Of a stretch of DNA of 64,000 nt, positions 1 through 64,000 are shown piece after piece; positions within the stretch are counted from its first letter, which is position 1, and each line of letters opens with the position of its first letter. This DNA comes from Desulfosporosinus acidiphilus SJ4 (lineage in GTDB: Bacteria; Bacillota; Desulfitobacteriia; Desulfitobacteriales; Desulfitobacteriaceae), in the NCBI RefSeq assembly GCF_000255115.2, contig NC_018068.1, positions 3,691,977-3,755,976 of the forward strand. Direction: 5' to 3'. Under the pieces are notes generated by a model. That model saw nothing but the letters and a program-made list of their open reading frames with translations. It was not told the origin of the DNA and made no database searches. Made by a program: the position numbers and the translations under genes.

Positions 1-218
1 TCTTGATTGGTTGTAAGCAGCTGAATTCCTCGCTCGGGATGCAAAACTTTTAAGGGATGCGGCTCAAAGAGCAAAACGCTAAGGTCTACCCCTAATTCTT
101 CGGCTTGTCTCAATCCATGTTCAAGCAAGCGACGATGTCCAAGGTGTACTCCATCAAAGTTTCCTAATGCCAACACGCATGGTTCATTATTTATTGGCAT
201 ACTTGTTCGAACTTGCAC
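1..218 (-). CDS. ribF: Bifunctional riboflavin kinase / FAD synthetase, N-terminal fragment
   Basis: The gene runs off the left edge, so only about 72 N-terminal residues are visible. The translation contains LGNFDGVHLGH, the nucleotidyltransferase HxGH-type motif of the FAD synthetase domain, followed by LLFEPHP. This domain adenylylates FMN to FAD; the riboflavin kinase domain would be C-terminal and outside the window. The start is a GTG at 216-218 with an AGGAGG Shine-Dalgarno at 229-234; the in-frame ATG six codons later lacks such a site. The ribosome binding site lies just before the truB stop, so ribF is the next gene in the truB operon. Confidence 0.93.
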   Translation of the reverse strand, partial: MQVRTSMPINNEPCVLALGNFDGVHLGHRRLLEHGLRQAEELGVDLSVLLFEPHPLKVLHPERGIQLLTTNQ

Positions 219-237
219 GGATTTCTGACCTCCTAAA

Positions 238-1125
238 TCATCCAATAACTTTATAAGGGACGAGAGAATTCTCACGCCACATTCCGATGCCGATCAGCAT
301 ATCCCCCTCAAGCACTTGAACCTGAGAATCTGAAACAGGACTTGACGTTCGAACCAACTCTCTCTTAGTTGATAACCCATTGCGAAAAGCCTTAGCTCGG
401 GCGGTTGTTAAATATACCTTCGGAAGATCGATGCCGGTTGTTAGAGGCAGTAAAAAGGGAAACGAATCCTTTTGAACAACTTCCTCTATCTCCTCAAGAG
501 TCCAGCTGCTTAGAATTTCAAAGGGTCCCGAACGAACTCGCAGCAAAAAGGACATATACGCCCCACAGCCTAAAGCCTCACCTAAGTCATGACATAACGT
601 TCGAATATAAGTCCCTTTGGAACATTCAATATGCAGTAAGGCCCTCGGAAATTCTTCATCATACCATTTCTTCAGCTCAATCTTGGATATTGTGACTTCA
701 CGCGCCTCACGCTCGACAGAAAATCCCTGCCGGGCATATTCATATAAGTGCCTGCCTTCTTTGCGTACCGCCGAATACATAGGGGGAATTTGTGAAACGT
801 TCCCGGCAAATTTCCTTAAGGCTTCCTCAACTTCAGTTCGCTGCAATTGAGGCTTTTGTTCAAAGATTCTTTGCCCGAAAGAATCTTGGGTGTCGGTGGC
901 AATCCCAAAGGTAACCTCGGCTAGATAGGTTTTCCCTTGCCCAGTAATATATTCAGCAAGTCGAGTTCCTTTTCCTACACAAATTGGCAAGACTCCTACA
1001 ACTCCGGGATCCAGAGTACCGGTATGGCCAATTTTTTTGGTCTTAAGAGTTTTACGCAGCCAGCCCACAACATCAGCAGAAGTCATACCCGGTGGTTTGA
1101 GGACGTTAATGAGCCCGTCCAACAA
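238..1125 (-). CDS. truB: tRNA pseudouridine(55) synthase
   Basis: TruB isomerises U55 in the T-loop of tRNA to pseudouridine. At 295 residues it has the usual bacterial length. The catalytic motif GHTGTLDPGVVG places the nucleophile Asp at residue 39, and the substrate-binding stretch PPMYSAVRKEGRHLYEYAR and the SKGTYIRTLCHDLG motif follow; a C-terminal PUA-like region is present. The start is TTG at 1123-1125, six bases after an AGGAGG; a second TTG follows directly. It overlaps the end of nrnA by 20 bases, so the two are probably translationally coupled. The order rbfA-nrnA-truB-ribF is the classic ribosome-maturation operon tail. Confidence 0.97.
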   Translation of the reverse strand: MLDGLINVLKPPGMTSADVVGWLRKTLKTKKIGHTGTLDPGVVGVLPICVGKGTRLAEYITGQGKTYLAEVTFGIATDTQDSFGQRIFEQKPQLQRTEVEEALRKFAGNVSQIPPMYSAVRKEGRHLYEYARQGFSVEREAREVTISKIELKKWYDEEFPRALLHIECSKGTYIRTLCHDLGEALGCGAYMSFLLRVRSGPFEILSSWTLEEIEEVVQKDSFPFLLPLTTGIDLPKVYLTTARAKAFRNGLSTKRELVRTSSPVSDSQVQVLEGDMLIGIGMWRENSLVPYKVIG

Positions 1126-2086
1126 TTAACCCCTCCTCTATGGCTCTGATAACCTGTTTCTTGGCCTCGGTTAGTGAAACCTTCATGGTACATCCCGCAG
1201 CCCGCTTATGCCCCCCACCGCCAAATTGTGCGGCAACCTTGTTGACATCAAACCACAAGTTCGAGCGAAAACCGCCCTTGATCTCTTGGGGGCCCACTTC
1301 TTTGAGCAGAACAGCAGCTTCAACCCCTTGAATGCTTCGAGCATGATTAACCAGTCCCTCACTATGTTCCTGAACAGCTCCGCTTTGCCGAAAGTCCTCG
1401 AGGGTTAAGGTCATTACCGCCAACTGACCATCAGCATAAAGCTCCAAAGTATTTAAGGCAGCTTGCAGAAGCTTAACTTGAGCAAGAGGTTTTTGGTCGA
1501 AAAGGTGGTGATGGATCATTGTTAGATCTAAGCCCGTCTCAATAAGTTCTGCTGTCAAGCGATGAGTATTGGCTGTCGTATTACTGTATTGAAAACATCC
1601 CGAATCAGTTACAATGCCGGTATAGAGATTCGTCGCTATATCTTTGTCCATGAGTACACCTAATTGTTTGATCAGGGTCAGACAAACTTCGGCGCAGGCG
1701 CTGGCCTTGTCATCAACCCAATTAAACTTGCCGAATCTCTGATTGGAAATATGATGATCAATATTTACAACAATACTGTCCCCTAAATTACCGGGGGTTA
1801 AAGTCACACGTTTTAAGTCTGTACAGTCCGTAAAGACTAAAACTTCCGGCAAAGGATTCGGCAGTAATTGCTGAATACGATCAGAACCCGGCAAAAAGGT
1901 CAAAGCTTCAGGAACACGATCCGGATTAAAAAAGGCAACCTTCTTGCCCATTGTTTCCAAGGCAAGCCCCAGGGCCAACATAGATCCCAGGCAGTCTCCA
2001 TCCGGCGAGACATGGGAGAAAAGCGCCACCGACGGCGCTTTTCTCAGAACTTCTATAATTTCTTTCGTTAATGAATGCTCAGTCAT
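1106..2086 (-). CDS. nrnA: DHH/DHHA1 family bifunctional oligoribonuclease / pAp phosphatase
   Basis: NrnA degrades nano-RNAs of 2-5 nucleotides and dephosphorylates 3'-phosphoadenosine 5'-phosphate in organisms lacking Orn. Visible motifs are HVSPDGDCLGS (metal ligands), the DHH signature NIDHHISN, and the C-terminal DHHA1 substrate loop GGGGHKRAAG. I place the start at the ATG of MTEHSLTKE, eight bases after AAGGA and overlapping the rbfA stop by eight bases; an ATG three codons upstream (2095) is possible. It sits between rbfA and truB, the conserved Firmicute position. About 326 residues, normal for the family. Confidence 0.93.
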   Translation of the reverse strand: MTEHSLTKEIIEVLRKAPSVALFSHVSPDGDCLGSMLALGLALETMGKKVAFFNPDRVPEALTFLPGSDRIQQLLPNPLPEVLVFTDCTDLKRVTLTPGNLGDSIVVNIDHHISNQRFGKFNWVDDKASACAEVCLTLIKQLGVLMDKDIATNLYTGIVTDSGCFQYSNTTANTHRLTAELIETGLDLTMIHHHLFDQKPLAQVKLLQAALNTLELYADGQLAVMTLTLEDFRQSGAVQEHSEGLVNHARSIQGVEAAVLLKEVGPQEIKGGFRSNLWFDVNKVAAQFGGGGHKRAAGCTMKVSLTEAKKQVIRAIEEGLIVGRAH

Positions 2087-2453
2087 GTGTTTCATCCTTG
2101 TCTATATCATCCGCAGCGCCAACATCACGCAATAACTTGGCAATATGGGCACCATGTTGAATCGAAGGATCGTTGACGAAAACAATAGCAGGTACATGCC
2201 GCAAACGAATACGTTTCCCAATCTCACTCCTAAAAAAGCCGGCAGCTCTGTTAAGAATATCTAAAGACACTTTTCCATCCTCTTCACTGCCCATAACACT
2301 GACATAAACTTTAGCATGGGCTAAGTCATTAGCTACGTCCACACTCGTCACGGTTACAAAACCGATACGAGGGTCTTTTAGCTCAACTAAAATTAATTGG
2401 GAAATTTCTTCCTTAAGGGTTTCTGCCAAGCGGTTCGGTCGATGTTTTGCCAT
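2079..2453 (-). CDS. rbfA: 30S ribosome-binding factor A
   Basis: RbfA binds the 30S subunit near helix 1 of 16S rRNA and helps late maturation and cold adaptation. At 124 residues it has family length. The sequence shows the KH-like fold pattern with VELKDPRIGFVTVTSVDV and the conserved segment AGFFRSEIGKRIRLRHVPAI. The gene begins with MAKHRPNRLAETLKEEIS. It follows infB by 20 bases and precedes nrnA, so it is co-transcribed with IF2. The C-terminal tail is acidic (DDIDKDET). Confidence 0.96.
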   Translation of the reverse strand: MAKHRPNRLAETLKEEISQLILVELKDPRIGFVTVTSVDVANDLAHAKVYVSVMGSEEDGKVSLDILNRAAGFFRSEIGKRIRLRHVPAIVFVNDPSIQHGAHIAKLLRDVGAADDIDKDETHD

Positions 2454-2473
2454 AGGTATCCCTCCTGGGATTA

Positions 2474-5392
2474 CTATAATGTTCGTTTTTCTTCTTCTAA
2501 AGTGAATGCTTCAATGATGTCTCCTTCTTTGAGGTCATTGTATTTTTCAATACCAATGCCGCATTCGAAACTCTCCAGGACCTCTTTGACATCATCTTTA
2601 AAACGTCTCAGTGATTCCATTTCTCCTTCATGGATCACAATACTATCCCTGATAACTCGAACTTTTGCCGAGCGAAGAATTTTTCCTTCTGTTACCAAAC
2701 ATCCGGCAACCGTCCCTGCCTTAGGAACTTTGAAGACTTGACGGACTTCGGCACGTCCCAAGACAACTTCTTTAAAGGTTGGATCTAAAAGACCGGTCAT
2801 AGCCGCCTTAACATCTTCAATGGCATCGTAGATGACTCGGTAGAAGCGCAAATCAACGCCCTCAAGGTCTGCTGTGGCCTTCATATTGGAATCTGCGCGG
2901 ACATTAAAGCCAATAATAATGGCATTGGAGGCAGACGCCAACATAATATCATTTTCATTGATGGCACCGACACCGCCATGAATAGGGTTGACGCGAACTT
3001 CATCCGTTGAAAGCCTTACCAAGGATTGTCTAAGAGCTTCTACAGAACCCTGAACGTCTGCCTTAATGATAATATTGAGCTCTTTGATTTCTCCTTCTTT
3101 AATCTTATCAAAAAGATCCTCTAAGCTTACCTTGCCAACAGTACGCTTTGATTCTTCGACTTTTCGTACTGCCGTTCGTGCAGACGTAATTTGCCGAGCT
3201 AACTTTTCATCAGCAACCACCGAGAAAGGTTCACCGGCTTCCGGTACTTCTGACAGACCTTGTATTTCGACAGGCATTGCCGGACCTGCTTTCTTAACAC
3301 GCCGTCCCTTGTCATCCAACATGGCTCGAATCTTGCCAAAGGCGCAGCCAGCAACAGCTACATCTCCAACATTAAGTGTTCCCTTAGAGACAAGTACCGT
3401 CGCGATAGGTCCCTTTCCTTTATCTAACTCTGCTTCAATAACGGTTCCCGCTGCAGGCCGATTAGGATTCGCTTTTAGTTCACGAACTTCAGCTACAAGC
3501 AGTATCATTTCCAGAAGCTGTTCAATATTGACCTTAGACTTTGCCGAGACGGGAACGGCAATAGTGTCTCCGCCCCATTCTTCAACGACTAACCCATACT
3601 CAGTTAATTCTTGTTTAACTCGCTCTGGTGTAGCATTTTCTTTATCAATTTTGTTGATAGCAACAATAATTGGAACTTCAGCAGCCTTAGCATGATTAAT
3701 AGCCTCAACGGTCTGAGGCATAACGCCGTCATCAGCGGCCACTACAAGTACGGCAATATCCGTCACCTGGGCACCACGTGCTCTCATGGCAGTAAACGCT
3801 TCGTGTCCGGGAGTATCTAAAAAGGTGATCTTTTGACCTTTAATTTCCACTTGATAGGCACCAATATGCTGGGTAATTCCTCCAGCTTCCGAAGAGGTAA
3901 CATTCGTGGTGCGAATAGCATCCAAGAGCGAAGTTTTTCCATGGTCAACATGCCCCATAACCGTTACTACCGGCGGACGGAAAGCAAGATCTTTCGGATC
4001 ATCTTCAATTTCTTCGATCACAGCCAAAGACTTTTCTGCCTTTATTTCAACCGTAACACCCATTTCATTGGCCAGGATTGTGGCTGTTTCTGAATCAAGT
4101 TCTTGATTAATCGTAGCCATGACTCCTAGATTCATGAGATGCTTGATGAGTTCTCCGGCCTTACGGCTCATTTTAAGGGCCAAATCTTGGACAGAGATTG
4201 ATTCCTGAATAACAATGTGTTTCGGAGATGTGTCTTTAACTTCTTTCTTCGGTTGTTTTTGAAAACGCTTATGAGGAGCTCGCAGAGCATTCTCCCGTTC
4301 CTTTTCCATTTCACGTTTTCGTTCATAAGCCTTATCTTGGGCTTTCTTTGTGGCTGGAGTTTGTCGTTTTACTTGCTCGGCAATTGCCGGAGCCTGCGGT
4401 ACTCCCGCACCGGCACGTGCTGGTGATGGGCGGGACCCCTGGGATTGTCCCTGATATCCGGGACGCGGTCCTTGGGATTGACCCTGGTAACCCGGACGCG
4501 GTCCTTGAGATTGACCCTGGTAACCCGGACGCGGTCCTTGAGATTGACCCTGGTAACCCGGACGCGGTCCTTGAGACTGGCCTTGATAACCCGGACGCGG
4601 TCCTTGGGATTGACCCTGGTAACCCGGACGCGGTCCTTGGGATTGACCCTGGTAACCCGGACGTGGGCCTTGGGACTGGCCTTGATAGCCCGGACGTGGG
4701 CCTTGAGACTGGCCTTGGTAGCCTGGGCGCGGACCTTGAGACTGGCCTTGGTAGCCGGGACGCGGTCCTTGAGACTGGCCTTGATAGCCTGGACGCGGGC
4801 CTTGGGGCTGTCCTTGATAGCCTGGGCGCGGTCCTTGAGACTGGCCTTGATAGCCCGGACGCGGGCCTTGGGGCTGTCCTTGATAGCCTGGACGCGGACC
4901 TTGGGACTGTCCTTGATAACCGGGACGCGGACCTGATGGTTGTCCCTGATAACCCGGACGCGGGCCTTGAGCACCCGTACGGGCTCCTTGAGATGGTCCC
5001 GGCGTGTTAGGTCGAGGACCTTGATTAGTTTGAGCACTCGGACGAGAACCTTGCGGCTGTCCTTGAGAAACCGAACGTGGAGTTGATGTCCTTCCATCTG
5101 TACCCACTCTAGAGCCCTGGGGGCGTCCTTCTGTTCCATGACGAGTTTCCGGTGTCCGTCCTTCTTGAACGGTCTCCGATGAGTTTTGCTTTATATCCTC
5201 AGAATTTTTGCGTTCAGAATGATCCAAATTTATCTCCTTTCCTTTCATTTGACCCCTTAAACGATCGGCGTCTTTTTCATCGACCGTACTTAAATGATTT
5301 TTTACATCGGTTCCCAAAGCTAAAAGTCTTGAAATTATTTCTTTGCTGCTAAAATTTAATTCCTTTGCCAATTCATGAACACGAATACTCAT
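2474..5392 (-). CDS. infB: Translation initiation factor IF-2 with a 16-copy Gly/Pro/Gln repeat linker
   Basis: IF2 is the GTPase that places initiator fMet-tRNA on the 30S subunit and promotes subunit joining. The 972 residues comprise a short IF2-N domain (1-50), a long low-complexity linker (about 51-345) with 16 tandem 11-residue units, a second IF2-N-like segment, the GTPase domain from about residue 470 ([21 protein letters not shown]), domain II and the C-terminal fMet-tRNA-binding domains. The start [14 protein letters not shown] follows a GGGGGTGG. Known IF2 proteins of this order are long because of the linker. Spurious long frames occur over the repeat on both strands and are not genes. 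Upstream neighbour is rplGA, downstream rbfA. Confidence 0.98.
4439..4966 (-). repeat. Sixteen tandem 33-bp units inside infB
   Basis: Sixteen consecutive in-frame 33-bp units encode the 11-residue unit [11 protein letters not shown] (variants end in PQ or PS) at IF2 residues about 143-318. The units differ mainly at synonymous positions and at one Ser/Pro codon, so the array is degenerate at DNA level but nearly constant at protein level. The PQ/PS variants are near the N-terminal end; the C-terminal ten are all SQ. The unit length keeps the reading frame when copies are gained or lost. Confidence 0.97.
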
Positions 5393-5436
5393 TTAACCAC
5401 CCCCACATATTCGGCTCCCCCATTACGCTCCAAGCA

Positions 5437-5733
5437 TCAGCTCCTTGCTAGTAAAATAGCTTTTGCAAACCCTTGATCTAATATAAGAACTGCTGAACGC
5501 GGCGAAAGTCCTATAGAATAACCCAATTCGTGCTTAGTTCCGGTAATAACCACCGGAAGTTTCAAATCTGTTGCCCAATGTTCAAATTTTTTCTGAGCCC
5601 CCGGAGCATCTTCGGCCAGGATTAGGCAATAACCCATCCTTTTTTTTAATAAAGCCTCGACTTGAGCCTCTCCGGAAGCAACTTTCCCTGCTCGCCGTGC
5701 GAGCCCAATTAACGATTGGATTCGTGAATTCAC
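5437..5733 (-). CDS. rplGA: L7Ae-family RNA-binding protein (YlxQ type)
   Basis: A 98-residue protein of the L7Ae/L30e/S12e fold, whose members bind kink-turn RNA. The family pattern is visible in GLARRAGKVASGEAQVEALLKKRMGYCLILAEDAP and the C-terminal STG-type turn followed by hydrophobic strands. The start is a GTG whose GTGA overlaps the rnpM stop by four bases, a sign of coupling. It lies between rnpM/ylxR and infB as in Bacillus ylxQ. The cellular target is not established from sequence. Confidence 0.92.
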   Translation of the reverse strand: MNSRIQSLIGLARRAGKVASGEAQVEALLKKRMGYCLILAEDAPGAQKKFEHWATDLKLPVVITGTKHELGYSIGLSPRSAVLILDQGFAKAILLARS

Positions 5734-5993
5734 GGAGAAATCTTCCCTTCTAAATCTGCAAACACTTTAGGATCAACATCCACTTCAAAGGCTCTCCTGA
5801 ATCGATGCTCTTTAACCGCAGTCCTAAAGCAAGTTATATCAGAGCAAATGTATGCCCCACGTCCATTCCTTTTTCCTGTTGTATCGAGTTCAACAGATCC
5901 TTCCGGAGTCCTTACGATTCTCAGAAGCTCTTTTTTGGGCTTCATTTGTTGACACCCTAAACACATCCGCATGGGAACTTTCCGTGTTTTCAT
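5730..5993 (-). CDS. rnpM: YlxR-family RNA-binding protein (RNase P modulator)
   Basis: A basic protein of about 87 residues with the YlxR motif MRMCLGCQQMKPKKELLRIVR and GKRNGRGAYIC. Members have been reported to bind RNase P RNA and modulate its activity, hence RnpM. I start at MKTRKVPMRMC because AGGGTGAAGG precedes that ATG; an upstream ATG at 6044 would make a 104-residue form overlapping the nusA end by 32 bases and has no comparable site. Co-transcribed between nusA and rplGA. Confidence 0.92.
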   Translation of the reverse strand: MKTRKVPMRMCLGCQQMKPKKELLRIVRTPEGSVELDTTGKRNGRGAYICSDITCFRTAVKEHRFRRAFEVDVDPKVFADLEGKISP

Positions 5994-6012
5994 ACCTTCA
6001 CCCTTTCTCTTT

Positions 6013-7320
6013 TCATTTTTTCTCCGTATGATTGATAGTTTCATCTAAATCTTCTTCAGATTCCCAATCCAAGACATCATTCATTTCTTGATCAGACAAC
6101 TGATCCTTGGTTTCCTCGTCATATTCGCTGAGCTCAGAGTGACCATCCTCAACATATTCCTGTTCTTCATAGTCCTGATATTTATCTGCATCTGCAAATT
6201 CATCATATTCCAGATACTCTTCATATTCACCGTAGTCTTCAAAATTTTCGTAGCCTTCTCCTGTATCCTCGGATACAAGATTTAAGGCACTTGCCTGGGA
6301 TTCACTTTTTATATCAATCTTCCAACCCGTTAATTTAGCAGCTAATCGTGCATTTTGCCCCTCTTTGCCGATGGCCAGGGATAACTGGTAGTCTGGAACA
6401 ACCACCACAGCAACTTTCTCATTGGTTCTTGGATAAACTCCTACGACCTTGGCTGGAGAAAGCGCGTTAGCAACAAATTCGTGGGGATCAGTAGAGAAAT
6501 TAACGATATCTATTTTCTCCCCTTTTAATTCTGTCACGATGGTCTGAACTCTCGTTCCTTTAGGCCCTACACAAGCGCCTACTGGATCTACATTAGTATC
6601 CCTTGAATATACTGCGATTTTGGAGCGCGCGCCTGCCTCACGAGAAACGCCTTTTATTTCAACAACTCCATCGTGAATCTCCGGCACTTCCAATTCGAAT
6701 AAACGTTTGATCAAGCCCGGATGGGTCCGCGACAGCATGATTTGGGGACCTTTTGTAGTTTTCTTTACTTCCACTACATATGTTTTTATCCGCTCAAAGG
6801 ATTGATAAACTTCACCCGGAATTTGTTCCTGAGCAGGCAGGACTGCCTCAACTTTACCCAAGTCAACGATGACATTCTTTTGTTCGTATCTCTGCACAAC
6901 CCCAGTGACAATGTCACCTTCTCGATTAACATACTCGTCATAAATCATCCCTCGTTCAGCTTCTCTGATACGCTGGACAACAACTTGTTTCGCTGTTTGA
7001 GCAGCAATTCGCCCAAAATCCCGTGGAGTTACTTCGTATTCAACGATATCTTCGAGCTGATAGCTGGGATTAAGTTTCTGGGCCTCTTCCAAACTGACTT
7101 GAGTTCGCGAATCTTCAACATCTTCAACTATGGTCTTACGAGCAAAAACCTTAAACTCCCCGGTTAAGCGGTCAATAACAACTCTCACATTTTGTAAAGA
7201 TCCGAAATTCTTTTTATAAGCAGAAATAAGTGCTGCCTCTATGGCTTCGAATAAAATCTCAGCAGAAATTCCCCGCCCTTTTTCCAATTCATGAAGAGCC
7301 TCGATGAAGTCCATATTCAT
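6013..7320 (-). CDS. nusA: Transcription termination/antitermination factor NusA
   Basis: NusA binds RNA polymerase and nascent RNA, modulating pausing and termination. The 435 residues show an N-terminal polymerase-binding domain ([17 protein letters not shown]), an S1 domain (around 135-200, [21 protein letters not shown]) and two KH domains (around 225-345; the [16 protein letters not shown] motif). After residue about 350 comes an acidic tail of roughly 85 residues very rich in Glu, Asp and Tyr. Many Firmicute NusA proteins stop soon after KH2, so this tail is longer than usual. It follows rimP by 40 bases. Confidence 0.97.
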
Positions 7321-7360
7321 TTTTCCATGTTCCTCCTTATTCTATTGTCCCTAACCTATT

Positions 7361-7819
7361 TTAAAAATCTAATGCTAGGTGAGTATTTTTCGCCAAGGCA
7401 CGCGGAATTGAAACTCGATTATCCTCATGTTCCAAGACAATTTCATCGTTGATTAAACCGACGAGGTGTCCGGTAAACTCATTGTATCCTTGAAAAAGCG
7501 ATGTTGTATGAACAGTAACCAACTTTCCCTGAAAGCGGACGAAATCCTCGTCCTTCTTGAGCGGACGTTCTAGACCTGGTGAAGATATTTCTAACATATA
7601 GGCCTGGGGAATTGGGTTTTTTTCATCAAGCAAGTCGCTCACGGCGTGACTCATCTCAGCACAATCATCCATGTCCACGCCGCCTTCTTTATCAATAAAG
7701 AGACGCAAATACCAATGTGCACCTTCTTTTACGTACTCAACGTCGACTAATTCAAGTTCTTTTTCTTTAGTATATGGCTCAACTAGCAAAGCAATTTGTT
7801 GTTCCAATGTTTGATTCAT
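7361..7819 (-). CDS. rimP: Ribosome maturation factor RimP
   Basis: RimP supports 30S assembly. The 152 residues carry the family signature VEYVKEGAHWYLRLFIDKEGGVDMDDC, LEISSPGLERPLKK and a C-terminal SH3-like domain (FTGHLVGLINDEIVLE). The ATG is preceded by AAGGGG at eight bases. It begins the rimP-nusA-rnpM-rplGA-infB operon, with a 325-base gap to proS upstream in which Bacillus would have polC. Confidence 0.95.
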   Translation of the reverse strand: MNQTLEQQIALLVEPYTKEKELELVDVEYVKEGAHWYLRLFIDKEGGVDMDDCAEMSHAVSDLLDEKNPIPQAYMLEISSPGLERPLKKDEDFVRFQGKLVTVHTTSLFQGYNEFTGHLVGLINDEIVLEHEDNRVSIPRALAKNTHLALDF

Positions 7820-7911
7820 GTAAAGCGCCCCTTTAATAATTAAAAATAAAAGTTCTAAGTATATTCTAACGAAGATGTTCGCAAGTTATACTTTGCCATA
7901 CGAGCTTATCG

Positions 7912-7949
7912 CCACACTGCGACTGATTACGCAAACTCCTGCAGTGTGG
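7912..7949. repeat. 9-bp perfect inverted repeat upstream of rimP
   Basis: CCACACTGC at 7912-7920 and GCAGTGTGG at 7941-7949 are exact inverse complements separated by 20 bases. No T-run follows on either strand, so it is not a standard terminator. It could be an operator or a leader hairpin of the rimP operon. Confidence 0.5.
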
Positions 7950-8035
7950 ATCTGCCGATCTCTGAAGGCTAACAAGTACGATGCCGTGTCTTCGTGGATG
8001 ATAGCCAAGTTTCTCTTTTTAAAGGAACAAACGAA

Positions 8036-8057
8036 GGAGCGGGCTACTACCCACTCC
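8036..8057 (-). terminator. Possible proS terminator hairpin
   Basis: On the minus strand GGAGTGGG and CCCGCTCC form an 8-bp stem (one G-U pair) around TAGTAG, followed by a moderately T-rich stretch TTCGTTTGTTCC. It lies about 90 bases after the proS stop. The tail is weak, so it may be partial. Confidence 0.5.
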
Positions 8058-8144
8058 TTTCCAACAATCACTACAAATTCCTTATATTAATATAGCATAT
8101 ACCTACAACATGTGCAACCTAAGAACCAGGGACTTTTCATGGCC

Positions 8145-9869
8145 TCAGAATGCCAGGGCTTTTTCGACAATGTCTTTAACCTGCTGGGCCGCCTCCGCGA
8201 CAGAGACTAAGCGGGTATCCCCGGCTTTTCGTTCTTTAAGCTCAACTTGTCCATTGGCCAGTGTCTTACTCCCAATGGTAATCCGCAAGGGATATCCAAC
8301 TAAATCGGCATCTTTGAACTTAACACCGGCCCGTTCATCACGGTCATCCAGTATAACTTCTATCCCCAAGTTTTGAAGTTCCTGGTAGAGTCTTTCAGTT
8401 GCTTCCACCACTTCTGAATCCTTCGTGCTTACCGGGACAAGAATACAATGGTAAGGGGCAATGGGAATAGGCCAGATGATCCCCATCTCATCATAGTTCT
8501 GCTCAATAGCTGCCGCCATAGTCCGACTCACACCTACTCCATAACATCCCATGACACAAGGCTTTTCAGCACCGTTTTCGTCTGAAAATGTCGCCCCCAG
8601 AGCTTTACTGTACTTAGTGCCAAGCTTGAATACCTGACCAACCTCAATACCGCGAGCCTCTTTTAGAGGAGTCCCGCACTTGGGGCAAGCCTCACCCGGA
8701 ATGATGGTCCGCAAATCGTGAACCTGATTGAGGCGAATTCCTGTTTTCGGTTGGATACCCACAATATGATAGTCCTCTTTATTGGCGCCGCACACAGCAT
8801 GTTCCATTAAGGGGATCTCTTGATCAGCAATGACCGGCAAATTTTCCGGTAGCTCAACAGGCCCGACAGAACCTGGCGGACATCCTAATAATTTCTGGAC
8901 AACTTCAGGCGAAGCAAGTTGAAGGGAAAGGAAACCGCCTAACGCATTATTTAATTTAATTTCATTTAATTCACGGTCTCCGCGCACAAGGACGAGGAAA
9001 ACCTTATCGTCCCCTTGATAGAGAAGGGATTTAATAAAAGCGGTCTTTGGTAATTTCAGAAAATCAGCGGCCTCTTCAATTGTTTTAACCTTGGGAGTAT
9101 GCACAAGTTGCTGTTCAGCCTCTGCCATTGCATCGTTAACAACTTGAGGCTTACACTCAGCTTTTTCCACATTGGCAGCATAATCACAATCAGGGCAATA
9201 AACCACAGAGTTTTCGCCCGAATCGGCCAAAACCATAAATTCATGGGTGCCGCCGGTCCCACCGATTGCGCCGGCATCTGCCTCTACCGGTCGATAAGCT
9301 AAACCACAGCGAGAGAAAATCCGGCAATAAGCGTCGTACATTTTCTGATAGCTGACATCGAGACCCGCTTCATCGCGGTCAAAGGAATACAAGTCTTTCA
9401 TGATGAATTCCCGTCCCCGCATCAAACCAAAGCGCGGCCGCCGTTCATCCCGGTATTTATTCTGAATCTGATAAAGCAACAGGGGAAGTTGTTTATAGGA
9501 ACGTACTTCTCCACGGATTAAGTCTGTGATGATTTCTTCATGGGTTGGTCCCAGACAGAATTCTCTTTGATGCCGATCTTTCAGGCGAAACATTTCTTCG
9601 CCGTAGACGTCCCAGCGTCCGCTTTCTTGCCACAATTCCGCGGGCTGCATGATTGGCATCAAAACTTCTTGCCCGCCTTTAACATCCATTTCCTGACGAA
9701 CAATAGCTTCGATCTTTTTTAAGATCCTTAAGCCAAGTGGTAAATACGTATAAACTCCCGCTGCGGACTTGCGAATCAAACCTGACCGAAGCATAAGTTG
9801 GTGACTGATAACTTCCGCTTCAGCAGGTACCTCACGCAATGTAGGATTCAATAACTGACTAACGCGCAT
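8145..9869 (-). CDS. proS: Prolyl-tRNA synthetase, bacterial type with editing insertion
   Basis: ProS charges tRNA-Pro. About 574 residues, class II, with motif 1 near [18 protein letters not shown], motif 2 around [19 protein letters not shown] and [21 protein letters not shown], the editing insertion domain (about 225-400), motif 3 near [12 protein letters not shown] and the anticodon-binding domain at the C-terminus. I start at [15 protein letters not shown] lies nine bases before this ATG, while the upstream ATG (9878) abuts the Shine-Dalgarno directly. Downstream of ispG. Confidence 0.96.
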
Positions 9870-9907
9870 TATACCCATTCCTTTCTTAATGTAACAAATA
9901 AGTCCTA

Positions 9908-10987
9908 TTATTTTTTGTGGGCTGAAACGAAGTTTTCTATTTCTCGGAGCAGCGCCGGCAGGAGTTCTTCTTCACTAAGGCTGGCGATGATTTCCCCTTT
10001 TCGAAATAATAGCCCTTTTCCCTTGCCCCCGGCGATTCCGAAATCAGCTTCACGTGCTTCACCCGGCCCATTAACTGCGCATCCCATAACAGCAACTTTC
10101 AGAGGTTTGTCCAAGGGAGGAAGCTGGGAAAGATGTTCTTCCACTTTTTCTGCCATAGCGGCCAAATCAACTTGCGTCCGACCGCAGGTGGGACAGCTGA
10201 TTAAATCGATATTCCGCTGTCTTAAACCGAGAACATGCAAAATTTCCAGGGCAACAGGGATCTCGTGGACAGGGTCACCTGTCAGGGACACGCGAATGGT
10301 ATCTCCTATCCCTTCTGCAAGTAATGTCCCTATACCGACGGCTGATCGGACAACGCCCGAACGAACGGTTCCAGCCTCAGTGACCCCCAGGTGCAAGGGA
10401 TAATCAACACGTTCCGACATTTGGCGATAAGCTTCCAGCATTAAAGGAACGGAAGAGGCTTTCAGAGAAACTTTAATTTTATCATAGCCTTCATCTTCCA
10501 ATAAGCGAATATGTCTTAGGGCACTTTCCACCATTCCGGCGGCTGTTGTCCCCCCATATTTTTCTAAAAACTCTTTCTCTAAGGATCCACCATTGACCCC
10601 GATGCGGATGGGTATTTGTCGTTCTTTGGCCGCTTTAACAACTTCTTGAACCTTCCAGCGTGAACCGATATTTCCCGGATTTAAACGCAGCCCGTGAATT
10701 CCTTGCTCCAGAGCACGGATGGCCAGACGATAATCAAAATGAATGTCGGCTATGGTCGGAATTGGGCTGGAAAGGACGATGGCTTTTAAAGCTTCCGCCG
10801 CCTCCATATCCAAAACAGCTAAGCGAACAATTTCGCATCCGGCTGACGCCAAATTGTTAATCTGGGTTAGGGTTTTCTCCACATCCCGCGTATCTGTATT
10901 GGTCATTGACTGAACAACCACTGGAGCACCCCCGCCGATAACGACAGAACCAACTTGAACCGGCTTAGTTTTCTTTCTTAATAACAT
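9908..10987 (-). CDS. ispG: (E)-4-hydroxy-3-methylbut-2-enyl-diphosphate synthase
   Basis: IspG (GcpE) is the 4Fe-4S enzyme converting MEcPP to HMBPP, the penultimate step of the MEP isoprenoid pathway. At 359 residues it is the two-domain bacterial form. The TIM-barrel opens with [16 protein letters not shown]; the cluster ligands are in CPTCGRTQ and [11 protein letters not shown]. The ATG follows TGGAGGTCTT. It lies between rseP and proS, with dxr two genes away, so two MEP enzymes share this gene string. Confidence 0.96.
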
Positions 10988-11010
10988 AAGACCTCCAGTC
11001 TTCTCCTCGT

Positions 11011-12081
11011 TTAACCGGCCTTAACAAAGAGGCGCACCACATCTTTGTATGTGACAGCAACCATTAAGGCCATAAGCAATACAAAGCCCACCAAATGAAT
11101 CATGTTTTCCTTTTCTGGGTTGAGTGGTTTTCCTCGTAATCCTTCAAATAACAGGAAGACAAGTCGACTTCCATCTAAAGCCGGAATCGGGAACAAGTTA
11201 ATCAGTCCTAATTGGATACTTAAAACGCCTGTTAAACCCAGCAGATTTGATAAGCCTTCCTTCGCACCTTCGCCGATGGCCTGGGCGATCATCACAGGTC
11301 CCCCCACGTCCGCGGGAATTTTACCCGTTATCATTTGAGTCAACGTCACGACGATAAACTTCGTGAAGTCTAAGGTCCGTCCCAGGCCGAATTGAGTTGA
11401 CTGGAGAATTGACGCATGTACGTAAACAACGTCCGGTGCTATGCCAATCATTCCATAGCCTGTCTGAGGATCTTTCTCAGTCTTGACCGAGACGGTGTGT
11501 GTCTTATTGCCCTGTGCACTTTCAATGGTAAGATTGAGTTGTTGATTTGGCTTACCATGAATTACTTCCGTAAGGCGATTCCAATCAGGGGTCGGCTCTT
11601 GGTTAACTGCCACAATTTTATCACCAGGCTGTAAACCTGCGGCGGCAGCCGGTTTGCCGCTGACAAGGGAACCAATACTATTGCCGTTGCTCTGAGTCGG
11701 CACTCCCAGATAGGCAAAAACACTGACAAATAAGAACACCGCTAAAACAAAATTCATGATCGGTCCCGCAGCAATCACTGCCATGCGCTGCCAGACTGGT
11801 TTGTTCATAAAACTTCGCTCATCATCAATGGGAGCGATGATGGTTCGTCCTTCTTCATCAACCTCTGCATCCATGCCATAGAGTTTTACGAATCCCCCCA
11901 GGGGGATAATCCGCCAAGCGTAGAGAGTTTCTTTCCCTTGATACCCTATAATTTTAGGGCCAAAACCAAAGCTGAACTCTATGACTTTTACTCCGATCCA
12001 TTTTGCAACAATGTAATGACCAAATTCGTGAATCATAACCATACTTCCAAAAACGAAAATAATGGCGAGTGCTGTAGTCAT
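11011..12081 (-). CDS. rseP: Site-2 intramembrane zinc metalloprotease RseP/RasP
   Basis: This membrane protease cleaves anti-sigma factors and signal-peptide remnants within the bilayer. With the start at MTTALAII it has 356 residues; HEFGH at residues 18-22 supplies the zinc ligands, a PDZ domain spans about 150-250 (GSLVSGKPAAAAGLQPGDKIV), and the third ligand is in the LDG motif (LFPIPALDGSRL). The chosen ATG has AAGGAGGG seven bases upstream; the longer frame (12147) adds 22 residues with no site. Between dxr and ispG as in many clostridia. Confidence 0.95.
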   Translation of the reverse strand: MTTALAIIFVFGSMVMIHEFGHYIVAKWIGVKVIEFSFGFGPKIIGYQGKETLYAWRIIPLGGFVKLYGMDAEVDEEGRTIIAPIDDERSFMNKPVWQRMAVIAAGPIMNFVLAVFLFVSVFAYLGVPTQSNGNSIGSLVSGKPAAAAGLQPGDKIVAVNQEPTPDWNRLTEVIHGKPNQQLNLTIESAQGNKTHTVSVKTEKDPQTGYGMIGIAPDVVYVHASILQSTQFGLGRTLDFTKFIVVTLTQMITGKIPADVGGPVMIAQAIGEGAKEGLSNLLGLTGVLSIQLGLINLFPIPALDGSRLVFLLFEGLRGKPLNPEKENMIHLVGFVLLMALMVAVTYKDVVRLFVKAG

Positions 12082-12223
12082 ATTTAAACCCTCCTTTATC
12101 CTTGACGTGTAAAAACTTTCGGCTTTCAAATCTAAGAAATAAGGCAATCAACAGCCGTTTAACAAGACAAAATTGATCTCGGTCCCATTGTAAGACTCTC
12201 AGGCAGCTAGCGAACAGCCCCTG

Positions 12224-13363
12224 CTAAATGAGTTCCGAAATTCGCTGCCGCGCCCAAGTGTCTGCATCGAGTATACTTCCCAATTCCGGATGATCTAAAA
12301 CATCATGCTCAGAACAAACCTTTTCAACAAGCTCATGAATTTTAAGATACGTTATCTTCCTTTCCAAAAAGGCTGAAACGGCAGCTTCATTGGCTGCATT
12401 CATCACTGCAGGAAGGGTCCCGCCTCTTCGTCCTGCTTCATAAGCTAAGGCCAAAGCTGGGAATTTTTTAACATCGGGCTCAAAGAACGTTAGAGTTTTT
12501 CCCCTCAAATCCAACCGTTCAAAAGGATTTTTCCAGCGGGTCGGATAACTTAGAGCATATTGAATCGGCAAGCGCATATCCGGTTTTCCTAATTGAGCAA
12601 GCACAGAACCATCGCGATATTGCACCATAGAATGAACAATACTTTGCGGGTGGATGAGAACTTCAATATGATCGTAATCCATAGTAAATAGATGATGAGC
12701 TTCTATAACTTCAAGACCTTTGTTCATCATAGTGGCAGAATCGATGGTAATCTTGGCTCCCATAGACCAATTGGGATGGCGTAAGGCGTTTTCAAGGGTT
12801 ACGTTTTCTAACTCCTCTTTAGGCTTACTAAAGAAAGGGCCCCCCGAGGCAGTCAAGATGATCGTTTCGATGGTTTCAGGATTCTCTTCGAGACACTGAA
12901 AAACCGCTGAATGTTCACTGTCCACTGGGATAATCGGTCGATTCATGGCTTTAGCCTTAGCCATCACCAAATCACCGCCGGCAACTAGGGTCTCCTTGTT
13001 GGCCAAGGCAATTGCTTTACCGGCTTCCAGAGCGGAAAGAGTCGGCTCAAGACCGATGCGGCCGGAAATAGCCGTAACGACTGTATCTACTTCTTGGGCA
13101 ATCACTGTATTGATAATGCCGTCCATACCTTGCATGACCTTGATCGGCGTATCCGCTAAACGGCCCTGTAGTTCACGAGCCGCGCCATCATTCATCATAA
13201 CTGCGACTGCCGGGCGGAAGGCGCGTGCCTGTTCTTCCATCAGTTTAACATTTTTATCCGCTGCCAAAGCATACACTTTTAATTGATCTTTAGAATGTCT
13301 GACAACGTCCAGCGTTTGACGTCCAACGGAGCCTGTGGACCCTAAGATAGTGATCGTTTTCAA
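12224..13363 (-). CDS. dxr: 1-deoxy-D-xylulose 5-phosphate reductoisomerase
   Basis: Dxr makes 2-C-methyl-D-erythritol 4-phosphate, the first committed MEP step. The 379 residues begin with the NADPH-binding ITILGSTGSVGRQTLDV; metal and substrate residues are in VDSEHSAVFQCL, LTASGGPF, and HPNWSMGAKITIDSATMMNKGLEVIEA (shown here only as a family landmark near residues 200-230). The start is TTG, preceded by GGGAGAAGA at ten bases. Neighbours are the AI-2E-type permease upstream and rseP downstream. Confidence 0.96.
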   Translation of the reverse strand: MKTITILGSTGSVGRQTLDVVRHSKDQLKVYALAADKNVKLMEEQARAFRPAVAVMMNDGAARELQGRLADTPIKVMQGMDGIINTVIAQEVDTVVTAISGRIGLEPTLSALEAGKAIALANKETLVAGGDLVMAKAKAMNRPIIPVDSEHSAVFQCLEENPETIETIILTASGGPFFSKPKEELENVTLENALRHPNWSMGAKITIDSATMMNKGLEVIEAHHLFTMDYDHIEVLIHPQSIVHSMVQYRDGSVLAQLGKPDMRLPIQYALSYPTRWKNPFERLDLRGKTLTFFEPDVKKFPALALAYEAGRRGGTLPAVMNAANEAAVSAFLERKITYLKIHELVEKVCSEHDVLDHPELGSILDADTWARQRISELI

Positions 13364-13417
13364 GTCAACATCATCTTCTCCCTGTCGATTACTTAAGTTT
13401 AAGAGAGCCTCATCCGT

Positions 13418-14521
13418 TTAATCTTTTCGTCCAAAAATCCCTACTTTGCGCAGTGCTTCATAGCTGATGACGATTCCCGGACCTACCAAAATACCAACGA
13501 ACCCCAAGAGTTCTAGTCCTACATACATGGAGATTAGAGTGGGCAGGGGATGAAGGCCGATCCCTTGAGACATGATTTTCGGCTCCAGAAACTGCCGGAT
13601 TACCACGGTAATGACCCACATTATAACGACCTTAAGTGCAACTCCGAAAGAACCCAAAACCAACAGTCCGATAATCCATGGTCCAAATAAGATCCCCGTC
13701 CCTACAATAGGAACCGCGTCTAATATTCCGGCTAGGACACCAAGAGTCACGGCATAACGGTTGCCAATAATCAATAGTCCGGCGATGGTGGTAAGTGCCG
13801 TCACTGACATCAAAATGGCCAGAGCACGAACATAACCAACAACGGCGGCCCCTAAGTCTTGGCTGACCGCTTGAGCGCTGACATGCCAACGCCGCGGAAA
13901 AATGTTGGCAATAAATCGCCTGACATCGGGATAGCTGGAACTCATCATTAGAGTAGCAACCAGAGACACAACTGTGACAATGAAGACACGAGGCAAAGCA
14001 GTCAAAAAGCCCAGCAAAAATAAGCTCCCGTTTTTTGCCCATTCTTGAAGCATTCTGGCTATGCTCTCAGTGGAGGACGTCAATGTGCTTTGTATTTGAG
14101 GGTTAACCGTTATATACTTCTCCACAGTATCAATTTGATGGGTCACTAAATTCACGATATAGCTATAATTAGGAAGAGTTACTGCTAGTTCGGATAACTC
14201 AGTATAAAGTCGAGCGACAATTAAGAATACAAAAAGACTAATAACAGCAATTGCCAGAATTAAGGTTAGGATTGAAGCAAAGGGTCGTCGTAAATGAACT
14301 GCCCGCATAAGCCTCGCAACCACAGGTTCAAGTAAAAATGCCAAAAAAAGCGCGATTATAAAGGGTAAAAATGCGCCAAAGGCCCTGCCCAAAACATCGC
14401 CAAAAACCGGCAAAAACACTTGAAAGAAATAGGTAAATACTTTCAAGACAACCAAGATACTGGTGACTATGGCAAGCCTATTGAGACTGGCCCACAAAGG
14501 ATGTTTTTGATCAATGCTCAT
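13418..14521 (-). CDS. AI-2E transporter family (DUF20/PerM-like) membrane protein
   Basis: A 367-residue polytopic membrane protein of the family that includes TqsA, YdbI and PerM. About eight hydrophobic segments are visible, with the C-terminal block containing GILDAVPIVGTGILFGPWIIG and the conserved GLHPLPTLISMYVGLELLGFVGILVGPG. The substrate cannot be told from sequence; family members include autoinducer-2 exporters and sodium/proton antiporters. I start at ATG 14521, with AGGTGA upstream, rather than the GTG at 14530. It is inserted between cdsA and dxr, where Bacillus has no such gene. Confidence 0.85.
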   Translation of the reverse strand: MSIDQKHPLWASLNRLAIVTSILVVLKVFTYFFQVFLPVFGDVLGRAFGAFLPFIIALFLAFLLEPVVARLMRAVHLRRPFASILTLILAIAVISLFVFLIVARLYTELSELAVTLPNYSYIVNLVTHQIDTVEKYITVNPQIQSTLTSSTESIARMLQEWAKNGSLFLLGFLTALPRVFIVTVVSLVATLMMSSSYPDVRRFIANIFPRRWHVSAQAVSQDLGAAVVGYVRALAILMSVTALTTIAGLLIIGNRYAVTLGVLAGILDAVPIVGTGILFGPWIIGLLVLGSFGVALKVVIMWVITVVIRQFLEPKIMSQGIGLHPLPTLISMYVGLELLGFVGILVGPGIVISYEALRKVGIFGRKD

Positions 14522-14531
14522 AACTCTCACC

Positions 14532-15314
14532 TCACGACAGCAGAATCACACCATAATATACCAAGGGGAGAGCAAACATTAGACTGTCAAAGCGATCTAA
14601 AATCCCTCCATGTCCTGGTATAATGCTTCCTGAATCTTTTACCCCCGCAGTGCGTTTCAAGGCAGATTCGAACAAATCACCTATTTGCCCGCTTACTCCA
14701 ATCGTGATCCCCAAGACAAGATAGGTGAGCAAGTTAGCGTCATTAGCAAACCGCCAAAATAAAAGAGCCACAAAAACGCTGGAGAGCAATCCGCCTAGTG
14801 AACCTTCCACGGTTTTCTTGGGACTGACCTGAGGAGCTAAAAGATGGCTGCCAAATCCCCTTCCAATAAGGTATGCACCGGTATCAGTTGCCCATACCAA
14901 AAAAAACGTCAGAAAGGTCCATTCCAAGCCATGAGGAAGTTGTCGAAGTAAGTATAAATGAGAAAGTAAAACTGTTGAGTACAACACAGCTAAAAAATTA
15001 AAGCTTGCTTCCGTAAGAGATGTTCCTGGATAAGTCAAAGCAAGCCGGCCAAACGCGAGGAGTAGCCAGAACACTACTGCTGCGGTCATCCATTTAGAAC
15101 CATTGCTGAAAATAACGACAAACCAACCGACTGTCGCTAAGATAGTCAGTATATTCCAAACCTTAATGCCCATGTGTTTGTCAATTTGCAAAAACTCGCG
15201 CAAACCTAAGAAGGCCAGCACAGCCACAAGAAAAGCAGTATAGGGGCCGCCCAAATACGTCAGCCCCAAAAGAAGAGGAGCACCAATCAAGGCACTAATG
15301 GTCCTTTTAAGCAT
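14532..15314 (-). CDS. cdsA: Phosphatidate cytidylyltransferase
   Basis: CdsA makes CDP-diacylglycerol, the precursor of phosphatidylglycerol and other phospholipids. About 260 residues with seven to eight membrane segments. The family signature is visible near the C-terminus: SPKKTVEGSLGG, then GQIGDLFESALKRTAGVKD and PGHGGILDRFDSL with the catalytic Asp residues. Start at the ATG after GAGGAATTGTG. Ends ten bases before the AI-2E permease and begins seven bases after uppS. Confidence 0.96.
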   Translation of the reverse strand: MLKRTISALIGAPLLLGLTYLGGPYTAFLVAVLAFLGLREFLQIDKHMGIKVWNILTILATVGWFVVIFSNGSKWMTAAVVFWLLLAFGRLALTYPGTSLTEASFNFLAVLYSTVLLSHLYLLRQLPHGLEWTFLTFFLVWATDTGAYLIGRGFGSHLLAPQVSPKKTVEGSLGGLLSSVFVALLFWRFANDANLLTYLVLGITIGVSGQIGDLFESALKRTAGVKDSGSIIPGHGGILDRFDSLMFALPLVYYGVILLS

Positions 15315-15323
15315 CACAATTCC

Positions 15324-16088
15324 TCAATTTTTATGTATTCCACCATAGCGGCGATCTCTTTTCTGATATACTTTTATCGCCTCAATCAAGGAGTTTTCTC
15401 CAAAATCGGGCCAGAACTCCTCAACAACTAAAAATTCGGTATAGGCTAACTGCCATAATAAAAAATTACTTAATCTCATCTCACCCGAAGTTCTTATGAG
15501 CAAATCCGGGTCGGGAAGTCCGCCGGTAAAAAGCTTGTCACTAAAAAGTTTCTCATCAATTTCCTCTATTGTTTGTTTGCCTTCCAAAACATCCTGGCTC
15601 ATTTTCTTAACCGCATCAATGATTTCGGCACGCCCGCCATAATTCAAGGCAAGATTAAGGACTAACCCTGAGTTGTTCTTCGTCCGCTCTACAGCGCGTT
15701 TTAATTCATGTTGAGCCTCCATCGGAAGGTCCTTAAGTATCCCAATGGCCCTAATGACTACATTATTTTGATGCAGTTCTTCGAGTTCCTTTCTGAGATA
15801 CTCTGTCAGCAATTTCATCAATATGCCGACTTCATCTTTAGGCCTGCTCCAATTTTCTGTAGAAAAAGCATAGACTGTCAGAATTTGAATTCCTAATTTA
15901 GAGCAAGTCTTAACAATTTTCCTCAGAGCTTCAACGCCCGCACGATGCCCCATTGAACGCGGCAGAGCCCGCTTTTGGGCCCAGCGCCCGTTCCCATCCA
16001 TAATAATTGCAAGATGACGAGGGAGGCGGTCCATTGCAACCTGGTCTTGCAAATCATCTTTTAATTGATTCCTAGGTTTGAACCACAT
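15324..16088 (-). CDS. uppS: Undecaprenyl diphosphate synthase (cis-prenyltransferase)
   Basis: UppS extends farnesyl diphosphate with eight isoprene units to make the C55 lipid carrier of cell-wall synthesis. The 254 residues contain HLAIIMDGNGRWA with the catalytic Asp at residue 31, AFSTENWSRP, and the C-terminal DLLIRTSGEMRLSNFLLWQ signature. A hydrophilic extension of about 20 residues precedes the domain. ATG follows GGGGTGG. It connects the MEP genes nearby to wall lipid supply, with uppP at 59907 recycling the product. Confidence 0.97.
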   Translation of the reverse strand: MWFKPRNQLKDDLQDQVAMDRLPRHLAIIMDGNGRWAQKRALPRSMGHRAGVEALRKIVKTCSKLGIQILTVYAFSTENWSRPKDEVGILMKLLTEYLRKELEELHQNNVVIRAIGILKDLPMEAQHELKRAVERTKNNSGLVLNLALNYGGRAEIIDAVKKMSQDVLEGKQTIEEIDEKLFSDKLFTGGLPDPDLLIRTSGEMRLSNFLLWQLAYTEFLVVEEFWPDFGENSLIEAIKVYQKRDRRYGGIHKN

Positions 16089-16156
16089 TATTCCACCCCA
16101 TAATACGATATTCGATTTCCATAACGGTCAGGCCAGAATCATATAGAGAGGTTAAA

Positions 16157-16180
16157 GACCCCCTTAACAATTAGGGGGTC
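16157..16180 (-). terminator. Hairpin overlapping the stop of the small ORF after frr
   Basis: GACCCCCT and AGGGGGTC form a perfect 8-bp stem around eight bases; the hairpin includes the TAA stop at 16164-16166. On the minus strand CTTTAACC follows, a weak T-tract. It may attenuate transcription between frr and uppS or act as a partial terminator. Confidence 0.5.
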
Positions 16181-16378
16181 GATGCTGACAAAGTGAGTAC
16201 TTTTCATGGGCTAAAATCAAGTCCACATGATCTTCGAATTCCCGCAGTCGGACCACTCGCAGGTCCCCCCATGTTTCCATTTTACCACGGGGACGAGCGA
16301 TTTGGAAAGCATACGGTTTTCCTAAGGATTCAAGATCCTTCCTAACCTCATCCCAAGGTAATCCGCACCATAAAAATG

Positions 16379-16382
<4 letters not shown>
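16164..16382 (-). CDS. Small conserved-looking hypothetical protein, 72 residues
   Basis: The frame starts with an ATG that overlaps the frr stop by four bases (ATGA), the pattern of a translationally coupled real gene. The protein ([21 protein letters not shown] and an RPRGK turn, with [16 protein letters not shown] near the end) is a mixed alpha/beta soluble protein with two Cys near the C-terminus. I do not recognise a family. The stop lies inside a strong hairpin. Its place between frr and uppS suggests co-expression with translation and lipid-carrier genes; function unknown. Confidence 0.7.
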
Positions 16383-17748
<1,366 letters not shown>

Positions 17749-17754
17749 CTACAA

Positions 17755-18408
17755 TTAGCGGCCTATTTCTTTCATAACTTCCGAAGCAAAATCCTCTTGC
17801 CGTTTTTCAATGCCTGCACCTAATTCATAGCGGGTAAAGCGGCGGATAACAATTTTTTCTCCGATTTTAGCAGTTTTGTCGAGAACTAAATCGCTGATGC
17901 TCTTATCAGGATCTTTGACAAAAGCTTGTTCCATTAAACATACTTCTTTATAAAATTTCTCAATTCGTCCTTCGACCATTTTCTCAATGATCTTCTCCGG
18001 TTTGCCTTCGTTAAGAGCTTGCGCTTTTAAGATGTCTCGTTCATGCTGAAGAACTTCCGCCGGTACATCTTCCTTGTTCAAATATTGAGGATTTGCTGCA
18101 GCAATGTGCATGGCGACATCCTTAACCAGCAATTTGAATTCTTCTCCGCGAGCCACGAAATCTGTTTCACAGTTTACTTCAAGCAATACCCCAATACGCC
18201 CGCCGCCATGGATATAAGCTTCCACAATTCCTTCTGCTGCAATGCGTCCTGCTTTTTTCGCTGCGGCAGCCAAGCCTTTCTCACGTAAAAAATCAGCTGC
18301 TTTTTCCATTTCACCATTGCACTCTGTTAAGGCCTTTTTGCAATCCATCATTCCTGCACCGGTGCGTTCCCGCAATTCTTTAACCAGCACTGCTGTAATT
18401 TCAGCCAT
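17755..18408 (-). CDS. tsf: Elongation factor Ts
   Basis: EF-Ts exchanges GDP for GTP on EF-Tu. With the start at [27 protein letters not shown], the hallmark N-terminus, it has about 217 residues, the short form typical of Firmicutes and thermophiles. The second landmark [14 protein letters not shown] is present. GGAGG lies ten bases upstream; a closer ATG two codons earlier (18414) is an alternative. Follows rpsB after a 136-base gap with a large hairpin. Confidence 0.96.
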
Positions 18409-18488
18409 TATCATCAAACCTCCGAATTCAATCCACAATGCCCAAGGCAAGGTGTCAATATTTTATTATTTTGCAAAAATTAGCTAGA

Positions 18489-18540
18489 CAAAATTCGAGG
18501 CGCGGAATTCGAAATTTCGCGCCTCGAACTTCGAATTTTG
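18489..18540 (-). terminator. Large inverted repeat between rpsB and tsf (attenuator?)
   Basis: TTCGAGGCGCG at 18494-18504 and CGCGCCTCGAA at 18518-18528 form a perfect 11-bp stem. Outer bases CAAAATTCGA and TCGAATTTTG at 18489 and 18531 are also inverse complements, and the loop holds further TTCGAA units, so several alternative folds compete. There is only a weak T-tract on the minus strand (ATTTTGTC). It could act as an attenuator lowering tsf relative to rpsB or as an RNA processing site. Confidence 0.65.
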
Positions 18541-18543
18541 AGT

Positions 18544-19272
18544 TTAACCTTCAACTGCTTCTCCGGCTTCCTCAGCTTCTTCGTCCACATTTCCTTGTTG
18601 TCCTTCGATAATTGCATCTGCCATTTTTGCTGTTAACAATTTTACGGCGCGGATGGCATCATCGTTAGCCGGGATGACAACATCAATCTCGTCGGGGTCA
18701 CAGTTTGTATCAACAATAGCAACGATGGGAATATTCAAGCGTCGTGCTTCTGCCACGGCAATTCGCTCTTTACGCGGGTCAACAATGAATAACGCATCCG
18801 GGAGTTTCTTCATATTTTTAATACCGCCTAAGAAACGCTCCAGCTTCTCCATCTCATGGCGAAGGGCAGAGACTTCTTTCTTAGTGAGCACTTCGAAAAC
18901 CCCTTCAGTTTCCATTCTTTCCAGCTCACGCAAACGATCAACCCGTTTTTGGATGGTTTGGAAGTTTGTCAGCATTCCTCCGAGCCAACGCTCGTTGACA
19001 AAATACATGCCGCAGCGTTCAGCTTCTTCTTTCACAGACTCCTGGGCTTGTTTCTTTGTGCCGACGAAGAGCATGGTGCCTCCCTCGGTTGCCAGATTGC
19101 GGACAAAGTTATAAGCTTCATCAACTTTCTTAACAGTCTTTTGCAGATCAATGATGTAAATCCCATTACGTTCTGTGAAAATATACCGGGCCATTTTAGG
19201 ATTCCAGCGACGTGTTTGGTGTCCGAAATGAACACCAGCTTCCAATAATTGTTTCATAGAGATAACTGCCAT
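18544..19272 (-). CDS. rpsB: 30S ribosomal protein S2
   Basis: S2 is a late-assembling protein of the small subunit. About 242 residues from [26 protein letters not shown] (shown as the family landmark). Signatures: [34 protein letters not shown], and [12 protein letters not shown]. The C-terminus is acidic ([13 protein letters not shown]), as in many Firmicutes. The ATG is chosen because AGTGGG lies eight bases upstream; the longer frame begins in the leader. Confidence 0.97.
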
Positions 19273-19401
19273 TTTCATACCCACTTTCTTTTGTTTTGTT
19301 CCCTCCGCAGGTTCATCTCCGAACACCCTTTGTCCTTGAACAAAGAACAGTGTTCCAATCCCACTGCGTGTGTCATTTAATCACACCGAGAATAGATTAA
19401 C

Positions 19402-19430
19402 ATAATACCAGCCGCAATGCAATGAAAAAA
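19402..19430 (-). promoter_or_regulatory. Possible extended -10 promoter for rpsB
   Basis: On the minus strand TGGTATTAT at 19402-19410 resembles an extended -10 (TGn plus TATTAT); the -35 position is a T-run rather than TTGACA. It is about 130 bases upstream of the rpsB ATG, leaving room for a regulated leader. Weak evidence. Confidence 0.3.
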
Positions 19431-19453
19431 CATCTCAAATTAGCGATGTGCAA

Positions 19454-19912
19454 TCATTCATTTAAGCCTAAATAGTTCTGTAAATTTGATCGTAAACCAT
19501 GGAGCTTTATGAAGGTTTCCAAGTCACTCATGAGTTCCGGAAAGGGAAAGTAAAATTCACTCAAATAGTAGAAGATATCACCTGTACGAATTTGGGCAAC
19601 TTCTTGTCCCTTTCCGTCAAAATAAAAGGCCACCCTGCGAATGTCCTTGGGTTCAAGGACGTGCTTCCCCAGCAATGAATTAAACACAATCTGCTGATCT
19701 TTAATAAGAACACGCTTACTCTTGCCGATAACCCATAAGAACAAGATACCAAGAGCACAAATAACATAGATCCCCGCAAGGACTCGTAATTCAAGGCTGG
19801 GAAACTTATGAAACAGATAGATGCAGCCTAATAAAACGGGATAAAGAAGAAGAAAAAAGAGGCCAGGAATGACAAGCGGTTTCAGTTGGTAAATGTATTC
19901 ATGTTCATCCAC
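19454..19912 (-). CDS. Two-helix membrane protein with PH-like C-terminal region, unknown function
   Basis: About 152 residues. Two hydrophobic segments (around residues 12-32 and 42-62 from the GTG at 19912) are followed by a basic turn KSKRV and a soluble beta-rich region (VLIKDQQIVFNSLLGKHVL, RRVAFYFDGKGQE) resembling bacterial PH-like (bPH) domains. I chose the GTG eight bases after GGAGG; the GTG at 19921 overlaps the site. No family firmly recognised. It lies 24 bases after codY and is probably co-transcribed with it; no function is inferred. Confidence 0.75.
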   Translation of the reverse strand: MDEHEYIYQLKPLVIPGLFFLLLYPVLLGCIYLFHKFPSLELRVLAGIYVICALGILFLWVIGKSKRVLIKDQQIVFNSLLGKHVLEPKDIRRVAFYFDGKGQEVAQIRTGDIFYYLSEFYFPFPELMSDLETFIKLHGLRSNLQNYLGLNE

Positions 19913-19936
19913 GAAAACCACCTCCGGTACGTTCCC

Positions 19937-20731
19937 CTATTTTGTATGCTTGATATGCTTATCCAGTTCATCTAAGAGATAATCGTTGAGAACCCGGATG
20001 TAAGTTCCCTTCATTCCCAAAGACTTTGACTCAATAACACCTGCGGATTCAAATTTGCGGAGGGCGTTGACAATGACAGAACGGGTGATCCCAACTCGAT
20101 CCGCAATTTTGCTGGCGACTAAAAGACCTTCTCCGCCGCCTAATTCAGCAAAGATATGCTCAACAGCTTCGAGCTCGGAGTAGGATAGAGTACCAACTGC
20201 GATTTGAACGGCAGCTTTTTTACGGGCTTCTTCTTCTGCACGTTCAGCTTTTACCCGCAAGATTTCCATCCCTACAACTGTAGCACCATATTCGGCCAGA
20301 ACAAGATCTTCTTCTCTAAATTCCTCATCATATTTTGCCAAAACAAGCGTCCCTACCCGTTCGCCGCCGCCTAAAATTGGAACGACAGTTGTCACCTTAT
20401 TGTTAAAATGACAAGGTGTATCGTTGTCGAAAATGCAGCCATTGGCAACTTGGGTAGTGTTCGTCTTAGTCTCGTTTATTTTCATAAGACCTTCATTATA
20501 ACTTTCCGGAAAACGCTCGGAATGCATGACGATTTCGTCCATGGTTCCACAAACGAAGTGGTTCATAAAGCTATAACCTAAGATTTTTCCCCGCCGTCCC
20601 ACAATATAACAATTGGCGATAATTGCCTGGCGAAGCACCTTTGCCATTTCCTCAAAGTCAACAGGGTTTCCGGCAGCACGTTGAATTAATTTATTGATAG
20701 CCCTTGTTTTTTCCAGTAATGTACTTTCCAT
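19937..20731 (-). CDS. codY: GTP- and branched-chain-amino-acid-sensing global repressor CodY
   Basis: CodY represses stationary-phase, amino-acid and virulence genes when GTP and Ile/Leu/Val are abundant. The 264 residues comprise an N-terminal GAF-like effector domain ([20 protein letters not shown] to about 155), a linker helix and a C-terminal winged helix-turn-helix ([26 protein letters not shown], then KGTYIRVLN). The ATG follows AAGGAGG. It is the last of the xerC-hslV-hslU-codY string, the same order as codV-clpQ-clpY-codY of Bacillus subtilis. Confidence 0.97.
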
Positions 20732-20764
20732 ATGTTTTTTCCTCCTTAAATTGCTTCGAATTAG

Positions 20765-22147
20765 TTATAAAATATACCGCGCTAAATCTTGGTTTTGAAT
20801 TACATTACCCAAACGGTGCTGAACATATTCCCTATTGATGGTTACGGTATAATCTTCAGGAAGTTCAGACGCTTCGAAGGACAATTCTTCCAATACCTTT
20901 TCAATAATTGTATGAAGACGTCTAGCGCCAATATTTTCAGTGGTAGAGTTTACCTTATAGGCAACTTCTGCTAGTTCCTCAATAGCATTCTCTGTGAAAT
21001 CAACCTTTATCCCTTCTGTCCCTAGTAAGGCACTATATTGCTTAATTAGGGATGATTGAGGTTCGGTAAGTATTCGTTTGAAATCCGCAACACTCAAGGA
21101 TTCTAATTCAACACGAATAGGAAACCTTCCTTGAAGTTCGGGAATAAGGTCAGAAGGTTTACAAAGGTGGAATGCCCCAGCTGCAATGAAGAGAATATGA
21201 TCTGTTTTGACCGGGCCATATTTCGTAACAACCGTAGAGCCCTCAACAATAGGGAGAATATCTCGCTGTACTCCTCCCCTTGACACATCAGGTCCTCCAG
21301 CCCCTTCTCGCCCAGCGATCTTATCTATTTCATCCAAGAATACAATGCCCTCATGTTCTGTTCTATGAATAGCTTCGTTAACGGCCTCATCGTGATCAAT
21401 CAAGTTTTGAACTTCTTCGTTCAGTAAAATCTTGCGGGCCTCTTTAACGCTTACTTTTCTCTTTTTATGTCGTTTGGGCAAGATTCCTGACACCATATCC
21501 TGAATATTCATACCCATTTCCATCATATTGTTGCCTAACATATCTGATAGAGGAGCTGTCTCTTCAACGGAAATTTCAATAACTTTCTCTTCCAGTTCAC
21601 CGCGCCGCAGACTTTCCACAACCAACGCCCGCTCTTTTTCAATCTCAGGAGTTACGGTTTCCTCCTTCTCTGTTTCAGAGGATTGACCGAAAAGCATCTG
21701 AAAGGGATTGGCTGAGGATTTCTCAGAATGTTTGATGGGCACTAATAATTCGATTAATCGCTTTTCAGCATTGACGGCAGCCTGTGTCTGAACTATTTCA
21801 GCACGTTCCGCTTTGACCATGCGCAGGGCGATTTCAACGATGTCACGAACAATAGACTCTACATCCCGGCCAACATAGCCTACTTCCGTAAACTTTGTCG
21901 CCTCAACCTTAATGAAAGGAGCACGAACCAGCTTGGCCAAGCGCCTGGCAATTTCAGTTTTACCTACACCTGTAGGACCAATCATCAGAATGTTTTTAGG
22001 GATGATATCATCCTGCAATTTTTCCGGCAGCAAAGAACGTCGATAGCGGTTGCGCAAAGCAATGGCAACAGCCCGTTTACCTGCATCTTGTCCTACAATA
22101 TATGAATCCAATTCACGGACAATTTCTCGAGGAGTTAAGCTTTCCAT
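20765..22147 (-). CDS. hslU: HslUV (ClpYQ) protease ATPase subunit
   Basis: HslU is the AAA+ unfoldase hexamer that feeds substrates to HslV. 460 residues: Walker [16 protein letters not shown] near residue 57, the GYVGRDVES pore loop, an intermediate I-domain (about 110-240), Walker [16 protein letters not shown] and the sensor region [13 protein letters not shown]. The C-terminus RYIL is the tail that docks into HslV. Starts 17 bases before the end of hslV's downstream gap; same operon. Confidence 0.97.
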
Positions 22148-22164
22148 AATATCAGTGTCACCCC

Positions 22165-22695
22165 CTATAACTCTTCTACATGAATTTGTTCATTGGTATA
22201 AACACAAATCCCGGCAGCTACAAGCATTGCTTCTTTGACAATTTCCGTCGGTGACAGATTTGTATGATTAACTAAGGCACGGGCAGCAGCTAAAGCATAG
22301 TTTCCTCCCGAACCGATGGCGGCAATACCATCGTCGGGCTCAATCACTTCACCGGATCCCGAGACAATTAAGAGATTTTGGCTATCAGCCACAAGAAGCA
22401 AAGCCTCGAGATTCCTGAGCATTTTATCGGTGCGCCATTCCTTGGCCAGCTCAACAGCTGCGCGCTGCAGATTGCCATGATATTCTTCGAGTTTTTGTTC
22501 GAATTTATCAAAAAGTGTAAAGGCGTCCGCTACAGATCCAGCGAAGCCGGTAATTACCTTACCGTGAAATAAGCGGCGAACTTTCCGGGCCTTATGTTTC
22601 ATCACAGTGGCCTGTCCAAAAGTCACTTGCCCATCTCCGGCAATGGCAACTTGTTCCCCTCTCTTTACTGCGACAATTGTTGTTGCATGAAACAT
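22165..22695 (-). CDS. hslV: HslUV (ClpYQ) protease peptidase subunit
   Basis: HslV is the Ntn-hydrolase peptidase dodecamer. With the ATG at 22695 (AAAGGAGGATTAATC just upstream) the protein has 176 residues and begins [28 protein letters not shown] (first 20 residues are the landmark). The family nucleophile is the Thr exposed by processing, here Thr5 or Thr6 of MFHATT; Bacillus ClpQ has an extra Ser-containing N-terminus that this protein lacks. [14 protein letters not shown] is conserved. Upstream in-frame codons to 22758 lie in the leader. Confidence 0.96.
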
Positions 22696-22782
22696 GATTA
22701 ATCCTCCTTTATGCAGTTTACTAGGGCATTTTCTCCATGTCAAGTCAATTGTAGACAATTTGCAACTTTTTGTGAAAATTTA

Positions 22783-23694
22783 TTATTTTAATGGGTCAAT
22801 AACCGTTTTTGCTCGAGGATGAGCCTTGCCATAAACGTCTTTTAAGCGTTCCCGAGTCAAATGAGTATAAATCTGAGTTGAGGATAATTTCTGATGCCCC
22901 AGCAATTCCTGCACACTTCTCAAATCTGCTCCTCCATCTAAAAGATGGGTGGCAAAGGAGTGGCGGAGCATATGCGGGTGGACATGTTGTTCCAAGGAGA
23001 CTCTGTTCACTAGTTTATCCAAAATACGGCGGACAGAACGATCCGTTAAACGAGTTCCCTGATAATTTAACAATAAGGCACCATTTTCATCGCTGCGCAT
23101 CTTCAGATAGTTTTCAATGGCTCGCCGCGCATAATTTGTGATCGGCACTACTCTTTCTTTATTTCCTTTTCCTAAAACTCGGATCAGACCGCCCTCCAAA
23201 TCAAGACTATCTCTATTTAAACCGACAAGCTCACTGACTCGAAGTCCGGAACCATAAAGTAGTTCCATAATGACTTGATCCCGTGCGCCCAGAAGCTTTG
23301 AACAGTCAGAAGCCCGCAGCAATCCTTCAACTTGATCGAGATAGAGAAAATGCGGGAGTTTTTTTCCTATTTTGGGGCTGGCAATTCGTTGTACTGGATT
23401 CACTGACAGAATCCCTTCCCGGCATAAAAACTTAAAGAGTGATCTTAGGGCAGCAAGTTTACGAGCCATACTTTTGCGTGTTAATCCCTGATCTGTCAGT
23501 ATTCCTAAAAAACTGCGGACAATATAAACATCGATTTGCTGGACAGTAAGGCTTTCTGGTTCTTGCCCAACCTCCTGAGCCGCAAAACGAAAAAATTGCC
23601 CCAGGTCGTTTTGATAAGCTATGACCGTATGTTCTGAGCGATTAAGAGAATATTGATAACCCGCAAACAGACTTAAGGCCTCATCGGCTAACAC
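22783..23694 (-). CDS. xerC: Tyrosine recombinase XerC/CodV
   Basis: XerC resolves chromosome dimers at dif with a partner recombinase. 303 residues: N-terminal SAM-like core-binding domain (1-90) and a catalytic domain with Arg152 (GSGLRVSEL), Lys176 (GKGNKE), His241/Arg244 ([12 protein letters not shown]), His267 ([15 protein letters not shown]) and nucleophile Tyr276. All catalytic residues are present. Start is GTG after GGAGGTAAGCAG, overlapping the trmFO stop by seven bases. Operon position matches codV. Confidence 0.96.
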
Positions 23695-25016
23695 CTGCTT
23701 ACCTCCTCTAAATTTTCACGAGAGCAAAATATGCTTAAAGCCTCCAGTGCCCGCTGAGAAATTCTGCTGTTCTTTTCACGTTTATTTCGTATTCTCTCCG
23801 TCAGCGGCGGCAATAAACCAAAGTTAACATTCATTGGCTGGAAGCTCTGACTGGGTGACCCCTCTAAATGCCGCGCTAACCCCCCCAAAGCTGTTTCCGG
23901 GGGGAAAACCAAAGTCTCCATCTGATGGAGGCGGCGCCAGGCATTTAGGCCTGCCAGGAGACCACTCGCCGCAGACTCCACATACCCTTCTACGCCGGTA
24001 ATTTGCCCGGCAAAAAAAAGCGACTCTCTGCCCTTGAGGCTAAAGTCTGCCTTAAGCACTTTGGGGGCATTCAAAAACGTGTTGCGGTGCATTACGCCAA
24101 ATCGCGCAAACTCAGCTCGTTCCAAACCCGGTATTAAAGAAAACACCCTTTTTTGCTCACCCCATTTTAAATGGGTTTGAAATCCTACCAGATTCAGCAG
24201 CGTTCCTGTCTGATTCTCTTTACGAAGCTGAACGACTGCAAAGGGCTTTTTCCCGGTTCGAGAATCTTGAAGACCGACGGGCTTGAGCGGACCAAAGGTT
24301 AACGTCTGGATACCACGCTTAGCCATCACTTCGATGGGCAGACAGCCTTCAAAGACATCGCCTTCCTCAAAGCCTTTAACTTCAGCCATTTCGGCCTTGA
24401 TCAGTTCTTGATAAAAGACTTCATATTCTTCCTGAGACATAGGACAGTTTAGATAGTCCGCTTCACCTTTATCGTATCTTGAGGCCCAAAAAGCCTTGCT
24501 CAAATCGATAGACTCATACGTAACAATAGGTGCTGCGGCATCATAAAAGGAGAGAGCCTTTTCTCCGGTAAAACGTAAAATATCCTTGGCTAAATCCTCC
24601 GCGGTAAGCGGACCACTTGCCACAATGACCGTTGTATCCTCGGGTAAGGAGTGTACTTCTTCCCTATGAACAGTAACATTGGGATGGTCTGTTAATCGCT
24701 GGGTAATCTCTTGGGAAAACAAGTCACGGTCAACGGCTAAGGCGCCTCCGGCCGGCACCATGGTTTGATCAGCGGCCTTCATGATTAATGAATCCAACCG
24801 CCGCATTTCTTCTTTTAATAAACCCACAGCATTCTCTAAGCCTGCTGCACGCAAGGAATTACTGCAGACCAATTCAGCAAACCCTTCGCTATGGTGAGCC
24901 GGGGAGAATTTCGAGGGCCTCATTTCATATAAATCAACATTCACACCCCGTTTGGCCAACTGCCAGGCAGCTTCAGAGCCTGCCAGTCCCGCACCGATGA
25001 CGGTAATTTTATGCAT
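23688..25016 (-). CDS. trmFO: Methylenetetrahydrofolate-tRNA (uracil-5-)-methyltransferase
   Basis: TrmFO (Gid) makes m5U54 in tRNA using methylene-tetrahydrofolate and FAD. 442 residues. The FAD Rossmann motif is [20 protein letters not shown], followed by [11 protein letters not shown] and the catalytic-loop Cys in LVCSNSLR; the C-terminal half contains [20 protein letters not shown]. It lies between topA and xerC, the conserved Firmicute order topA-gid-codV. Confidence 0.96.
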
Positions 25017-25046
25017 GATTTTAAACTCTCCTATCCTACGGATGCC

Positions 25047-27137
25047 TTACTCTTCTTCAATCACCTTGGTAAATCGACACTCTGGGTTGGTACAAACATG
25101 TTTTTTCTGCCGCTTAGACGACTTTATGACCATCATCTGCTGGCATTCGGGGCAAGGTTCAGGGGCCGGCATTTCCCAAGAAACAAAATCACACTCCGGA
25201 TAAGCACTGCAGCCATAAAATTTACGTCCCTTCTTCGAACGGCGAAGGACCAGCGGTTTGCCGCACTTAGGGCAATTGGCCCCCACTTGTTCCAAAAGCG
25301 GCTTTGTGTTTCGGCAGTCCGGAAATCCCGGGCAAGCCAAAAATTTTCCGTATCTCCCCATTTTGACAACCATATTCCGCCCGCAGCTCTCACAAAGTTC
25401 TTCGGAGACCTGATCCTCTATTTTAACTTTACCGATTCGTTCTTCAGCCAGGGCCAAAGCTTCGGAAAACGGCTGATAATATTCGTTTATAACAGACTTC
25501 CAGGGAACCCTGCCTTCTTCCACAAGATCGAGTTTTCCCTCCAAATTCGCCGTGAACTCCAGGTTGACGATATCGGGGAAATGTTCTTTAAGTAGGGCTA
25601 TAACAATATCTCCTAACTCTGTCGGAATTAATTGTTTTTCTTCTTTGACGACGTAACCCCTTGTCTGGATGGTCTCAATGGTTGGCGCGTAGGTGCTCGG
25701 CCTCCCGATACCTTCTTCTTCTAATTTTCGCACCAAGGAAGCCTCGGTATAACGCGGCGGAGGTTCTGTGAAATGTTGTTTCTCCGATAGTTGAATAAGT
25801 TTAAGAGGTTCGCCAACAGAAAGGTCAAAGGTCAGGGAATTTTGCTCATCATCCTGAACGTCCCCCTCGTCTTTGCCCTCTTCGTACACCGCTAAAAAGC
25901 CAGCAAAACGTATTGTCGAAGTGTTAGCACGAAAAAGGGCAGATCCGGCAACGATGTCAACCGTTAAAGTATCCGTAACTGCTGAACTCATTTGACTGGC
26001 AATAAACCGTTCCCATATTAAACGATACAAGCGTAATTGATCGCGTGTTAAAATCCCCTTCAATGAGTCCGGAGTCCGTAACGGAACTGTGGGCCGAATG
26101 GCCTCATGGGCCTCTTGTGATCGGCCCTTATTGGCAAACTGGCGAGGTTCCGGGGGATAATAGTCATTTCCGTAGTGAGATATAATCCACTCTTTCGCTT
26201 CTGCTTGAGCAACTTCGGCCACTTTAACAGAGTCAGTACGCATGTAAGTAATAAGACCGACGGTACCTTCTTCCCCTAAGTCAAGGCCCTCATAAAGCTG
26301 CTGGGCTAACATCATGGTACGTTTCGGTGAAAAGCTCAATTTCCTATGGGCTTCTTGCTGTAAGCTGCTCGTTGTAAACGGAGGGGCAGGCTGCTTTTTC
26401 TTTTCTTTGGCACGAACGTCTGTTACGTTAAATTCTTTGCCTTGGAGATCATTTAATATGACTTCCATTTCTGATTTGGAGGAAATGGATATCTTTTTAT
26501 CATCATTTTTTAATAATTTTGCTGTGAACTTACCGCCCTTAGACTCGAGATTTGCGGTTAAACTCCAGTATTCTTCAGATACAAACGAGCGAATTTGTTC
26601 TTCACGATCATCAACGAGACGCACTGCCACAGATTGAACCCGGCCAGCACTCAAACCCTTCTTGATTTTTCGCCAGAGCAGCGGGCTTAACTGGTAACCG
26701 ACTAATCTGTCTAAAACCCGGCGAGCCTGTTGGGCATCCACCCGGTCCATATCAAGTTCACGAGGCTGTTTAATTGCAGCTTGAATTGCCGATTTGGTAA
26801 TTTCATGAAATTCGATACGATTTTTGTCCCCTTGTTTAAGCCCTAAAAGATAGGAAAGATGCCAGGCAATGGCTTCCCCTTCACGATCCGGGTCAGAGGC
26901 CAGGAAGATTTTATCGGCTCCTTTAGCAGCCGAGCGCAAATCCTTGATCAAATCCCCGCGGCCGCGAATTGCAATATATTTTGGCTCAAAGTCATTCTCT
27001 AAATCGACTCCTAACTGACTTTTAGGCAGATCCCGCAAATGCCCCATGGAGGCTTTTACGGTATAACGATTTCCTAAAAATTTGCTGATTGATTTAGCTT
27101 TGGCTGGAGATTCTACTATTACGAGTGTTTTCGACAT
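25047..27137 (-). CDS. topA: DNA topoisomerase I
   Basis: TopA relaxes negative supercoils by a type IA mechanism. 696 residues: TOPRIM domain (VIVESPAKAKSISKFLG, SDPDREGEAIAWH), catalytic Tyr298 in GLITYMRTDS, and three C-terminal four-Cys zinc ribbons (CESCGRNMVVKMGRYGKF; CPKCGKPLVLRRSKKG; CPECQQMMVIKSSKRQ, each closed by a CxxPxC or CxxPEC pair). All ribbons keep four Cys. First gene of the topA-trmFO-xerC string, 200 bases after dprA. Confidence 0.97.
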   Translation of the reverse strand: MSKTLVIVESPAKAKSISKFLGNRYTVKASMGHLRDLPKSQLGVDLENDFEPKYIAIRGRGDLIKDLRSAAKGADKIFLASDPDREGEAIAWHLSYLLGLKQGDKNRIEFHEITKSAIQAAIKQPRELDMDRVDAQQARRVLDRLVGYQLSPLLWRKIKKGLSAGRVQSVAVRLVDDREEQIRSFVSEEYWSLTANLESKGGKFTAKLLKNDDKKISISSKSEMEVILNDLQGKEFNVTDVRAKEKKKQPAPPFTTSSLQQEAHRKLSFSPKRTMMLAQQLYEGLDLGEEGTVGLITYMRTDSVKVAEVAQAEAKEWIISHYGNDYYPPEPRQFANKGRSQEAHEAIRPTVPLRTPDSLKGILTRDQLRLYRLIWERFIASQMSSAVTDTLTVDIVAGSALFRANTSTIRFAGFLAVYEEGKDEGDVQDDEQNSLTFDLSVGEPLKLIQLSEKQHFTEPPPRYTEASLVRKLEEEGIGRPSTYAPTIETIQTRGYVVKEEKQLIPTELGDIVIALLKEHFPDIVNLEFTANLEGKLDLVEEGRVPWKSVINEYYQPFSEALALAEERIGKVKIEDQVSEELCESCGRNMVVKMGRYGKFLACPGFPDCRNTKPLLEQVGANCPKCGKPLVLRRSKKGRKFYGCSAYPECDFVSWEMPAPEPCPECQQMMVIKSSKRQKKHVCTNPECRFTKVIEEE

Positions 27138-27341
27138 AACTTCACCTCAAAATAAACTTAAGACCCTTTTAGATTTTGTCTTCCAACGATATAAGACTTA
27201 ATTCATTTCTATTTGCGAATTTATTAAATAACTATTAATACAGAAATTTCTAACTAAAGAACCGACACTTCAGATATTGAAGAATTAATTTTAAACATTG
27301 GTAAAACTAATGCCTATCTTAACGCCTTTTTAACCGTATGT

Positions 27342-28460
27342 CTAGCGTTCATGATCTAATACATAATTTTGTCCGGGTAATTGTTTGACTTTCCCCTGTA
27401 ATTGCAATTCCAATAAGGCTAAAGAAAGTGAAGCAGCCGGCAAGGTAGATTGTAAAGCAAGCTGGTCAATATGAAGAGGAATATCACTGAGTTGCTCTAG
27501 AACAGCTCTTTGCTCATCATTCTCAGGAATTATGTTAAGGTCCATCTGGCGATGGTTAAATGAACTCTCTTGAGGTTTCCCGGAAAAGGAACATTCATTC
27601 CAGATATCTTCGAATCCTGCGGCGATTTTTGCTCCTTGCCGCAAAAGATTATGAGGGCCGCGACTTAAGGGACTGAAGATAGGGCCGGGGACAGCAAAAA
27701 CGTCGCGCCCTTGTTCTAAGGCGAAATCAACTGTAATCATTGCACCGCTCCGTTCGGCTGCTTCCACCACCACGACCCCGCACGAAGCTCCGCTGATCAA
27801 CCGATTCCGCGCAGGAAAATTAGCTGCCAGCGGCGGTGTCCCAGGAGGGAATTCGCTGATTAGTGCACCTTTAACCAGGATATTTTCAGCTAAAAGATTA
27901 TTTTCCCGAGGATAGATTTGGTCTAAGCCACATCCCAAAAACGCCCAGGTTATCCCATTACCTTCGAGAGCTCCATGATGAGCAGCCGTATCAATACCGC
28001 GAGCTAGTCCGCTGACGACAGTAATCCCTTGGGCTGACGCTTCATGAGCCAGCATACGCGCAGCAGATTTTCCGTAGGCGCTTGCCCGTCTTGAGCCGAC
28101 GATTGCCAACGCTTCCGAATTGGAGTCAAGACTTCCGCGATAATATAAGATAGGCGGAGGGTCCGGTATTTCTAGTAATGAGGGGGGATAATGAGGGTCC
28201 AGGGGAATGATCACTTTAATGCCCTGTTCCCTTAGATCAGCTCCAATTTTCCAGGGATCGATTCGTTTTCGCTGCTTAAGAACTTCAATAATCCATTGAC
28301 CTTGAGGTTTTATTTTTAGATAGTCATTATCGGCAGCATCCCACGCTTGACTGGCGCTTCCAAAGCAGGCAATAAGCAGCCGCAAATGTTGACTTCCTAC
28401 ACCTTTTAGGGTACGGAATGCTGCCCGAAAGAGTTTTTCTTTATCAATATCAATCTCCAC
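27342..28460 (-). CDS. dprA: DNA processing protein A (natural-transformation RecA loader)
   Basis: DprA protects incoming single strands and loads RecA. 372 residues: N-terminal helical SAM-like domain, Rossmann-type core with AIVGSRRASAYGKSAARML and GLARGIDTAAHHGAL, then FPARNRLISGASCGVVVVEAAERSG (motif seen around residues 225-250) and a C-terminal winged helix. Start is GTG after AAAGGAGG. Followed by topA at 204 bases. Confidence 0.95.
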   Translation of the reverse strand: MEIDIDKEKLFRAAFRTLKGVGSQHLRLLIACFGSASQAWDAADNDYLKIKPQGQWIIEVLKQRKRIDPWKIGADLREQGIKVIIPLDPHYPPSLLEIPDPPPILYYRGSLDSNSEALAIVGSRRASAYGKSAARMLAHEASAQGITVVSGLARGIDTAAHHGALEGNGITWAFLGCGLDQIYPRENNLLAENILVKGALISEFPPGTPPLAANFPARNRLISGASCGVVVVEAAERSGAMITVDFALEQGRDVFAVPGPIFSPLSRGPHNLLRQGAKIAAGFEDIWNECSFSGKPQESSFNHRQMDLNIIPENDEQRAVLEQLSDIPLHIDQLALQSTLPAASLSLALLELQLQGKVKQLPGQNYVLDHER

Positions 28461-28583
28461 TCCAAGTACCTCCTTTGCCCACCATTTCGGGGCTTAAGGA
28501 CGCATCTCCTGCGTGGAAACATGTTGATTTTTCAGATATCAAGTAAAATAATGAAAGAATTCGGAGATACTCGACTAATCCGC

Positions 28584-29471
28584 CTAAGCTCCTTTGGCAC
28601 GTCGTGCTGTTCGTTTCCTCGGGGTTAAGGTGGATTTTGGCTTTCTTTCTTCCGATTGAGAGGCAGCCTCCTGATTATCCACATCAGGATTGGTTTCTAT
28701 TTTCTCCTTTTCTTGCTCAGTTAAAGCAATACTGGCCCGCAGGGCTTCCATTAAATCAACTACTTGGCCACCTTTCACTGGACTTTCTACTTTAAAGCTT
28801 TCTCCAGTTATCTTGCTTTCAATCATCTCGGCCACTTGTTCATGGACTTCGTCCCTGTATTTTTCCGGTTCAAAAGGCCGGGCTAAATTATCAATCAGTT
28901 GTCGGGCCATGCTTAATTCCGTCTCTGTCGGGACAATTCTGCCCCAAGTTGCATCCATATGCCGAATTTCTTGAGGATAGTGCATCGTCTCAAGGACCAA
29001 CCCCTCTTCAAAAACTCGCAGACAAGCTAAGTGTTGTTTAGATCGCATGGTAACGCGGGCTAAAGCAACCTTCCCACTTTCCACCATGGCTTGGCACAAC
29101 AAACGATAGGCTTTCTGAGCTGCCTCTTCCGGGGATAAGTAATATGATTTATCGTAATATATCGGATCGATTTCACTTAAATTAATGAAGTCAAGAATTT
29201 CAATAGAACGGCTCGTGGGTTGTTCTAAGGCAGCCAGTTCTTCGTCCTCGAGAATCACATAACGATCCTTTTCATATTCGAATCCCTTGACTAAGTCAGC
29301 CATTTCAACTTCCTTCTCACAGTTAGGGCATTTCTTAATTGATCGGATGCGATGCTGACAATCTTTATGCAAATAATTAAATTTGAATTCCTGAGATTCC
29401 GTGGCTGTGTGCATCTTAACAGGAACATTTACCAAACCAAAGCTGATCGAACCTTTCCATAAAGTATGCAT
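28584..29471 (-). CDS. ku: Prokaryotic Ku protein (non-homologous end joining)
   Basis: Bacterial Ku forms a homodimeric ring on DNA ends and recruits LigD. 295 residues; the conserved opening HTLWKGSISFGLVNVPVKM, a CxxC..CPNCE zinc-finger-like stretch and the Ku bridge core (VILEDEELAALEQPTSRSIEI, YYDKSYYLSPEE, RPFEPEKYRDE) are present. The C-terminus is a basic Lys/Arg-rich tail likely to bind DNA. ATG follows TGAGGAGGTGACTTT. No LigD-type ligase is in the window, so the partner must be elsewhere. In spore formers Ku often protects spores. Confidence 0.95.
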   Translation of the reverse strand: MHTLWKGSISFGLVNVPVKMHTATESQEFKFNYLHKDCQHRIRSIKKCPNCEKEVEMADLVKGFEYEKDRYVILEDEELAALEQPTSRSIEILDFINLSEIDPIYYDKSYYLSPEEAAQKAYRLLCQAMVESGKVALARVTMRSKQHLACLRVFEEGLVLETMHYPQEIRHMDATWGRIVPTETELSMARQLIDNLARPFEPEKYRDEVHEQVAEMIESKITGESFKVESPVKGGQVVDLMEALRASIALTEQEKEKIETNPDVDNQEAASQSEERKPKSTLTPRKRTARRAKGA

Positions 29472-29564
29472 AAAGTCACCTCCTCAACATAGTGTGAACC
29501 GCAAAGGATAGATTAATGCAATATAATAATCTTACTCACACAACAAAACATACCTGGCATCAGC

Positions 29565-29603
29565 AGGAATAAAAACAAAAACTCTGCTCTAAATCGAGCA
29601 AAG
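29565..29603 (-). terminator. Minus-strand terminator upstream of ku
   Basis: On the minus strand CTTTGCTC and GAGCAGAG pair over 8 bp (one G-U) around GATTTA, followed by TTTTTGTTTTTATT, a good intrinsic terminator. It lies about 100 bases upstream of the ku ATG, so it either attenuates ku or stops minus-strand transcripts that read through mazEF from the DUF3786 gene. Confidence 0.7.
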
Positions 29604-29724
29604 TTTCAAGTAAATTGATAGTAATGGTGCTGTCACTGTTATTAGTGGGAATTTAGCAAGTGAGCGAGCCTCGGAATGCTGAGTGAACGATGTGGGCGAA
29701 GCTGCCTGATCCGAAGGTATGAAC

Positions 29725-29753
29725 TTGATTAATATCACGAGAATGTGTATACT
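29725..29753 (+). promoter_or_regulatory. Sigma-A promoter of mazEF
   Basis: TTGATT at 29725-29730 and TATACT at 29748-29753 are separated by exactly 17 bases, close to the sigma-A consensus. The predicted start is about 25 bases before the mazE ATG. Confidence 0.7.
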
Positions 29754-29788
29754 TTGTATAAACGTTTTAATGAAATAGCGGTGATATT

Positions 29789-30022
29789 ATGGAAGCAATG
29801 GCACGAAAATGGGGAAATAGCATTGGCATAAGAATTCCTGCTTCAATGGCTAATTCAATAAAAATCACTGACGGAACCCCCATTGACGTTGAACTTGATG
29901 GCGAAAGGATCATAATTACCCGAAAAAAATTCGACTTAAAAGAATTACTTGCCCAAATTCCAGATGAATACGAGCCGGAAGAGATCGATTGGGGAGAACC
30001 CGTGGGAGAAGAGATATGGTGA
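29789..30022 (+). CDS. mazE: MazE-type antitoxin (AbrB/SpoVT fold)
   Basis: A 77-residue antitoxin that should neutralise the adjacent MazF and autorepress the operon. The swapped-hairpin DNA-binding motif ARKWGNSIGIRIPASMA is at residues 4-20, followed by IDVELDGERIIITRK and an acidic C-terminal tail (IPDEYEPEEIDWGEPVGEE), the part that usually masks the toxin. The ATG lies shortly after GGTGATATT. Overlaps mazF by seven bases. Confidence 0.9.
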   Translation: MEAMARKWGNSIGIRIPASMANSIKITDGTPIDVELDGERIIITRKKFDLKELLAQIPDEYEPEEIDWGEPVGEEIW

Positions 30023-30354
30023 GCCAGTACGTTCCAGAACGCGGTGACATAGTATGGATTCAGTTAAATCCACAGCTCGGGCATGAGCAGCAAGGAACTA
30101 GACCGGCTTTAGTTTTATCTGCAAAAGAATATAACAGCAAGACAGGGATGGGTATATTTTGCCCAATTACAAGCCGGGTGAAGGGCTTCCCATTTGAAGT
30201 TAAACTTCCGGAGAAATTGGAAATCAGAGGTGTTGTCTTGGCCGACCAAATTAAATCCCTGGATTGGCGAAGCAGAAATGCCAGTTTCATATGCAAAGTG
30301 GCAGAGGAAATCATGGAAGAGGTTATTCTTAAACTAGAAGCAATTATAAAGTAA
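30016..30354 (+). CDS. mazF: MazF/PemK-type endoribonuclease toxin
   Basis: MazF cleaves mRNA at short single-stranded sequences. From ATG 30016 (GGGAGAAGAGAT upstream) it has 112 residues with the family hallmarks RGDIVWIQLNPQLGHEQQGTRPALVLS, PITSRVKGFPFEV and VLADQIKSLDWRSR, which carry the usual Arg/Thr catalytic and binding residues. The longer frame from 29989 runs inside mazE. Its 3' end converges on DUF3786 with only 37 bases between. Confidence 0.93.
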   Translation: MVSQYVPERGDIVWIQLNPQLGHEQQGTRPALVLSAKEYNSKTGMGIFCPITSRVKGFPFEVKLPEKLEIRGVVLADQIKSLDWRSRNASFICKVAEEIMEEVILKLEAIIK

Positions 30355-30391
30355 GTTCCTTCATTAAAGCAACTTCCCGCTAAAATCACGT

Positions 30392-31003
30392 TCACAAACT
30401 AGCACTTATCTCTTTTAGTCTCCAAACAACAGTGCTGGCCAGTACAGCGTAATCTTCTGTTGGTAAAATCGAAGGTGCCGAAGAATCAAAGAGAATAGTT
30501 CCCGAAGCCGGAAATTCATCATCTTCCCTCCAGAGAATTAATGCAACCGGCACACGTGGAAAAACTCTAAGGGTCATTCCCACATCTCCATGTCCATTTG
30601 TATTTCCTCCTAAATGGCTGACCACTTCTTGCAGTTTATCCGGATTAACACCGAAAGATCTGACCAGTGGATCGATGGCCCTGTGAGTAAAGGGCTGAAT
30701 GTAGATATTTCCTCCTGGCAACTCTTTGAACGATATCAAAGAACCTGTTTCTTTATCCTCAGAAATATTTGTCAGATAATGCAGGATTAATATTTGAGTG
30801 GGTACAGGCAATTCTTTCCGGGATGAACTATCAACGGACTTGAAAATTGCGCTTGGATAGTCCAGAGTGTATTGCTCCCCTAAAAAAGGAATAAAAAGAG
30901 TGTTGTCACCACGAGGATAACCAGAATAGTGAGCGATCTCTTCAATAGAGCTTGCTCTAAACTTTTCCAGCGCCAATTGCTGAGCTGCCGAATAATTAAC
31001 CAT
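30392..31003 (-). CDS. DUF3786-family protein
   Basis: A soluble protein of about 203 residues matching the general pattern of DUF3786, found in anaerobes: an N-terminal helical part, FIPFLGEQYTLDYPSAIF, LILHYLTNISEDKETGSLISFKELPGG, and a C-terminal half with RVPVALILWREDDEFPASGTILFDSSAP. Function is unknown; members often occur in anaerobes near metal or corrinoid enzymes, but none lies adjacent here. Start ATG 31003 has AAGGAGCAGG upstream. No terminator separates its end from the convergent mazF. Confidence 0.75.
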   Translation of the reverse strand: MVNYSAAQQLALEKFRASSIEEIAHYSGYPRGDNTLFIPFLGEQYTLDYPSAIFKSVDSSSRKELPVPTQILILHYLTNISEDKETGSLISFKELPGGNIYIQPFTHRAIDPLVRSFGVNPDKLQEVVSHLGGNTNGHGDVGMTLRVFPRVPVALILWREDDEFPASGTILFDSSAPSILPTEDYAVLASTVVWRLKEISASL

Positions 31004-31300
31004 ACTCCTGCTCCTTCTTTCTCCAACGCTTACCAATAGTTGTCTGTTTTCCGGATAACTTTTCGTACTTAAATTACCTAATCATTATGGTAGTCATCAA
31101 TACATGTTCCAAAAATAGTAAAATTTGCTTATTTAATTATATCTTCTTTTTATTTAAATACCATATAAATGCCATCACTTTTTGCCAAATTAGCCAATAG
31201 AATTAAAGTTTATAAATACATATCATGGCTGTAAAATCATATACTATCAATGCTTTCGTCAAATAGATGTTGAAACTACCACATGAAGGGAGGATTCCAC

Positions 31301-31489
31301 ATGTCAAGACGACGCAAGAGCATGATGTCTTATCAGTTAAAAGAGCAAATCGCTCAAGAGTTAGGTTTTGCTGGAACCCTTCACCAAGAAGGTTTCGGAG
31401 GAGTTTCTTCAAGGGACTGTGGGAATATGGTGAAAATGGCTATTGAATTGGCCGAGCGTAACCTTCCTGGGAATAAAACAACAACTTAA
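31301..31489 (+). CDS. Alpha/beta-type small acid-soluble spore protein
   Basis: SASPs coat and protect spore DNA. The 62-residue product has the family pattern: KEQIAQELGF, then a Gly/Ser-rich stretch ending SSRDCGNMVKMAIELAER (compare the canonical GGxxTxRxNGxxGGxMVxxMIxxxE). Start ATG follows GGGAGGATTCCAC. Cys in place of the usual Asn-Gly neighbourhood is a small oddity. A perfect palindromic terminator follows. Expression is expected in the forespore; a sigma-G promoter was not identified with confidence. Confidence 0.88.
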   Translation: MSRRRKSMMSYQLKEQIAQELGFAGTLHQEGFGGVSSRDCGNMVKMAIELAERNLPGNKTTT

Positions 31490-31522
31490 TCTCCAAGCTA
31501 TTTTTAAAAATAGCGACTTGTC

Positions 31523-31548
31523 AAGAACCGAGCAATTGCTCGGTTCTT
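31523..31548 (+). terminator. Perfect palindromic terminator after the SASP gene
   Basis: AAGAACCGAGCAA and TTGCTCGGTTCTT are exact inverse complements with no spacer, giving an 11-bp stem with a 4-base apex. The tail is TTC-rich rather than a clean T-run. It begins 34 bases after the SASP stop. Confidence 0.7.
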
Positions 31549-31708
31549 CGCATTTCTGAATCAGCTCCAATGATTTTCCCGCTAGAAAAGCTTTGGTACG
31601 TTTTTCTTGAGGCCTGCCAAGAGATACTGCTCTGCTTGGATTTCCGATAGTATAGCAACAGAATTAGCCAGATATCCCTTTAGGATTTCCGGCTAACTAA
31701 GCTAAAGG

Positions 31709-31810
31709 TTATTCTTTACTAATTTCTTTTTTATGAGCCATAGTAATATAACATAAACCATAACCTAAAACTGAAAAGACTGAGGCCGTAAGAAAAAAAT
31801 CAAAACTCAT
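31709..31810 (-). CDS. Candidate 33-residue single-span membrane peptide
   Basis: An ATG frame encodes MSFDFFLTASVFSVLGYGL followed by CYITMAHKKEISKE: one hydrophobic helix of about 20 residues and a short charged, positive-inside tail. AAGG lies ten bases before the ATG. It is 66 bases after the lipoprotein gene on the same strand, so it could be the last gene of the response regulator-kinase-lipoprotein operon. No family recognised; coding status is an inference from composition and position. Confidence 0.45.
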   Translation of the reverse strand: MSFDFFLTASVFSVLGYGLCYITMAHKKEISKE

Positions 31811-31876
31811 CTCTTTTATACCTTCCCATTTTAGTTTCTGCCAATGGCCAATGTCGTTTTAATTATCACGTCAAGT

Positions 31877-33340
31877 TTAGTTAAATCTTTGAGCTCCATA
31901 TGCCAGGAAAGCCTTCTCCCAATTATCAACATAAGATCCGGTAGCCCATTCAGACATAATCACTGCCTCCCCTTCTTTCAATTTTAGGTCAGTCAGGGGT
32001 TCGCGATCTAACCGGTCGTTAGTTATTCCATAGACATATAGCTCAGTTTTGGTTGTAATTAAGGCGATGTCCCGATTAGGTGAAGTAAACGCATCCGTTG
32101 CATCGGGTATTCGGTCTTTGATATTTTGCCAGCTCAGACACAAAGTATCGTAGGAAATCATTTTAGCAGGCGGGATCAGATTGACATTATAGTCTATGTA
32201 ACGGGGGGATCCTTCATATTGATAGTTTACCCTTCCCTGGAGATACCAATGCCCATTTTTGCGGGCCAGTCCAAAATTCTCTCCACTCCGGTCATTATCC
32301 TTTGGCAAAATTCCTTCGTTTTTTAAGGCTTGAAGGACTTGCGCTCTAGCATTGTTATAAACGTTCGAACCGCCATTTTCCAGCAAGTCAGATATTTTAA
32401 CACCTTCCTGAGCTGAGATTTTGTCGACAGGTAATACTTGCAATTGATCGACACCATCAATTTTATTTTCTATGGTAACGTAATCATTACCTACATAATC
32501 GATAATTCTTTGCTGGTTTTTCTCGGAAACAACCGATTTGTTCGTTTTCATAGTTTTTGATTGGTTTTCCAAGATCTTTGTCGAAATGTCGTGTGCCGAT
32601 AATTCATCGTCTTTTAAAGCTCCAGTGATTACTTTTTGTGCTTGTAGCACCCAGAACCCACTACTCCTGGGGAAAAAAATGTTGGGTCCCATCAATACCG
32701 GATGAAGTTTTTTAGCACTGGCCGCTAACCAGAGAGTCTGATAAGTTTCATCATTACCTTCAGGAATTTTCAATCCTAATAACACGCCAGATATTGCCGA
32801 CTTACTCGATTGTTTTAGATTAGGGCCATTAGGATTCATGACGATTAACGAATTATCTGCTTGATCCGATACTTTTTGCAGAAGCAAAACTTTATTTTGC
32901 ACTAAGGCTATTAGTTTTGAATCATTAATTCTTATAAATTCTCCTAAAAAACTCTCAGACGTTGATACTGTGGTTACCTCAACTATCTTATTATCTGGAA
33001 CTAAGCTGCTTGGCAGCATCAGATATTTAGTCATCAAATAATTTGTAGCATTTACTTTTTTGATCTTATAGGAAGGACTGTTCCAGACATAATCTCCAAG
33101 TATAGCAACATCACGGGTGAATTGAGCAGTGTTGCCAACCCAATTTTCTTCTTTCCTCCCACTCTGCCCGCCGGCACTCAAGTCTTGGAGCACAATCCAT
33201 TTTCCTTCCAGAGGGCATATATTACTGATTGGCGGAACAATCTTCCCCGCAGTTGTCCAAGACATCTTTGTACATCCACCAAGCAAGAGAAGCAAAAACA
33301 CCATCAGCAGAAGCTTAAAAAGCTTAAATAGTTTAACCAT
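31877..33340 (-). CDS. Predicted lipoprotein of a two-component operon, unknown function
   Basis: 487 residues with a lipoprotein signal: basic start, hydrophobic run, lipobox LLGGC with the acylated Cys near residue 23. The mature part is mixed alpha/beta; a region around 300-400 (NNARAQVLQALKNEGILPKDN, then GHWYLQGRVNYQYEG) looks like a secreted ligand-binding or stress-sensing domain, but I recognise no family. Its ATG overlaps the kinase stop by eight bases, so it is translated with the kinase; a sensory or effector role for that system is inferred. Confidence 0.8.
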   Translation of the reverse strand: MVKLFKLFKLLLMVFLLLLLGGCTKMSWTTAGKIVPPISNICPLEGKWIVLQDLSAGGQSGRKEENWVGNTAQFTRDVAILGDYVWNSPSYKIKKVNATNYLMTKYLMLPSSLVPDNKIVEVTTVSTSESFLGEFIRINDSKLIALVQNKVLLLQKVSDQADNSLIVMNPNGPNLKQSSKSAISGVLLGLKIPEGNDETYQTLWLAASAKKLHPVLMGPNIFFPRSSGFWVLQAQKVITGALKDDELSAHDISTKILENQSKTMKTNKSVVSEKNQQRIIDYVGNDYVTIENKIDGVDQLQVLPVDKISAQEGVKISDLLENGGSNVYNNARAQVLQALKNEGILPKDNDRSGENFGLARKNGHWYLQGRVNYQYEGSPRYIDYNVNLIPPAKMISYDTLCLSWQNIKDRIPDATDAFTSPNRDIALITTKTELYVYGITNDRLDREPLTDLKLKEGEAVIMSEWATGSYVDNWEKAFLAYGAQRFN

Positions 33341-34727
33341 TCAGGTTCACCCCTTTTGGCAGGGTGACAATAACCTTTGTTCCTTGATTGACAACACTCT
33401 CGATTTCTAATTTGCCCCCCATGAGACTGACAATCTCCTCACAAATTGACAACCCAATCCCATTTTTAGAACGAGAGCTCTTCCCTTTATAAAATTTCTC
33501 TTTGACCATTGGCAGTTCATCTGCACGGATTCCGCATCCATTGTCAGAAATTGAAATTTCTAATTCTTTTTCCAGAACTTTAGCTTGAAAAGCAATCCAT
33601 CCTCCCGGGGAATTAAAGTTAAACGCATTATCTATAATATTAATAAACAACTGTTTCAAACGGTTGGCATCTGCCAGTATCCTTGGTAAATTTTCCGGAT
33701 ATTGTACTGTGAAGCAAATATTCTCCCGCACAGCTCTAGGAGTCAACTGTTTATGAATATATTCCATGAGATTTCCCAGATCAATTTCCTCATTCTGCAG
33801 TTTGATTCGCCCCGACACAAATTTAGAAAAATCTAGGAGTTCTTCCACCATATGTGTTAAACGTTCACTCTCTTTAGCAATAATACTTAAGCCATCATTG
33901 AGAGTTTCTTTCTTCTGAAATTTTTCATTTTGCAGGGTAATCGCCCAGCCCAAAATTGAGGTTAACGGAGTACGAAGTTCATGAGACACGGAAGAAATAA
34001 AGTCATTTTTTAACTGTTCCTTCTTAACAATTTCATCAGCCATATAATTCAAGGTGTCTGAAAGCTTGCCAATTTCATCGTCATGAGTTTTATGACTCCG
34101 CGCTTGAAAGTTGCCTGCAGCCATTTCTTGAGCAGCTTCAGTCACTTCTTGCAACGGCACTATAATAGTATTCGCTAGGAAGATACTGATTAACCCCACT
34201 ATAACGATGACAATAATGCCAATAGCAATGAAAATAACCGCCGTATTTTGTATATCTTGATCTACTGCACGTAACGAGCTGATAAATCGCAAGGCACCCA
34301 CGATTTGATCTTTGGCCTTTAAAGGGTAGGCAACAGCCATAACTTTTTGTCCGCTTAAGGTTCCAATCCATTTCCCGGTTTTACCCGTTAAGGCATCATG
34401 TATATCGCTGAAAACAGCCTTCTCAGAAGGAATCGTCCCCTGGGAATCCATAACGATATTGCCGTCTTTGTCAACAATCTCAACCTCTGCATTACTCTGA
34501 TTCCAGAAGGCATCTACGTTATAAAGGACATTTTCTTTCAGGGAAGTGTCAGAAAAATATTTGGCATATAAATCAGCGGAAATTTTGATCTGATTGGTAA
34601 GACTTCCTTCCAAACTACCATAGTAATTGCGCTGAACAGTATAAATAAGAAGCAGTTCCAAAATTAAAACCGTAATAATAATGACCATCATAAAATTGGC
34701 CGTGAGTCTTGCTCTTATCCCACTCAT
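33333..34727 (-). CDS. Membrane sensor histidine kinase with dCache/PAS-like extracytoplasmic domain and HAMP
   Basis: 464 residues: TM1 (about 10-30), an extracytoplasmic sensor domain (about 31-165), TM2 (about 168-190), HAMP (NTIIVPLQEVTEAAQEMAAG), HisKA with the phosphorylated His in ISSVSHELRTPLTS and HATPase (NAFNFNSPGG, DNGCGI, KNGIGLSICEEIVSLMGG). Family resembles PhoR/ResE kinases. It follows the response regulator by one base and overlaps the lipoprotein. The signal is unknown. Confidence 0.93.
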   Translation of the reverse strand: MSGIRARLTANFMMVIIITVLILELLLIYTVQRNYYGSLEGSLTNQIKISADLYAKYFSDTSLKENVLYNVDAFWNQSNAEVEIVDKDGNIVMDSQGTIPSEKAVFSDIHDALTGKTGKWIGTLSGQKVMAVAYPLKAKDQIVGALRFISSLRAVDQDIQNTAVIFIAIGIIVIVIVGLISIFLANTIIVPLQEVTEAAQEMAAGNFQARSHKTHDDEIGKLSDTLNYMADEIVKKEQLKNDFISSVSHELRTPLTSILGWAITLQNEKFQKKETLNDGLSIIAKESERLTHMVEELLDFSKFVSGRIKLQNEEIDLGNLMEYIHKQLTPRAVRENICFTVQYPENLPRILADANRLKQLFINIIDNAFNFNSPGGWIAFQAKVLEKELEISISDNGCGIRADELPMVKEKFYKGKSSRSKNGIGLSICEEIVSLMGGKLEIESVVNQGTKVIVTLPKGVNLNG

Positions 34728-34728
34728 C

Positions 34729-35427
34729 TTAAGACTCCCGCTGCCATCGGTACCCGGACCCCCAGACAGTCTTAATGTACGCAGGCTGTGAAGGATTATC
34801 CTCTATTTTCTCCCGCAAACGCCTGATATGCACATCCAGTGTTTTAGTATCACCGAAATAATCTTCTCCCCAGACAGCATTTAGCATCTCGTTGCGCTTA
34901 AGCGCCTTCTCTGGGTTTTCCATAAATACTTTTAATAATGAAAATTCTGTAGGAGTCAGTTCAATCTCAATCTCCTGTTTGAAAAATTTGTTAGAAGTGA
35001 TATCTAAGCACAGTTCACCACAGGTTATAACTTGTTTTGTCTCTTTGGGTATAACCCGCCTTCGAAGTACTGCTTTGATTCGAGCAATTAATTCAAAGGG
35101 ATTAAATGGTTTCACCATATAATCATCAGCACCAAGTTCCAAGCCTAAAATCTTGTCAGTATCCTGGCCTTTCGCCGTCAGGATAATTACCAATGTTTCC
35201 GGTGCAGATACACGAATCTGTTGACAAACTTCCAAGCCGCCAATACCAGGCAGCATGAGATCAAGAACGACAACCTCAGGACAGAAGGTCTTCAGTTTGG
35301 GGAGAGCTTCTTCACCGGTAATTGCTTCATCAACCTGATATCCGGCTGCAAATAGGTTAAGTGTAATAAAGCGCCTGATAGATTCTTCATCTTCAACGAC
35401 TAGTATTTTCGTCTTCTTCTCGTTCAT
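34729..35427 (-). CDS. OmpR/PhoB-family response regulator
   Basis: 232 residues: receiver domain with acidic pocket VVEDEES, phosphorylatable Asp56 (VVVLDLMLPG), Thr and Lys switch residues (ILTAKGQDTD, DDYMVKPFNP), then a C-terminal winged helix (ELTPTEFSLLKVFMENPEKALKR, DVHIRRLREKIE, VWGSGYRW). Partner of the kinase directly downstream. Target genes are not known; the lipoprotein in the same operon is one candidate. Confidence 0.95.
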   Translation of the reverse strand: MNEKKTKILVVEDEESIRRFITLNLFAAGYQVDEAITGEEALPKLKTFCPEVVVLDLMLPGIGGLEVCQQIRVSAPETLVIILTAKGQDTDKILGLELGADDYMVKPFNPFELIARIKAVLRRRVIPKETKQVITCGELCLDITSNKFFKQEIEIELTPTEFSLLKVFMENPEKALKRNEMLNAVWGEDYFGDTKTLDVHIRRLREKIEDNPSQPAYIKTVWGSGYRWQRES

Positions 35428-35628
35428 CAGACCACTCCATTTATCAGCTATTGGCAGGTTCTTCTGTTGCCTGCTCTTTTATTGTAAATCAAATTGTTCT
35501 CAGTTGGGGATTTATTTTCCACATTGTCATTCTCACATGCTTGTCTTTTTATCTGGTTATTAATACAATACACTTTTTAGTCCCCTTCTTTTTTACAAAG
35601 TTCTTAAAAATATTTACGAAATAATTAA

Positions 35629-35669
35629 GAAAAAAGGAGACGAGCAAACTTTCTTGTTAGCTCGTCTCC
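35629..35669 (-). terminator. Strong intrinsic terminator of the nucleoside importer operon
   Basis: On the minus strand GGAGACGAGC and GCTCGTCTCC form a perfect 10-bp stem around 14 bases, followed by TTTTTTC. It is about 140 bases after the last permease stop. Confidence 0.9.
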
Positions 35670-35707
35670 TGATCCGTTTAGTACGTTAGTGTTAACTTAG
35701 TTCGATA

Positions 35708-35723
35708 GTGAACTCGTTCAGCT
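35708..35723. repeat. 16-base repeat, copy 1
   Basis: GTGAACTCGTTCAGCT, identical to 43251-43266; the core TGAAC TC GTTCA is a small palindrome. In both places it lies just downstream of, or at, the 3' end of an accessory gene cluster. Confidence 0.6.
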
Positions 35724-35732
35724 AAAGGCGAA

Positions 35733-35794
35733 TATCGGGGCTTCGGTGACGAAAGTGTCCTGTGGACAGCTTTGCCGAAAACCCCTAGCCGATA
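35733..35794. repeat. Complex hairpin element after the importer operon
   Basis: Three nested helices can be drawn: TATCGG (35733-35738) with CCGATA (35789-35794), TTCGG (35742-35746) with CCGAA (35775-35779), and TGTCC (35756-35760) with GGACA (35764-35768), with GG/CC pairs between the first two. It is a REP-like or 3'-UTR structure placed 15 bases after the permease stop on the minus strand. Confidence 0.55.
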
Positions 35795-35808
35795 ACAATA
35801 TATCTCTA

Positions 35809-36741
35809 TCAGCGTTCCTCACGCGAATAAGGAATTCCCAAGGCGGCCGGAGTCCCTGAACGCCTGGTTTTTGTTTCTCTCGTCGTAATTACCAAAACTA
35901 TAAACGTAAAAATATAAGGAAGCATCTGCAAAAAATAGGACGGAATCATCACTCCAAGAGCTTGAAGATGTAAGCCCAGTGAAGCGATAACACCAAACAG
36001 CCAGGCTCCAAGCAAAGCACGGACAGGATCCCAGACAGCAAAGATAACCAGGGCTACAGCAATCCAGCCTCGGCCTGCCGACATGTTTTCAACCCAGGAA
36101 GGAGAATAGGCCAGAGATAGATAGGCTCCCCCGGCACCGGCAAACATGCCTCCTATAATCACTGCCGCATAGCGAACCAGAAAAATATTATGTCCCATGG
36201 CATCGACCGCCGACGGATTCTCCCCTGCCGCTCTAAGGAGAAGACCGGCTTTTGTCTTATAAAAGATAAACCAAAGTATAATGACAAGAATTACGCTTAG
36301 GTAAACCAGCAGGTCTTGGTTAAAGAGAATTTTGCCGATGATGGGAACTTGAGAAAGTACCGGTACAGCAACGGCCTTGAAGGTAGATGTCGGTGGAATT
36401 CCGACGAGCGTTCGACCAAGAAAAGCAGATAAGCCCGTGCCAAAAATCGTTAAAGCTAAGCCGCTCGCCACTTGATTGGCCCGAAAAACAATCGTTATCA
36501 CCGCATGAATCAGAGCCATAAGTCCACCCGCAATGATTGCCACTAATAAACCCAGCCATTTATTCTGAGCAAACGTCCCTACATAAAAAGCACTTACTGC
36601 CCCCACGAGCATCATACCTTCAACACCCAGATTCAAAATGCCGGCCCGCTCAGTGATAACCTCACCCAAAGAAGCATACAAAATCGGAGTGCCGGCAACG
36701 ACCCCGGAAGCAAGGATGGCGATTAAATAGTTAAGATCCAT
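35809..36741 (-). CDS. Nucleoside ABC importer permease (NupQ/YufQ type)
   Basis: 310 residues, about eight to ten membrane segments, of the BPD_transp_2 family used for nucleosides and branched-chain amino acids. Landmarks: ERAGILNLGVEGMMLVGA, GLALTIFGTGLSAFLGR and RAAGENPSAVDAMG. The neighbouring BMP-type lipoprotein and double-domain ATPase point to nucleoside uptake. Starts five bases before the end of the other permease gene's gap; last gene of the operon, followed by a hairpin element and a strong terminator. Confidence 0.92.
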   Translation of the reverse strand: MDLNYLIAILASGVVAGTPILYASLGEVITERAGILNLGVEGMMLVGAVSAFYVGTFAQNKWLGLLVAIIAGGLMALIHAVITIVFRANQVASGLALTIFGTGLSAFLGRTLVGIPPTSTFKAVAVPVLSQVPIIGKILFNQDLLVYLSVILVIILWFIFYKTKAGLLLRAAGENPSAVDAMGHNIFLVRYAAVIIGGMFAGAGGAYLSLAYSPSWVENMSAGRGWIAVALVIFAVWDPVRALLGAWLFGVIASLGLHLQALGVMIPSYFLQMLPYIFTFIVLVITTRETKTRRSGTPAALGIPYSREER

Positions 36742-36745
36742 ACCA

Positions 36746-37819
36746 TCATGCCTTCTTTCTTACTAAACGATAATTATTAAACATCTCCCCAGCCAGCACG
36801 AAGAATAGAATCGAACCCTGAAACATAGAAACCATACTGGAAGGGAATCCGGAGGTCTGCAAACTATAACCCCCTACCAGCAATCCGCCCATCAAAAAGG
36901 ATACAAGGAGAATACTAATGGGATTTAGACGCGCCAACAAGGCTATAAGTATGGCCGTATAACCATAACCCGGAGAAATGGTCTGTTGGAGGCGGTGAAG
37001 GACGCCTGAAACCTCAGCCATTCCGGCGATTCCCGATATGGCTCCGCTTAAAAACATAACCATTAAAACGTTTTTAATATAACTCATCCCCGCATAATCG
37101 GCCGCTTTGCGGCTTGAACCACTGACACGTATCTCATATCCCCATTTGGAATATTTAAGAATGAAAAACAGGACAACCGCGATGATAAGCATCAAGAAAA
37201 AAGCAAAACTGATCCGAGTGTTTCCAAAAACAGGAATCGTACCACTTTCCGAAAACTGTTTGGTAAGGGGAAAGTTATTTCCTTTCGGATCCTTCCACGG
37301 ACCATATACAAGATAGGCAATCCAAAGATAAGCAACATAGTTTAGCAAGAGTGAGCTGATGGTTTCATTAACATTCCAAAAGGCTTTCGGTAAAGCCGGA
37401 ATTAAGCTCCATAGTCCTCCGCAAATAAACCCTGCGATCAGCATCAAGGGAAGAAGCACTAGTTTAGGCAGAGACGGAAAAAAGAGAGCGAAATAGGTAG
37501 CACCGAAAGCTCCCATGTAAAATTGGCCTTCCGCTCCGATATTCCATAATTGCATCCGGAAAGCCAGAGAAACCCCCAGGGAGCATAAGGCAAGGGGAAT
37601 CATTTCTACAATAGTTTCACTTAAGCCATAGATAGAACCTACCGAAGATTGGAATATTTCGCTATAAAGCTCCAAGGGGTTTTTCCCGGTGATCAGCACA
37701 AAAAGACCTGCAAAGATTAAACCCAAGATGATGGAAGTTACAGAGATGACAACCTTCTTTCCCCCTGAACTTGTATTTGTTTTTCTAATCTCCCAATTTC
37801 CCATCGTTTTACGCTTCAT
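36746..37819 (-). CDS. Nucleoside ABC importer permease (NupP/YufP type)
   Basis: 357 residues, the longer partner permease. About ten membrane segments; landmarks WNIGAEGQFYMGAFGATYFAL, NVNETISSLLLNYVAYLWI and RVSGSSRKAADYAGM match the family. The N-terminus is a 25-residue basic cytoplasmic stretch. The ATG overlaps the ATPase stop by 11 bases. It forms the transmembrane channel with the gene at 35809. Confidence 0.92.
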   Translation of the reverse strand: MKRKTMGNWEIRKTNTSSGGKKVVISVTSIILGLIFAGLFVLITGKNPLELYSEIFQSSVGSIYGLSETIVEMIPLALCSLGVSLAFRMQLWNIGAEGQFYMGAFGATYFALFFPSLPKLVLLPLMLIAGFICGGLWSLIPALPKAFWNVNETISSLLLNYVAYLWIAYLVYGPWKDPKGNNFPLTKQFSESGTIPVFGNTRISFAFFLMLIIAVVLFFILKYSKWGYEIRVSGSSRKAADYAGMSYIKNVLMVMFLSGAISGIAGMAEVSGVLHRLQQTISPGYGYTAILIALLARLNPISILLVSFLMGGLLVGGYSLQTSGFPSSMVSMFQGSILFFVLAGEMFNNYRLVRKKA

Positions 37820-39329
37820 GAAGATCTACCTTTCTTTTGCCGGCCATCATCAGACCTATTTCTTCACGTGATGTTTCATTCGGCTTAACGACGCCCATGA
37901 TCTCCCCTTCGTGCATTACCATGATGCGATCCGTCATGGAAAGGATATCTTCCAAGTCTTCCGAAATAAGGAGCACGGTCTTACCTTTTTCACTCTCACC
38001 TATCAGCAAACGTCTCACATAATCCGTGGCACCGATGTCAAGACCGCGCATGGGATACACAGCAATAATCAATTTTGGATCAGAATCAATTTCCCGTGCC
38101 AAAAGGAGTTTCTGGATATTTCCGCCCGACATCATTTTGACGGGATTGGTCATGCTCGCTAACCTAACATCGAATTTTTTAATTAACTGTTCGCAATCGT
38201 TTTTAACTTTATCCCAGGAGATAAAAGCACCGGGATACTTGCGATAGCTTTTAAGGGCTACATTTTCATGAGCGTTGAGATCCGTTACCAGACCGGTAGT
38301 CATACGATCCTCCGGTACATAACTGATGCCAAGGTCAATACGCTTTTTGCGGCCTGATTTTGTACAGTCCTTACCGCAGAAAGAGATAGTTCCTTGCTTT
38401 GCAGAACGCAGGCCTGCCACCGTTTCCGCCAGTTCTTTCTGCCCGTTACCGTCAACGCCGGCTATACCGAGGATTTCTCCTTTATATATATCCATTGAAA
38501 TATTTTTCAATTTTAATAAGCCATTGTCCCCTAAGGCTGAAATATTAGCCAACGTCATAAGCTTATCCGTTTTCAAAGACAACGTCTTAGCGGTTGCGGA
38601 AGAAATATCTCTGCCAACCATCATTTTAGCAAGTTCTTTTTCAGTGGTATTTTTCGTTTGAACAGTACCAATAGATCTCCCGTCCCGGAGGACAGTGATA
38701 GAATCCGTATTTTCCATAACCTCGTTCATTTTATGAGAGATAATGACGATAGATTTGCCGCTTTCGGCCATCTTTTGCAGGGTACTATAGAGCGCCTTGG
38801 CTTCCTGTGGTGTCAATACGGCTGTTGGTTCATCGAGAATTAAGAATTTAGCCCCTAAAAGCAATAATTTAATAATTTCTACCCTTTGCTGTTCACCAAC
38901 GGAAAGCTGCCAAATTTTCGCCTTGGGGTCAATGGAAAGTCCAAAAGCCTCCGATTGCTCAATAATTTGCTTTTGGATCTCTTTAAGATTGTATATTTGT
39001 TTCAAACCTTTAATACTCAGCATGATATTTTCAGCCACTGTAAAGGGCTGGACAAGCTTAAAATGCTGATGGACCATACCGATGCCCCTATTGACAGCAT
39101 CTTTAGGCGAAGAAAATTCAACATTCTTTCCTTCAATATATATTTCGCCCCCATCGGGCCGGTACAACCCCGTCAGTACGCTCATCAGCGTACTTTTCCC
39201 CGCTCCATTCTCACCAAGCAGAGCGTGAATTTCACCTTGGTTAACAACTAGAGAAACTTGATCATTTGCCAAGATACCCGGGAACTCTTTCGTAATATTG
39301 CGCATTTCCACCATGGGTGTATTCCCCAT
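37809..39329 (-). CDS. Nucleoside ABC importer ATPase with two nucleotide-binding domains (NupO/YufO type)
   Basis: About 506 residues with two ATPase modules, typical of sugar/nucleoside importers. Module 1: Walker A GENGAGKST, signature LSVGEQQRVEI, Walker B LILDEPTAVL, H-loop IISHK. Module 2: GVDGNGQKE in place of a normal Walker A, signature MSGGNIQKLLLAREI and LIIAVYPMRGLDIGA, the usual degenerate second site of this family. I start at MGNTPMVEM, preceded by AAAGGGTGA. Lies between the bmp lipoprotein and permease genes. Confidence 0.94.
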   Translation of the reverse strand: MGNTPMVEMRNITKEFPGILANDQVSLVVNQGEIHALLGENGAGKSTLMSVLTGLYRPDGGEIYIEGKNVEFSSPKDAVNRGIGMVHQHFKLVQPFTVAENIMLSIKGLKQIYNLKEIQKQIIEQSEAFGLSIDPKAKIWQLSVGEQQRVEIIKLLLLGAKFLILDEPTAVLTPQEAKALYSTLQKMAESGKSIVIISHKMNEVMENTDSITVLRDGRSIGTVQTKNTTEKELAKMMVGRDISSATAKTLSLKTDKLMTLANISALGDNGLLKLKNISMDIYKGEILGIAGVDGNGQKELAETVAGLRSAKQGTISFCGKDCTKSGRKKRIDLGISYVPEDRMTTGLVTDLNAHENVALKSYRKYPGAFISWDKVKNDCEQLIKKFDVRLASMTNPVKMMSGGNIQKLLLAREIDSDPKLIIAVYPMRGLDIGATDYVRRLLIGESEKGKTVLLISEDLEDILSMTDRIMVMHEGEIMGVVKPNETSREEIGLMMAGKRKVDLHEA

Positions 39330-39352
39330 CGCTCTCACCCTTTCAACATTAT

Positions 39353-39383
39353 CGCAAACCGGCGAGAGACTCGCCGGTTTGCG
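39353..39383 (-). promoter_or_regulatory. 14-bp perfect stem between the binding protein and ATPase genes
   Basis: CGCAAACCGGCGAG and CTCGCCGGTTTGCG are exact inverse complements around AGA. No T-run follows on the minus strand, so it is not an intrinsic terminator. A stable intercistronic hairpin here would protect the upstream mRNA from 3' exonucleases and give more binding protein than ATPase, as seen in other ABC importer operons. Confidence 0.7.
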
Positions 39384-39411
39384 GATAACATCATCCTTCT
39401 GTTATAACCGA

Positions 39412-40548
39412 TTACGATTTGGGAATCGATCCCACAACGCCTTTGACAAACCAGTTGATGGAAAGGAGCATCTCATCTGTGGCTTTATCACCGTCTTTAA
39501 TCTTTAAGTTGCCGTTTTGATCGTAAACCGGCCCTGTGAAGGGAACAAATTTACCATCGATAATGTCTTGTCGTTTAGCAATGACAGTTGCTTGGAAATC
39601 TTTATCGACTTTGGAACTAAAAGGCGTTATATCGATAATACCACCGTCTTTAATTCCGCCAAAGTATTGAGTTGACTTCCAGGTTTTGTTCATAACATCC
39701 TTAACAACTTGAACAAAGTATGGGCCCCAATTGGAAACGTCACCTACGAGGATAGAATTAGGGGCAAATTTGGACATATCGGAATCGTGGCCGATTGCCA
39801 GCACACCTCTGTCCTGGGCAGTTTGAGCGAAGGATGGGGAGTCAACGTGCATAGCCAGAACGTCAGCACCTGCATCAATCAAACTATTAGCTGCTGTTTT
39901 CTCTGTTGCCGGATCATTCCAGGAATTTGTCCAGACTACTTTGACTTGAACTTTTGGGTTTACTGATTGAGCACCGAGAGTGAAAGCATCGATATTACGG
40001 ATGACTTCAGGGGTACCGAACGGTGCCAGGAAGCCGAGAATATTGCTCTTTGTGTATTTTCCTGCTACCATACCGGTTAAATAGCGGGCTTGATAGTCAC
40101 GATTGAAATATGTTCCTAAATTGTCTGTTGTTTTGTAACCACTGCAATGTTCAAAGACAACATTGGGGAATTTTTTGGATACATCTTTCATGTAATCCAT
40201 GTAACCATAGCTGGTACCAAAAATAATATTGTAACCCTTCTGAGCAAGATCTGTGAACGTACGTTCACAGTCAGCAGTTTCCGGAATGTTTTCAACATAG
40301 GTTGTCTCGACGTTTTTCATGTGGGATTCCAGGTATTTCCTGCCTTGGTCCTGTGCATAAGTATAACCAAAGTCACCCACTGGTCCAACGTAAACAAAGG
40401 CAACTTTAATTTTCTGAGTTGCGGACTGACTGCTTCCTTGGTCCGAAGTTGCTGCCGGCTTACTGCTTTGGGAGCAGCCGCTGAGTAACAGGGTCAATAT
40501 CATGACAAAAACTAGCGTAGATATACTGATTTTTTTAGTTAATTTCAT
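39412..40548 (-). CDS. BMP-family nucleoside-binding lipoprotein
   Basis: 378 residues: signal with lipobox LLLSGC (Cys near residue 25), then a periplasmic-binding-protein fold of the PnrA/Bmp/NupN family. Landmarks are VAFVYVGPVGDFGYTYAQDQGR, FEHCSGYKTTDNLGTYFNRDYQARYLTGMVAGKYTK (long family core near residues 135-170) and GHDSDMSKFAPNSILVGDVSNWG. It is the substrate receptor of the importer and the first gene of the operon. SD GTGGAGGAAAGAGA precedes the ATG. Confidence 0.95.
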   Translation of the reverse strand: MKLTKKISISTLVFVMILTLLLSGCSQSSKPAATSDQGSSQSATQKIKVAFVYVGPVGDFGYTYAQDQGRKYLESHMKNVETTYVENIPETADCERTFTDLAQKGYNIIFGTSYGYMDYMKDVSKKFPNVVFEHCSGYKTTDNLGTYFNRDYQARYLTGMVAGKYTKSNILGFLAPFGTPEVIRNIDAFTLGAQSVNPKVQVKVVWTNSWNDPATEKTAANSLIDAGADVLAMHVDSPSFAQTAQDRGVLAIGHDSDMSKFAPNSILVGDVSNWGPYFVQVVKDVMNKTWKSTQYFGGIKDGGIIDITPFSSKVDKDFQATVIAKRQDIIDGKFVPFTGPVYDQNGNLKIKDGDKATDEMLLSINWFVKGVVGSIPKS

Positions 40549-41308
40549 TCTCTTTCCTCCACTTATCTTTCTTTAATTTTTCACTTAAAATGATGGTTTT
40601 TCATCCCCTCTTCCCGATTTGATAATTAAATTCACAAAAACAAAGCTGCATTGCCATGTGTTTGCTTCTTATTTTTGCGAATAATTCAGTAGACTTCGCT
40701 AAATGGTTTATTTCTATATTTCTATTCTAAAAATGCCGAGGCAATGCAACCAAAATTGAGTTAGTATGCAAATTTGTCAACTAAATTGTGAAGTTTTTAA
40801 TATAGAAGAATAATTATAAGTTATATAGCAAATACCAAGACAATTATGTAAATAAAACTCAGCCAGCGCTTGAAAACTGTCTTCGCACGAATAGGCTCTT
40901 CTTTCAGTATACAACCAAAGGTTGTACTTTCGGATATAAAAAATAACTCAACTTCATAAGTTTTCCAAATAAACAAAAAAGAGAAGTTATATATCCCGAT
41001 GATGACCGAGAATTATAGCTTCTTTGCTACCTAATCTACTACATTGAAGATTAGCTGACAAGTAAATTATAATAGGTTTTTGTCGATAGTTCAAGTAGTC
41101 TAGGCCCTGATAGCTTCCTAAATCTCTTTGAACGCTTTGCCCTTTTTGAAGCAATATTCTTATAATTATATAATATTATTGTCCGAAAAGCTCCTACCTG
41201 GAGTACCCGGTTTAATATGTATGTATTTAGGAATCAATAGGGAATACTTAAAATTAATTTGACCTCGAAAAACTCTTTGCATTTAAAACTTTTGATAAAG
41301 GGGAAGTT
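40549..41308. other. 760-base divergent gap upstream of the nucleoside importer and mch
   Basis: AT-rich, no gene on either strand. I looked for a purine riboswitch in the importer leader (the conserved TATAA and ATATGG core) and found none. It contains dispersed repeat copy A (40876-40940). A weak TTGACC (about 41262) precedes mch. The function of most of this gap is unknown. Confidence 0.6.
40876..40940 (+). repeat. Dispersed structured repeat, copy A
   Basis: Starts ACTGTCTTCGCACGAAT, then CTCTTCTTTCAGTAT, a hairpin ACAACC AAA GGTTGT and ACTTTCGGATATA. Copy B (45211-45273, opposite strand) shares the first 17 bases exactly and the same layout; copy C (48520-48570) is more diverged. Confidence 0.75.
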
Positions 41309-42283
41309 ATGCGATTACCTTCAAATCAGCTGCCAGAACTTAGCCCAAATTGCCAAGCCTTTCCTTACGTTGAGCAACTCGCAAACCGCAGTCGGCAACT
41401 TAGGACCTGTGTGGCTAAACGACACGGCGTAACTGTTATCGACTGTGGTGTCCAAGTCCCAGGAGGTTGGGAGGCAGGAATATTATTCGCTTCGGCATGC
41501 TTAGGCGGACTGGCTAGGGTAGATTTGCATTGGTCTGATCGTTTGAATTTCCATTGGCCATCGGTCGAAGTTAGAACTGATCAGCCTCTTAGGGCTTGTT
41601 TGGCATCTCAATATGCAGGATGGCCCATAAAAAATGGCAATAAAGTTGTTATGGGTTCCGGACCCATACGTTCTATTCTTCATGAAGGTGACATTTTTGA
41701 AAAGTTAGGGTACCATGATGAATCCGAAACTGCAATTATTTGCTTGGAAAGCGAAACTCTACCGACCGATGATGCAATAAGTCAAATTATCGAAGGTTGC
41801 CGCTGCGTTCCCACAAGCTTATATATTCTAGTTGCTCCAACGGCTTCCTTAGTAGGTTCTGTTCAAGTGAGCGCCAGAGCCCTGGAAACGGGACTGTCAA
41901 AATTGATGCTGCTAGGTTATGATTTAGGAAAGATTAGTTCGGGATTGAGCACTTGTCCCGTTCCCCCTGTAACGGGAGACAATCTTCAAGCCCTGGCGAG
42001 GACAAATGCAGCTATTCTTTATGGCTCGACGGTTTTATTCAACCTTCAGGATGAAGATAAGAACTTAAAATCCATCGCTCAACAAGTCCCTTCAAATCTA
42101 TCTCAGGATGATGATCAAGCTTTTGAAGAAGTATTAAAATGTCAGGGAAATTTTTATAATCTGGATCCCTTTATTTTCAGTCCGGCGGAAGTCTGGCTTA
42201 ACAATATGACCAGCGGTAATTCCTTTCACGCCGGGAGAATTAATATTGAACTCTTGCGAAAATCCTTCTGTCTAGGAGCGTAA
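41309..42283 (+). CDS. mch: Methenyltetrahydromethanopterin cyclohydrolase homologue
   Basis: The 324 residues match the Mch family end to end: DCGVQVPGGWEAGILFASACLGGLARV, TDQPLRACLASQYAGW, VVMGSGPIRS, VAPTASLVGSVQVSARALETGL, a GYDLGKISSG loop, ARTNAAILYGSTV, and the C-terminal DPFIFSPAEVWLNNMTSGNSFHAGRIN (core near residues 285-310). Mch interconverts methenyl- and formyl-tetrahydromethanopterin in methanogens and some methylotrophs; a true C1 role here is not established since no other H4MPT gene is in view. ATG follows AAAGGGGAAGTT. Pairs with the next gene at 32 bases. Confidence 0.85.
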   Translation: MRLPSNQLPELSPNCQAFPYVEQLANRSRQLRTCVAKRHGVTVIDCGVQVPGGWEAGILFASACLGGLARVDLHWSDRLNFHWPSVEVRTDQPLRACLASQYAGWPIKNGNKVVMGSGPIRSILHEGDIFEKLGYHDESETAIICLESETLPTDDAISQIIEGCRCVPTSLYILVAPTASLVGSVQVSARALETGLSKLMLLGYDLGKISSGLSTCPVPPVTGDNLQALARTNAAILYGSTVLFNLQDEDKNLKSIAQQVPSNLSQDDDQAFEEVLKCQGNFYNLDPFIFSPAEVWLNNMTSGNSFHAGRINIELLRKSFCLGA

Positions 42284-42315
42284 ACTACCTAAATGTTACT
42301 GTGGGAGAGAACATA

Positions 42316-43254
42316 ATGTTTGATGTCTGTTTATTAGGAACAGGCGGCATGATGCCGATTCCCGGCAGATGGCTGTCATCTCTTTTAATAAAATGTAACG
42401 GGAAAATGATCCTTGTAGATTGTGGCGAAGGAACTCAAATCCCGTTAAGAATGGCTGCCTGGGGTTTTAAAGCCATTGAAGCCATTCTATTGACTCATTA
42501 TCATGCAGACCATATAGCCGGTTTGCCCGGCTTACTTTTGACAATTGCTAATTCGGGAAAAGTAGAAGTTTTAACCTTGATAGGACCGCCTGGTCTAAAA
42601 CAAGTGGTTGATGGGTTAACGGTTATTTCACCCCAGCTGCCTTATGAATTAGAATTAATTGAGTTGTCGGATATTAATGGCGACAGTACATCTCTGCATA
42701 ATATCAATATCAACAGCTTACCGGCAGATCATTCCTTGCCCTGCCTAGCCTATTCTTTTGAACTGCCTAGGAACAGGAGATTTAATGCCGGACGCGCCAA
42801 GGGACTCAATATTCCTATTCAATATTGGAAGGACCTTCAGCGAGGGATTTCGGTAACTTTGGAAAATAAGACAATTCGCCCGGACATGGTTCTGGGGCCT
42901 TTAAGAAAAGGAATCAAAGTTTGCTATTGTACCGATACGCGACCAACAGAAGATTTAGAAGAATTTATCTCTGGAGCTGATCTATTTATCTGTGAAGGAA
43001 TGTACGGCAAAAATGACGAATTAGAAAAGGCAAGACAAAATAAACACATGACGTTTTCTGAAGCTGCCTTGCTGGCTAAAAGAGGAAACGTGAACGAACT
43101 CTGGCTTACTCACTATAGCCCCTCTTTAAAGGACCCGGAAGTCCATATCGAGGGGGTACGAGCAATTTTTCAAAAGACCATTGCCGGCAAGGATCTGCAA
43201 AGCAAAACTATAAAGTTTAATGACACTGACACCGAAGCCGATTTCGGGAAGTGA
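42316..43254 (+). CDS. RNase Z-like metallo-beta-lactamase-fold hydrolase
   Basis: About 312 residues. The zinc motif LTHYHADHIAGLPGLLL is the classic RNase Z sequence; further ligands are in LPADHSLP, YCTDTRP and WLTHYSPS, and NAGRAKGLNIPIQYWKDLQRG resembles the family's substrate region. It may be a tRNA 3' processing enzyme or a related phosphodiesterase. ATG 42316 is chosen, GGGAG about nine bases upstream; the GTG at 42301 lies inside that site. It follows mch by 32 bases on the same strand, so the two are probably co-expressed. Confidence 0.85.
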   Translation: MFDVCLLGTGGMMPIPGRWLSSLLIKCNGKMILVDCGEGTQIPLRMAAWGFKAIEAILLTHYHADHIAGLPGLLLTIANSGKVEVLTLIGPPGLKQVVDGLTVISPQLPYELELIELSDINGDSTSLHNININSLPADHSLPCLAYSFELPRNRRFNAGRAKGLNIPIQYWKDLQRGISVTLENKTIRPDMVLGPLRKGIKVCYCTDTRPTEDLEEFISGADLFICEGMYGKNDELEKARQNKHMTFSEAALLAKRGNVNELWLTHYSPSLKDPEVHIEGVRAIFQKTIAGKDLQSKTIKFNDTDTEADFGK

Positions 43255-43266
43255 ACTCGTTCAGCT
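43251..43266. repeat. 16-base repeat, copy 2
   Basis: GTGAACTCGTTCAGCT, identical to 35708-35723. Here it begins in the last codons and stop of the RNase Z-like gene. Confidence 0.6.
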
Positions 43267-43445
43267 CAAGCTAATAAAAGAAACCCTTACTGATAGAACT
43301 TACTTATAGAAGAAGGATCTTAGCTGGGGATAACGTAGAAAATCTGATAAGGCGAAGAATTATACGTAAATCATGAAGAAATTAAAAGATCCAGTTTGCT
43401 AAAATTGCAACAATACTTTTTGCATACTTTTTGCTAAGTTTCCCC

Positions 43446-43476
43446 TTGACTTAAAGTGTACTCTAAGGTTTATCCT
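43446..43476 (+). promoter_or_regulatory. MerR-type promoter/operator for the DUF362-merR operon
   Basis: -35 TTGACT (43446-43451) and -10 TATCCT (43471-43476) are 19 bases apart, the over-long spacer typical of MerR-activated promoters. The spacer TAAAGTGTACTCTAAGGTT with its flanks carries the inverted repeat CTTAAAG TGTA CTCTAAG (one mismatch), the expected dimer site. The regulator is encoded by the second gene of the same operon, so autoregulation is likely. Confidence 0.85.
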
Positions 43477-43601
43477 ATTAAGGTAATTATGCTCCTATCT
43501 CTATGAACTCTTTTACAGCTCATTGATAAGAACGGAGTTTCATTAAACTAAACCAGTGTTTTTATAAAGCAACATACTTTAGATTTTGGAGGTATCATGA
43601 T

Positions 43602-44708
43602 ATGGAAAAATCAAAAGTCTATTTTACCAACATGCACACAACAATGAACGAAAATTTGCCGCAGAAATTAAGCCGCCTAGTTAAAACAGCAGGGATTCAA
43701 GGGATTGACTTTGATAAAAAGTTCGTCGCCATCAAAATTCATTTTGGCGAGCCTGGCAATCTGGCGTATTTACGCCCAAATTACGCTAAAACTATCGCAG
43801 ATATCGTTAAAGACCTGGGTGGCAAGCCATTTCTAACAGATTGTAATACATTATACGTAGGAGGCAGAAAAAACGCACTTGACCATTTAGAGTCCGCTTA
43901 TGTCAATGGATATTCCCCTTTTTCCACCGGCTGTCACATCCTCATCGGCGATGGATTAAAAGGGACGGACGAAGCTTTAGTTCCTGTTGAGGGCGGCGAG
44001 TACGTTAAAGAAGCAAAAATCGGTCAGGCTGTTATGGATGCCGATATCATAATTTCTTTAAACCATTTCAAAGGGCATGAGCTTACCGGTTTTGGCGGAG
44101 CGATAAAGAATATCGGCATGGGCTGCGGGTCCCGTGCAGGAAAGATGGAAATGCACAGCAGCGGCAAGCCCCAAGTTTCCCAAGAACAGTGTGTCGGCTG
44201 CGGCATGTGTACTAAAATTTGTGCCCATAGCGCCATCACCATAACAGACCGTAAAGCTTCGATCAATCACGATAAATGCGTTGGCTGCGGCCGTTGTATT
44301 GGAGTTTGCCCAACTGGGGCTATTGTCCCTGCCTGGGATGAATCCAATGACATCTTAAATAAAAAAATGGCCGAATACACATGGGCTGTGCTGCATGAAC
44401 GACCTCACTTTCACATTAGTTTGGTTATTGATGTATCTCCGTTCTGCGACTGTCACGCCGAAAACGACATTCCCATTGTCCCGAATGTTGGCATGTTTGC
44501 TTCCTTTGATCCCATTGCCTTGGACGTCGCTTGCGCCGATGCGGTAAACGGTCAGCCGGTCATGGCAGGAAGCCTGCTGGAAAAAAGCCTAAAAAATCAT
44601 AAGGATCATTTTACCGATGTCAATCCGACCACCGATTGGAAAGTAGGAATAGATCATGCAGTAAAAATGGGTTTAGGTAGTAAGGACTATGAATTGATCA
44701 CAATCTAA
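43602..44708 (+). CDS. DUF362 domain protein with two 4Fe-4S ferredoxin clusters
   Basis: 368 residues. The DUF362 part (about 1-185 and 260-350; IKIHFGEPGNLAYLRP, NHFKGHELTGFGGAIKNIGMG) encloses two ferredoxin motifs, CVGCGMCTKICAHSAI and CVGCGRCIGVCPTGAI, each with three close Cys and a distal one; a further C-D-C-H in DVSPFCDCHAEND could bind another metal. Probably a soluble cytoplasmic Fe-S protein; the substrate is unknown. ATG after TTTTGGAGGTATC. Controlled by the MerR promoter and followed by merR at 19 bases. Confidence 0.88.
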   Translation: MEKSKVYFTNMHTTMNENLPQKLSRLVKTAGIQGIDFDKKFVAIKIHFGEPGNLAYLRPNYAKTIADIVKDLGGKPFLTDCNTLYVGGRKNALDHLESAYVNGYSPFSTGCHILIGDGLKGTDEALVPVEGGEYVKEAKIGQAVMDADIIISLNHFKGHELTGFGGAIKNIGMGCGSRAGKMEMHSSGKPQVSQEQCVGCGMCTKICAHSAITITDRKASINHDKCVGCGRCIGVCPTGAIVPAWDESNDILNKKMAEYTWAVLHERPHFHISLVIDVSPFCDCHAENDIPIVPNVGMFASFDPIALDVACADAVNGQPVMAGSLLEKSLKNHKDHFTDVNPTTDWKVGIDHAVKMGLGSKDYELITI

Positions 44709-44727
44709 CGTTGGAGGAGACTTCCGA

Positions 44728-45102
44728 ATGGGATATACCATCAGCCAGGTAGCTGAAAAATTTGATCTTACTGCCCACACCATTCGCTATTATGATAAAG
44801 AAGGACTGCTGCCCTTTGTCGATCGCAGCAAAGCAGGAAACAGAGAATTCTCGGACAGTGACCTTGATTGGTTAAAATTAATTTGTTGTTTAAAAAATAC
44901 CGGAATGCCCATTAAGCAAATTAAACAATATATTGAATGGTGTCTCATAGGGGATGAAACTTTAGAAATCAGACGACAAATGTTTCTTGCCCACCGCCAA
45001 GAAGTCTTAAAAAAGATGGATGATTTAAGGGAGAACCTTAAAACAATCGATCAAAAACTTAAGTGTTACGATACTAGCTGTAATATTTCCTCAGAGAAAT
45101 AG
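44728..45102 (+). CDS. MerR-family regulator (AdhR-like)
   Basis: 124 residues: N-terminal winged helix-turn-helix YTISQVAEKFDLTAHTIRYYDKEGLLP and the dimerisation helix LICCLKNTGMPIKQIKQYIEWC, then a coiled coil to the C-terminus. The layout resembles AdhR/YraB regulators that respond to aldehydes through Cys; Cys residues occur near positions 53-54, 72, 112 and 117. It follows DUF362 by 19 bases with GGAGGAG upstream and likely binds the 43446-43476 operator. Confidence 0.92.
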   Translation: MGYTISQVAEKFDLTAHTIRYYDKEGLLPFVDRSKAGNREFSDSDLDWLKLICCLKNTGMPIKQIKQYIEWCLIGDETLEIRRQMFLAHRQEVLKKMDDLRENLKTIDQKLKCYDTSCNISSEK

Positions 45103-45157
45103 TTTTATGGCTTTAGAGACACAGCAAATCATATTGGGGGTACGTTTAATGAGTTGC

Positions 45158-45210
45158 AAAAGCTTCCTACTTGCTCATGAGAATTTCAGAGCAGATAGGA
45201 AGCTTTTCTT
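45158..45210 (+). terminator. Terminator of the DUF362-merR operon
   Basis: AAAAGCTTCCTACTTGCTC (45158-45176) and GAGCAGATAGGAAGCTTTT (45189-45207) form a 19-bp stem with two central mismatches, followed by CTT; the A-run on the left makes it usable in both directions. It lies directly against repeat copy B. Confidence 0.85.
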
Positions 45211-45273
45211 ATACTATCGGAAAGTATAACCTTCGGTTAAATACTGAAAAGAATTAATTCGTGCGAAGACAGT
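45211..45273 (-). repeat. Dispersed structured repeat, copy B
   Basis: Read on the minus strand it begins ACTGTCTTCGCACGAAT and ends CTTTCCGATAGTATA; the internal hairpin is TAACC GAA GGTTA. Compared with copy A, one C-G pair is replaced by T-A, a compensatory change. The 14-base end TTTCCGATAGTATA also occurs alone at 31641-31654. Confidence 0.75.
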
Positions 45274-45333
45274 ATCTTCGAACGACAGCTAAGTTTTCTT
45301 TATAATTTATCCTGTTAGAATTTCCAGAAATCT

Positions 45334-46263
45334 TTAATTTACCGCTTCGGCAGTTGGCCAAACTATGGGGAATTTATTGGGATGATTTAAGGCATATGGA
45401 AGTGAAGCGACCCCTAAATGTTGTTTTTCTAAAATAGCCAGAAGTTTCTCTAATTGTGAACCCAACTTTGGATCCCAATGTAACAGAATAATGCTCCCCG
45501 GAGCGAGAGGTTTTCCATTATATGTCTGCAAACCACTTTCATCCATCGTCGCATTCCACATGATTACATGCTTTATTCCCGCTTGATAAGCTGCTTGACA
45601 AACCGTTTGATTATACTTCCCGTAGGGAGGACGAAAGAGTGTTGCCCCCGAAAATGAGTTTAAATAATTCTCTGCTGTTTTGATTTGACTTAACACTTCC
45701 TCTGGAGTATCTTTCGTCAAATCAGGATGAGACACTGTATGATTCTCGATGTCTCCTCCTGCAGCAACATAGGATCGCCAAAAATCAGGATGCTTCATGG
45801 CTGCATCTTCAATTAAAAAAGTAGATATGGGTATATGCTGCGCGTGCATGATCTTCAACACGGATTCATCGGGATACCACCCGTCGTCAATAGTAATGAA
45901 CACTGCCGAAGCTGTTGTTGGAAGTGACCAGATAACATCAGAAACCGGTCCGTTCAAATGGGCTGCCGTTGTTTGAGCTTGGGTTGGCGAACTGCTTTTT
46001 TCCTGCTCAATCGGCGAGCTTTGAGCCGGCGATGATGAGGATGAGGATGTAGATGAAGACTCAGATCCAGGAGTATTTGCAGCAGAGGGGCTAATCATTG
46101 TTTCCGTTTTTGTCGGTGGAACATTAGGTTTTCCTGCGGATGCATCAGAAGCTTTCGTTGCTGCATTATTATAATTCAAAAACATCATCCCAAAAATAAC
46201 TCCTAGAACTATTCCGGTGAAAACGGTCAGTATAGTAGCTACCAATGCTTTCTTTCTCTTCAT
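45334..46263 (-). CDS. Membrane-anchored polysaccharide deacetylase (NodB domain)
   Basis: About 309 residues: an N-terminal signal anchor (about 8-30), a Ser/Thr/Pro/Gln-rich linker (about 35-105) and a NodB homology domain. Catalytic signatures: ITIDDGWYP (Asp pair), NHTVSHPDLT (HxxxH), RPPYGKYN and LLHWDP. Probable peptidoglycan or polysaccharide N-deacetylase acting outside the membrane. ATG at 46263 is chosen with AAGGA ten bases upstream; GTG 46272 is too close to it. Single-gene unit. Confidence 0.9.
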   Translation of the reverse strand: MKRKKALVATILTVFTGIVLGVIFGMMFLNYNNAATKASDASAGKPNVPPTKTETMISPSAANTPGSESSSTSSSSSSPAQSSPIEQEKSSSPTQAQTTAAHLNGPVSDVIWSLPTTASAVFITIDDGWYPDESVLKIMHAQHIPISTFLIEDAAMKHPDFWRSYVAAGGDIENHTVSHPDLTKDTPEEVLSQIKTAENYLNSFSGATLFRPPYGKYNQTVCQAAYQAGIKHVIMWNATMDESGLQTYNGKPLAPGSIILLHWDPKLGSQLEKLLAILEKQHLGVASLPYALNHPNKFPIVWPTAEAVN

Positions 46264-46411
46264 ACTTTGCACATCCTTAGTTCATAAAAGCTGCAACCCA
46301 TTGCGAACCCATTAAATTTATATAGTATACTCCATACCCAGTGAAATTCTACATATCTCCCTCATATTTAATTCGACATGATTAACTAATTACCTTCTCT
46401 ATTTTTATTGA

Positions 46412-46450
46412 AAAGAGGTCCTCAAAACGCCTAGGCGTGAGGACCTCTTT
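46412..46450 (-). terminator. Strong terminator after the 46478 lipoprotein gene
   Basis: AAAGAGGTCCTCA and TGAGGACCTCTTT form a perfect 13-bp stem; the loop contains the palindrome CGCCTAGGCG. TTTTC follows on the minus strand. It ends the lipoprotein unit. Confidence 0.9.
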
Positions 46451-46477
46451 AAGTAAGAAATAACAATTCGTTGTAAA

Positions 46478-47110
46478 TTAACTTTTAAAATCAGTTAACG
46501 TAACTGAGCCGGTATATTGTTTTTCCTGGTTATCTTGTGTTACATAATCTAGTTCTACATTAAACGTCTGGTTTTTTTCAAACTTAAAAGTATCCCGGCC
46601 ATTTTCATTATTAAGTTCCGAAATATATAAATCGAAATCTGTTAAACCATCAACACGATAGCCATAATCGGCCTGAGGCAATATTTGTTTGCCAAGCTTA
46701 TCAAATACTGCCATCATATATCCGTCTACCGAAAGGTTTTTATTATATACCCATCCCCATTTGAAGGACTTTCCAAATTCAGAATACCGAATCCATATAG
46801 ACTTTACAGCCACTGATTGATTAAACGGGACCGTTAAGTGAAAATGCCCGTCTGGCTTCCCATCAGTTTTTAAGTCACTTGGACTCAACTGGTCTTTATC
46901 TATGCCTATCCACTTAAATGAAACCGCAGTGAGTTGTGTTGAATCGGCCGCTGCAGTTTGTCCCTGTGAAGCAGGAGTTTGCGAACTAGATGATTGAGGT
47001 TGAGTATTCGTTTTAGGGGAGGTTGCCGTTGATGTTTTAGGCTTAGCACTACCGCATCCTATAAGTGCGAAAATTACCATTAACGAAACAAGAATTTTTA
47101 TAAGTTTCAC
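46478..47110 (-). CDS. Predicted lipoprotein, unknown function
   Basis: About 210 residues. Basic start VKLIKILVSLMVIFALIGC with the lipobox LIGC (acylated Cys near 19), a Ser/Thr/Gln-rich linker, then a beta-rich domain (VSFKWIGIDKDQLSPSDL, GHFHLTVPFNQSVAVKSIW, FNVELDYVTQDNQEK). The Gly-His-Phe and hydrophobic strands suggest an Ig-like or jelly-roll fold, but no family is recognised. GTG 47110 has AGAGAGG eight bases upstream. Divergent from the G1 peptidase with a 370-base gap. Confidence 0.78.
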   Translation of the reverse strand: MKLIKILVSLMVIFALIGCGSAKPKTSTATSPKTNTQPQSSSSQTPASQGQTAAADSTQLTAVSFKWIGIDKDQLSPSDLKTDGKPDGHFHLTVPFNQSVAVKSIWIRYSEFGKSFKWGWVYNKNLSVDGYMMAVFDKLGKQILPQADYGYRVDGLTDFDLYISELNNENGRDTFKFEKNQTFNVELDYVTQDNQEKQYTGSVTLTDFKS

Positions 47111-47481
47111 CTGATTCACCTCTCTTAGTATGAATTAGCTTATATACCCTGCTGAAGTAACTATTAGGACTGCAAATAATCGTCATGTGAACCCTGCCGG
47201 CACTTCTTTTTCTATTATATTTTCTCTCAAAGCGGAACAAATAGCAACAGCCCTTACAAAAACGGTTACAAAGAGGAGAGCTATTGTGAACATTGTCTTA
47301 AGAAACTGTGAACATTGATTTAATCGAAAGGATTCCGGGCATTCGCAGAGAATATTACACTCAGATTCTTTACCTTATTCTTTTGGGGGTGACCAGCTAA
47401 ATAACTTTCAAAGAAATAGAAAACTAAAGAAAGCAATGTTTCAATACTTCTGTTATCTAAAGCTAGAGGGGAGTGCCAAAT
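47111..47481. other. Divergent gap between lipoprotein and G1 peptidase genes
   Basis: No gene is convincing here; a 64-codon minus-strand frame at 47320-47514 overlaps the peptidase start and is rejected. It contains an 11-base direct repeat (47285-47317), a related TGTGAAC at 47186, and presumably two divergent promoters that I could not place. Confidence 0.55.
47285..47317. repeat. Tandem 11-base direct repeat, 22-bp period
   Basis: TGTGAACATTG at 47285-47295 and again at 47307-47317, starts exactly 22 bases apart (two helical turns). TGTGAAC occurs once more at about 47186. The spacing suggests cooperative binding of a regulator to one DNA face. Confidence 0.55.
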
Positions 47482-48480
47482 ATGAAAATTATAACCATTA
47501 AAAAGAAGACTCAAATGATTGCTCTAGCTGTATTTGTTGTATTGGGAACCTGCTCTCTCGTCAATGGGACACAAGTTCTCCCAGCTAATAAGCAGCTAGC
47601 TGCCAATCTCGTTATGTCCAGGAATTTTAGGCATAAACATTTACCCATGCCGGAATACCAACAACCGCAAACGCAAAGTTCCAATGCCGTTGCCAACCTT
47701 CCCGCCAATACACAAGGCTCCAATAATTGGGCAGGATATATTAATACTCCTGATGCCGGTAAAAGCTATACAAGTGTTTCCGGTACCTGGACAGTACCAA
47801 ACATAAGTGCGAGTCAAGATGATGCTGTCGCAGCACAGTGGATCGGTTTAGGCGGGGTTTCCTCGAACGATTTGTTACAAATGGGGACAGTTGAAGAAAT
47901 AGAAAACGGACAACCCGTTGCTAAAATATTTTGGGAACAGTTGCCTTCTACTGCGCAAAATGTAATGACTGTTCCGATTGGCTCAACCATCAATGCAAGC
48001 ATCTCTCCATCGGCAGACTCAAGTTCAACCTGGAATTTGACCTTTACTGTTAACGGCCAATCTCCGGCTCAGACAATTCCCCCAGTAACCCTAGATTCAG
48101 ATTACGCCCAAGGAATCGGAACTTCTGCAGAATGGATTAGTGAGGATCCTTCTAATCAAAATGGTCAATTGTATCCTTTGGCAAATATGGGATCAGTATC
48201 CTACCAAGCGGCGACGGTCAACGGACAGCCTTTTGATTCTATTGGCAATGTACAGCCTTTAGCCCTTGTCTCAAAAACCGGAAATGTATTGATTGCCCCT
48301 TCAGAAATAGGATCCGATGAAAAATCATTCGCAACGAATGTCATAAGTTCGAATACTAATACAGGAACTACCTCAAGATATCGTCAAAGCAGAGGCCCAC
48401 AGTATCCTTCAAGCTGGATACATGTTTCGATTATTCAAGGATCTCAAGGTGACAATTTTACCTGGACTTGGGAATTCTAG
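47482..48480 (+). CDS. Secreted G1-family (eqolisin/glutamic) peptidase
   Basis: About 332 residues: signal peptide (hydrophobic run MIALAVFVVLGTCSLVNG), a propeptide of about 50 residues, then the G1 fold with SNNWAGYINT, SVSGTWTVPN, AAQWIGLGG, DLLQMGTVEE and GTSAEWISED. The catalytic pair by comparison with scytalidoglutamic peptidase is the Gln in LLQMG and the Glu in AEWIS; both present. Such enzymes are acid proteases known first from fungi. ATG 47482 with GAGGGG nine bases upstream; followed by a clear terminator. Confidence 0.85.
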   Translation: MKIITIKKKTQMIALAVFVVLGTCSLVNGTQVLPANKQLAANLVMSRNFRHKHLPMPEYQQPQTQSSNAVANLPANTQGSNNWAGYINTPDAGKSYTSVSGTWTVPNISASQDDAVAAQWIGLGGVSSNDLLQMGTVEEIENGQPVAKIFWEQLPSTAQNVMTVPIGSTINASISPSADSSSTWNLTFTVNGQSPAQTIPPVTLDSDYAQGIGTSAEWISEDPSNQNGQLYPLANMGSVSYQAATVNGQPFDSIGNVQPLALVSKTGNVLIAPSEIGSDEKSFATNVISSNTNTGTTSRYRQSRGPQYPSSWIHVSIIQGSQGDNFTWTWEF

Positions 48481-48519
48481 TCCACTAGATTGTTGACACT
48501 TAAGCAAGAGAACGAAGAC

Positions 48520-48570
48520 ACTGTCTTCGTACGTATTAGCCCTTCTTGCAGAACAAGCAAACGTTATATT
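48520..48570 (+). repeat. Dispersed structured repeat, copy C (diverged)
   Basis: ACTGTCTTCGTACGTATTAG followed by CCCTTCTTGCAG and GTTATATTT, aligning with copies A and B but with several differences. Preceded by CGAAGACA, which pairs with TGTCTTCG to make a hairpin. It lies between the G1 peptidase stop and its terminator. Confidence 0.6.
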
Positions 48571-48583
48571 TATTGAAGCAGTT

Positions 48584-48613
48584 AAAACCAGGCTTAATTG
48601 CCTGGTTTTTATT
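48584..48613 (+). terminator. Intrinsic terminator of the G1 peptidase gene
   Basis: AAAACCAGGC and GCCTGGTTTT form a perfect 10-bp stem around TTAATT, and the stem runs into TTTTTATT. Confidence 0.9.
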
Positions 48614-48659
48614 GTACTTGCAGTATCTTTAATATCCCGGCAGGCTGCAACGTCGAGTT

Positions 48660-48938
48660 CTATTCGAACTGACTCTCGGGTTCGCCGGGCAAAAGCCTTA
48701 ATTTATAGATACTGCTGTTAGTGTAGATTTCTAATTGTTCAGAGGTTCTTTTAATACTTTTTATCCGACTGAGACTGGTGACAGTGAAGACTCCATCTTC
48801 CAAAAATATTAATTTTCCCTTAGAACCAACTTCAATGTCACGAAGCCATACCTTTCTTCCCCACCTATGTCGAGATGACGGCACTTCGGGTAAAAGGAGG
48901 TCGAACACACCTTCAATGATCGCAACTTCTTCGTTCAT
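48660..48938 (-). CDS. Small hypothetical protein, 92 residues
   Basis: A soluble protein starting MNEEVAIIEGVFDLLLP with an ATG five bases after GGAGAAG; a longer in-frame start at 48956 lies within the terminal repeat of the adjacent palindromic element. Beta-rich with RWGRKVWLRDIEVGSKGKLIF and an acidic end (GEPESQFE), reminiscent of PH- or SH3-like small domains but without a family I recognise. The 141-bp palindromic element lies directly upstream. Confidence 0.6.
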   Translation of the reverse strand: MNEEVAIIEGVFDLLLPEVPSSRHRWGRKVWLRDIEVGSKGKLIFLEDGVFTVTSLSRIKSIKRTSEQLEIYTNSSIYKLRLLPGEPESQFE

Positions 48939-48951
48939 TTTTTCTTCTCCC

Positions 48952-49092
48952 TGCATAAAGTGTTTGCCGTAGGCAAAGGTTTTATCCGGATATGCGGAAT
49001 GCAGAAGACTATATCGATAGTCTCTGCATCAGGAAACGAGTGGCTTTAGCCCAGTCGCAGCATGATAGTCCATGATAAAACCACTTTATGCA
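48952..49092. repeat. 141-bp palindromic element with nested hairpins
   Basis: Terminal inverted repeat TGCATAAAGTG (48952-48962) / CACTTTATGCA (49082-49092). Inside: hairpin TTTGCC GTA GGCAAA (48963-48977), a second pair GGTTTTATC (48978-48986) / GATAAAACC (49074-49082), and hairpin ATGCAG-a-AGACTAT / ATAGTCT-CTGCAT (48999-49029). The whole folds as a multi-branched structure on either strand. MITE-like or structured RNA. Confidence 0.75.
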
Positions 49093-49140
49093 ATCCCCAC
49101 TTTCAATCTTTGCCTCTTATCAAAAATAGCTGTATTTACG

Positions 49141-49149
49141 TGCTATAAT
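49141..49149 (+). promoter_or_regulatory. Extended -10 promoter upstream of a hairpin leader
   Basis: TGCTATAAT is a perfect extended -10 (TGn TATAAT), without a good -35. Transcription would start near 49156, about 230 bases before the next gene and 50 bases before the hairpin at 49204-49241. Confidence 0.55.
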
Positions 49150-49203
49150 ATAGGGCAGGAATGTGGATATAGCTTAATAGATTATCTTCTACGTTTTTCC
49201 TTA

Positions 49204-49241
49204 ATATTCCTTCCATTTAAATAATTTAAATAGAAGGATAT
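49204..49241 (+). terminator. Terminator-like hairpin in the leader of the 49390 gene
   Basis: ATATTCCTTCCATTTAAAT pairs with ATTTAAATAGAAGGATAT over about 17 bp with one bulge and one mismatch, then TTATTTTATT. Together with the promoter it defines either a short (about 90-nt) RNA or an attenuator for the small HTH gene. Confidence 0.55.
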
Positions 49242-49389
49242 TTATTTTATTGAATTATCTCTGCAAAAGATATAAGCCTAAGGCTTCGGTCTAGTTCAAG
49301 CAATCAAATTCGGAAACCTGGGAATCAGAATATAGATCAGAGAATTCATTGTAAACGGAGGAATGGTCATGTTCTTTGGAGGCAAATTA

Positions 49390-49584
49390 ATGAAACTAAC
49401 CATTAAGGAATTACGTAAAAATCAAAACCTAACTGCAAAAGAACTAGCAGACCAGTTAAAATTGGACACAATTGAAATCTTGAATATTGATAATCTTAAA
49501 CTAAAAGATGTACAGGAGCCGCTAAAATCTAAACTCTTGCCCATTCTTCGAGGAGATTACATGGATAAAATACCTTGGCTATAA
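49390..49584 (+). CDS. 64-residue helix-turn-helix-like small protein
   Basis: MKLTIKELRKNQNLTAKELADQL and the following KLDTIEILNIDNLKLKD look like an XRE/Cro-type HTH (KELRKNQNLTAKELADQL), but with a loose second half and no obvious partner domain. GGAGG lies seven bases before this ATG, so the longer 73-codon frame from 49363 is not used. Upstream is a hairpin leader (49204-49241). Function unknown; could be a small DNA-binding regulator. Confidence 0.65.
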   Translation: MKLTIKELRKNQNLTAKELADQLKLDTIEILNIDNLKLKDVQEPLKSKLLPILRGDYMDKIPWL

Positions 49585-49839
49585 AATACTAAGCTAAATC
49601 ACCTAATCCGAGTGTATTTTTTTCATAAGAACACCAACAATAATCTTGAAATTTAATTATAAACCAAACCTTTCGGTTAAGCTTACTCTATAAATCCGAT
49701 CTAACTCTTATACTTTTTATTCTCGAATCCCTCACTATTTGGATCAGCGGTATCAAAAATATTAATGCTGGAATTATATCTACTTATGATATTTTTTAGT
49801 ATAATGATATTAAAGATATTAATAGAGAGGAGGTTGACT

Positions 49840-50115
49840 ATGATTAACCTTGATGCTCTAAAAGAACAATGCCCCGAATGCAGCGGACTCGGAAAAACTG
49901 TTAACCCAGACTGGTACCCACTTTGGGCAGCGCACAGTAACTGTATTAATGCCTTTGAAGTTTTAAACGGTCATGGATTAGTAGACGTTAAAGATACAAC
50001 AACGTTGGAAGAACTCGATGAACCCATCTTCTTTGTCTGTAAGGAATGCAAAGGAAGAGGGCAAATACTCACCCCTTTAGGAAGATCTATCGTTGAACAA
50101 CTTCTTGATTCCTAA
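49840..50115 (+). CDS. 91-residue zinc-ribbon protein (DnaJ-type CxxCxGxG pairs)
   Basis: From the ATG at 49840, eleven bases after GGAGG, the protein reads MINLDALKEQCPECSGLGKT and ends with FFVCKECKGRGQIL. The two motifs CPECSGLG and CKECKGRG are DnaJ-type zinc-binding pairs, 60 residues apart, so one zinc could be bound by all four Cys. The longer frame from 49765 adds a hydrophobic segment over an AT-rich promoter-like region and is less likely. No family recognised; a small chaperone-like or RNA-binding role is conceivable. Confidence 0.7.
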   Translation: MINLDALKEQCPECSGLGKTVNPDWYPLWAAHSNCINAFEVLNGHGLVDVKDTTTLEELDEPIFFVCKECKGRGQILTPLGRSIVEQLLDS

Positions 50116-50195
50116 AAGAACAGTCTCCTGATAAAAGTTGCAGTACCAGAGCTTGTTGACCTCTCATTGTATACCCACTTTGTTTCCTAATCATT

Positions 50196-50236
50196 AAAGG
50201 CGTTGTCAGTTCACTCTAGTGAAATGATACGCCTTT
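50196..50236. terminator. Convergent terminator candidate between zinc-ribbon and aldehyde dehydrogenase genes
   Basis: AAAGGCGT (50196-50203) pairs with ACGCCTTT (50229-50236), with an inner stem TTCACT/AGTGAA. T-tracts are short on both sides. It lies between two convergent genes. Confidence 0.55.
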
Positions 50237-50264
50237 GTCTATTGGATCTGCTTTGGGTTTTATT

Positions 50265-51635
50265 TTATTCTCTAAATAACTTTTTGAGAAGACTTAGTTT
50301 ATTCCCATAAGGTGGGTATCTCAGTTTAATATCAATCAGATTGGACTTCTTAAGAATGCTTTTGGTATGGGTAAACGTATGAAAGCTCCATTTCCCATGA
50401 TAGCTGCCCATTCCACTTTCCCCCACTCCTCCAAAAGGCATTTCAGAGGTCGCTAAGTGGACGATCGTATCATTAATACACCCTCCGCCGAAAGATATGC
50501 GTCCAATAATTTTTCTTTCCACTTCCTTGTTTGTGGTAAACAAATACAAAGCAAGGGGTTTAGGACGAGCATTTACTAATTGAATAACTTCCGAAATATC
50601 CGAGTACTCCAGGATTGGTAATATGGGTCCAAATATTTCTTCTTGCATAATCGGATCATCCCAACTTATGTGATCAATTACCGTTGGGGCCATTCGCAGA
50701 CGTTGTTCATTATAATGTCCTCCAATAATAACCTCCCCGTGATCCAGATATCCTTTAATTCGTTTAAAGTGTTTATCATTAATAATCTTGGGAAATTCTT
50801 CGTTTTCGCAAGGAGTTTTTCCATAGAATTTTAATATATAGTCCCGAATGCCTGCGATAAGCTGCTTTTTTACTTGACTGTGAACCAAGAGATAATCAGG
50901 AGCGACACAGGTCTGGCCGGCATTTAGAAATTTCCCCCATACAATTCTACGGGCAGCAAGATCAATATTTACCTCTCGATCAACGATGCACGGGCTCTTC
51001 CCTCCCAGTTCCAGGGTAACTGGGGTGAGGTTTCTGGAAGCCGCAGCCATCACAGTTTTTCCGACAGAAATCCCGCCGGTAAAAAAAATATAATTAAACG
51101 TTTCATCGAGCAACGCCTGATTGGCATCTCTCCCACCTTCAATCACCGAAACAAACCCCGACTCAAAACATTCTCCTAAAATTTGAGCAATTATCGATGA
51201 AGTCGCCGGCGAATAGGCGGAAGGCTTGACGACTGAACAGTTCCCTCCAGCTATGGAACCGATCAAAGGTGCCAGGGTCAGATAGAACGGATAGTTCCAT
51301 GGCGACATAATCAAAGCAATGCCATAGGGTTCGGAAATTGTATAGCAAGATGACTTAAAATGCAGAATGGGTGTCCCAGCTCTTTTAGGCCTAAGCCAAC
51401 GTGGCAGATGCTTAAGTGCGTAATTCAATTCTTCTAAGACTGTCCCGATTTCGGTGGCATATGCTTCAAACGCCGGTTTATTCAGGTCACTTTTTAAGGC
51501 ATTCAAAATTTCCTTCTCATGTCCACGTATCGACTTCTTTAAAGTCTTTAAGGCATTTAAACGGAAATCGAGAGCAAAGGTCTGACCGGTATTAAAATAC
51601 TTCCTTTGGTTACTTAAGATCTCCTTAATGCTCAT
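50265..51635 (-). CDS. Aldehyde dehydrogenase (class 3/fatty-aldehyde type)
   Basis: 456 residues, NAD(P)-dependent oxidation of aldehydes to acids. NAD-binding and active-site landmarks: LIMSPWNYPFYL, FFTGGISVGKTVMAA, catalytic Glu in VTLELGGKSP, catalytic Cys in NAGQTCVAPDYLL, and EEIFGPILPIL. The lack of an N-terminal extension fits the class 3 group. Preceded by an iron-type alcohol dehydrogenase gene at 37 bases, so the pair would convert alcohols to acids or detoxify aldehydes. ATG follows GAGGGGAGGAG. Confidence 0.94.
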   Translation of the reverse strand: MSIKEILSNQRKYFNTGQTFALDFRLNALKTLKKSIRGHEKEILNALKSDLNKPAFEAYATEIGTVLEELNYALKHLPRWLRPKRAGTPILHFKSSCYTISEPYGIALIMSPWNYPFYLTLAPLIGSIAGGNCSVVKPSAYSPATSSIIAQILGECFESGFVSVIEGGRDANQALLDETFNYIFFTGGISVGKTVMAAASRNLTPVTLELGGKSPCIVDREVNIDLAARRIVWGKFLNAGQTCVAPDYLLVHSQVKKQLIAGIRDYILKFYGKTPCENEEFPKIINDKHFKRIKGYLDHGEVIIGGHYNEQRLRMAPTVIDHISWDDPIMQEEIFGPILPILEYSDISEVIQLVNARPKPLALYLFTTNKEVERKIIGRISFGGGCINDTIVHLATSEMPFGGVGESGMGSYHGKWSFHTFTHTKSILKKSNLIDIKLRYPPYGNKLSLLKKLFRE

Positions 51636-51672
51636 GGTTTCAACTCCTCCCCTCTCTCCTTCGATATCGGTG

Positions 51673-52875
51673 TTACTCTTTAATTAAATAATAAATTTTC
51701 GTCATATCCTCTTTCGTCATAATCTTCGGCACAGGATAAAGCGGGTTGCTTTCTGCCAAGGCGCGTCCAACCATTAACGGAATATCCTTCTCAACAATAC
51801 AATCTACTTTACTGGGGATCCCCATATTCTTATTAAGAGTTTTAATGGTTTCAATAAAGACAGCAGCCTTAGTTTTGTTGCTGTCCTCTTGACGGATGTT
51901 TAGATTAACTAAATCGGCCAACTCCGCCAAAGGTTTATATACATTTTTACCATAATACTCCAAAACATAAGGCAAGACAACCGCATTTGCTAATCCGTGG
52001 GGAGTCGAGTAAAATCCGCCGAGTGTATGAGCTATCGCATGGACATTGCCAACATAAGCACGAGTAAAGGCCAAGCCGGCTAAATATGAAGCCCTCTGCA
52101 TGTTCTCCCGCGCAGCTATATTTTGTCCATCGGTATAGGCTTGAAATAGGTTCTCAAAAATTAAGGAAACCGCTTCTCTGCTGTAATGTTTTGTCCTCTT
52201 GGTGTTGCTTTTCCCAATGTAAGCCTCAACAGCATGAGTCAGAGCATCCATCCCGGTCGTTGACGTAATATGCGGCGGTAAATTAATCGTAAGCAAAGGA
52301 TCCAGTACCGCAGTCTGCGGAATCAGCGCCATATCATTGATAGCATACTTTTCATGAGTTCTGGAATCAGTTATTACTGCGGCTATAGTGGTTTCGCTTC
52401 CTGTACCGGATGTTGTCGGTATAGCAAAAAGCGGAGGAATTTTCCTCCTAACCTTAAAGAGGCCCTTCATTTCGGGAATGATCTTATCAGGCCTTGCTGC
52501 ACGAGCTCCTACCCCTTTGGCACAATCCATAGAAGAACCGCCTCCAAAGGCGACAATCCCCTGGCAATGGTTAGAGTGATAGAGCTGCAGAGCTTCCTCA
52601 ATGTTATCAATGGTTGGATTAGGCACAGTTTCCTTATAGATGATATAAGCTACCCCCTCCTCACTCAAACCTTTTAAAAATCCATCCATAAGTCCAAGGG
52701 AGGCGATCATCCGGTCGGTAACAATTAAGAGACATTCAATGCCTTGATTTTTTATTATATGGGGAAGCTTGTTCAGACTGTTTTTCCCCTCCAGCAACTG
52801 CGGTTCCCGCCAAGGCAGAAGCAAGGAAGCTCCTTTAAATACATATTGGTAAAGTCTACAGTATAATTTGTACAT
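51673..52875 (-). CDS. Iron-containing alcohol dehydrogenase
   Basis: 400 residues of the group III (ADH4/EutG-like) family. NAD-binding GGGSSMDCAKGVGARA, the metal ligands in TTGMDALTHAVEAYIG and VGNVHAIAHTLGGFYSTPHGLANA, and PTTSGTGSE are present. Operates with the adjacent aldehyde dehydrogenase. ATG follows AAAGGAGGTTGTGGA. The 275-base upstream gap holds only the MFS terminator and an unrecognised promoter. Confidence 0.95.
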   Translation of the reverse strand: MYKLYCRLYQYVFKGASLLLPWREPQLLEGKNSLNKLPHIIKNQGIECLLIVTDRMIASLGLMDGFLKGLSEEGVAYIIYKETVPNPTIDNIEEALQLYHSNHCQGIVAFGGGSSMDCAKGVGARAARPDKIIPEMKGLFKVRRKIPPLFAIPTTSGTGSETTIAAVITDSRTHEKYAINDMALIPQTAVLDPLLTINLPPHITSTTGMDALTHAVEAYIGKSNTKRTKHYSREAVSLIFENLFQAYTDGQNIAARENMQRASYLAGLAFTRAYVGNVHAIAHTLGGFYSTPHGLANAVVLPYVLEYYGKNVYKPLAELADLVNLNIRQEDSNKTKAAVFIETIKTLNKNMGIPSKVDCIVEKDIPLMVGRALAESNPLYPVPKIMTKEDMTKIYYLIKE

Positions 52876-53049
52876 TCCACAACCTCCTTTTAGTAGAGTA
52901 TTAAGGCAATGTCATGGGATATTAAAATGCAGTTAGATAAAATAATGTATCTGGTACTATGCTTATTCCTCTCAATTTTTTCTATTCTTCGGAACTCCAA
53001 TCCAATCGTCTCACATCATAGACAATCCAAAGCCTTTGCAGTATAACAA

Positions 53050-53078
53050 AGCCGGAACGCTTAGTGTATGTTCCGGCT
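53050..53078 (-). terminator. Terminator of the MFS exporter gene
   Basis: AGCCGGAAC and GTTCCGGCT form a perfect 9-bp stem around 11 bases; TTTGTTAT follows on the minus strand. Confidence 0.8.
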
Positions 53079-53150
53079 CTGTTGAACCCTTCAATAGAAG
53101 GTTTAGCAATATTTACCATTTATCATGTTAAAAGTAAATGATCTCGGACG

Positions 53151-54596
53151 TTAGGTATGAGCTTTATTGAGATCACTTGAAAGATAGCCCTTGCGGCTCA
53201 TTGAGAGAAACGCCGCAGTGAGCGAAATCACGCCCCCAATAATCATCACGGTATGATACGCGGAAAGGGATGCACCGATTTGCTGAGTCATTGTTGGTTT
53301 TGTCATCCCAGCCAATATTCTATTTTGGCGTGCATCAAAAACCGAAACGGCCAGGGTTGTACCTACCACCATGCCTACATTACGCACCAAAGCATTGAGT
53401 CCCCCGGCAGTGCCCAGCATATGCTTGGGAACAGCACCCATAACACTGCTGTTATTGGGTGACTGAAACATCCCTGAACCGAGCCCCATGAGAATCGTGC
53501 CAATCATAATATACCAAAATGGGGAACTGATCTGAAGCGTTGCCAGGAAGAATAAGCCTAAGCCGTTAATGAGAAGACCACCGGTCGTTAGAAAAACCGG
53601 TCCGATTTTATCGGAGAGATAGCCGCTTGTCGGAGCAATGATTGCCATGACCACTGGATAGGTGGCCATCAAAAGCCCGATTTTTTCCGGAGTCCAATTG
53701 AAAGAGTGCTGAAGAACAAAAGGCATTAGCATAGTATTACAAAATGTTGCCACAAACGAGAGAAAACCGGATATATTTCCAATGGCAAATGGCTTAATTT
53801 TATACAGAGAAAGATTAATCATTGGAACTTTAACTTTTTGCTCGATCACAAAGAATGAAATGAGGAGAATAAGGCCCGCTGCAATTCCTAAAAGGATGGG
53901 AACCGAAGACCATCCATAATCTTCGCCATTGTTGATCGCAAAAAGAAGAGCGACCATCCCTAGAGAAAAGAGAAGGGCGCCTGAGAAATCGAAAGGTTCA
54001 CGATCCTTAACCGGTTTATCGTCAGGCAATATAATTTGTGAAACAATAAATCCGATAATACCAATAGGAACATTTATGTAGAAGATATATTCCCAACCAA
54101 TTAAACCTACGATTAAACCGCCTATAGCCGGACCGGTTAATGAACCAAGAGCGACAGTCGTCCCTGTTAATCCGAGGGCTCGTCCCCGTTCACTTGTCGA
54201 AAAAGCTGCGACAATAATAGCTTGGGAGTTGGCCATGAGCATTGATGCCCCAAGAGCTTGAAAGACACGAAAGCCTATTAGCATAAAAACGTTGCTTGAA
54301 AGGCCGCAAAGAGCCGAACCGATTGTAAAAAGGATAAAACCCATTGAAAAAATTCGTTTACGCCCAAGTAAGTCTGCTAACCGTCCGAAAATTGGCAGAA
54401 GACTGGAAATCGTCAGTAGATAACCTGTTACAACCCATTGTAATGTTTGAAGATCTGTTTTTAAAGCAGTTGAAATTGTCGGTAAAGCAACATTTACGAT
54501 ACTTGAATCAAGCGTGGACATAAAGGTACCAACTGATACAGTCAGGAGGATAAACCATCGAATATTCGGATGTTCTCTTATGGTTGTCGTTGTCAA
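53151..54596 (-). CDS. EmrB/QacA-type 14-TM MFS drug exporter
   Basis: 481 residues with about 14 hydrophobic segments, DHA2 family. Motif A-like region in GRLADLLGRKRIF, motif B-like ALGASMLMANSQ and motif C-like in LGSLTGPAIGGLIVG. It probably expels hydrophobic drugs with protons. The start is TTG (MTTTTIREHP) after AAGGAAGGGG. It stands alone, with its own terminator and 296 bases from the ABC operon. Confidence 0.93.
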   Translation of the reverse strand: MTTTTIREHPNIRWFILLTVSVGTFMSTLDSSIVNVALPTISTALKTDLQTLQWVVTGYLLTISSLLPIFGRLADLLGRKRIFSMGFILFTIGSALCGLSSNVFMLIGFRVFQALGASMLMANSQAIIVAAFSTSERGRALGLTGTTVALGSLTGPAIGGLIVGLIGWEYIFYINVPIGIIGFIVSQIILPDDKPVKDREPFDFSGALLFSLGMVALLFAINNGEDYGWSSVPILLGIAAGLILLISFFVIEQKVKVPMINLSLYKIKPFAIGNISGFLSFVATFCNTMLMPFVLQHSFNWTPEKIGLLMATYPVVMAIIAPTSGYLSDKIGPVFLTTGGLLINGLGLFFLATLQISSPFWYIMIGTILMGLGSGMFQSPNNSSVMGAVPKHMLGTAGGLNALVRNVGMVVGTTLAVSVFDARQNRILAGMTKPTMTQQIGASLSAYHTVMIIGGVISLTAAFLSMSRKGYLSSDLNKAHT

Positions 54597-54811
54597 GCTA
54601 AAACCCCTTCCTTACTTCATCTGAAGTTAGATTACCCAATTTCTCAGTCTTTAACGGTGAACCAAACTCACAGCGTCTTTTTATAGTTACTATAGTTTAT
54701 AATACACTAAAAAGGTATGTTTACAAACGCATAACCTTTTTGTCTTGCAAAAAAATATCCACTATGAATCAATGTGAGTCCCGCAGACTTATCTAATCTA
54801 AGTTAAAATAA

Positions 54812-54849
54812 AAGTACCTCTACCCTTTGCTCAAAGAGTAAAAGTACTT
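54812..54849 (-). terminator. Terminator of the TetR-HlyD-ABC operon
   Basis: On the minus strand AAGTAC pairs with GTACTT, then TACTCTTTG pairs with AAAGGGTA across a small internal loop, followed by TTATTTTAA. It starts about 45 bases after the last permease stop. Confidence 0.75.
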
Positions 54850-54892
54850 CAAAGTCATGAAATAGAGTACGGTAATTTTTTATAACTCAAAA

Positions 54893-56101
54893 TTACGAAC
54901 TAAAGGAAGACTTATCAGGATAAGTTATCGTACCATTTACGGCCAAACCGCTTCGGACAGGGGGTTTCCTTCTCTTAGAGAAGGTCAAGGCGAAAAATAA
55001 GCTTATGACTGCCATAACAATAAGGACCATAATCTTATCTATTATATATGATACGCTTAAATTTTTAATGGTAACCAAACGAAACCCTTCAGCCATCCAA
55101 GGGTAGGGCATAAGACGAACTAATTCATTGATAATCTTTGGTATATGAGTACTGGGCCAGGAATATCCCGAACTTACAAAAATGGGAACAGAAATTAACA
55201 TCAGATATCTCGTTGCCAATAAGGAGTTGGGAACATAAACGGAAACAACAAAACCTGCCGAGACGACAATAATGTCAAAAAGCAAGCCCAAGAGAACAAT
55301 CAGGGCTACCGAACCTTCGATCTTCACATTAACAAAACGCACGGCAACCCACATGACTAAGCCATAGTTGAAAAAGTTAACAATAAAATAGGGCAGCGCT
55401 TTTCCTATAAAAATCTTCCATGCTGAAACGGCAGCACTAAGATACTGAACCCAAGTATTCTGTTCTTTCTCCCGAGTCACCGTCAAACCAATGCCAAGCA
55501 AACCGATCTGCTGGAAAATCATCAGAGCTAAGCCCATATAGATAAAGGTGGCATAACTTAAGGTCGGATTGTACCAAATCTCCATGCTGTAGGACACCGT
55601 ATCCATAACGTTCGTGATCTCCTGCTTCGTCATGCCTAAACCACTGAGATAAGCTGCAGTATGATCAGCGCTGAAGGTATTGAGCACTTGTTGAAAATAC
55701 TTGCGAATATTGAATCCATAGATAAGATTAGATCCATCATAAATGGTCAAAATCTGGGTGAGTTGATGCTGGGATAATTTCTGAGAATAATCTTCAGGAA
55801 TCACAACACCCGCTCGAACCAAACCAGTTTTCATACCTTTTTCCAAAGCCGCATAAGTATTCACTTCCGGCACGACTTTGAAACTCGGAGTATTTTCAAA
55901 GGCAGAAACGACAGCACGGCTTTCCTTAGAATGATCAAGGTCAACAATCCCAAGAGGAACATGCTGCAGAATACCTGAAACGTAGACGATACCGAATAAC
56001 GAGGCGTAGAGAAGCGGTACGAGAAAGATCATTAAGAAAAGAACCCGCTCCTTTAAAATATGCCTCATTTCATAGTAAGCAATGTTTAGAATCTGCTTCA
56101 C
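54893..56101 (-). CDS. ABC-2 type permease (YhhJ/YbhR-like), second subunit
   Basis: 402 residues: N-terminal TM (about 22-42), a large extracytoplasmic domain (about 45-175) and five TM segments at the C-terminus, the usual ABC-2 exporter layout with a large loop. Landmarks: GIVDLDHSKESRAVVSAF and LMISVPIFVSSGYSWP. It overlaps the first permease gene by four bases and would form the exporter heterodimer with it. Confidence 0.9.
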   Translation of the reverse strand: MKQILNIAYYEMRHILKERVLFLMIFLVPLLYASLFGIVYVSGILQHVPLGIVDLDHSKESRAVVSAFENTPSFKVVPEVNTYAALEKGMKTGLVRAGVVIPEDYSQKLSQHQLTQILTIYDGSNLIYGFNIRKYFQQVLNTFSADHTAAYLSGLGMTKQEITNVMDTVSYSMEIWYNPTLSYATFIYMGLALMIFQQIGLLGIGLTVTREKEQNTWVQYLSAAVSAWKIFIGKALPYFIVNFFNYGLVMWVAVRFVNVKIEGSVALIVLLGLLFDIIVVSAGFVVSVYVPNSLLATRYLMLISVPIFVSSGYSWPSTHIPKIINELVRLMPYPWMAEGFRLVTIKNLSVSYIIDKIMVLIVMAVISLFFALTFSKRRKPPVRSGLAVNGTITYPDKSSFSS

Positions 56102-57264
56102 ATCATCTCCCCCTTAGGTAAGAAGTCCTCAGCCATAAGGCGCAAAGCCGCTGCGCTATAAAAAAGAACAGCCATCAAACCCAAAACCAAATAGTAATGA
56201 CTCATAAATCCCCAACCCGGATTCTTAAAGGTCAAATAATTGATTCCCTGAAAAAACCAGGTTTGAGGAAGGAACCAAGCTGCATGCTGAAACCACTGCG
56301 GCATGGCTTCGAGCGGCCAGGTAAAACCCGAAATAACGAAAGCAGGTAAAGCAATAATCATCCCATAGCGAGTGGCATTCACGGCATTTCGGGAAATACT
56401 CGACATCATCGTGCCCAGACTATGCAAGGCAATGGCAAAAATCAAGGTGAAAGACAATAAGTTCAACCATCCACAGGCCAAAGGAAGCTTGAAGACCACA
56501 AAGGCCAAGAAATACAGAGGCAAAACAATCAGCATAAAAACTGCAATGTGAACCACTGATTTGCAGAAAAAGAGTACTGGTGACGATATCCCGGAAGCTT
56601 TAATTTGAAGCCAGCTGCTTAAACCATTCTCACCGATGATGGTCATACAGGCAGCGAGGGTCAAACATTGCTGCCAGACATTTAAGGCAAAACCTAATAC
56701 TGTGAAATAAGCGTAATTCAAAGTAGAGTTGAACCATGCTTCTTCCGGAAAAGCGATGGACTGATAGGCCTCCTGGGCTTGATTGGCCTGAATTCCCTGG
56801 GCAATTAGAGTTTGAATTCCCACTTGGGCCCCATAAGTTCTTGTCACCGTCAAAACGGCGCTTGAGGCATTAGTAGCATAGGCCATATTCATACCGTCAA
56901 TAAATACTGCCACCTTGGTTTGGCGATGCAAGGCAATATTTTTGCCAAAGTTTTCGGGTATGACAACCCCGACAATAACCTCTCCCCTTTTAATGGACTC
57001 CTCCAGTTGAGCATAACTGTCATAATAGGCTGCCACCTGTAAATTTTGAGTATTTTTCAGTTCGCTTACAACTTGCCTGCTGGCCTGGCTGTTATCCAGA
57101 TCGACGATCCCCGTGGGGATATTACCTATTCGTTGATAGCTATAAACACCCGCAAAAAGCAGCATACCCAGCAAAGGACCCACAAGCAAAATATAACGCA
57201 AACTCTTGTCCCGCCACATATAAAAGAGTTCACGCTCTAAAACTGCACGACATTGTTTAAGCAT
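56098..57264 (-). CDS. ABC-2 type permease, first subunit
   Basis: About 388 residues from ATG 57264, which overlaps the ATPase stop. Same layout as its partner: TM near 20-40, extracytoplasmic domain with GIVDLDNSQASRQVVSEL, then five TMs and the LPAFVISGFTWPLEAMP motif. The longer 57336 frame is inside the ATPase gene and unlikely. Both permeases share the large loop typical of HlyD-linked exporters. Confidence 0.9.
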   Translation of the reverse strand: MLKQCRAVLERELFYMWRDKSLRYILLVGPLLGMLLFAGVYSYQRIGNIPTGIVDLDNSQASRQVVSELKNTQNLQVAAYYDSYAQLEESIKRGEVIVGVVIPENFGKNIALHRQTKVAVFIDGMNMAYATNASSAVLTVTRTYGAQVGIQTLIAQGIQANQAQEAYQSIAFPEEAWFNSTLNYAYFTVLGFALNVWQQCLTLAACMTIIGENGLSSWLQIKASGISSPVLFFCKSVVHIAVFMLIVLPLYFLAFVVFKLPLACGWLNLLSFTLIFAIALHSLGTMMSSISRNAVNATRYGMIIALPAFVISGFTWPLEAMPQWFQHAAWFLPQTWFFQGINYLTFKNPGWGFMSHYYLVLGLMAVLFYSAAALRLMAEDFLPKGEMM

Positions 57265-57970
57265 GGCAGCGACCACTCTGTTCTGCGTAATATTCTTCCT
57301 GCCTCTCCCATTCCGCTTGGGCTTCTGGCAAATCATAGAGGGTTATAGTTCCGCCCTCTAACCAGGCGACTTTGTTTATATAATCACAATTTGTCAAAGT
57401 ACTAATTGCACTCACACAAGTCCCGCCTGTTGCTAAAAATTGTTCCATCTCTTTCAAGATAAGATTGCGGGAATATAAATCGATATCTTTTATAAGTTCA
57501 TCCACAAGCAGTAATTTCGGCCGGTTAAGCAGTGCGCAGGCCAAAGAAAGCCTCTGCAGAACACCTATATCTAAAACTGCCACCGGTTTAGAGAGAAATT
57601 CCTTGAGATTAAATCGTTCAATCATTTCAAGTACATTGGCTTTTGATGCCTTTTTTAGAGCAGCAATAAAATCTAGATTTTCGACGACCGTCATATCCTG
57701 AAATAAACTATTCTTTTGAGTCACAAGCCCTGTCTCGCGTTTGAATTTCTCTGTCTTCTTTATATTATGTCCATGGATTTCAATCCGGCCGGAGGAAAAA
57801 CGATCAACTCCCGCTAAACTATGAATTAACGATGTCTTCCCTGCTCCCCGAGTGCCAAAAATGCCCAAACACTCTCCGGCCATAACTTCAAAAGTGATTC
57901 CTTGCAAAAGGGGTTTACGGCCAATTTTCTGCACCAGATTATCCACCTTAATTACTGGCCCCATACTCAC
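57257..57970 (-). CDS. ABC exporter ATPase with degenerate signature and H-loop
   Basis: 237 residues. Walker A GTRGAGKTS, Q-loop in VTQKNSLF and Walker B LLLVDE are intact, but the signature is LDIGV in place of LSGGQ and the switch His is replaced by Leu (ISTL instead of STH). The D-loop LIKDID is also unusual. It is either a weakly active or a regulatory ATPase. GTG start overlaps the hlyD stop by four bases; ATG at 57964 is an alternative. Operon with HlyD and both permeases. Confidence 0.88.
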   Translation of the reverse strand: MSMGPVIKVDNLVQKIGRKPLLQGITFEVMAGECLGIFGTRGAGKTSLIHSLAGVDRFSSGRIEIHGHNIKKTEKFKRETGLVTQKNSLFQDMTVVENLDFIAALKKASKANVLEMIERFNLKEFLSKPVAVLDIGVLQRLSLACALLNRPKLLLVDELIKDIDLYSRNLILKEMEQFLATGGTCVSAISTLTNCDYINKVAWLEGGTITLYDLPEAQAEWERQEEYYAEQSGRCHA

Positions 57971-59037
57971 TTAGCCCCCTCTACGATCTTAACCTTTGCC
58001 GTCATTCCTGTCTTCAAGGCTAAATCCTGATTTGGCAAAGCAATCTTAACTTCAAAACTCTGAATGTCATGCTCGTACTGGTCATTAATGGCTTTTTTTA
58101 CTGCAAATTCTCCGGCTCCATTGACGAGAACAACTTTTCCCTTGAAGACTCGGTTCGGATAGGCATCCACAGTAACTTCAGCCTCCTGGTTTAAATGAAC
58201 ACGTCCGATTTTAGTTTCACTAATATAAACATTAACATAAGGATTCGCTAAATCAGCAATTTCATAAACAGGAGTACCGGCATTTAACATTTCACCAGCC
58301 TGAAGGTATTTCTTTGTAATATAGCCTGTCAACGGAGACAGCAAATGAGTGTCGCTAAGATAGGCTGACGCTTTATCTACCGCTCCGCTCGCTTGTTTAA
58401 CCACGCCCTGAGCTGCCTCATATTGCGCCTGGGCGATTGTTACATTACTCTGAGCAGACAACGCCTGTTGAAGAGCGGCTTGAGCTTCCTGAAGCTTGCT
58501 TTTTGCCAAATCATAGGCATTGGTTGCATCATCCATTGTCTTCTGCGGAACAGCTCCTCCTTTAAACAGCTCTGTAACCCGGTCATAGGATTGTTTAGCA
58601 TCTTTAACACCTATTTCTGCTTGGGCTACTTTAGCTTGAGTCTGAGCGATGGTGCTGTCAACCTGCTGCTTTGTCAAAGGAACTGCATCAGCAGCTCTTT
58701 GAGAATCCTGCAGAGCAGCGCTATAAGCCCCTTGGGCAGTCACAACATCAGAACCGATTTCCTCGCTTTCCAAGGACGCTATTTCCTGTCCTGCTTTTAC
58801 TTGACTCCCCTCATCCACCAAGGTTTTTGCCAATTTGCCCGGAACTTTAAACGAAGCCATGACATCTGTCGCTTCAATTGTGCCCGTCGCGGTCAGGCTC
58901 TGTTGCTCATCAGCCAAAGCAACTTGATGTTTGTAGAAGTATTGGTTAAAAATGAACAAACTTCCCCCAATAATCCCCATGAACAAAATAAAAATGCCCA
59001 GTTTCTTGTAATTAATTTTCTCTAATGCATCCATCAT
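57967..59037 (-). CDS. HlyD-family periplasmic-adaptor/membrane fusion protein
   Basis: 356 residues: N-terminal anchor helix (about 13-31), biotinyl-lipoyl hairpin halves (LTATGTIEATDVMASFKVPG and TGYITKKYLQAGEMLNAGTPV), a coiled coil (about 90-225) and beta-barrel. In a Gram-positive it would form a surface-facing adaptor of the ABC-2 exporter. Starts three bases after tetR stop. Order tetR-hlyD-ABC-permease-permease is the classic YbhGFSR-like layout. Confidence 0.93.
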   Translation of the reverse strand: MMDALEKINYKKLGIFILFMGIIGGSLFIFNQYFYKHQVALADEQQSLTATGTIEATDVMASFKVPGKLAKTLVDEGSQVKAGQEIASLESEEIGSDVVTAQGAYSAALQDSQRAADAVPLTKQQVDSTIAQTQAKVAQAEIGVKDAKQSYDRVTELFKGGAVPQKTMDDATNAYDLAKSKLQEAQAALQQALSAQSNVTIAQAQYEAAQGVVKQASGAVDKASAYLSDTHLLSPLTGYITKKYLQAGEMLNAGTPVYEIADLANPYVNVYISETKIGRVHLNQEAEVTVDAYPNRVFKGKVVLVNGAGEFAVKKAINDQYEHDIQSFEVKIALPNQDLALKTGMTAKVKIVEGAK

Positions 59038-59040
59038 TCT

Positions 59041-59700
59041 CTATTCCTCCTTATGACTAAAAATTCCGTCAAAAATTAGGGCCAATATATGCTGCAGTCT
59101 TACTTCCAGCATTTCTTCAGAAAGCAAATCTTCTTGCCAAAGAGGCTGAACGATCTCGCGTCTATTAAAATAAGCAAGACACAAAGCCTGCACACTTACA
59201 ATCACTTGACGAATATCCGTATCCGGCCTAATAAAATTTCGCTTAATTCCGTTCTTAATAATGTCAACAAACTCTAATTCAACAAGATCGAAGAATTGAG
59301 GAATTACCTTCTTGGCAAACCTGCCCCTATTAAGTGCTTCCCAGCTGGTAAGCCGCACAAAGTCTTCATTCTGAGCCAAAAAGTAAAAGTAAGCACGAAC
59401 TGCCCTCGTAACATTTTCTTTAGGATCATCTCCTAAGTTAAAGGCATTTTTGCTTAAGGTATAGATTTTTTCATAGTTATAACGTAGTACTTCTACATAT
59501 AGGTCTTCCTTGCTGCCATAATAATGATAGAGCATTCGTTTGTTTATTCCCGCATCCTCTGCAATTTCATCGATTCGTGCGCCATCAAGCCCCTTCTCTG
59601 CGAAAATCCTCGTAGCTGAACTTAAAATCCGTCCTCTGCTTTCTTCAGAACGTTGTCCTCGCCCATCGATTTTCTTAAAATCTTTTTCTCTGTTATCCAT
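59041..59700 (-). CDS. TetR-family repressor of the HlyD/ABC-2 exporter operon
   Basis: 219 residues: HTH domain at the N-terminus (ILSSATRIFAEKGLDGARIDEIAEDAGINKRMLYHYYG; core near residues 25-62) and a C-terminal helical ligand domain with hydrophobic pocket residues. First gene of the operon, so autoregulation is expected. An operator-like palindrome and a good promoter lie just upstream. ATG follows GGGGGACACCTT. Confidence 0.93.
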   Translation of the reverse strand: MDNREKDFKKIDGRGQRSEESRGRILSSATRIFAEKGLDGARIDEIAEDAGINKRMLYHYYGSKEDLYVEVLRYNYEKIYTLSKNAFNLGDDPKENVTRAVRAYFYFLAQNEDFVRLTSWEALNRGRFAKKVIPQFFDLVELEFVDIIKNGIKRNFIRPDTDIRQVIVSVQALCLAYFNRREIVQPLWQEDLLSEEMLEVRLQHILALIFDGIFSHKEE

Positions 59701-59725
59701 AAGGTGTCCCCCAATTAATAAGTAT

Positions 59726-59741
59726 GTAACTAGTTAGTTAC
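59726..59741. promoter_or_regulatory. TetR operator-like palindrome
   Basis: GTAACTA GT TAGTTAC: 7-base arms that are exact inverse complements around two bases, just downstream of the -10 of the tetR promoter. A repressor bound here would block initiation or elongation. Confidence 0.7.
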
Positions 59742-59755
59742 TTTCCCATAAAAGT

Positions 59756-59784
59756 ATTCTAATAGTTCCAAAAGTATACGTCAA
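59756..59784 (-). promoter_or_regulatory. Sigma-A promoter of the tetR-hlyD-ABC operon
   Basis: On the minus strand TTGACG (59784-59779) and TAGAAT (59761-59756) are 17 bases apart, with the operator palindrome 15-30 bases further downstream. Close to consensus. Confidence 0.75.
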
Positions 59785-59845
59785 GGAACTTTATGGTATT
59801 TTTGCGTTTTTGTACGAGATATTCAGCCTATCCAAGACAGTAAAA

Positions 59846-59867
59846 CGCCGGAGCTTACACTCCGGCG
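59846..59867 (-). terminator. Terminator of uppP
   Basis: CGCCGGAG and CTCCGGCG form an 8-bp GC-rich stem around CTTACA; GTTTTAC follows on the minus strand. It lies about 40 bases after the uppP stop. Confidence 0.85.
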
Positions 59868-59906
59868 CTGTTAGTTTTAATTTTCGCGAAAAGAAATTAT
59901 ACTATA

Positions 59907-60713
59907 TTATTTCAAAAAGCTAAAATATACTAAGACAAGAATTCCTAATATGATCCGGTAATATCCAAATAATTTGAAATCCCTCTTAGAAATATAGTTC
60001 ATAAAACCTGAGATAACAAATAAGGCCACGATAAACGAGACCACAAAACCAATTGCCAGCAGTAACATCTCATTTGAAGTCAGCCCAAAACCGATTTTTA
60101 AAAGTGAGTATCCTGATGCCGCAACCATTGTGGGAATAGCAAGGAAAAAAGAGAATTCTGCAGCAACTAGTCTCGTAGAACCCAGAAGCATCGCTCCAAT
60201 AATCGTCGCTGCGGATCTTGAAGTCCCAGGTATCATAGCTAAACACTGAATAAAACCAATGCTCAAGGCTGTCTTAAAGCTTAATTGTTTTATAGAATTT
60301 ATTTTTCCGCCTTTGTTTTTGCTTTCTATGATAATTAAGATGATACCGCCAATAAGTAAGGCTAAGGCAACAACTATGGGCGTAAATAATTTGTCTTCAA
60401 TGCGCTTTCCGAAGATTGCTCCAATAAACAAAGCGGGCAGTACTCCAACAATCGTCTTCTTCCAGATGTCCCAAATTTCAGCCTTTTCCAGTCTGGATTT
60501 ATGTTTTCCAAAAGGAAAAAGCTTGTGCCAAAAATACACAACCACAGAAAGAATAGCTCCAAGTTGGATAATCACATCAAACATTTTTGCAAAATTTCCG
60601 GTAAAGTTAATAAATTCATTAACGATAATTAAATGGCCGGTCGAGGAAACTGGCAAAAATTCGGTAATCCCTTCAACAATACCTAAAATGATTGCTTTAA
60701 TAATTAGACTCAC
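59907..60713 (-). CDS. uppP: Undecaprenyl-diphosphatase (BacA type)
   Basis: UppP recycles undecaprenyl pyrophosphate to the monophosphate carrier; it also gives bacitracin tolerance. 268 residues from the GTG start, eight TMs. Family motifs: GIVEGITEFLPVSSTGHLI and PGTSRSAATIIGAMLLG with the catalytic Glu/Ser/Arg. The GTG 11 bases after GGAGGGG is preferred; the upstream ATG codons (to 60752) lie within the ribosome site. It uses the product of uppS at 15324. Confidence 0.93.
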   Translation of the reverse strand: MSLIIKAIILGIVEGITEFLPVSSTGHLIIVNEFINFTGNFAKMFDVIIQLGAILSVVVYFWHKLFPFGKHKSRLEKAEIWDIWKKTIVGVLPALFIGAIFGKRIEDKLFTPIVVALALLIGGIILIIIESKNKGGKINSIKQLSFKTALSIGFIQCLAMIPGTSRSAATIIGAMLLGSTRLVAAEFSFFLAIPTMVAASGYSLLKIGFGLTSNEMLLLAIGFVVSFIVALFVISGFMNYISKRDFKLFGYYRIILGILVLVYFSFLK

Positions 60714-61259
60714 CTGTATTAACCCCTCCATCATTTTTAACATTTTGGTCATTTACTAAACTATGTAACAGCTCTATCTTACCACTTTTCCCATGAAAAT
60801 GGCTTAAAAATATTGGAAGATAAATAAGTTTAGCTCTCGATCAGAGAAGGTTAGGAGCTAATGTAGCCATCACGCTTCTATCTCCTTTGACTAATCGTAC
60901 TTGCACCTAGATAGGCAAAATTAAAAATATTATTAATAGATTAACAAAAAATCCGATTTGATTATTATATTAAAGGTTGCTTTAATTATAAAACATTCTT
61001 ATTAAGGTAGTATTAAATCCATGTAAAAACCCGTAAAAATATTTAATCATATGGCCTTAATAGTCACCAAGCTTTGATGTTGCCGCCGATAATAAAGTGC
61101 ACCTATTAGACAACGCCCTCCTTTCCCTGACATTGGAAAGCCTTCTGTCGAAGTTTCACTCTTACGACAGAAGGCTGCTGTAATATTCAAGGTTTTCTAG
61201 AGTTCCGATTGTTTTCTTCTATTAAATAAAACCTGAGCTGGAGTTAATAATACAAGTGT
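60714..61259. other. Gap between uppP and the APC permease
   Basis: AT-rich, no gene. It contains the APC permease terminator (61139-61176) and the uppP promoter region, where TATATT-like stretches occur but no convincing -35/-10 pair. Nothing else recognised. Confidence 0.6.
61139..61176 (-). terminator. Terminator of the APC permease gene
   Basis: AGCCTTCTGTCG and CGACAGAAGGCT form a perfect 12-bp stem around 14 bases, followed by TTTCC on the minus strand. Confidence 0.75.
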
Positions 61260-62840
61260 TTAGGATGCTCTTTCCTTTTCTTGCTCCTTAACAACATCGA
61301 CTATCTCATCCGTAACAAACGCGCTGGCAGTTCCCCAGAGGTAGAAAATAATACCTCCAATGATTGCGACAAGCTGATCCATCGGATACTTGAGGAAGTC
61401 CTTGCCTCCGAATTTTGAACTCCCGAAATAGCTGATGGCAATCATAAACAACATGTATACCACAAGCCAGATCCCGGCTTTAATATGCTTACCGATGTCC
61501 TTCCGCAGATCGGGGCGAATGACCAGAAAACTGGCAAAAAGTACAAGCCCGAAGAGATTGGCCAGCATCACAATGGAATCAGTAGACCAGCCGCTCCAAT
61601 AGATAATCAGAGTGCTGACAATAAACGCAATTCCTGCTACCACATTCAAGCCTTTAAGAACAAAGGGGCGGTGCAGTCCGGGGGCAGTGCGTCGCAAAGC
61701 TACGAGGCTGATGGGGCCTATCATATAAGTAAATACAACTGCTCCGGAAACAACTCCAACGAGCTTTCCCCATGAAGGGAAAGGTGCCGTCCAAACAACC
61801 GCCAGCACCAGAGTTAGCCAAAGAGCAGGTCTGGGAACCCCCGATTTAGCATGGACTTTCTTGAAGACCTTCCACCAGAAACCATTTTCCGACTGGGCCA
61901 TGATCAGACGTGAGGTGGTTCCCATATAAATATTTCCTGTTCCGGCCGGAGAGATGACCGCATCTGCAAAGAGAATAGCAGCCAGCCAATTAAAGTTAAG
62001 CAATATCGCCAACTCGGCAAAAGGAGAACGGAAATTAATATGCCCCCAGCCTTTCGCCAGTTCACTGCCCGGCAAGGCGCCAATAAACACTGTTTGGAGC
62101 AAAATGTAGAGGATAATACCCAAACCGATGGCTAAGCCAATCGCCAAGGGAACATCTCGCTGGGGATTTTTGGCTTCTCCGGCCATAACGACTGCTTGGC
62201 GGAAGCCAAAATATGAGAAAATAATTCCCCCAGAAGAAATAGCAGCAAAGACACCAGGCACACCAAAAGGAGCGAAGCCACCTGTTGCCATATTTCCGCT
62301 GTGAAACTGAGTCAAAAGAACAATCACTGTTAAAGCAGGTGTTAAAAATTTCAAAGCCGTAATAATTGTATTGCTCTTGGCAAAAGCCTTAGCACTGAGG
62401 TAATTGAGAAAGAAGAAAATTACGATTAAGCAGACTGCCAGTAACCAGCCCCCCGCTGTCATAACACCGGCAGAATTATTATAGAGAGATGGGATATAGT
62501 AACTAGCATACTGGACAACCGCTTCAGCCTCAATGGCGATGACCGTAGAATCGGCAAGTATAAGTGCAAAAGCCATCATGTAACTAACGAAACTTCCATG
62601 GGAATATTGAGAAAAACGTACGAGTCCTCCGGATTCGGGAAGCATTGCGCCCAGCTCAGCATACACCAAGGCAATAAACATAACAGCAACACCGCCGCCC
62701 AGCCAGGCAAAAATTGCTGCCGGACCGGCAAGATTACCTGCCTTTTGTGCCGCATAAAGCCACCCGGAACCGATGATGGCCCCTAAACCCATCATCGTCA
62801 AATCAAGCAAACCAAGATCCCTTTTAAGTCCTTGCTTCAT
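61260..62840 (-). CDS. APC-superfamily amino-acid permease
   Basis: 526 residues, about 12-14 TMs. Family motifs: LLDLTMMGLGAIIGSGWLYAAQKAGNLAGPAA (TM1, near residues 11-42), SGGIIFSYFGFRQAV, and TSRLIMAQSENG. The nearest match by pattern is to the aspartate/other amino acid permeases of the AAT or YhdG type; the substrate is not given by sequence. The start ATG 62840 has no ordinary ribosome site directly upstream: AAGGAGG lies 41 bases away beyond a near-perfect 15-bp hairpin. The alternative start in the leader is interrupted by a stop. Confidence 0.9.
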   Translation of the reverse strand: MKQGLKRDLGLLDLTMMGLGAIIGSGWLYAAQKAGNLAGPAAIFAWLGGGVAVMFIALVYAELGAMLPESGGLVRFSQYSHGSFVSYMMAFALILADSTVIAIEAEAVVQYASYYIPSLYNNSAGVMTAGGWLLAVCLIVIFFFLNYLSAKAFAKSNTIITALKFLTPALTVIVLLTQFHSGNMATGGFAPFGVPGVFAAISSGGIIFSYFGFRQAVVMAGEAKNPQRDVPLAIGLAIGLGIILYILLQTVFIGALPGSELAKGWGHINFRSPFAELAILLNFNWLAAILFADAVISPAGTGNIYMGTTSRLIMAQSENGFWWKVFKKVHAKSGVPRPALWLTLVLAVVWTAPFPSWGKLVGVVSGAVVFTYMIGPISLVALRRTAPGLHRPFVLKGLNVVAGIAFIVSTLIIYWSGWSTDSIVMLANLFGLVLFASFLVIRPDLRKDIGKHIKAGIWLVVYMLFMIAISYFGSSKFGGKDFLKYPMDQLVAIIGGIIFYLWGTASAFVTDEIVDVVKEQEKERAS

Positions 62841-62844
62841 GCTC

Positions 62845-62876
62845 TACTTTGTCCTAATGTTCATTAGAACAAAGTA
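62845..62876 (-). promoter_or_regulatory. Near-perfect palindrome between ribosome site and ATG of the APC gene
   Basis: Arms TACTTTGTCCTAATG (62845-62859) and CATTAGAACAAAGTA (62862-62876) pair over 15 bases with one G-U or mismatch and a two-base loop. The strong AAGGAGG (at 62882-62888) is upstream and GAGC-ATG downstream; with the hairpin folded the spacing shrinks to about nine bases. Confidence 0.75.
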
Positions 62877-63158
62877 ATCCACCTCCTTCTCTAGTTTGAA
62901 GATTCTTGAAAATAATAATAGACTGATAAAATCAGGAATTATTATTATTTTACTAATATATAGAGTTTATTCACCGGCATCACTTATTATATGACATGCA
63001 TTGACAAAAGGAAATTTGTTCGCAATTTCATTTTTTTATTGTTATACAAAAGAATTATTGATGTTGTATATTATACATACATTTTGGATATTTGCATTTT
63101 TGCTTAAAACTCTTACTCAAATCATAGGGTTAGTCACCACTTAAGGTTCATTTATTTA

Positions 63159-63257
63159 GTGCAAGCGATAGATAATATCTCACTTGCAGGAAATACGGCT
63201 CAACCCGAAGAATTACAAGATACCATGATAAAATTGCTTAATAATAAAGTCTTATAA
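63159..63257 (+). pseudogene. Possible gene remnant or 32-residue peptide
   Basis: An open frame from GTG 63159 to TAA 63257 gives VQAIDNISLAGNTAQPEELQ then DTMIKLLNNKVL. The composition looks like the C-terminus of a larger protein and no good ribosome site precedes it. It could be a decayed gene end or chance. Confidence 0.25.
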
Positions 63258-63366
63258 TGAAAAATTGACTGTATCCTTAAAATAGGAAAAGAAGGAAAAA
63301 TAACGATGCAAAAAGACCGTTCCTTCTGAGCAATTAAAGAAAAAGTAATTGGAGGAGGTATCCCAA

Positions 63367-64000
63367 ATGCGGCTTAGCCGTAAAATAATTTATATGACAT
63401 CTGGTATCGTAGCAGTTATGGGTTTAGTAACGATTGTTGCCATCAATGGTGTTGTAAAAAATACCATACGCGGAAGTATTGAACAAAACGGAGTTGTTTT
63501 AGCGGAGACCACTGTCAGTAATGTTGCAAACCAATATCTAGATGGTAAACTATTAACGGTGAAAAGTGTTTTAGAAAATCAACTGAACAGCAATCATTAC
63601 CTGGTGTATGCCTATATTCTAAACCGAGACGATGCTACAGTCGTAGATACATTTCAGCAAGGCTTTCCAGCAGGGTTAGTGCAGGCTGATCCTCTTCCGA
63701 AGGGCAGTTCCTCCGTCACTAAACTGCTGAGTATGAATGGCAATCTAGTAAGAGATACGGGGGTACCCCTTGTCAGTGGGTTTGATGGTATTGAATTGCA
63801 TATCGGTTTAAGCGAGAGCGCCTTACTCCTTCCACTGTCAAAAATCTCCTGGGTAATTGCTTTAATGACAGTCTTGGGTATTATCATCGGCAGCCTTGCG
63901 GCTCTTATTTTAAGTCGTTTGATCACCGGCCCTTTGGAAACATTGACCTTGCAGGCAGTGCAGATCGGTGAAGGAAATCTGGATGGTGAAATTCTGCTGA
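63367..64000 (+). CDS. Membrane sensor protein with HAMP domain, N-terminal part
   Basis: The frame opens with ATG eight bases after GGAGGAGG and runs off the window, 211 codons visible. MRLSRKIIYMTSGIVAVMGL gives TM1, a periplasmic-type sensor domain follows (about 35-155; dCache/double-cache-like pattern of Asn, Val, Asp-rich loops), then TM2 (about 160-183; MTVLGIIIGSLAALILSR) and the start of HAMP (ITGPLETLTLQAVQIGEG). The output domain lies outside; it could be a histidine kinase, a methyl-accepting chemotaxis protein or a GGDEF protein. No internal stop. Confidence 0.85.
   Translation, partial: MRLSRKIIYMTSGIVAVMGLVTIVAINGVVKNTIRGSIEQNGVVLAETTVSNVANQYLDGKLLTVKSVLENQLNSNHYLVYAYILNRDDATVVDTFQQGFPAGLVQADPLPKGSSSVTKLLSMNGNLVRDTGVPLVSGFDGIELHIGLSESALLLPLSKISWVIALMTVLGIIIGSLAALILSRLITGPLETLTLQAVQIGEGNLDGEILL

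Follow-up and report, generated by a model that had tools for sequence, protein, structure and literature searches.

The 64,000-nucleotide stretch of the Desulfosporosinus acidiphilus SJ4 chromosome analysed here (the window) encodes an Mch-family cyclohydrolase that appears to be a genuine Mch, orphaned from the H4MPT module and perhaps now acting on another carrier, most likely methenyl-tetrahydrofolate (methenyl-H4F). We give this reading a probability of about 0.45. The family itself is known; what is new, as far as the genomes compared here indicate, is an Mch that lacks its usual carrier and is widespread in one genus. Among the matches listed from the open PMC library, taken by their titles and the starts of their abstracts, none reports an orphan Mch in Desulfosporosinus. 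In what follows, genomes are designated by G-numbers, G000 being the host, and loci by L-numbers.

The mch gene lies on the + strand at 41309..42283 and encodes 324 residues. Its start codon is ATG, preceded by GGGGAAG (41300..41306, +), which reads as a ribosome-binding-site-like sequence. The protein scores 332.3 bits against the NCBIfam equivalog TIGR03120 over residues 14-320 (cut-off 228.8), 352.8 bits against PF02289 (E 2.1e-105; cut-off 25 bits) and, in phmmer, 268 bits against the Mch of Methanopyrus kandleri (1qlm). Arg183 and Glu186 (A. fulgidus numbering), the catalytic residues of Mch, are both kept. An earlier note on this DNA had described a full-length Mch homologue with its family motifs, and the two profile cut-offs and the catalytic Arg/Glu bear this out: by profile scores, the window protein is a genuine member of the Mch family. 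The host genome holds a single copy of mch, and its G+C content (44.5%, against 43.0% for the window) gives no sign of a recent foreign origin. From their ORF starts, the other genes of the window are presumably housekeeping genes, their names having been recognised by reading. The same note had associated Mch chiefly with methanogens and some methylotrophic proteobacteria, which is incomplete for this phylum: of 398 sampled genomes from it, the host included, 26 carry PF02289, and MptG accompanies it in 9 of the other 25.

The host does not seem to make the carrier that would go with such an enzyme. We searched its genome, which is 99.99% complete, for FTR (PF01913), for beta-RFAP synthase MptG (TIGR00144), which catalyses the committed step of the carrier, and for the formaldehyde-activating enzyme Fae (PF08714). 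None of the three gave a match in the host genome at E <= 0.001. The FTR and MptG searches work in this family, since other genomes of the genus and G432 give matches: FTR is present in 4/29 genus genomes and MptG over its cut-off in 3/29, and across the 45 family genomes the same MptG search as for the host finds G405, G407, G425 and G432. Weak MptG matches of 20-25 bits (cut-off 113.5) occur in six of the 45, five of the six bearing an orphan mch. Consequently, H4MPT synthesis in the host is very unlikely. The observation that no other H4MPT gene is in the window thus extends, for FTR, MptG and Fae, to the whole genome. It had been proposed that the organism either uses an H4MPT-type C1 carrier or employs the protein in another cyclohydrolase role; these absences contradict the first and leave the second. 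Folate metabolism offers no vacancy for it either. FolD and 5-formyl-THF cyclo-ligase each have a match in 44/45 family genomes, the host among them, so that no pathway gap calls for Mch, and the idea that it replaces either enzyme was dropped.

The window gene is no stray, for the same orphan clade is found intact in 22/29 genus genomes. PF02289 occurs in 25/45 family genomes. We built an Mch tree from 67 sequences, 64 from loci and three PDB chains, after duplicates and pieces under ~270 residues had been dropped from 122 ORF matches. The orphan clade comprises 24 sequences (support 98/86). The first to join it is the orphan of G124, a member of a different genus in the family (97/88), which was kept out of the count of 24, and the next are four cluster-linked (Fwd/FTR) Desulfosporosinus Mch (98/91). 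As the orphan clade is nested inside cluster-linked Mch, the orphan derives from an H4MPT-linked enzyme, and the phylogenetic check of family membership asked for earlier places the window protein among cluster-linked Mch. Its nearest cluster-linked kin are the Bacillota/Desulfosporosinus copies of L035, L100 and L103 (54-57% identical). These sit with Fwd and FTR genes, in L035 also with MptN-like and CitG-like genes, whereas the window copy stands alone. L009 counts as cluster-linked on account of the FTR gene 1.3 kb from it in G329. FTR is missing in 19 of the 22 orphan-bearing genomes and MptG over its cut-off in 20 of them. In G404, G405 and G425 an orphan coexists with a cluster-linked Mch, and thus the orphan is no stand-in for the latter. 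The neighbours of the orphans vary by locus, including agmatine deiminase-like, acetolactate synthase-like, phosphate transporter-like and citrate synthase-like genes (named from N-termini). An agmatine deiminase-like gene, some genes off from mch, is common to several orphan groups; a constant partner gene was rejected, as neighbours change between loci.

Arg183 and Glu186 are present in 24/24 orphans; in the 4gvr chain Gln takes the place of Glu at 186. The window protein also keeps Glu140 and 41/45 near-invariant positions of H4MPT-linked Mch, departing at G223, D227, G258 and I275. In a comparison that left out L021 and L025 as aberrant, it departs at 5/54 otherwise fixed positions, and the other orphans at 1 to 7. 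With fixation set at 85%, three columns separate the orphans from eight near cluster-linked copies. The most striking of the three is column 120, Gly in the orphans and Glu in 8/8 of these copies; it is the G position of an HxG loop that directly follows the SGP motif in 24/24 orphans. At position 190 the orphans have Ser, Phe or Thr in place of the His found in the same eight copies. Compared with the known Mch of methanogens, Archaeoglobus and methylotrophic proteobacteria (1qlm, 4fio, 4gvq), the window protein has in common the full-length match, the catalytic pair and the 41 positions, but it has the HxG loop and has lost His190; moreover, its gene has no adjoining MptN- or CitG-like gene, and FTR, MptG and Fae are all without a match in its genome. 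The setting differs on four annotated plasmids of proteobacteria, where mch is accompanied by genes for beta-RFAP synthase, methylene-H4MPT dehydrogenase, an ATP-grasp protein, a triphosphoribosyl-dephospho-CoA synthase-like protein and Fae; three of these plasmids also have a RimK-like ligase next to it, and a further record carries no annotation. The orphan clade is under purifying selection, with dN/dS values of 0.108-0.211 in six close orphan pairs; two cluster-linked pairs gave 0.088 and 0.179.

We propose that the Desulfosporosinus orphan goes back to an Mch that belonged to an H4MPT module, whose Fwd/FTR/Mch clusters persist in a few species. It would have been retained either once the remaining pathway genes had gone or separately from them; some species have it in duplicate, and its location differs. 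Mch hydrates the N5,N10-methenyl bridge so that the formyl group stays on N5, as established for H4MPT. With H4MPT absent, methenyl-H4F would be the nearest substrate in the cell. Following the regiochemistry of Mch, the orphan would then most likely add water to 5,10-methenyl-tetrahydrofolate, opening its five-membered ring to give an N5-formyl product, and so would link methenyl-H4F and 5-formyl-H4F in both directions beside the ordinary FolD route. The ATP-dependent cyclo-ligase of the host could return 5-formyl-H4F. Any role in storage or buffering is an inference, as are the substrate and the N5-formyl product. Purified Mch enzymes have been reported to be specific for H4MPT, which counts against a folate substrate, as does the gene content, with no tested folate gene missing and an mch that can be lost. 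A comparable case has been described in haloarchaea. These organisms use folate, lack the methanopterin-specific enzymes and keep an Mch, HVO_2573 (PMC8305020). Because those enzymes are absent, the authors assume that it works on tetrahydrofolate and propose it as a methenyl-H4F cyclohydrolase (PMC8305020). The host resembles haloarchaea in keeping an Mch alongside folate and without the H4MPT genes tested; the likeness is one of gene content, and HVO_2573 is archaeal.

Downstream of mch lies rnz (42316..43254, +), for which we take ATG 42316 as the start, giving about 312 residues, because a ribosome-binding-site-like GGGAGAG precedes it at 42303..42309 (+, sequence reading); the ORF is listed from GTG 42301. 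With this start the gap between the two genes is exactly 32 bases (42284-42315), which confirms the spacing and the shared strand given before. No terminator-like site was reported between mch and rnz, and thus the two are probably co-transcribed. Outside the pair are genes for a DUF362 protein with two [4Fe-4S] sites (43602..44708, +; PF04015, 186.9 bits) and a MerR/NmlR-like regulator (44728..45102, +; PF13411, and NF041849 at 95 bits, below the cut-off of 175). On the other side a BMP-type ABC transporter operon runs divergently (35809..40548, -), composed of a PnrA-like binding protein (PF02608, 202.8 bits) and of permeases and an ATPase named by reading; its gene order is the same in G409 and G417. 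A Peptidase A4 gene (PF01828) near the block, at 47473-48480 of the window, is also kept in G417.

The mch-rnz block is missing from one site in G003. Only about 15 bases separate the transporter from the DUF362 gene there, as against the 2.1 kb that carry mch and rnz in G417, and the flanks of the two genomes are 92-93% identical. The DUF362 gene is found in relatives without mch-rnz beside it. To judge by this site, the block came or went as one unit. G409 carries it at the same place although its flanks are only about 78% identical, and for that reason loss in G003 is the simpler account of the absence. G003 has another RNase Z elsewhere. This copy lies on a 10-kb contig (L136, contig 33) with the same transposase-like ORF, recognised by reading, at both ends.

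A second Mch-like clade in Bacillota bears on what else the orphan might do. It contains 20 sequences from 14 genomes (support 100/100 in the Mch tree), with Gln at the Glu140 position in 20/20 and Arg183/Glu186 kept. MptG is missing in 13/14 of these genomes and FTR in 8/14; the one with MptG, G237, has FTR too because it also holds a canonical cluster. This shows that the Mch fold is kept without H4MPT synthesis. The loci (L042-L046, L048-L052) often represent several copies per genome, and several adjoin E1/E2 2-oxoacid dehydrogenase genes or BMP-type ABC transporters. In L044, Mch-like genes are found with E1 and E2 genes, an SDR, a GntR regulator and a lipoate ligase, and sequence clustering shows the E1/E2 arrangement also in L042, L043, L052 and, in part, L046. 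By analogy, the window orphan might open the ring of some compound other than a C1 carrier, in catabolism or salvage, as this clade may do. The clade shows that the fold can leave H4MPT, and the window gene, like some of its members, adjoins a BMP-type transporter. However, the window protein falls in the other clade, with Glu140 and nearly all the near-invariant positions intact, and the transporter persists where the mch-rnz block is absent, orphan neighbours being variable in any case; we consider such a substrate doubtful. A broader reading, to which we give somewhat less than even odds, is that Bacillota have freed Mch from H4MPT on two or more occasions. The Desulfosporosinus orphans with the HxG loop would now act on folate or on some other ring compound, and the Gln140 clade, with its 2-oxoacid dehydrogenase or BMP-transporter neighbours, would consist of catabolic ring-opening hydrolases. 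The window gene would then be a bacterial Mch working without methanopterin.

It could also be argued that the host copy is a drifting relic with little function. An intact orphan is missing in 7/29 genus genomes, among them the close relative G003, which lacks the block; four of the seven (G003, G407, G414 and G416) are 100% complete and the other three 98, 79 and 67%. Of the orphan, G407 retains a stop-containing fragment and G414 a piece of 43 residues. As seven genomes do without it, the orphan mch can be lost and is dispensable. Between G000 and G417 (window 35809-45102 against L108), mch and rnz are 75% identical and six neighbours 85-95%, five of them 89-95%, from which the pair is evidently evolving faster than its surroundings. 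The host copy has Asp227 changed to Ala (TND to TNA), a residue kept by the other 23 orphans, and Gly223 also to Ala, with Gly258 changed as well; in the two sequences closest to it, both Gly223 and Asp227 are intact. With these changes, the window's own copy may be weakening, a point against the folate reading as well. Against a relic stand its open frame, the dN/dS of about 0.1 to 0.2 in the other orphan pairs and the two copies kept in G418 and G424. The window copy against G417 gives 0.095, a rough value since dS is near saturation. A drifting relic of little function in the host strain is, on this evidence, unlikely.

A third possibility is that the orphan still acts on H4MPT, the carrier being either imported from methanogens or their debris, or synthesised by enzymes that have escaped recognition. 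The nearly unchanged active site, with as few as three columns fixed differently, speaks for it. Nonetheless, FTR and Fae, as users or feeders of the product, were not found in the host, nor was MptG by the search that detects it in four family genomes, and the great majority of orphan-bearing genomes share this lack of MptG. We regard continued H4MPT use as quite improbable.

The downstream gene looks like an ordinary tRNA 3'-processing enzyme. It scores 368.1 bits against NF000801 (cut-off 252) and 293.3 bits against TIGR02651, barely over the cut-off of 292.95, and keeps the HYHADH metal motif (HxHxDH). The earlier note had suggested counting canonical rnz genes, and this is the only full-length one in the host (293 bits; next match 47 bits). 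We found no difference between it and known RNase Z. The window has no tRNA gene, and a tRNA gene context for the enzyme was dropped. Full-length RNase Z matches (>= 288 bits) occur in 15/45 family genomes, 13 of them over the cut-off and all in Desulfosporosinus. RNase Z adjoins mch only in G000, G409 and G417, that is, in 3 of the 13 genomes with both genes; in G405, G406, G408 and G410 it is on the same contig, about 56-243 kb from an mch. Within the genus the two genes show no significant association (Fisher p = 0.39, 29 genomes). In these raw genome counts, made irrespective of completeness, G407 enters as Mch-positive even with a cluster-linked copy as its intact one, and the truncated RNase Z of G411 places that genome among the negatives. 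Thus, co-occurrence in other genomes, which had been put forward as a check, did not hold up, and a conserved mch-rnz unit was rejected. In the RNase Z tree the three adjoining copies group together (92/92), most other forks being weak. A functional tie of Mch to RNase Z is unsupported, and the transporter, the DUF362 protein and the regulator all occur without the block. MJ0837 has another fold than the RNase Z-like protein. That enzyme is the one known to open the pterin cyclic phosphate in archaea (PMC8305020). The earlier speculation that the RNase Z-like partner opens this phosphate and cooperates with Mch in pterin metabolism, for which the shared strand, the 32-base spacing and the joint absence from one G003 site could be cited, is thus highly improbable for the sole full-length RNase Z, which scores as the equivalog, keeps its metal motif and is paired with mch in three genomes only.

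The equivalog model labels the window protein an H4MPT enzyme, yet the host is without the carrier genes tested. Taken alone as a metagenome marker of methylotrophy or H4MPT, mch would mislead here. If the orphan is folate-active, it would be a bacterial parallel of the proposed haloarchaeal carrier switch and an enzyme giving N5-formyl, not N10-formyl, folate; if it is not, the Mch fold would have a substrate still to be named. With H4MPT clusters, orphans and species without either in one genus, Desulfosporosinus would be a good system for following an enzyme that outlives its pathway.

Two further observations concern other H4MPT-family genes in Bacillota. FTR-like paralogues of 82-96 bits are encoded in L184 (6507-7433), L186 (6377-7252) and L185 (6733-7617), in clusters that also hold amidohydrolase-, alcohol dehydrogenase- and aldolase-like genes, as named from N-termini; these are perhaps a second H4MPT-family enzyme recruited for catabolism. 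An in-frame TGA stands at codon 112-114 of the FwdB-like gene in five Bacillota Fwd clusters (L033, L035, L100, L101 and L103), of which two belong to G405, a Desulfosporosinus genome. This site corresponds to Cys in three unsplit homologues (L034, L036 and L041), and a hairpin is predicted after the TGA. The gene probably encodes a selenocysteine formylmethanofuran dehydrogenase.
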